Source: a virus. Taken from it: a stretch of DNA of 22,313 bases. A model generated the notes under the pieces. That model ran no database searches, had not been told where the DNA came from, and saw only the letters and a program-made list of their open reading frames with translations. The stretch is from IMG/VR virus record IMGVR_UViG_3300046328_001099, positions 1-22,313 of that record, one strand, 5' to 3'. Position numbers and translations under genes: made by a program. Shown here one piece after another: positions 1 to 22,313 of the stretch; the stretch's first letter is position 1; every line of letters starts with the position of its first letter.

Positions 1-1
1 A

Positions 2-217
2 TTATGGTCTTGCTATCCATCCCCAATTTACACCATCCCAATATGTTATTTCTGGACTTGTTGGATTTCTTGCGTCATTTAAAACTATTGAATCGTTTGG
101 ACAATTAGCTACTTGGTATGCTACCAATGGATCATAACCAACATAAGTTGTGTAGTCAGTATACCCATAAGATAACAAATACCCTGTTCCTGTTTCTACT
201 AAACCATTTAATATCAT
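2..217 (-). CDS. Small hypothetical protein downstream of tail fibre
   Basis: A complete 71-residue ORF whose ATG lies 1 nt after the stop codon of the long tail-fibre gene, so translation is probably coupled. A GACGGAA ribosome site precedes the start, in the loop of a short TTGTA/TATAA stem (one G-U pair). The protein is rich in Tyr, Gly and Trp, has a YGYTDYTTYVGYD stretch near residues 17-29, and ends in a Trp-rich tail (YWDGVNWGWIARP). I do not recognise the family. Its place at the distal end of the fibre block suggests a fibre-tip component or fibre-assembly accessory, but that is positional inference only. Confidence 0.6.
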   Translation of the reverse strand: MILNGLVETGTGYLLSYGYTDYTTYVGYDPLVAYQVANCPNDSIVLNDARNPTSPEITYWDGVNWGWIARP

Positions 218-218
218 A

Positions 219-2996
219 TTATATTCCGTCTACAAATTGAAAAACTGATAATGTTATTGAATCATTAGCTGCTGTGGTAGCATAATCAAGAGATTGAGCT
301 GAATTTGTTCTTATTTGGCAACTTGTACGCATAAAGTTACCAGCTGCAATAGCAAATCCTGGACCATAACGATTTGAAGTTGTTGCTAACGTAACTAAAG
401 ATCCAGTTGGTCTAAAATAAAATGAATCCGTTGCTGCTGTACCTGCACCATTATTTTCAAATTCCGCATTAATTACTGCTGACGTAGAAGTTGATGGAAT
501 TGAACTTGATAATGAAAGAGAAGCAAAAACATTTGCTGTTGATCCAGCGGAAAGCACAGTAGTATTTGCTATAGCAGTATCCCATGTGTATATTCTAGAC
601 GAAAATAATCCAGAAACTATAAATCCTTGTATTGCATTTGCAGAACTAGTTCTTACCCATCCAACACGACGAAAATTTGTATAACCTGATGGCAAAGTAG
701 GAGTTGTAGCACTTAAAGAAGCTAAACTTGCGGGAGCATTAACCCCTGTGTTGTCGCCAATTACAAAAATAGCATACCAAGAACTTAAAGTTTGAACTCC
801 TGTATCAAGACCATTTACACCATTTGTAGCAAAATTTACTGTTTTAGCAGTTACAACCATATCAAGTGCGTCAGTAGAATCACGACAAATCCCATTGCTT
901 AAAGATACACTGGTTGTAGATAAAAATGATATTATACAATTGTAAATATATCCGGTTGCTAAATTTGAATTAATTGTAATAGAACCGGAAGAATTAGTAA
1001 TAGTTTGTCTAGTTCCCGGTGTAATGTTTGCAAGTGTATATCCAGTTCCATTACCAATAGGCAATTGTCCGTTTGTTGGAGTTGCTGTTAAATTTGTCCC
1101 ACCTTTTAAAACACTAATTGGTGTTGCATCCCAAGAACCTGTACCAATTGTTCCTAAAGTTGTAATTGAATTTTGACCTACATAAGTCGATGCAATATCA
1201 ACGGTTGGGTTAGTAGATGTTCCGCCTACTGTAATTCGATTCGTTGTTCCTGTCACACTTGCAACTGTTCCAGATGTAGTTGCAAGAGTGCCTGATGTGG
1301 GAAAAGTAACGTTAGTTGGTCCAGTATAAGTTTGAATTACAGAAAATGCGCCAGAAGTAGAAAAATTACCTGATGTTGAAAATGCACCCGCTGTTGAAAA
1401 TGCACCTGTGACACTTATGGTACTGGTACTAAATAAATTTCCACCTAAAGTAGCCGTAAACGATCCGTTATTAACTCCTGTTCCACCAAACGTTGGACTA
1501 ACAATTGTCCCATTCCATTCTCCTGTTGTTATAGTTCCAAGAGTTGTAATTGAATTTTGACCTGAATAAGTTGAACTAATATCTAATGTTGGATTTCCGC
1601 TTACTCCATCCCCATTTGAAACTGAAATTTTATTAATAGTTCCTTGAATTGATCGACCAGTATATGTATTTGCTGCTGTTTGTGTAATAATTCCATTTGT
1701 ATTAAAAGTTGACAAAGCATTTAATTGTGGATTAGAAGTTGAAAATATTGTTCCAGTTGTTGGAAATGTAACTGTTGTTGGAGCAGTATATGTTTGAATA
1801 ACAGAAAAAGCACCAGATGTTGTAAATGATCCATCCAGAGAAATAGGTACAGAATTGATTTTTGATACGGTTGTAGCGCCTGTATTTATAATAGAAACGT
1901 CACCTGACATTGGAACATCAGTAGCAACATTAGATACATTACCTACTAAAATGTTATTATTTGTAAGAGCATTTGTTTGAATAGTTCCGCTTGGTGGAAA
2001 TGTTATATTTGTTGGTGCAGTTAAATTAAAAGTTGCTGGAAAAGCCCCTGTATATGTTATAGATCCAGAACTTAAAAAACTTCCGCCTAAAGTGCATGTA
2101 AATAAACCATTATTAATTCCACTACCACCAAATACGGGTTCAACTATTGTTCCATTCCAGGTTCCAGTTGAAATAGTCCCAATCGTAATTATGCTATTTT
2201 GACCTGGATATATAGCGCTAATATTAATTGCTGGATTAGCCAATACGCCATTTCCATTAGTTACGTCTATATAACTTGCAGTTCCTTGAATTGTTCTTGG
2301 AGTAAATGTATTTGCCGCAGTATGAGCAACCAAACCATCTGTAACCGTATTTGCTGATTGTAATTGAGGAGTTACAGAAATAGTGTCACCACTAATCTCA
2401 ATACCGGGTCCAGCTAATGCGGTTAATATCAAATTTGTTGGAAAAAACACAATTGTTGAAATTCCTATAACAATTGGATCATTTGTTACCATTATCCATT
2501 GTGTGCTTTGGTTTTGTTGTCCCAATGAAACCATTAAAAAAGTTCCTTGAGAAACTTGATTTGGAATATGATTATCATAATCAGAAGCACGGGTTAATAC
2601 CCATGGAGTTGCTATTGTCCCTATATTTGAAACAACATATACACCATTTTGAGTAGTATCCACCTGATCTTTTACTAAAACCCGATCGTTATTTGACAAA
2701 ATAATATTGTCAATAATTAAAGCAGAAAAAGGGCCATTATTTATAAGCGTAGCTCCAACTCCAAGTGACCCATTATTATATGAAGCTGTTAATTGCCCTG
2801 TGGTAGCTGCTCTAGCGGACACAATATTGCTTGCTGTTTGCAATGATGCTGTATCAATAAGAGATTGAATAGTATATTTTTTTGTTGTTCCTGATGAACT
2901 TTGAGTAGGATCTGTTACGTCTACAGCTGGGTAAACATCAGTTGGTTTTGGTGTGCCTAGCGAAAGTTGAGTTATAGGTTCTCGAGTAGTTGTCAT
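219..2996 (-). CDS. Long repetitive tail fibre protein
   Basis: A 925-residue fibre. Residues about 60-200 look like the common phage-fibre entry domain (NNDRVLVKDQ, QNGVYVV, WVLTRASDYD). Residues about 205-640 hold imperfect repeats built on motifs such as TTLGTITTGEWNGTIVSP, FGGTGVNNGSFTATLGG and TYTGPTNVTFPTSGT, typical of a trimeric beta-structured shaft. Residues about 678-925 form a separate C-terminal region (GICRDSTDALD, NGVNGLDTG, WYAIFVIGD, RRVGWVRTS) that is homologous along its length to the protein at 12867-13604. The protein is Ser/Thr/Asn-rich with almost no Cys. Its probable role is host receptor binding at the virion tail. AAGGAT precedes the ATG, with AGGA in the loop of a perfect TTAATA/TATTAA stem. 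It lies 24 nt after the 85-aa gene. Confidence 0.85.
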   Translation of the reverse strand: MTTTREPITQLSLGTPKPTDVYPAVDVTDPTQSSSGTTKKYTIQSLIDTASLQTASNIVSARAATTGQLTASYNNGSLGVGATLINNGPFSALIIDNIILSNNDRVLVKDQVDTTQNGVYVVSNIGTIATPWVLTRASDYDNHIPNQVSQGTFLMVSLGQQNQSTQWIMVTNDPIVIGISTIVFFPTNLILTALAGPGIEISGDTISVTPQLQSANTVTDGLVAHTAANTFTPRTIQGTASYIDVTNGNGVLANPAINISAIYPGQNSIITIGTISTGTWNGTIVEPVFGGSGINNGLFTCTLGGSFLSSGSITYTGAFPATFNLTAPTNITFPPSGTIQTNALTNNNILVGNVSNVATDVPMSGDVSIINTGATTVSKINSVPISLDGSFTTSGAFSVIQTYTAPTTVTFPTTGTIFSTSNPQLNALSTFNTNGIITQTAANTYTGRSIQGTINKISVSNGDGVSGNPTLDISSTYSGQNSITTLGTITTGEWNGTIVSPTFGGTGVNNGSFTATLGGNLFSTSTISVTGAFSTAGAFSTSGNFSTSGAFSVIQTYTGPTNVTFPTSGTLATTSGTVASVTGTTNRITVGGTSTNPTVDIASTYVGQNSITTLGTIGTGSWDATPISVLKGGTNLTATPTNGQLPIGNGTGYTLANITPGTRQTITNSSGSITINSNLATGYIYNCIISFLSTTSVSLSNGICRDSTDALDMVVTAKTVNFATNGVNGLDTGVQTLSSWYAIFVIGDNTGVNAPASLASLSATTPTLPSGYTNFRRVGWVRTSSANAIQGFIVSGLFSSRIYTWDTAIANTTVLSAGSTANVFASLSLSSSIPSTSTSAVINAEFENNGAGTAATDSFYFRPTGSLVTLATTSNRYGPGFAIAAGNFMRTSCQIRTNSAQSLDYATTAANDSITLSVFQFVDGI
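1077..2327 (-). repeat. Fibre shaft repeats within the tail fibre gene
   Basis: Imperfect protein repeats at about residues 224-340, 439-575 and 585-640 of the fibre. The shared order is an AANT(F/Y) and R(T/S)IQGT segment, a Q(N)SI(I/T)T(I/L)GTI-TG-WN/D segment, an FGG(S/T)G-NNG-F segment, and a TYTGP/APTNVTFP-SGT segment. The third copy is shortened and changes to ISVLKGGTNLT. Between copies 2 and 3 there is a local GAFST-AGAFST-SGNFST-SGAFS micro-repeat near residues 531-551. Confidence 0.7.
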
Positions 2997-3020
2997 TTTA
3001 ATATCCTTATTAATGTCTTA

Positions 3021-3278
3021 TTATATCTCAATTTGAGGAAACCAACTTTGATCAGCCTCTTGCAATTGTACATTTTCTATATTTCTAATCATTGTTTCTT
3101 GTGTTAATCCATTCCATCCATCTATGGGTGGCTGACAAATAAACCAAAAATTGTGATTAACAGTTTCTTGGGGTATATCCCAATTTTGGGCAAAATCATT
3201 TGGAATGTTACTATTTTTTTCTATTTGATTGTTTGCAATATCAATCCAATATTTTGTTCCTGTATAATACATTACCAT
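3021..3278 (-). CDS. Small hypothetical protein in fibre block
   Basis: An 85-residue ORF starting 2 nt after the stop of the LamG-like gene. The site before the ATG is a poor Shine-Dalgarno, so translation probably relies on coupling; a second ATG two codons in is an equally possible start. The protein is acidic and aromatic (YYTGTKYWID, HNFWFICQPPIDGWNG, SWFPQIEI). I do not recognise a family. A small protein between a lectin-like protein and a long fibre could be a fibre-assembly chaperone or a minor tip protein, but no diagnostic motif supports either. Confidence 0.6.
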   Translation of the reverse strand: MVMYYTGTKYWIDIANNQIEKNSNIPNDFAQNWDIPQETVNHNFWFICQPPIDGWNGLTQETMIRNIENVQLQEADQSWFPQIEI

Positions 3279-3280
3279 AA

Positions 3281-4039
3281 TTATAGCCCGTATTTTGTTT
3301 GAAAATAAGTATTAATACTAGAATTTTCTGATGCGTTTAATATTTTGTTATAAAAAATAATTTCCGCAATCGAACCTTGAAAAAATGACCCGGTCCCACC
3401 AGAATCAGAACCAATTGACGAAGAAAGTGATGGAAAATTTGGTCCTTGATTTGGATTTAATACTGGATAAATTGTGCCATTTACTAATGTATAAATTGTC
3501 GAACCATTCCAACTAACTTGATGCATATTATAATTTGTATTTGCTGAAAGATACTCGTTCCAAACAACACCACCTTCTAAAATTGCATAATTAGAAGAAA
3601 AAACTGCAGGACCATAACCATTTATACCAGAGTCTCCATTAAAATAAATTATTTGATTTGTCCCAGTGTTGATAGTTTTATACACAACAAATATAGTAAA
3701 AATAATTGTCGATATTAAAGGACCTGTCATGTATTTTGAACCATTAAAATTTATAGCTGAGCTAGACACTGGAAGTTGCGCGGTATTAAAGATTGGCTGC
3801 CTAGAGCCTGTATTTTGTACATAGTTGTTAGAATTTCCAGATAAATCTTTCCATAAAGATAAAGAAGATCCATCAGAAGGTTGAACATTTGTACCATTAA
3901 CATTGTTTGCATCTAACCATACCATTAATCCACTAATATCATTTGGTAAAAAAGTATTTTTAATATATGCGTTTACAAATGGACTAATTAAAATAGGATT
4001 TTCAGTTATTCCAAATTTATTTATATTAATGAATTGCAT
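3281..4039 (-). CDS. LamG/concanavalin-A-like lectin virion protein
   Basis: A 252-residue protein with the hallmarks of a LamG/concanavalin-like jelly-roll. Near the start is GLMVWLDANNVNGT, then LWKDLSGNSNN. The C-terminus, SIAEIIFYNKILNASE followed by INTYFQTKYGL, is the characteristic last-strand and helix signature of this family. About 30 residues precede the domain and could anchor it to the tail. Glycan binding on the host surface is the expected role. Its AAGGA ribosome site is formed partly by the stop codon of the upstream 124-aa gene (TAAGGA), so the two are translationally linked with an 8-nt gap. No signal peptide is seen. Confidence 0.75.
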   Translation of the reverse strand: MQFININKFGITENPILISPFVNAYIKNTFLPNDISGLMVWLDANNVNGTNVQPSDGSSLSLWKDLSGNSNNYVQNTGSRQPIFNTAQLPVSSSAINFNGSKYMTGPLISTIIFTIFVVYKTINTGTNQIIYFNGDSGINGYGPAVFSSNYAILEGGVVWNEYLSANTNYNMHQVSWNGSTIYTLVNGTIYPVLNPNQGPNFPSLSSSIGSDSGGTGSFFQGSIAEIIFYNKILNASENSSINTYFQTKYGL

Positions 4040-4047
4040 AATATTCC

Positions 4048-4422
4048 TTAGCTCAAACTATAAAATGTCACGCCAACCAATGTTGCTGAGCTAGAAAAAA
4101 AATTAATAACATCACCGCTTTTTACTAATCTAGCAGATGGATTTAATTCTGAAGTTGTAGAAACAAAAGAAGATCCAGATGGAATTTCTGCGGTGTTGTT
4201 ATTTGATACCCATACAGATGAACTAGGCTGAAAGGAAAATAATGCTATAAAATAATTATTAACAACTGAATCGCTTGATCCTCCCATTGGTGCTGAAGAT
4301 GGTACAGTTAATATAGTATTTGTTGATGCTAAAATGCTAGCTGAAAATTTTTGATCTGAAAAAACAAGGCCAAATCCGTTATACCCATTGATGTCTCGTG
4401 TCATGCTAAATTTAGTGCTCAT
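4048..4422 (-). CDS. Small beta-rich virion-associated protein
   Basis: A 124-residue protein starting MSTKFSMTRDINGYNGFG, followed by alternating hydrophobic and polar stretches rich in Ser, Val and Asn (LASTNTILTVPSSAP, VNNYFIALFSFQP, VSNNNTAEIPSGSS, VTFYSLS). This suits a compact all-beta (jelly-roll-like) domain. The look is familiar from small proteins near phage tail fibres, but I cannot name a family. It lies between the tailspike-like adhesin and the LamG-like protein, with a good AAAGGATC ribosome site in front. A minor adhesin or capsid/tail decoration protein is the likely role. Confidence 0.65.
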   Translation of the reverse strand: MSTKFSMTRDINGYNGFGLVFSDQKFSASILASTNTILTVPSSAPMGGSSDSVVNNYFIALFSFQPSSSVWVSNNNTAEIPSGSSFVSTTSELNPSARLVKSGDVINFFSSSATLVGVTFYSLS

Positions 4423-4443
4423 AATTTGATCCTTTTTATAAAA

Positions 4444-6903
4444 TTAATATCGTATATAATAATTTACCGCAGAGTTTGTAGGTCTTGTTTCAGTTCCACC
4501 ATTTGTTCCAATAGAATATGTTAATGAATTAGTAATTGATCCAGGAGATACTGCTGTTTGTGTTGGATTTATACCTGTAAGACTTATGTGTCCATCATTT
4601 CCCGGCTGAACAGTTCCGGTAATATTTAATCCTAAAGATCCACCTACAGTTATTGAATGAAGATGGCTTATAAGTTGCTGAAATTCAAATGTTCCTAAAT
4701 TTGCACCAGATATTCCAGACACTGATGACATTCTATTGGTAGCATTTTTGTCTATAGAACCTGATGGATCTAAACCACGTAAAAACATTCCGCGCAAATC
4801 TGGAACAGAAAATTGATATTTATTAATAGCAAATCTTGTTTTTGTACAAACTAAAGCTGGTGTATTGTCCAAAGATGTCAATTCAACTTTTATTCCTGTT
4901 AAACCAAGCAATAAAGGGTCATTACCTGATCCATCTATTGAATACCACACATAAAAGTTTTTAGGTACTGCTGGATTAGATTGAAATGTAAAATATTGCC
5001 CAGCTAAAGGAACAGATGGAATTGTAAGAATATAAGAAGCTTGAAGCATAATTTCTTCTTTTATAATTTCCGCAACTTGAAGAGCTGTGTCTGTAGATTT
5101 TAAATTTACTTGTATACCAGTATAAGTACTAAATAATGGGTTAGAACCTGCCCCATCTACTGTAAACCACATGTAAAATCTTAACCCATTTCCACTAAAT
5201 GTAAAAAATTTTCCTGCCAACGTTGCAGCTGGAATAGCAGTAATAACAAATGCATATTGTTGATTTGCTAATATTCCGTTTTGAGTTCCCGGAGCATAAC
5301 TTTGTTCCTGAATTGAAAAACCAGATGTTCTAGGATTTGCATATGTAAGATCCGCATGTGGATTTGGAAATGGAATATTAACATTATCAGGTGGTAATGC
5401 TGCATTACTAAGATTCCAGTAAGCCAACATTTGACCACCACCTATACTGTATGAGGAATATCCAATATATGGACTTCCGGTATACACTGAAAACGGAACA
5501 AAATTAGTTGTTCCTGCTGTTGGAGACGCTAAAGCTCCACCACTAAGGTTATTTGATACAATTCTAAGTTGATCAGAAGATCCACATTGGTAAGCAGTGC
5601 TATAATTTAATCCAGTACCAAACATTGGAATACCAGAAACAGGTGAATTTAAAATTAAATACTCGCTTAATCTAGAGTAAGGAATCCCAATAGTAGAGTA
5701 ATTTGATCTTATATATTGAGATCCATCGCAAAGCAGCAAAGAAAATGTATTATTACTGCCTAATAAATAATTTGATACAATTTCACCTATAACCGATCTA
5801 TCAAATTGTGTTCCAGATTGGGTTAATACTAAAGGCAAATATAAATCACTTCCGTCTGGATTAGGAGTAGGCATGTAACCAGCTACGCCTCTTGAAAACA
5901 TATCTGCATTTGTTTGTTGTGGAAATGTAGGAATTTGAGCAATTCCGGGTGTTAAAACAAAATCTGATAGTATTACATCAAATGGTATACCAGCTGGAAA
6001 ATTAATAGATATTTGAACAAAATCATCATTTAACGGTCCAACTGTACTTGCAGTAATTGGAAATATAAAATTACTAGAAAATGCTTTGTAAGTAGATGGA
6101 AATGTTTGAGTAGAAACATTTGTTGTAAGTGTTGGGCTGCCGCCTGTGCCAAAATTTTGTATTATAGTTGTACTTGTGTTTAATGTTCCAGCTCCTGTGT
6201 TGTCAACAGCTGTAAATTGTAAAGTATAATTTTGTGTATCAGATGCAAATTTAAAAACATCTGGAAATTTTAGCCTTAAAGATTTAAAAGTTGCATTCCC
6301 GGGAGACGTGCATTGTATTCTTACTGAATATCTTGGGCTTGATGTTGGATTTGAAGTAAAAGTGTTAAACTTTTTAAAAGATACCAAATCAATATCAGTA
6401 GAAGATACAGTTCTTTCATACGTCCAACCACCTTGAGCAATAGTTTTAACACCTAAAACTTCTACATGATTATCATTATGTGATAAAAATTGCCCGTTAG
6501 GAACATAATTAATAAGATTGTTTGATCCTGTCATTGATCCGCTTGAAACGCCTGCATTTGGAAAAGCTTCTCTAGTAAATTGTAATGTTCCAGCAGAATT
6601 GTAAATTTGAATATAATAATTTTCTGGGTTACCACTTAAATCTTGTGGAAAATAATACACTAAAACATTATTTCCACCGGCATCTTGTATGGTTCCTGCT
6701 GAACTAAGAGTAATTGGATTTGGAAGTGCCGCATAAGTATAATTTGGTGGGTTTCCACTTATTGTAAAAACATTTTTTAATATTGTTCTATTATTGTCCG
6801 AATAATAGTAAATTTTACCACCTGATAATGGTTGACCAGTAGATTTATCAACAAAATATTCTTCAAGGCTAGTTGCTAAAACATAACTTAGATCTAATGA
6901 CAT
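4444..6903 (-). CDS. Tailspike-like adhesin with split tail-collar domain
   Basis: An 819-residue protein. Residues 1-115 resemble the P22-tailspike-type head-binding domain (FVDKSTGQPLSGGKIYYYSD, NPITLSSAGTIQDAGGNNVLV, YYIQIYNSAGTLQFTREAFPN). The middle, about 120-380, is beta-rich and unassigned. Residues 389-411 (LLLCDGSQYIRSNYS) look like the first half of a phage tail-collar domain, and residues 696-712 (YQFSVPDLRGMFLRGLD) through the end (TETRPTNSAVNYYIRY) look like its second half. The roughly 285 residues between contain two tandem copies of a module of about 70 residues (551-618 and 623-694; each has LAG-(K/Q)-(F/Y)FTF, a Trp-containing strand, DG(A/S)G, and TGI-V-L-S). Its likely role is virion attachment and receptor binding. 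The ribosome site AAAGGAA sits next to and within a TAAAA/TTTTA hairpin. Confidence 0.8.
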   Translation of the reverse strand: MSLDLSYVLATSLEEYFVDKSTGQPLSGGKIYYYSDNNRTILKNVFTISGNPPNYTYAALPNPITLSSAGTIQDAGGNNVLVYYFPQDLSGNPENYYIQIYNSAGTLQFTREAFPNAGVSSGSMTGSNNLINYVPNGQFLSHNDNHVEVLGVKTIAQGGWTYERTVSSTDIDLVSFKKFNTFTSNPTSSPRYSVRIQCTSPGNATFKSLRLKFPDVFKFASDTQNYTLQFTAVDNTGAGTLNTSTTIIQNFGTGGSPTLTTNVSTQTFPSTYKAFSSNFIFPITASTVGPLNDDFVQISINFPAGIPFDVILSDFVLTPGIAQIPTFPQQTNADMFSRGVAGYMPTPNPDGSDLYLPLVLTQSGTQFDRSVIGEIVSNYLLGSNNTFSLLLCDGSQYIRSNYSTIGIPYSRLSEYLILNSPVSGIPMFGTGLNYSTAYQCGSSDQLRIVSNNLSGGALASPTAGTTNFVPFSVYTGSPYIGYSSYSIGGGQMLAYWNLSNAALPPDNVNIPFPNPHADLTYANPRTSGFSIQEQSYAPGTQNGILANQQYAFVITAIPAATLAGKFFTFSGNGLRFYMWFTVDGAGSNPLFSTYTGIQVNLKSTDTALQVAEIIKEEIMLQASYILTIPSVPLAGQYFTFQSNPAVPKNFYVWYSIDGSGNDPLLLGLTGIKVELTSLDNTPALVCTKTRFAINKYQFSVPDLRGMFLRGLDPSGSIDKNATNRMSSVSGISGANLGTFEFQQLISHLHSITVGGSLGLNITGTVQPGNDGHISLTGINPTQTAVSPGSITNSLTYSIGTNGGTETRPTNSAVNYYIRY

Positions 6904-6937
6904 TAAAATGTTCCTTTTATATTTAGTTGATAATAGC

Positions 6938-8797
6938 TTATTTATTATCTTCTAAAAAACTAATAGGTTGTTGAGAAACCCCCTGTGTTGCAATTACAGA
7001 TTGTGGAACTTTGCTACTCAAATAACTGGCTATTTTTGATATCATTTTAGGGTTATTTAGTTCTTTATTTATTATTTCTTGTTTTATAAAAGGTATTTTT
7101 GTTGCGCTTTTTGCTAAAAGTCCAGAAACTCCAGAAGATAATGGTATGGATGCTCCAACTATAGAAGCAGCAATAGGATGATTAATAAATCCGCCTGCAA
7201 TAGCTCCAATTGCTCCGGGAAGAATAGATTTACCAATCATTCCATATATTCCATGTTTTACATTTTCATCTTGCAAAACTTTAGGATTTTTATCTAACAT
7301 ATAATTTACAAAATCTAAATGTTGTTTATCTTGTTGATTAAACAAAAAATTCTTTTGTTGATCACTTAATTTATCATATGTATCTAAAATATTTTTCATA
7401 TTTGGTTTTTCACCAAATATTGATTTCAATAAAACTCTTTTTGCTAATGTAGGACTTCCAACTACATCAGAAAATTGCTCCATTCTTCCTGTCCCTTTTT
7501 CCCCTTTTGATGGGATGTAGTCACTTATAAAAGTTGTAGGATCTGAATATTTTCCGGTATTTTTAAAAAAATGTACAAATTTGCTATCGTTTGTTCCACC
7601 TTTATCAGAAGGAACTTCATGAAAAGTTTTTATTTTGGCAATTGTTGAATCTCTGGCTGCTTTCCATGCATTACCAAATCGTTTTAAATCTTCTTTATTT
7701 GATGGATTATTAATGTTGTTATCCATGTTTTTCATAAACCCTTTTATCGCACCATTTACGGAAGAAAATTGTGGTGAAACACCGGGTGTCATTGTTTCCC
7801 CATAACTTTCATTTAATGATTTTCCATAATTTAATGCCTGGGTAAATGATTTAATTGGTGTTTCTATTAATCCATTTATTCTTTTTAAAGCAGCTTTTTG
7901 TTCTGCGGTTTGGCTTTTAATAGGTGTTTCTTGTAATTTTGATCGTTGCTCAAGAAGAGCGTTAATTCTTCCAGAGTCATCATATTTTATATTTGGAAGA
8001 AGGTCAGCAATTGCAGTATGTTGATTGCTCATGTTCCATTTTTCTTGTTCATCGTTTTTATGGAATCTATAATTCTGTGAAGCTGCTTTAAATGAATCTG
8101 ATATGTCGTTTTCATATCCGGTATGAAACTTGCCTTTAATTAGGTCAGCTATTGCAGGAGCTAATTTATTTGACATTAAATTGGCGGCTGGCTTTATTAA
8201 TCCATGACCCAACCCAATTCCAGCAACCTCACCTATTGGTCCTGATATTGCGCCTTCAATTGAACCTTTAACTGGATTTTCAGACTGAAGTGCACCATAA
8301 GATGCGCCTCCAGTTGATGCAGCTCCCAGCCTTGATAAAAGTGCTTTTCCAGGAATTAAAGCAGAACCTGCTTCAGCAAAAGGAGCATATTGTATTGCAT
8401 TTTGTAATAATTTATCTTTCCAATCTGGATCTTTTATGCTCAATATTTTATCAATTCCAATATCAGTTTTTTTCATAACCCCTGGATATTTTGATTCTAA
8501 GGTTTTTTCAATTTCTGGGCTGATGTATTTTGCAATATTATGAGGAGAATTTAACAATCCTTGGCCAAGGCTTAAAAAACCAGCAGCAATGTCTTTACCT
8601 ATTCTTGTACTTATAGGTGATTCATTCATTGATTTAACATTATTTTCTGCGTTTAAAATAGCTAATTCATTTGAATCAGTAATTTTTTCACCTAAAATAG
8701 ATGAATTAGATGATAAACCTGATTCAGAATTTAAAGCTGATAATTCATTTGGATCAGTTATTTTATCGCCAATAGTTAAATCATTCCTACTTTGCAT
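6938..8797 (-). CDS. Large DNA-ejection (internal virion) protein
   Basis: A 619-residue protein in the position of P22 ejection genes. The N-terminus carries two near-identical peptides, GDKITDPNELSALN (10-23) and GEKITDSNELAILN (36-49), 26 residues apart. Residues 140-205 are Gly/Ala-rich (GAASTGGASYGAL, GAISGPIGEVAGIGLGHG), residues 285-400 are polar and helical, and 525-566 form a hydrophobic glycine-zipper segment (LPGAIGAIAGGF, AASIVGASIPLSSGVSGLL) able to insert in membrane. This suits a protein released from the capsid to form a channel through the host envelope. No peptidase or transglycosylase motif is evident. Its start overlaps the previous gene by 11 nt; AGGGGA precedes the ATG. 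Confidence 0.75.
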   Translation of the reverse strand: MQSRNDLTIGDKITDPNELSALNSESGLSSNSSILGEKITDSNELAILNAENNVKSMNESPISTRIGKDIAAGFLSLGQGLLNSPHNIAKYISPEIEKTLESKYPGVMKKTDIGIDKILSIKDPDWKDKLLQNAIQYAPFAEAGSALIPGKALLSRLGAASTGGASYGALQSENPVKGSIEGAISGPIGEVAGIGLGHGLIKPAANLMSNKLAPAIADLIKGKFHTGYENDISDSFKAASQNYRFHKNDEQEKWNMSNQHTAIADLLPNIKYDDSGRINALLEQRSKLQETPIKSQTAEQKAALKRINGLIETPIKSFTQALNYGKSLNESYGETMTPGVSPQFSSVNGAIKGFMKNMDNNINNPSNKEDLKRFGNAWKAARDSTIAKIKTFHEVPSDKGGTNDSKFVHFFKNTGKYSDPTTFISDYIPSKGEKGTGRMEQFSDVVGSPTLAKRVLLKSIFGEKPNMKNILDTYDKLSDQQKNFLFNQQDKQHLDFVNYMLDKNPKVLQDENVKHGIYGMIGKSILPGAIGAIAGGFINHPIAASIVGASIPLSSGVSGLLAKSATKIPFIKQEIINKELNNPKMISKIASYLSSKVPQSVIATQGVSQQPISFLEDNK

Positions 8798-9557
8798 AAT
8801 GCCAATCCCCTGTTTCTGGATTACGAACTACTGTTTTTCCGCTTATAGGCGATACTCTTGTTTCAAGATTGGCTCTTTTTAAAGCTTTTTGTACACCATG
8901 ATTGTAGTTCTCTGGTTTTGCAATAATAACTTTTTCAATTTCAGGAGCTACAGGTTTAACTTCTGAAGTGTTTTGATATTCTTCTGGTGTTAAATGATTC
9001 ATTATTCCATGCCAAAGTCTTGAAATATAATCAGATCCAGTATCAAACCCACTTTTTCCTGATGGTCTACCTAAAATATCATTTACCTGTTGATGTCTTT
9101 GTTCGGCCATTTGATTTTTTAAATTTTTATTATCAAAATTTGAATTAGAAATATTGCTTTTTCCGCCAATATTTAAACTTTCTATTGGACCTGTACCAGA
9201 TTTTTGTAATTGATTAGTGTATTGACTTATTAAATTTTTAACAATTTCAGGATGTACTAAAGACGTGCCCCAAACTATTGGATTTTGAAGAAGTGAACTA
9301 AACCCTTTTGCTGGCCCTAATGCTGCCTCTTGATTTTTCATATATGCTTCTAATAATGCCATCTGAGGCGCATATTGTGCTTGGGAGCGTTTTATATCTG
9401 CTTCATATTGTGCCATTGGTTTAATAAAAGGTGAAAGTTGAGAAGATGAATAATTCTCATACCCTTTTGATATTACATTAGGCAAATTAGCTAATTGTTG
9501 TCCAAGCGGATTTCCTTGAACTGGTAATCCTAAAAAATTAGGCATGTTTACAGGCAT
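8787..9557 (-). CDS. Probable internal virion/ejection protein
   Basis: A 256-residue protein between two ejection-type proteins. It starts MPVNMPNFLGLPVQGNPLG, has a polar helical stretch around residues 45-85 (QYEADIKRSQAQYAPQMALLEAYMKN) and a Gln/Asn-rich middle, and ends with GKTVVRNPETGDWHYAK. No enzymatic motif is recognised. Position (P22 gp7/gp20/gp16 block) and helical low-complexity character support a role in genome delivery. The first ATG is chosen because AAGGA lies 6 nt before it; a second ATG 12 nt in is possible. The 3' end overlaps the next gene by 11 nt. Confidence 0.65.
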   Translation of the reverse strand: MPVNMPNFLGLPVQGNPLGQQLANLPNVISKGYENYSSSQLSPFIKPMAQYEADIKRSQAQYAPQMALLEAYMKNQEAALGPAKGFSSLLQNPIVWGTSLVHPEIVKNLISQYTNQLQKSGTGPIESLNIGGKSNISNSNFDNKNLKNQMAEQRHQQVNDILGRPSGKSGFDTGSDYISRLWHGIMNHLTPEEYQNTSEVKPVAPEIEKVIIAKPENYNHGVQKALKRANLETRVSPISGKTVVRNPETGDWHYAK

Positions 9558-9566
9558 GTTATGTCC

Positions 9567-10238
9567 TTAAAAAATAAATGGTAATAAACTGCTGGCGGCT
9601 CCAAAAATTCCGCCAAGTGTATCACCTTTTCGTTTATTTTCTTCTTGAGCTCCTTGATATGCGAGGCCGCCTTTAGTTCCTAATATACTAGCTAAATTTT
9701 CACCTAAATCTGTAGAAGCTTGTTGCCCTCTTCCAGCCATTCCTTCTAACCCAGTTAATCCGCGTCCATATTGCGTTTGTGCACTTCCAAGAGCATTTTG
9801 CAGATAATTATAAAAATCTTGGTTTGCTAAATTTGTAGCCATTTCTCCAGCTTGTAATTGATGCGATGGACTACCAAGCATTCCGCCAGCAGCAGCCGCC
9901 GAATTAATCCCTTGCTCTGCTTGCCCCAATTGAAATTTATACCCGGGTGATTCTTTATAATTACCTGCTATATGGTTCATTAATGCTTCAGGATCATTCA
10001 ACAAATTCTTGTATTGTTCTTGAAGTCCTGGAATTGCTTCTTTCCCGGCATTAATATAAGGTTCAAAATATTTTGGCAACATATTTTCTGCTTGATTAAG
10101 ATATGGCATAGCAGATTTCATAGGATTTCTATAATCGCCCATAAATTTTTGAGCAAATCCAGTTCCTAATCCTCCTAAACCAGCAGATAACCCAAAATTT
10201 CTCCAAGGATTACTTTCTGTACTCTCTGGGGTTGCCAT
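9567..10238 (-). CDS. gp7-like DNA transfer/ejection protein
   Basis: A 223-residue protein of a type common in podophages. It has a Gly-rich N-terminal segment (FGLSAGLGGLGTGFAQKF), a helical region, the recognisable block SPGYKFQLGQAEQGINSAAAAG at about 97-118, then a helical NLANQDFYNYLQNALGSA segment. The C-terminus is short and hydrophobic (LGGIFGAASSLLPFIF). Family members are called DNA transfer or injection proteins and leave the capsid with the genome. AAGGA precedes the ATG. It is the first of three consecutive ejection-type genes (gap of 9 nt, then an 11-nt overlap). Confidence 0.75.
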   Translation of the reverse strand: MATPESTESNPWRNFGLSAGLGGLGTGFAQKFMGDYRNPMKSAMPYLNQAENMLPKYFEPYINAGKEAIPGLQEQYKNLLNDPEALMNHIAGNYKESPGYKFQLGQAEQGINSAAAAGGMLGSPSHQLQAGEMATNLANQDFYNYLQNALGSAQTQYGRGLTGLEGMAGRGQQASTDLGENLASILGTKGGLAYQGAQEENKRKGDTLGGIFGAASSLLPFIF

Positions 10239-10262
10239 TTTTATGTCCTTATGAATTAATTT

Positions 10263-10529
10263 TTAAGGTATATAAACTATTTTCTTAAAAACGCCGTTTA
10301 TATTTATCATTCCGTTATTATTAGTACTATTATATATCAATGCTCCTGAAGTACTAACAGGATTTAAAGTTGTTACTTGTGAATCGGTTAATTTTGGAAG
10401 TATATACCCTTCATCTGATAAATTAGATTGCAGTTGTGTAAAAAGTTGCGCAAATAATAGCTGCCATTGAGAAGTTAAATATCCATTTTCATCAACAACT
10501 TTTTCATATATTAAATTTGGTATATTCAT
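10263..10529 (-). CDS. Small conserved podophage virion protein
   Basis: An 88-residue protein whose ATG overlaps the stop of the gp10-like gene (ATGA). It opens with VVDENGYLTSQWQLLFAQLF, a pattern I associate with small podophage structural proteins, then NLSDEGYILPKLT and a C-terminal beta segment ending with SGALIYNSTNNNGMININGV. That last type of segment is frequent in fibre-attached domains (GALIYNST). Position between the tail hub and the ejection proteins suggests a minor tail component. It is much shorter than the P22 tail needle gp26 and lacks visible heptad repeats, so it is not called a needle. Confidence 0.65.
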   Translation of the reverse strand: MNIPNLIYEKVVDENGYLTSQWQLLFAQLFTQLQSNLSDEGYILPKLTDSQVTTLNPVSTSGALIYNSTNNNGMININGVFKKIVYIP

Positions 10530-12124
10530 TGGTAATAACTCATTAGTCCATCAGTACATACAAATTTACTTAACCCATGAAATCTAAATTGAGGTACAAA
10601 ATCGTTTGCATATCCTAACTGCCAATAATTGAATTTATTTGCTCTATTAGAAAAAGTATTTAATATTTTTGAAACGGAATTGCTAAATTGGACACCACCA
10701 TCTTTTGAAATAGTTAAATCAACTCGTTGTGCTGATATAGGAATAGTTTCATTTAAAACAAGAGCTACATTATTTTCTGTTGTTAATATAATATCATTAT
10801 TTGTGGACATTAAAGATATTTTTGATTCAAAATTTAACTCGCTATCGCCTTGCTCTATTGTAAAAGTTATATTGTTAACAACAAAACGAGATTGATCAGG
10901 TAATCTAAAATTTTTGCAAACTCTAATTCTTGGAATTTCATATATTCCTTTTGACCCATAATCATATGATACATATTTAGTGCTAAATTCGTATAAATTT
11001 CCGTCTATTGTACTAACAAAAAAGTAAGTTTCGTTAAAAAATGATACTTTTTTTGCTATATGAAAATTCATATTTTCATCAGTTAATGTAAAAAACTTTT
11101 GAGTATTAAAATCATATACTAAACTAAAGTTATCTTTAGGATCAGTAAATGTTAATTGGTATAATAAATGACCGTCCTGCCTAAACATAAACCCATAAGA
11201 TTGTGTCGGATTTTTTAATGTAGATAATTTAAAATCAATACCATCATTTGATATTTTTTGTATATCTCCACCTTCAGTGTACATTATTGTTGGACCTGAT
11301 TTTTCATTTCCTGCTAACCAACATACAATATTATTCATAGCAGCAATAGTTGATGGGTTTAAACATCCATAATCAATAGATTGCGCAGAATTTCTTTGAT
11401 ATGGAAAAAGTTTACCACCTACATCAGTCCATAGTTCAGTAACAGTTGATCCAAATACTAAAATTAAATTTCCTCTACCGGGAAATCTTTGCACTGCTTG
11501 GCATATATCTGGTTTTGTTTGAATAGTTGTAGTAACTGGTGTTCCGCTTATTCCTCCACCACCACCCCAATTCCAATTATCAGTTGCACTTGTCAAAGGT
11601 GATAAAAACCAACTTGGAGATCCAATACTAGAAATTAGAAAATAACCATCATGATAAGTAACGTAACCCGGTACAACTTCTTTTCCGGTATAATCATCTA
11701 TTGGTAAAACAGATTTTTGAAACGTGTTGTTTTCATAATCATATATCCATAAATTCAATTTGTCACATATAGCAATTTGTTTTTTATTGTTTTCATCAAT
11801 AAAAACATCACCAGAAACAGTGTCTATTTTCCCAACTAATTGAGCAAAAAAATTAGATTCAATAACAAATATGCTGTTATCTATAACGGCTATTAACTTT
11901 CCTAATCTTGTACTTGAGTAAAGACCGCGCCCTGAATTTCCGTACAATCCAAGTACATTTTGTACTTTATAACCTGCATATGAAACTAACCAATTATCAG
12001 AAATTAACATATTGAAAGTTTGTTCTGTGCTTATTTTGGCATATCGACCAAAAGTTGTACTTCCAACAATATTTAAAGGTACTTCTTGCAAGGTATTTGA
12101 TTTTGGTTTGCTTCTTAATTGCAT
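10526..12124 (-). CDS. gp10-like packaged-DNA stabilisation (tail hub) protein
   Basis: A 532-residue protein in the position and size range of P22 gp10, the hub that closes the portal-tail channel and holds the tailspikes. The N-terminus has LVSYAGYKVQ, like the family's 'LxSxPGxK' region. After it come many beta-propeller-like strands with Tyr/Trp/Asp (IAVIDNSIFVIES, LNLWIYDYENN, YVTYHDGYFLISS, GNLILVFGSTVTELW). The open frame extends upstream to 12175, but the start at 12124 is chosen because GAGG lies 8 nt before that ATG and it avoids a 41-nt overlap with the gp4-like gene. The 3' end overlaps the 88-aa gene by 4 nt. Confidence 0.85.
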   Translation of the reverse strand: MQLRSKPKSNTLQEVPLNIVGSTTFGRYAKISTEQTFNMLISDNWLVSYAGYKVQNVLGLYGNSGRGLYSSTRLGKLIAVIDNSIFVIESNFFAQLVGKIDTVSGDVFIDENNKKQIAICDKLNLWIYDYENNTFQKSVLPIDDYTGKEVVPGYVTYHDGYFLISSIGSPSWFLSPLTSATDNWNWGGGGGISGTPVTTTIQTKPDICQAVQRFPGRGNLILVFGSTVTELWTDVGGKLFPYQRNSAQSIDYGCLNPSTIAAMNNIVCWLAGNEKSGPTIMYTEGGDIQKISNDGIDFKLSTLKNPTQSYGFMFRQDGHLLYQLTFTDPKDNFSLVYDFNTQKFFTLTDENMNFHIAKKVSFFNETYFFVSTIDGNLYEFSTKYVSYDYGSKGIYEIPRIRVCKNFRLPDQSRFVVNNITFTIEQGDSELNFESKISLMSTNNDIILTTENNVALVLNETIPISAQRVDLTISKDGGVQFSNSVSKILNTFSNRANKFNYWQLGYANDFVPQFRFHGLSKFVCTDGLMSYYQ

Positions 12125-12134
12125 TATTAATACC

Positions 12135-12839
12135 TCATCCAACAGTCCAACCATGTCCAAGATTTGCTTGCGCATAATTTAAAGCAGTACCTTCTTGCAA
12201 AGTACTTGCTTTTCTCATAGAAAGATCGGCCGGATCGACACTAGTCAATTTTTTTGTTATTTTGGCTAGCATTCGTGCTGCTCCAGGTTGCAGATCAATG
12301 TTGTATTCATTGCAAATGTATTCTGCTAAAGCATATCTTAAATATTCGCTATAAAATGGATCATAAACAATATCTAAATCTGTACTTGCAATAACATTAG
12401 TTAATCCAAATTTACCCCATATTTTTGCTGGATAAATTTGATTTGGAAGAAAATAAACATAAACATTTGATCCATCTAATAAACGTTCAGTGTGGTATGT
12501 TCCGGGCAAACTTTGAATGTTATCTACTCTTGAAGAACCAAAATATTCACTTCTTCCAATAGGGTTCATTGAATAACGAACTGGTCCTATATTGAAAGTC
12601 ATTGTTTCAACTGCAAGAAGATTTGGAACAAAATATATTTCTTGAGCAGGGATTAAATTTAATTCATATTGTTTAAAATATGGAATTAAATGCAAATCTG
12701 TTGATTTAAATGATAAAACATTGTTTAACATTTGAAGGCCATCTGAAAGTTGATCACCCGAAACCGTTTCAAGATTTCGGGCAACAATTCCAGACAAATA
12801 CCATGACCTTGCTACAAGTTCTTGCGCTAAATAAGTCAT
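12135..12839 (-). CDS. gp4-like tail adaptor / head-completion protein
   Basis: A 234-residue protein between the coat/head-fibre genes and the gp10-like hub, the P22 gp4 position. The N-terminal helices LAQELVARSWYLSGI and LSDGLQMLNNVLSFKS match the general pattern of gp4-type adaptors. Family members bind the bottom of the portal ring after packaging and provide the platform for the hub. The central region is beta-rich and the C-terminal half helical (YSEYLRYALAEYICNEYNI, AARMLAKITKKL). It is longer than P22 gp4 (about 166 residues), so the C-terminal extension is notable. AAAGGAAT precedes the ATG. Confidence 0.8.
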   Translation of the reverse strand: MTYLAQELVARSWYLSGIVARNLETVSGDQLSDGLQMLNNVLSFKSTDLHLIPYFKQYELNLIPAQEIYFVPNLLAVETMTFNIGPVRYSMNPIGRSEYFGSSRVDNIQSLPGTYHTERLLDGSNVYVYFLPNQIYPAKIWGKFGLTNVIASTDLDIVYDPFYSEYLRYALAEYICNEYNIDLQPGAARMLAKITKKLTSVDPADLSMRKASTLQEGTALNYAQANLGHGWTVG

Positions 12840-12866
12840 GATATTAATTCCTTTTTATTTAAAATA

Positions 12867-13604
12867 TTAAAGATCGTAATTATAACCATATAAAAAAATG
12901 CTTGTACTGCATGCAGCAGCACTATTTATATAATTTATAACTCTATTTTTGCTTAAAATTTCACCAAAAATATAATTTCCAACGCTAGCAACTTGACCGG
13001 CGCAAATTAATGATCCTTGTCCTGTTGTGCCAACAGATACAGTATTTCCCGCTGCTGCTGGAACCAAATTTACTAAAACTTTTATAGACGTTGCTTGTTG
13101 AAGAGAAGGAACAAATGCTCCAATAGGGATTAAAGTTGAAACAATTTGTGATCCTGCGCTTAATATTGCTGGTGCTGTATTATATGTACATGTTCTATGT
13201 GAAGAACTTCCAACCCAAGTGGCACCAAGAAAATTCGCGCTAGAATCAGTCGAAATGAAACCAACAATTCTAAGCGGGCCATATCCATTAGGTATAATTG
13301 GAATATTGTCAGCATTTGTTGATAAAAGAAGAGCCGGAGCATTAAAACTTCTAGCATCTGCAATAACATAAATAGAATAAGTTGTGTTAGCTACAAGAGA
13401 TCCAACATCAAGACCATTTGCTCCATTTTTTGTTGCATCTAATGTTAAAGAGTCATTAAACATAAAAATGTCAATAGTATTTGTTGAGTCACGGCATTGT
13501 CCATACGAAACATCAACTTTAGTATTTGGAGAAATTGCATTATTGCTGACTTGAAATCCACTAATATATGTATTTGGCGCATTTACAATTTGTTGGGTTG
13601 TCAT
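12867..13604 (-). CDS. Probable capsid decoration / head fibre protein
   Basis: A 245-residue protein directly after the coat gene. Its whole length aligns with residues 678-925 of the long tail fibre: GQCRDSTNTIDI versus GICRDSTDALDM, KNGANGLDVGSL versus TNGVNGLDTGVQ, YSIYVIADARSFNAPA versus YAIFVIGDNTGVNAPA, and RIVGFISTDSSANF versus RRVGWVRTSSANAI. It lacks any shaft or tail-binding domain. Position suggests a capsid-surface decoration or short head fibre; host-surface binding is possible by analogy with the fibre tip (inference). The ribosome site AGGA forms the loop of a perfect TTAAAA/TTTTAA stem. A 67-nt gap with a hairpin separates it from coat. Confidence 0.75.
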   Translation of the reverse strand: MTTQQIVNAPNTYISGFQVSNNAISPNTKVDVSYGQCRDSTNTIDIFMFNDSLTLDATKNGANGLDVGSLVANTTYSIYVIADARSFNAPALLLSTNADNIPIIPNGYGPLRIVGFISTDSSANFLGATWVGSSSHRTCTYNTAPAILSAGSQIVSTLIPIGAFVPSLQQATSIKVLVNLVPAAAGNTVSVGTTGQGSLICAGQVASVGNYIFGEILSKNRVINYINSAAACSTSIFLYGYNYDL

Positions 13605-13633
13605 ATTAAAATCCTTTTTAAATTTGTTAAATT

Positions 13634-13659
13634 AAACTGCTAAAATTAATTAGCAGTTT
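13634..13659 (-). terminator. Hairpin between coat and head-fibre genes (attenuator candidate)
   Basis: A perfect 10-bp inverted repeat, AAACTGCTAA and TTAGCAGTTT, with a 6-nt loop, beginning 13 nt after the coat stop codon. The downstream sequence is AT-rich but has no long uninterrupted U-run, so it is more likely a partial terminator or a 3' end-stabilising stem than a full stop. It would fit the need for far more coat protein than downstream proteins. Confidence 0.55.
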
Positions 13660-13671
13660 GTAATCAATATA

Positions 13672-14916
13672 TTAAGCAGGGAATACAAGTCTCATAGAAT
13701 ATTCATCAACTAATGTTGAACCCCAAATAATGTCATGAACAAATCCACGTTGGTTTTGGCCAAATAAAGAACCGTAATACATACGCATTGATGCGCCCGA
13801 GTCAGGGTCTGATTTATTAGCCGTAGGGAAAGGAACTTCTTCTGGCAATTTTGGCATAGCTAAAAATAATGCGTCGCCAGAGTAAATTAAACCAACTCTG
13901 TGATTTGGTAATGCTTTAACCTGCATACCAGGCTGTAAAGCATTATTCAAGTTTTGATTTTGATCTTGATTCCAAACTAAAGGGGGAGATACCGTAACTA
14001 CAATATTACCTGAACCATTAGATCCAGCATCAACTGTTGCTCTAAATTGAACTGGTTGATTAGATACTTTATGCCCAATAAAAGTTAAATACCTCATGTT
14101 TGGTTTGCCAGATACGCCATCTTGAAATTGAAGCAAATCATTGGCTTTAATTGCATCTAAATCGCTTGCTGATGCACCTGAAAATGTTAATTGTGTAACA
14201 TTTTTACCAGTAGAGTCATTTGTAGATACAAGTGTTAAAGTAGTATTTGCTTGACCTACCGTACCAGCAGTGTGCAAAGGAAGCAAATTGGATTGCAACC
14301 ATTCGCAATTAGAAAAATCCCCTAACATCCATGACATAGCAATTTCATCATTTCGTTTTGGAACAAATTGAGTTAATCCTGTTCCAATAATAGATGGAAC
14401 ATTAGCCATTGGAATAATGCCTCTAACATTATCTTTTGCTGCGCCATAATCGCGAAAATTTGCCAATGCTTGAGCCAACTGGGTATAAGAATTGATGGCT
14501 GTAATTCCGTCTCCATAAAAACGATATGTATGACTTTCCGCATTTAAAGCAACATTTGCTTCTACTTGAGAACCAATTTCTAGAACTGCTGATTTACCAA
14601 ATTTCTCCATATATTCTCTAACATTAAACACAAATTGTTGATTGCTAAAAGAATATGCAGTATTTACTGCGTTATTAACGGTTAAACTTTGAACTCTCTG
14701 TTGTGAATCTTGAAATTTAGCAATAAGAGAATTTGTAGTTGTATAACGTGTAGGCAAATCAAAAGTTACTGTATCACCTAAATTTGCTTCGCGATTTTCA
14801 AAGTCTTTAAACTTTTTATTCGCCATATTAATAAACGCAAAACTGTTAATAAGATAAGCTAATCCACTATCTTGATAGGTTTGGACTGTTTGTAACGTAT
14901 TATTTGGTAATGCCAT
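13672..14916 (-). CDS. Major capsid protein, P22 coat-like
   Basis: A 414-residue protein, close to P22 coat (430 residues) and directly downstream of the scaffold gene. Near residue 45 is the ANLGDTVTFDLPTRYTT stretch found in this coat family. Residues 85-135 form the long spine-helix region (YMEKFGKSAVLEIGSQVEAN). Residues about 218-340 are Thr/Ser/Val-rich and beta-like (TTLTLVSTND, RYLTFIGHKVS, GNIVVTVSPPLVW), corresponding to the inserted I-domain of P22 coat. The C-terminus is GSTLVDEYSMRLVFPA. It assembles the icosahedral shell around scaffold and portal. The CGGAG ribosome site lies in the loop of an 8-bp hairpin ending one base before the ATG. Confidence 0.9.
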   Translation of the reverse strand: MALPNNTLQTVQTYQDSGLAYLINSFAFINMANKKFKDFENREANLGDTVTFDLPTRYTTTNSLIAKFQDSQQRVQSLTVNNAVNTAYSFSNQQFVFNVREYMEKFGKSAVLEIGSQVEANVALNAESHTYRFYGDGITAINSYTQLAQALANFRDYGAAKDNVRGIIPMANVPSIIGTGLTQFVPKRNDEIAMSWMLGDFSNCEWLQSNLLPLHTAGTVGQANTTLTLVSTNDSTGKNVTQLTFSGASASDLDAIKANDLLQFQDGVSGKPNMRYLTFIGHKVSNQPVQFRATVDAGSNGSGNIVVTVSPPLVWNQDQNQNLNNALQPGMQVKALPNHRVGLIYSGDALFLAMPKLPEEVPFPTANKSDPDSGASMRMYYGSLFGQNQRGFVHDIIWGSTLVDEYSMRLVFPA

Positions 14917-14917
14917 G

Positions 14918-14939
14918 TTATCAATCTCCGTATTAATAA
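14918..14939 (-). promoter_or_regulatory. Coat gene ribosome site in hairpin loop
   Basis: On the mRNA strand TTATTAAT pairs with ATTGATAA (8 bp including one G-U), leaving a 6-nt loop ACGGAG that carries the Shine-Dalgarno core. The stem ends one base before the coat ATG. This would present the ribosome site in a loop while closing the flanking AU-rich sequence. Confidence 0.5.
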
Positions 14940-14970
14940 AAATTCGAAGATAACGGGCATTGTAAAGAGA

Positions 14971-15651
14971 TTACGCTCTAAGCCAGTCTTGGCCTCTTAA
15001 ATCCTTTACACTCATTACGCCGTTATCTTTTCCTAAAGTTGACGGCTTTAATTGACTGAGAGGATCTGCGGGCATTGCTTGTTTTTGTGCGTCTTCATTG
15101 TCTTTAATTGACTTTGAAAGGCGCATAATTTCAAGCTGTGCAAGATGTTCTGTTGCGGGATTATTCGCTAAGGCAAGAATGTTACCTATTTTATGCGGAT
15201 GATTCGCGAGGTCATAAAGAACACCAGCCGTATTATCTGCGCTATTGGCAAGTACCACTAGTAAAGGGTTCTTGTCTAAACGCAGCTGCGAAACTTTCTC
15301 TTCGAAATCAGGATATTGCGCGGAACCAGCTGTGACTTTGCTTGTAAATTCATGAACTAATTTATTTGCCGTCATCATTCGCGCTTGTTGATCTACGTGC
15401 TTTTGTGCTGCTTCTGCAATCATCTGTTGTAAATGTTCGGGTGACATTTGAGATATCCCGCCCATTGAAGATTGTGATTCGGCAAGTTTAGCTTCGTATT
15501 CTTTTCTAGCGCGCTCAACACCTTCAGATCTAGCTTGAGCTGCAATCTTGTTTACTTGTGATTGCGGCAACATCTTTTCAGACATAGCTTGAGTTTCTGG
15601 GTTGACAGGTTCTTGATTTTCTTCGAATTGATTGTTTTCGCTTTCAGTCAT
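14971..15651 (-). CDS. Scaffolding protein
   Basis: A 226-residue, highly charged, mostly helical protein between portal and coat, where P22-like phages keep scaffold. The N-terminus is acidic (ENNQFEENQEPVNPE), followed by helices SQVNKIAAQARSEGVERARK and EYEAKLAESQSS, and later KHVDQQARMMTANKLVHEFTS. The C-terminus SVKDLRGQDWLRA resembles the conserved end (KxQDWLRx) seen in podophage scaffold proteins. Scaffold directs coat assembly and portal incorporation, then exits. It is shorter than P22 scaffold (303 residues). GGAG precedes the ATG, in the loop of a TTTAAA self-complementary stem. Its own promoter and a folded leader lie upstream. Confidence 0.8.
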   Translation of the reverse strand: MTESENNQFEENQEPVNPETQAMSEKMLPQSQVNKIAAQARSEGVERARKEYEAKLAESQSSMGGISQMSPEHLQQMIAEAAQKHVDQQARMMTANKLVHEFTSKVTAGSAQYPDFEEKVSQLRLDKNPLLVVLANSADNTAGVLYDLANHPHKIGNILALANNPATEHLAQLEIMRLSKSIKDNEDAQKQAMPADPLSQLKPSTLGKDNGVMSVKDLRGQDWLRA

Positions 15652-15676
15652 TTAAAACTCCATTTAAAACTGATAT

Positions 15677-15744
15677 GTGCATCCTGCACCGGTATGACCT
15701 CGCGTATCGAGCGGGTAACGGCTGTTTTACATCCACAGCTGGAT
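15677..15744 (-). promoter_or_regulatory. GC-rich structured 5' leader of scaffold/coat transcript
   Basis: In transcript sense there are three successive hairpins. The first is ATCCA-GCTG-TGGAT (15744-15731). The second, within 15721-15689, is CTCG-ATACG-CGAG with outer CCG/CGG pairs. The third is GTGCA-GGA-TGCAC (15689-15677). The segment is visibly GC-rich against its AT-rich surroundings and lacks an ORF with a ribosome site. With the -10 box at 15751-15756, the predicted transcription start falls at about 15744, so the mRNA would begin with the first hairpin. Confidence 0.5.
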
Positions 15745-15750
15745 AATTAA

Positions 15751-15778
15751 ATTATGTACGATTATTAAAAAATGTCAA
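15751..15778 (-). promoter_or_regulatory. Sigma70-like promoter for scaffold/coat genes
   Basis: Reading the minus strand, a perfect -35 TTGACA (15778-15773) is followed by a 16-nt spacer and a -10 CATAAT (15756-15751), five of six matching consensus. It lies in the 205-nt gap between portal and scaffold, the largest gap in the structural cluster. It should add transcription for scaffold, coat and downstream genes. An ATTGTTACA element lies immediately upstream of the -35 (15781-15789 on the plus strand). Confidence 0.65.
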
Positions 15779-15856
15779 CTATTGTTACACAAAATAAAAA
15801 CAATTATGTTCTATGTGGAACTTTATGACATTTTATATTCTTTTTTTTAAATATGT

Positions 15857-18001
15857 TCATTTTTGTCCCTCAGGTTCTTCAACATTTTCATTTTCTTGTA
15901 TATTTTCTTGTTTTTCTTCTTTATTTTGTTTTTTAGATTCAACATTAATTTTATGATGCAATTCGGCCAAAGCTAATGCCCTATCATGCTTACTAATTTC
16001 TCTATTGTGCATAATTTCTATAACTTTTAATTCAAGTTCTCGTATTGTTTTTTCGTGAGAAATTTGTAACTCTGTTCTGTCTTGTCTAGCTTGAGCTTCC
16101 ATTTTCATTTGTTCAATCATAAGTTTATTATGATCAGATTTTGCATCTAAAATCATTTTTTGTTGATTTTGCTGCAATTTTATGGATTCGTTTTTTTGCT
16201 TAATAATGTTAGGATCTTGCTGAGCCATTTGAGCTTGCTTTTGTTTTTGTTCTTCCATCCATTTTTCTGCCATCATTTTTAATTGATCAATTCCGCGTAT
16301 TTCAATGTTGTCTAACAAAATTGGAAGTCCTTCAGAATTAATAAATTGAGCAAACATAGGAGATGCTTGACTTAAAGCAATAATTTGAGATAAAGCCCTA
16401 TTTTTTGATACTGAAAAATTGACTCCAGCTTCAACTTTAACATTCAATGAATTTGCCGAATAATTCATTCTTGGTGAGTTATTTTGATTAATAGTTTTAT
16501 ATGATTTTTTACCATCAATCCCAAGTAAAGGAATAGCCCTAGGATTAATAAAATATTTTGGTATTAAATCTACTATTATTTGAGCGACTTGAGTAAGAGC
16601 AGCTAAAAATGATACAATATAAGGCATTGCAGCAGCATTTGATTGCGTTGCAGCTTCAACTATTGCAACCCCTGATAATTGATTATCATTTACACCAAGC
16701 GCAGCATCATAACTTCCTAATATAGATTGCATCATATGATCAACCATATTAAAAGCGCCAGATACTTCCGGTGGAGTAGCTACTCGTTGAACTTCCCGAG
16801 GAGGTGGAATTTGTCTGCCATCATTTTCATCTGTATCATTATAGATCAACACTGAAGCTTGTTGAGGATCTTTCCATGCAGATAAATAATCTTCTTCTTG
16901 TGGAATGGCTGATTTAGGAGCTATCCATTTATGCTGTATCATATTTTCTATTTCATTCGCAAGTGTTTGACCTGCAAAATTCTTTAGTTTCTGTGCTCCT
17001 TTTGCATGATAAATATATGGACGTGTCATTTGGCTTACTGACCCACCAATACCGTCACGAATAAGCATGTCATTTCCAGGGACATAAACTAATGGAAGAT
17101 ATCTATAATCAGTTTCTTCATAACTAATTACAGTACCTTCTACAAAAATGTAACGACAAATAGTAGTTACATCGGTAAATCTTGGTTTTCCAATAATTGC
17201 GGGGGGCTGTGCTATATTTCCTTCATTATTCCAAAGTTCAATTAATTCTTCGTATTTTTTTAAAGGCATTACAACACCAGAGGCTAACTTAACAATTTTT
17301 ACACGTTTCTTTTTCTTTTCGTAATAGTCACAAAGTAGCAAGATATCGTCTTTATTGTTTTTATATGACCAATTAAACCCTTCAACAGATTTTGTAAACT
17401 TAAATTTTTCTATATTTACATCTGGATATTCTTCAATAAAATCTTCTTTTGCCATTGGATAAAGTTCAAAACAAAACCTTCCATCATCTTTAGTTGGATT
17501 TCTTGCTATAGGGTCAAATCCGCACAATGTTGGATCATATGCTCTTGATAATTTAATAGTTTGATCAAAACTCATTTCATTAAGGTAATCAGTCGTAACT
17601 TTAAAAACTGAAAACCCACCTGATAATTGATCTTTGTAAACTTCATATTCACAAGAGCTTTTATTGGCATCGCATAAAATATATCTTGTATGATCTTCCA
17701 CATATTTGATCACTTCCGGATCAACTTGTTGCCCATCTTCTGCCAAAACAGAGATAGATGGCTCTTGTTTTGAAAATTCTCCTAACAATCGACTTATATA
17801 TGCTTCCATAATATTAAATTCGATTTGAGGTTTTTTTAGAGATTTCAATATTGCGACATCATCATCAGACATAGATGTATCAAAAACAAATTTACGAAAG
17901 AAATTAAACCTTATGTAATTGTCTTCAAACCATTCATATGATTTTTCTACATTTTGTTTAATACGAGAAAGAGAATCTTGGTGTTTTTTTGCAATTTCCA
18001 T
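15857..18001 (-). CDS. Portal protein, P22 type
   Basis: A 714-residue portal, close to P22 gp1 (725 residues). The N-terminal half has FRKFVFDTSMSDDDVAILK and PQIEFNIMEAYISRLLGEFS near residues 35-77. The stem/crown region contains DNQLSGVAIVEAATQSNAAA (439-458), the SG-A-I pattern followed by a long helix as in P22-family portals. Residues about 580-690 are strongly helical and charged (EEQKQKQAQMAQQ, NKLMIEQMKMEAQARQD), matching the C-terminal barrel helix. The dodecameric ring is the DNA channel and the docking site for terminase and gp4. AAAGGAT precedes the start, inside a perfect 8-bp hairpin. The next gene is 205 nt away. Confidence 0.9.
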   Translation of the reverse strand: MEIAKKHQDSLSRIKQNVEKSYEWFEDNYIRFNFFRKFVFDTSMSDDDVAILKSLKKPQIEFNIMEAYISRLLGEFSKQEPSISVLAEDGQQVDPEVIKYVEDHTRYILCDANKSSCEYEVYKDQLSGGFSVFKVTTDYLNEMSFDQTIKLSRAYDPTLCGFDPIARNPTKDDGRFCFELYPMAKEDFIEEYPDVNIEKFKFTKSVEGFNWSYKNNKDDILLLCDYYEKKKKRVKIVKLASGVVMPLKKYEELIELWNNEGNIAQPPAIIGKPRFTDVTTICRYIFVEGTVISYEETDYRYLPLVYVPGNDMLIRDGIGGSVSQMTRPYIYHAKGAQKLKNFAGQTLANEIENMIQHKWIAPKSAIPQEEDYLSAWKDPQQASVLIYNDTDENDGRQIPPPREVQRVATPPEVSGAFNMVDHMMQSILGSYDAALGVNDNQLSGVAIVEAATQSNAAAMPYIVSFLAALTQVAQIIVDLIPKYFINPRAIPLLGIDGKKSYKTINQNNSPRMNYSANSLNVKVEAGVNFSVSKNRALSQIIALSQASPMFAQFINSEGLPILLDNIEIRGIDQLKMMAEKWMEEQKQKQAQMAQQDPNIIKQKNESIKLQQNQQKMILDAKSDHNKLMIEQMKMEAQARQDRTELQISHEKTIRELELKVIEIMHNREISKHDRALALAELHHKINVESKKQNKEEKQENIQENENVEEPEGQK

Positions 18002-18020
18002 CTAAAAAATCCTTTTTTAG
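18002..18020 (-). promoter_or_regulatory. Portal ribosome site in hairpin loop
   Basis: On the mRNA strand CTAAAAAA, a GGA loop and TTTTTTAG form a perfect 8-bp stem directly before the portal ATG, with the Shine-Dalgarno core at the apex. With a relaxed apical pair the loop becomes AGGAT. It is mostly A-U, so stability is modest. Confidence 0.45.
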
Positions 18021-18049
18021 AAAAATTTTTGGTAAATCCTACAATATTG

Positions 18050-19624
18050 CTACCATTTTCTATTATTTTTTAGATTTTGCACAGTTTTAAATTGCGAAGA
18101 CACTTTAGAAGCTATTAATCTTTCGTTTTTGTTGTATATTTCTAAAAGTGCAGATTCTGGGTACGAAAATGTTAAAGCTATACAATCAGCTTCATCAGGA
18201 GATCGTATGCCTCTTTTCTTTGCATCTTCTTTTCGCTCAAGGACTAATCTTCCTTTACTGTCAAATTTAAAGGTCAATCCGCACAAATCTGACAATAAAG
18301 ATGGATGATTTGGAATGCTACAAGGAAAATCCAACATCCAATCTTTCATGTCTCCCCACATTTCAGCTCGTTTATTAAAGTATTTATTTGCATTTCTAGG
18401 AGAACTTCCCCCATTAACTGCAACAATAATGTTGCCATGACCAAGTTCTTTTAACCGATCAAAAACACCCGCACCTAGTCCTACAACGTCTATAAACACT
18501 CTTGCTGGTTTGTCTTCTTCTATTATATTGTGCAAAATACCGGCAACTTCCATCGTGTCTTTTTTTAAATAAGACACTATTTTCTTTACAACTCTTCCTT
18601 TTCTCCAGCATATTGATGTTCTATCATCTCCGAATCGAGCTGGATCTGCTCCAATAAGCAAAGGACCAATAGCCTCAACTTCTGGATCACCATCATTTTT
18701 TACTGATGATAAAGCAAGAGATGAAGATATAAATGAATCATCTCCTGATGTTTGAAATGCTTCTAGTGGGTTGCATGGGTATTCTTGGGCAAAAAATTTA
18801 CTACCTTCCATCCCTCCAACGCTTAAATCCACTATCTTTCTTCGTCTCCAACTTAATTGTTCGCGCGTAAGACGATATAAACTGACTAATTCCTGTTCTG
18901 TTTCATCAAGTACAAATCCTTCTGGGATTTCAGAAACATATTCATCTTGCCAAAACCATGGGCAAAAAATAGGTATAAAATCACTTAAACCAGCTTCTGC
19001 TTTCTGCCATTGCTCATGAAAATAGTTGCCTATACCATTAGCTGTAGATTCAATAAAGATCTCAGTTCCTTCTTCTGCCGGAACTGCTTGCATAATTCCT
19101 TTTGCATGCTCTGCGGCATTGTTCTGAAAAGCGGCCTCTGATGAATGAAGCAATTGAATTGTAGAAGAACGCCCAACAGATTTATTTTCAGCTGTACCGA
19201 TTTTATAACCGCTATCTAGCAAACTAAAAACAAGTTCTTTTGAATTACTTGTACCTAGTTCTGGGCGAACTAAGGTCGGACAATTTTCATGAAACCGTTG
19301 AGCCATCTTAAATAGATTATTAGTTGCATCAAGAGCGTGAGTCAAGATAAACGCTTGCAGCCCTTTTTGATGTGTAACTCTCCAATAAAATCTTCCTTCT
19401 GTATAAGTTGAGCAGCCTTGTTGCCTTCCTTTTAAAATTATTACTCTAACTTTTCCAGTTTTTAGTCTCTGCTCTTCAACAATTGTATTAATATAATCTT
19501 GAGCTTTGTTAAAAATTAAAGGTTCTACTTTTCCTGATTTAGTACGAATTTTTAAACATTTTGATGCGTAATGCTTGTAATCATCTTTAAGTTTTTGCCT
19601 AATTTCTTTTTCGCGCGGTGTCAT
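18050..19624 (-). CDS. terL: Terminase large subunit
   Basis: A 524-residue packaging motor. Walker A variant GRQQGCST is at residues 66-73 after a hydrophobic VIIL strand. A Walker-B-like strand with catalytic acid is IQLLHSSEAAF (E163), and IESTANG at about 191-197 is the coupling motif. The C-terminal nuclease shows LIGADPARFGDDRTS (about 323-337, first Asp D327), VFIDVVGLG (D379) and SPDEADCIALTF (475-486, last Asp). This is the RNase-H-like fold of phage terminases. It cuts concatemeric DNA and pumps it through the portal. Its ATG overlaps the TerS stop (ATGA), a usual coupling. Full length, with no disruption seen. Confidence 0.95.
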   Translation of the reverse strand: MTPREKEIRQKLKDDYKHYASKCLKIRTKSGKVEPLIFNKAQDYINTIVEEQRLKTGKVRVIILKGRQQGCSTYTEGRFYWRVTHQKGLQAFILTHALDATNNLFKMAQRFHENCPTLVRPELGTSNSKELVFSLLDSGYKIGTAENKSVGRSSTIQLLHSSEAAFQNNAAEHAKGIMQAVPAEEGTEIFIESTANGIGNYFHEQWQKAEAGLSDFIPIFCPWFWQDEYVSEIPEGFVLDETEQELVSLYRLTREQLSWRRRKIVDLSVGGMEGSKFFAQEYPCNPLEAFQTSGDDSFISSSLALSSVKNDGDPEVEAIGPLLIGADPARFGDDRTSICWRKGRVVKKIVSYLKKDTMEVAGILHNIIEEDKPARVFIDVVGLGAGVFDRLKELGHGNIIVAVNGGSSPRNANKYFNKRAEMWGDMKDWMLDFPCSIPNHPSLLSDLCGLTFKFDSKGRLVLERKEDAKKRGIRSPDEADCIALTFSYPESALLEIYNKNERLIASKVSSQFKTVQNLKNNRKW

Positions 19625-20097
19625 TCTAACTCTTTTAAAAGTTCTTCATGTTTAATTGTTATAGTGCTTTCAGTAGTTGTTTTATCACCATAAACTTTAG
19701 GCAACAACTTGCATGCAATCCATTTTCTGGTTTCAACTCTAAGTCGTGATCTTGCGACATATTCTGAATTCATTGTTTCTCGACCAGTTAGCTCATTAAT
19801 CATGATGTCATGAAGGCTATCATCTGAAATTGCTAGTATGTCTTCTGCCAGTAAATCTGCTTGTGCACGCTTCGCATCATTGTACATGTTAGCAAACTCT
19901 GGATAATCTATGCGCCATTCCCAAATAGTTTCCCGCATTGGAAATTCTTTATTGTTAAAACAAATTTTAGAAAGTGAATCTGTAGAAGATGAAATAGCTC
20001 TACATATTTTTGCTGCTAATTCTGGTGTATACATAGAAGGCCGACCTATTTTTTTGCGAACAGGTTCAGCTTTTTTATCTATGTTTTTTTTAGCCAT
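19621..20097 (-). CDS. terS: Terminase small subunit, Sf6 gp1-like
   Basis: A 158-residue DNA-recognition subunit that resembles Sf6 gp1 along most of its length. It has GRPSMYTPELAAKICRAIS (HTH region), a DSLSKIC...WEWRIDYPEFANMYNDAKRAQADLLAED helical block, and ARSRLRVETRKWIACKLLPK followed by VYGDK near the C-terminus. The open frame extends to 20139, but the internal ATG at 20097 is chosen because GAGG lies 9 nt before it and the Sf6-like similarity begins after it. It overlaps the upstream zinc-ribbon gene by 8 nt and TerL by 4 nt. It forms a ring that binds the packaging start site and regulates TerL. Confidence 0.85.
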   Translation of the reverse strand: MAKKNIDKKAEPVRKKIGRPSMYTPELAAKICRAISSSTDSLSKICFNNKEFPMRETIWEWRIDYPEFANMYNDAKRAQADLLAEDILAISDDSLHDIMINELTGRETMNSEYVARSRLRVETRKWIACKLLPKVYGDKTTTESTITIKHEELLKELE

Positions 20098-20326
20098 CTG
20101 AAAACACCTCAGCTTTTGGTCTTCCGCGTCTTTTAACAATTACGGCAACTTCTGCACCTGAAACATTTTTAACCACTTTTTCTATGTCTATTTTTTCGAT
20201 TGTTTCTGTATTTAATTCTTTGTTTACATGTCCTACTCCATTGCAATTAAAACATTTTTTTTCAATCATACCCATTCCCATAATTATTTTTTGACCATTA
20301 CAACATTTGCATCGTTCAATTTGCAT
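20090..20326 (-). CDS. Zinc-ribbon protein with AT-hook-like tail
   Basis: A 78-residue protein, the first gene of the minus-strand cluster. CKCC (C6, C9) and CFNC (C25, C28), each followed by Asn-Gly and separated by a loop, form a DnaJ/TRASH-like four-Cys zinc ribbon (C..CNGQKIIMGMGMIEKKC..CNGVGHV). The C-terminus KRRGRPKAE (65-73) matches the core of an AT-hook, a minor-groove DNA-binding peptide. A GGAGG ribosome site precedes the ATG. Position next to TerS and DNA-binding features suggest a role in packaging-site recognition or regulation of the late genes; this is inference. Confidence 0.7.
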   Translation of the reverse strand: MQIERCKCCNGQKIIMGMGMIEKKCFNCNGVGHVNKELNTETIEKIDIEKVVKNVSGAEVAVIVKRRGRPKAEVFSDG

Positions 20327-20348
20327 TTTACGCCTCCATTATTTTTAT

Positions 20349-20376
20349 ATTATAAATCAATATGAGCATAAAACAA
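20349..20376 (-). promoter_or_regulatory. Probable sigma70 promoter, leftward cluster
   Basis: Minus strand: -35 TTGTTT (20376-20371), 16-nt spacer and a perfect -10 TATAAT (20354-20349), about 20 nt before the start of the zinc-ribbon gene. The -35 matches only the TTG part of consensus, so activation or modest strength is possible. Confidence 0.5.
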
Positions 20377-20392
20377 CCTATTAAAAAATAAT

Positions 20393-20405
20393 TAACAAAA
20401 TGTTA
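20393..20405. promoter_or_regulatory. Candidate operator between divergent promoters
   Basis: A perfect palindrome TAACA-AAA-TGTTA, immediately followed by a second inverted repeat ACAA-ATAA-TTGT (20405-20416) that reaches the rightward -35. Both lie between the two divergent promoters, a usual operator site. The binding protein is unknown; the ribbon-helix-helix protein at 21530 is a candidate. Confidence 0.4.
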
Positions 20406-20415
20406 CAAATAATTG

Positions 20416-20443
20416 TTGTAGTATAGTTAAAACTAAGTATAAT
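20416..20443 (+). promoter_or_regulatory. Probable sigma70 promoter, rightward genes
   Basis: Plus strand: -35-like TTGTAG (20416-20421), 16-nt spacer, perfect -10 TATAAT (20438-20443), about 33 nt before the first rightward ORF. It faces away from the leftward promoter across a gap of about 150 nt. Confidence 0.5.
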
Positions 20444-20476
20444 CACTTTATCAAATTAACGAAGGAAAATAAAAAA

Positions 20477-20656
20477 ATGAATAACAAACAATACGCAACA
20501 AACCATGTAGGGGAAACAATACTTAAAAAAAGTACTCTAGAAAAAGAATGGGATGAATCAATAAGATTTGTAAGTTCATCAAAAGATACAGAGTGGACTA
20601 AAAAAATAATAAATGCCATGAATGCCCTAAAACATCAAAAAATAAAAGTATTTTAA
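20477..20656 (+). CDS. Small hypothetical protein, first rightward gene
   Basis: A 59-residue ORF with a GAAGGA ribosome site at 20461-20466 and a sigma70-like promoter just upstream. The protein is polar and charged, with two Trp (LEKEWDESIRFVSS, DTEWTKKIINAMNAL) and a basic C-terminus (KHQKIKVF). It is probably helical, with no membrane segment and no recognised family. As the first gene of the divergent arm it could be an early regulator or a host-takeover protein, but nothing in the sequence shows this. Confidence 0.55.
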   Translation: MNNKQYATNHVGETILKKSTLEKEWDESIRFVSSSKDTEWTKKIINAMNALKHQKIKVF

Positions 20657-20713
20657 AAAAAGAATTACGGAGTGGAAAAAGGAGTAAAGAGGCGAAGACC
20701 TCAAAAAACAAGG

Positions 20714-20735
20714 ATGCCTCGAAAGAGGCATATTT
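20714..20735 (+). terminator. GNRA-loop hairpin, terminator or attenuator
   Basis: ATGCCTC and GAGGCAT form a 7-bp stem closed by a GAAA tetraloop, followed by ATTTT, about 57 nt after the 59-aa gene. The U-tract is short. An upstream copy of AAAGAGGC (20686-20693) repeats the 3' arm and can pair with the same GCCTC (20716-20720), giving an alternative structure that would prevent this hairpin. On the opposite strand the hairpin is followed by a longer U-rich run, so it may also stop leftward transcripts. Confidence 0.5.
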
Positions 20736-20760
20736 TAAAACTAACAACAAGGTAAAAATT

Positions 20761-20910
20761 ATGGAAAACGGATATTTTTTTAGTTTTTTATTAAACATTG
20801 TTTTGGCGGGAATATTATGTCTAAGCATACATTATTCTCATTTAGATAACGTTATACAAGCTCAGTCATGCTCGGAACGACCTATAACAATAAAGATTTC
20901 GGATAAATAA
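20761..20910 (+). CDS. Small single-pass membrane protein
   Basis: A 49-residue ORF with an AAGG ribosome site 8 nt before the ATG. Residues 5-23 (YFFSFLLNIVLAGILCLSI) are a hydrophobic helix with a short polar N-terminus, followed by a polar tail with one Cys (QAQSCSERPITIKISDK). It is probably an inner-membrane protein with the tail in the periplasm. The LAGILC stretch is not a proper lipobox, because Leu precedes the Cys. Small membrane proteins of this sort can serve in lysis or superinfection exclusion, but no signature decides it. Confidence 0.5.
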   Translation: MENGYFFSFLLNIVLAGILCLSIHYSHLDNVIQAQSCSERPITIKISDK

Positions 20911-20934
20911 TTTTAACGATAGAAGGTGAATAAA

Positions 20935-21228
20935 ATGAGAAATACTATGTTTGCTGACAGATTTGCAATTGAAACATGCGAACTGTTAAAAAAAGCAAGA
21001 CTTAATGAAAAAAAATGGGTAAATGTTGGAAATATATATAAAAAAGAGTTATTAGAAAATTACTTTTCTAAATGTGAAATTTTGCTTGACAAAATAGGAT
21101 TAACAATAGCAACTGCTACTCTTCAGGAAAGAAAATGTTTTGATACAAAAAAATTTGGTGAGGAACATCCTGATTTACTTGAAAAGTATCTTACACAAAC
21201 GGTTTATCAAACAATATTAGTAAAATAG
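20935..21228 (+). CDS. Conserved-looking small phage protein, function unknown
   Basis: A 97-residue protein. The start is placed at the ATG at 20935, since GAAGGTGA (20922-20929) is its ribosome site; an in-frame GTG at 20926 lies inside that site. The C-terminal half has LQERKCFDTKKFGEEHPDLL followed by EKYLTQTVYQTILVK, resembling a recurrent motif (ERKxFDTKxFKxEHPxLYxxY) I associate with small phage proteins near recombination or nuclease genes; the link is from memory and unverified. It is helical and charged with no membrane segment. Confidence 0.65.
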   Translation: MRNTMFADRFAIETCELLKKARLNEKKWVNVGNIYKKELLENYFSKCEILLDKIGLTIATATLQERKCFDTKKFGEEHPDLLEKYLTQTVYQTILVK

Positions 21229-21263
21229 TTTTATTAAAAATAAATTTACAACAAGGAAATAAA

Positions 21264-21434
21264 ATGGAAAATCAAAAAAAAGATGAATATTACAATTTTA
21301 CAAAAAGCTCAAACAAACCGTGCGATATGATTGCAAAAATTTGTTTAACAAAAAGAGATAAAGTTAAGACAAATTTAATAATTAATGAGAAATTTAACAA
21401 TTACTTATTTGAAACAGAAATGATGAGGGAATAA
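21264..21434 (+). CDS. Small hypothetical protein
   Basis: A 56-residue ORF with AAGGAAA before the ATG. It is lysine-rich and polar (MENQKKDEYYNFTKSS), with a central Cys-containing segment (KPCDMIAKICLTKRDKVK) and a hydrophilic C-terminus ending MMRE. The family is not recognised. Its last codons contain GAGGGA, the ribosome site of the tiny hydrophobic ORF that follows, so the two may be coupled. Confidence 0.5.
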   Translation: MENQKKDEYYNFTKSSNKPCDMIAKICLTKRDKVKTNLIINEKFNNYLFETEMMRE

Positions 21435-21436
21435 TT

Positions 21437-21496
21437 ATGCTTTATATTATACTAATATTTATTATTTTTATAATTTTTAATAAACAAAAAGATTAA
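21437..21496 (+). CDS. 19-residue hydrophobic peptide (candidate small membrane protein)
   Basis: Starts 2 nt after the previous stop codon. A strong GAGGGA site (21425-21430) lies 6 nt before the ATG. The peptide is nearly all Ile, Leu and Phe for 14 residues, then NKQKD, which makes one short transmembrane helix with a charged cytoplasmic end. The spacing and the ribosome site favour translation, but AT-rich DNA readily encodes Ile/Phe, so it could be chance. Type I toxin peptides and small lysis regulators can look like this; no antisense RNA was identified. Confidence 0.35.
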   Translation: MLYIILIFIIFIIFNKQKD

Positions 21497-21529
21497 TTTT
21501 AATTTTTGACTTTTTAAGGATACTTTTAT

Positions 21530-21739
21530 ATGACAAAAAATAATCGTGGTTTTAATACATCTGTTTATTTGAATGACACTACAGTTACGGAAATCGATTA
21601 CTTATGTAAAAAACAAAACATAAGTTCAGGGTCTAAACTTATTATTAGGCTTATAAATGATAAATATAGAGAACTTAAATTATTAGATCACGAAAAAACA
21701 TTTATTAATTTAACAAATGAAAACATAGGAAAAAATTAA
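21530..21739 (+). CDS. Ribbon-helix-helix (CopG/Arc-like) regulator
   Basis: A 69-residue protein. GFNTSVYLND is the basic-flanked beta strand, TTVTEIDYLCKKQNIS the first helix, and SGSKLIIRLINDKYREL the second, which is the ribbon-helix-helix layout. AAGGATA precedes the ATG. Such proteins bind DNA as dimers, placing the strand in the major groove of operator palindromes. It is the only clear transcriptional-regulator candidate here, and the palindrome at 20393 is a possible target. Its stop lies 3 nt before the next ORF, whose ribosome site is inside this gene. Confidence 0.65.
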   Translation: MTKNNRGFNTSVYLNDTTVTEIDYLCKKQNISSGSKLIIRLINDKYRELKLLDHEKTFINLTNENIGKN

Positions 21740-21742
21740 AAA

Positions 21743-22045
21743 ATGGTAGAAATTAACATTAATCCCAAAACAAATTGGCATGCAAATAAAGACGGATTCC
21801 GATACGGATGCGGTCCAGAGCCAGATAAATGCTTCAGCTTTGGCAACAGCTACGTCTCCGGCAACGGCTACGGCTCCGGCTCCGACAACCGCTACATCTG
21901 CGGCTACGGCTCTGGCTCCGGCTTCGGCTACGGCGACGGCTCCGGCTCAGGCTCCGGCTTCGGCGACGGCCGCGGCTCCGGCTACGGCAAAACATATGGC
22001 TACGGAAACAGATATGGCTCCGGCGAAGGCTACGGTAAAGAATAA
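21743..22045 (+). CDS. Gly-Tyr/Ser-Gly repeat protein 1
   Basis: A 100-residue protein. The first 33 residues are unique (NPKTNWHANKDGFRYGCGPE, with C23 and C30); the rest is a low-complexity repeat of Gly alternating with Tyr, Ser, Asp, Phe or Arg (GYGSGSD, GYGSGSGFGYGDG, GSGFGDGRGSGYG). The repeat codons are nearly all GGC plus NNC, unlike the AT-ending codons of the neighbours. AGGA, 12 nt upstream inside the ribbon-helix-helix gene, is the ribosome site. There is no signal peptide. Composition resembles disordered Gly/Tyr/Ser proteins that self-associate; function unknown. Confidence 0.6.
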   Translation: MVEININPKTNWHANKDGFRYGCGPEPDKCFSFGNSYVSGNGYGSGSDNRYICGYGSGSGFGYGDGSGSGSGFGDGRGSGYGKTYGYGNRYGSGEGYGKE

Positions 22046-22057
22046 ACAAAGGAAATT

Positions 22058-22240
22058 ATGCACGATCATAAATATTTGCTCTACAACTACAACAACGGCT
22101 CCGGCTACAGCGGCGTCGGAGACTACGGCTACGGCGGCGGCTACTGCTACGGCTACGGCTACGGCCTCGGCTTCAGCAACTGCTACGGCCGCGGCGGCAG
22201 CAACGGCGACGGCTACGGCTACGGAAACGATAAAAATTAG
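22058..22240 (+). CDS. Gly-Tyr-Gly repeat protein 2
   Basis: A 60-residue protein with its own AAAGGAAA ribosome site, 12 nt after the previous ORF. The N-terminus MHDHKYLLYNYNN differs from repeat protein 1. Then comes a Gly/Tyr repeat (YGYGGGYCYGYGYGLGF, NCYGRGGSNGDGYGYG) with two Cys. It ends in polar NDKN. The same GGC-NNC codon pattern is used. It appears to be a paralogue in the repeat part only. Function unknown. Confidence 0.55.
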   Translation: MHDHKYLLYNYNNGSGYSGVGDYGYGGGYCYGYGYGLGFSNCYGRGGSNGDGYGYGNDKN

Positions 22241-22247
22241 GAATTTT

Positions 22248-22313
22248 ATGACATTTAAATACCTTGTTAAAAAAGATTATGTTGATAGCAACCAGAAAGG
22301 CTACGGCTATGGC
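22248..22313 (+). CDS. Gly-Tyr-Gly repeat protein 3, truncated by window end
   Basis: An ORF starting at ATG 22248 with TAGGA as ribosome site (7 nt gap after the previous stop) and open to the window edge. The visible 22 residues are MTFKYLVKKDYVDSNQ followed by KGYGYG, the onset of the same Gly-Tyr repeat. It is a third consecutive gene with a new N-terminus and the same repeat. The last Tyr codon is TAT rather than TAC. Confidence 0.5.
   Translation, partial: MTFKYLVKKDYVDSNQKGYGYG

Follow-up and report, generated by a model that had tools for sequence, protein, structure and literature searches.

About one chance in two is what we give to the reading that three consecutive small genes at the end of a virus record, ORFs A, B and C, are the serial low-complexity half of a widespread phage module. 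In this module a gene of the DUF6948 family (PF22253), whose product is a putative Sm-fold binder, is paired with a gene for a putatively disordered tail in which glycine alternates with a second residue (Gly-X). At the level of sequence, the comparison across phages shows that a Gly-X array almost always has DUF6948 linked to it, which suggests a two-gene phage system that has been overlooked. The partner gene, with its predicted Sm fold, is the first functional lead for the arrays, and it was invisible in the DNA from which a preliminary description of the cluster had been made.

The array cluster at the end of the record

The window analyzed here is the entire virus record of 22,313 bases, which ends inside the row of arrays. 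Its minus strand carries a P22-type portal gene and an Sf6-type small terminase gene. The plus strand, opposite to that of the virion genes, carries a set of small genes with the array cluster at its end, including the following:

20926-21228, plus strand: small ORF that weakly matches the C-terminal end of the RecE-like exonuclease family phrog_434 (E 8.3e-5)
21530-21739, plus strand: small gene of 69 aa directly upstream of the cluster, a ribbon-helix-helix candidate in the preliminary description; no family assigned
21743-22045, plus strand: ORF A, 100 aa, a non-repeat start of about 39 residues and then a Gly-X array dominated by Y, S, N and D
22058-22240, plus strand: ORF B, 60 aa, a 13-residue start and then a Gly-X array; complete
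22248 (ATG)-22313, plus strand: ORF C, partial, a 17-residue start and then GYGYG at the record edge

The three consecutive small ORFs with a shared Gly-X repeat that had been described from the sequence alone are thus present on the plus strand, with some changes of detail. Each had been credited with its own Shine-Dalgarno site: good sites precede ORF B (AAAGGAAATT-ATG) and ORF C (TTAGGAATTTT-ATG), whereas that of ORF A is weak or distant. The N-termini, said to be unrelated, are not entirely so, as a short KYL occurs near the start of both B and C, and the non-repeat segments, put at 13-33 residues, measure about 39, 13 and 17 residues in A, B and C, respectively. As to the claim of at least three copies, A and B are complete, the stop codon of A lying directly after its Gly-X array, while C is a probable third copy that is cut off after its first GYGYG.

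The longest G-X alternation in the cluster runs for 15 units; no run exceeded 5 units when the segment was dinucleotide-shuffled 500 times, and the rest of the window reaches 4. Glycine is encoded by GGC at 41 of 48 positions in the array ORFs versus 50 of 489 in the window's other genes, and tyrosine by TAC at 21 of 24 versus 52 of 248. The GC content of the phage is 33%, and GGC and NNC, the codons of the arrays, do not fit its codon use. An exact-match search with the start of ORF C found no overlapping contig; in the viral contigs searched, no relatives were found of either the 69-aa upstream gene or the window's small terminase.

Gly-X arrays and DUF6948 across phages

A scan of phage sequences for (GGCNNC)7 returned at least 120 stretches, most of them short stand-alone ORFs in which Gly-X comes after a brief start. 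Because this pattern fixes the codons, we also ran a pattern free in third positions and a GGT pattern. Over 274 arrays, the X residue is Y in 35%, S in 24%, D in 23% and N in 11% of units (93% for the four together), and stand-alone array ORFs have a median length of 83 aa (IQR 73-91). The near-sole glycine codon of an array may be GGC, GGT, GGA or GGG, with X codons of the form NNC or NNT, and third codon positions are about 95% uniform inside an array; the G-[YSDN] protein pattern is kept alike with all four glycine codons. To judge from these sequences, phages have the protein pattern in common, and the DNA is homogenized within each array. Since the pattern persists while the glycine codon differs, we consider the arrays to be coding, rather than a DNA motif; they are widespread in phages. 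A function for (CGGCNN)n as a DNA motif was considered separately and rejected, as the GGT, GGA and GGG arrays retain the protein pattern.

Curated families yielded only TrAA12, keratin and sulphur globule protein matches to the arrays, which we took as low-complexity matches. A tblastn search of phages with an array protein carrying an ACIDGV-type start gave no match with the low-complexity filter on, and literature searches found no paper on phage Gly-Tyr repeat proteins or on DUF6948.

Some arrays share an ORF with other segments. A conserved C-terminal domain of the form 'IDGVPT...FAHG...TGSC..GR' follows the array in L131, L174, L202, L236, L253, L321 and L458. AlphaFold2 modeled it confidently (pLDDT 92.3), and it belongs to no Pfam or PHROG family; because its Foldseek matches in the PDB were unconvincing (best E 0.43), we draw no function for it. 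DUF7666 (PF24703; tested in L049) precedes it within one protein in L049 and L089, and a recurrent N-terminal segment 'VVDVLDAGACIDGV...' of about 45-60 aa does so in L015, L034, L045, L053, L064, L095, L100 and L107; no Pfam family scored above cut-off for this segment in the two contigs tested.

Reading of neighboring genes, with naming by Pfam, identified the gene directly before many arrays as DUF6948 (PF22253). An HMM grown from three seeds matched a same-strand DUF6948-like gene at 101 of 128 viral array loci; in 17 of the other 27, no more than 310 bases lie upstream of the array. In an independent test with the Pfam model applied to whole records, PF22253 was present in 31 of 40 array records versus 1 of 40 control records, and this single positive control also contains an array. 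Divergent DUF6948 relatives are present in several of the array records that the Pfam model did not match: profile comparison connected canonical DUF6948 to a 'WGTT' group (E 2.4e-17) and the latter to a 'DRGWIFAG' group (E 2.2e-16), the direct comparison of canonical DUF6948 with 'DRGWIFAG' being weak (E 1.4e-4).

The converse search was blind to arrays, its 80 loci being fetched by a single DUF6948 protein. An array ORF lies immediately downstream of DUF6948 in 79 of these loci, several of which are near-identical and so do not represent independent cases, and the remaining locus has a short array. Among 41 of the 80 loci, the distance from the array start codon to the end of DUF6948, which it precedes, is exactly 13 nt in 34, and the two lie within 20 nt of each other in 40. 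This fixed start/stop overlap sets the Gly-X frame and suggests translational coupling. In one locus (L026), DUF6948 and the array are fused in one ORF. In the record of another (L256; G046:C1:21467-21715), the DUF6948 match spans three TGA codons, which may reflect TGA recoding or a broken gene.

The preliminary description had reasoned that a frame not conserved in related phages would indicate a non-coding repeat. The relatives instead keep the Gly-X frame despite a changed glycine codon, and begin it at the fixed overlap with the upstream gene; both observations argue that these are genuine small coding genes, and the selected function proposed for them appears likely.

An AlphaFold2 model of DUF6948 (mean pLDDT 96.8) was searched against the PDB with Foldseek, and all 50 of the matches listed were Sm/LSm proteins or chains of Sm-containing particles (best match E 2.1e-3, probability 1.00). 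VIA-align gave a Z of 8.6, barely above the level reached by common arrangements. An hhalign comparison with archaeal SmAP1 was weak (37 columns in the Sm1 register, probability 8, E 0.0042), the DUF6948 profile had no match among PDB sequences, and no Sm2-like R/K-G pair was seen in the consensus of 67 DUF6948-like sequences. From its model, DUF6948 is predicted to have an Sm/LSm-like fold. Because the sequence support is weak and the Sm2-like pair is absent, we term it Sm-fold and leave it unplaced in the Sm/LSm family.

Evolution and genomic context of the arrays

Closely related loci differ in their arrays while sharing what surrounds them. L236 and L246 have a neighboring domain with identical DNA and different arrays; L403 and L404 have two identical flanks and a scrambled array; in L459 and L464, the DUF6948 genes are identical, the arrays are scrambled and the DNA that comes shortly afterwards is unrelated. 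Metagenome assembly errors inside repeats could add to this apparent scrambling. The arrays of L421 and L424 differ by two whole-unit swaps, GGCGAC to GGCTCC. Changed units in close pairs are mostly nonsynonymous, at X codon positions 1 and 2 (L403/L404, whose unit alignment is out of register, was left out of this comparison). Internal repeated blocks exceed shuffled expectation in 27 of 101 long arrays, and unit order looks random in most. We infer that slippage or recombination shuffles the units, and that selection retains Y mixed with S, D and N. Separately, the GGG-codon array after DUF6948 in L404 apparently contains two compensating frameshifts, with an Arg-Val stretch between Gly-X parts, which may be real or an assembly error.

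A diversity-generating retroelement was considered as the source of X variation and rejected: a reverse transcriptase (RVT_1) was found in none of 44 array records, which may be fragments, and X is limited to a few NNC/NNT codons.

This mode of variation bears on the possibility that Gly-X is a hypervariable recognition or evasion surface that lets the phage escape a host defence or follow a host target that varies, and that DUF6948 would carry or regulate. Scrambling beside identical flanks and the nonsynonymous bias of the changed units speak for such a surface. However, an X position confined to Y, S, D and N in 93% of units is narrow for a binding surface, the mostly random order and the internal blocks of about a quarter of the long arrays are as expected from unit shuffling alone, and no reverse transcriptase of the retroelement kind accompanies the arrays. 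We consider this explanation unlikely.

The pair occurs in isolated phages, namely Pectobacterium phage Koroua, Iodobacter phage phiPLPE, Chlorobiaceae phage CV-1-33 and Vibrio phage IKEMa6-1. In phiPLPE (L379, about 1160-1400), the Gly-X ORF is unannotated; its repeat is listed in the literature as (KMGCCG)35, with the guess that it is an attachment site (PMC3391216). The annotation of gene 25 of CV-1-33 (L380:8286-8531) follows a different frame (MAMAMALA...) from that of the Gly-X ORF. Near the modules, genes for YqaJ exonuclease, ERF annealing protein, SSB and DnaB recur, in counts inflated by near-identical loci; in the isolates, RecE, Bet, Erf and SSB are close to the pair. This context points to early DNA metabolism. 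It consists of recombination and replication genes, not virion genes, and lends no support to the surface coating or decoy suggested in the preliminary description.

Recombination genes nearby could also be taken to mean that the arrays act as DNA, as a recombination hot spot or as a repeat for regulation or attachment, the ORF being incidental; a DNA-level function was among the earlier suggestions. The published guess for phiPLPE, the very uniform third codon positions within arrays and the unrelated DNA that starts just past the array in L459/L464 are all compatible with it. Yet the glycine codons differ between phages with no conserved DNA motif while the peptide pattern is conserved, the 13-nt overlap is fixed, arrays and DUF6948 are linked on the same strand, and some arrays are fused to folded domains. 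A DNA role is thus disfavored, and we hold it to be quite improbable.

Strict alternation of Gly with Tyr and Ser resembles silk-type proteins. The chains could accordingly be structural, a silk-like polymer of the virion, cell surface or replication site for which DUF6948 would be an assembly factor, and the narrow length range of the stand-alone ORFs would suit such a polymer. We find this very doubtful, as the isolates and the loci read place the arrays in an early recombination/replication context, the window's array genes lie on the strand opposite its virion genes, and no Pfam or PHROG structural family was matched.

The window arrays and a candidate two-gene system

Rows of arrays recur in other phages, in keeping with the serial reuse noted in the preliminary description. 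DUF6948 closes the row on its 3' side in L003 (four arrays), L185 (two) and L228/L242 (five or six). It alternates with arrays in L116, has arrays on both sides in L062, L082 and L093, and comes first in the row in L032 and L105. The 22.3 kb window contains no DUF6948 gene. Because the record stops in mid-row and DUF6948 closes several rows elsewhere, we infer that such a gene would be expected just past the 3' edge of the record, beyond 22313. In support of this, among 26 records with a large terminase related to that of the window phage, three contain DUF6948, each with a Gly-X array directly after it; pattern scans of 18 of the 26 found arrays only where DUF6948 is present.

The nearest comparison is with phiPLPE gp84 and Koroua CDS0033/0032, each a DUF6948 gene with a Gly-X neighbor, whose codon habit and residue alphabet are the same as in the window. 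There the array ORF is directly downstream of DUF6948, whereas the window arrays follow one another, each with its own ribosome site, and no DUF6948 gene is reached before the record stops. That the window arrays are unrelated look-alikes, formed by repeat expansion in this phage with no DUF6948 partner, would fit the absence of that gene from the DNA seen, their lower regularity than most arrays elsewhere and their lack of the 13-nt overlap, but merits little credence given that their residue alphabet, GGC-NNC codons and serial layout match those of DUF6948-linked clusters and that related phages carry the pair.

The reading that we prefer, a DUF6948/Gly-X module, has as its first gene DUF6948 or a divergent relative, encoding a small protein with a predicted Sm/LSm-like fold. 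The second gene, usually overlapping the DUF6948 stop, encodes a Gly-X chain of about 80 residues in which Tyr is the aromatic component and S, D and N the polar ones. The Sm-fold protein would form a ring and bind RNA or single-stranded DNA early in infection; the Gly-X protein would be its physical partner, a disordered tail that is separately encoded, and many weak Gly-X contacts could cluster or condense the complex. On this basis we tentatively propose, as a possibility that falls short of an even chance, a split Sm-type nucleic-acid condensate system in which an Sm-fold ring and a rapidly reshuffled Gly-X tail would organize early phage RNA or single-stranded DNA.

Known Sm proteins offer partial parallels. 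Acinetobacter baumannii Hfq combines an Sm core with GGFGGQ repeats that matter for its function (PMC11617691), and thus, like the phage pair with its predicted Sm fold, joins this fold to a Gly/aromatic-rich disordered repeat. Hfq, however, is one polypeptide with a six-residue unit containing Phe and Gln, whereas the phage system consists of two genes and DUF6948 is not Hfq. The spliceosomal proteins SmD1 and SmD3 carry C-terminal RG dipeptide repeats (Brahms 2000, as cited in PMC8765754) and resemble the phage pair in having a Gly-X dipeptide tail with an Sm fold, again predicted in the phage; their X is Arg and the tail is fused, whereas the phage X is Y, S, D or N and bacteria have no spliceosome. 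The preliminary description had likened the repeat to the [G/S]Y[G/S] domains of FUS-type proteins. The comparison holds for composition alone, Tyr being regularly spaced among Gly and Ser in both; the phage arrays are distinct in their strict Gly alternation, abundant Asp and phage origin.

Together, these results indicate that small repeat genes which annotation has skipped, misframed or called a DNA repeat are half of a conserved two-gene module, and the function of the array gene becomes testable through its partner, DUF6948. The arrays also document how quickly repeats can be scrambled within limits set at the protein level, and metagenomes offer many natural variants of them. If the Sm-fold partner binds nucleic acid, the pair would be a split Sm-plus-low-complexity-tail system and a small bacterial model for such tails. 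The split condensate system, if true, would have converged with the eukaryotic Sm proteins that carry RG tails.
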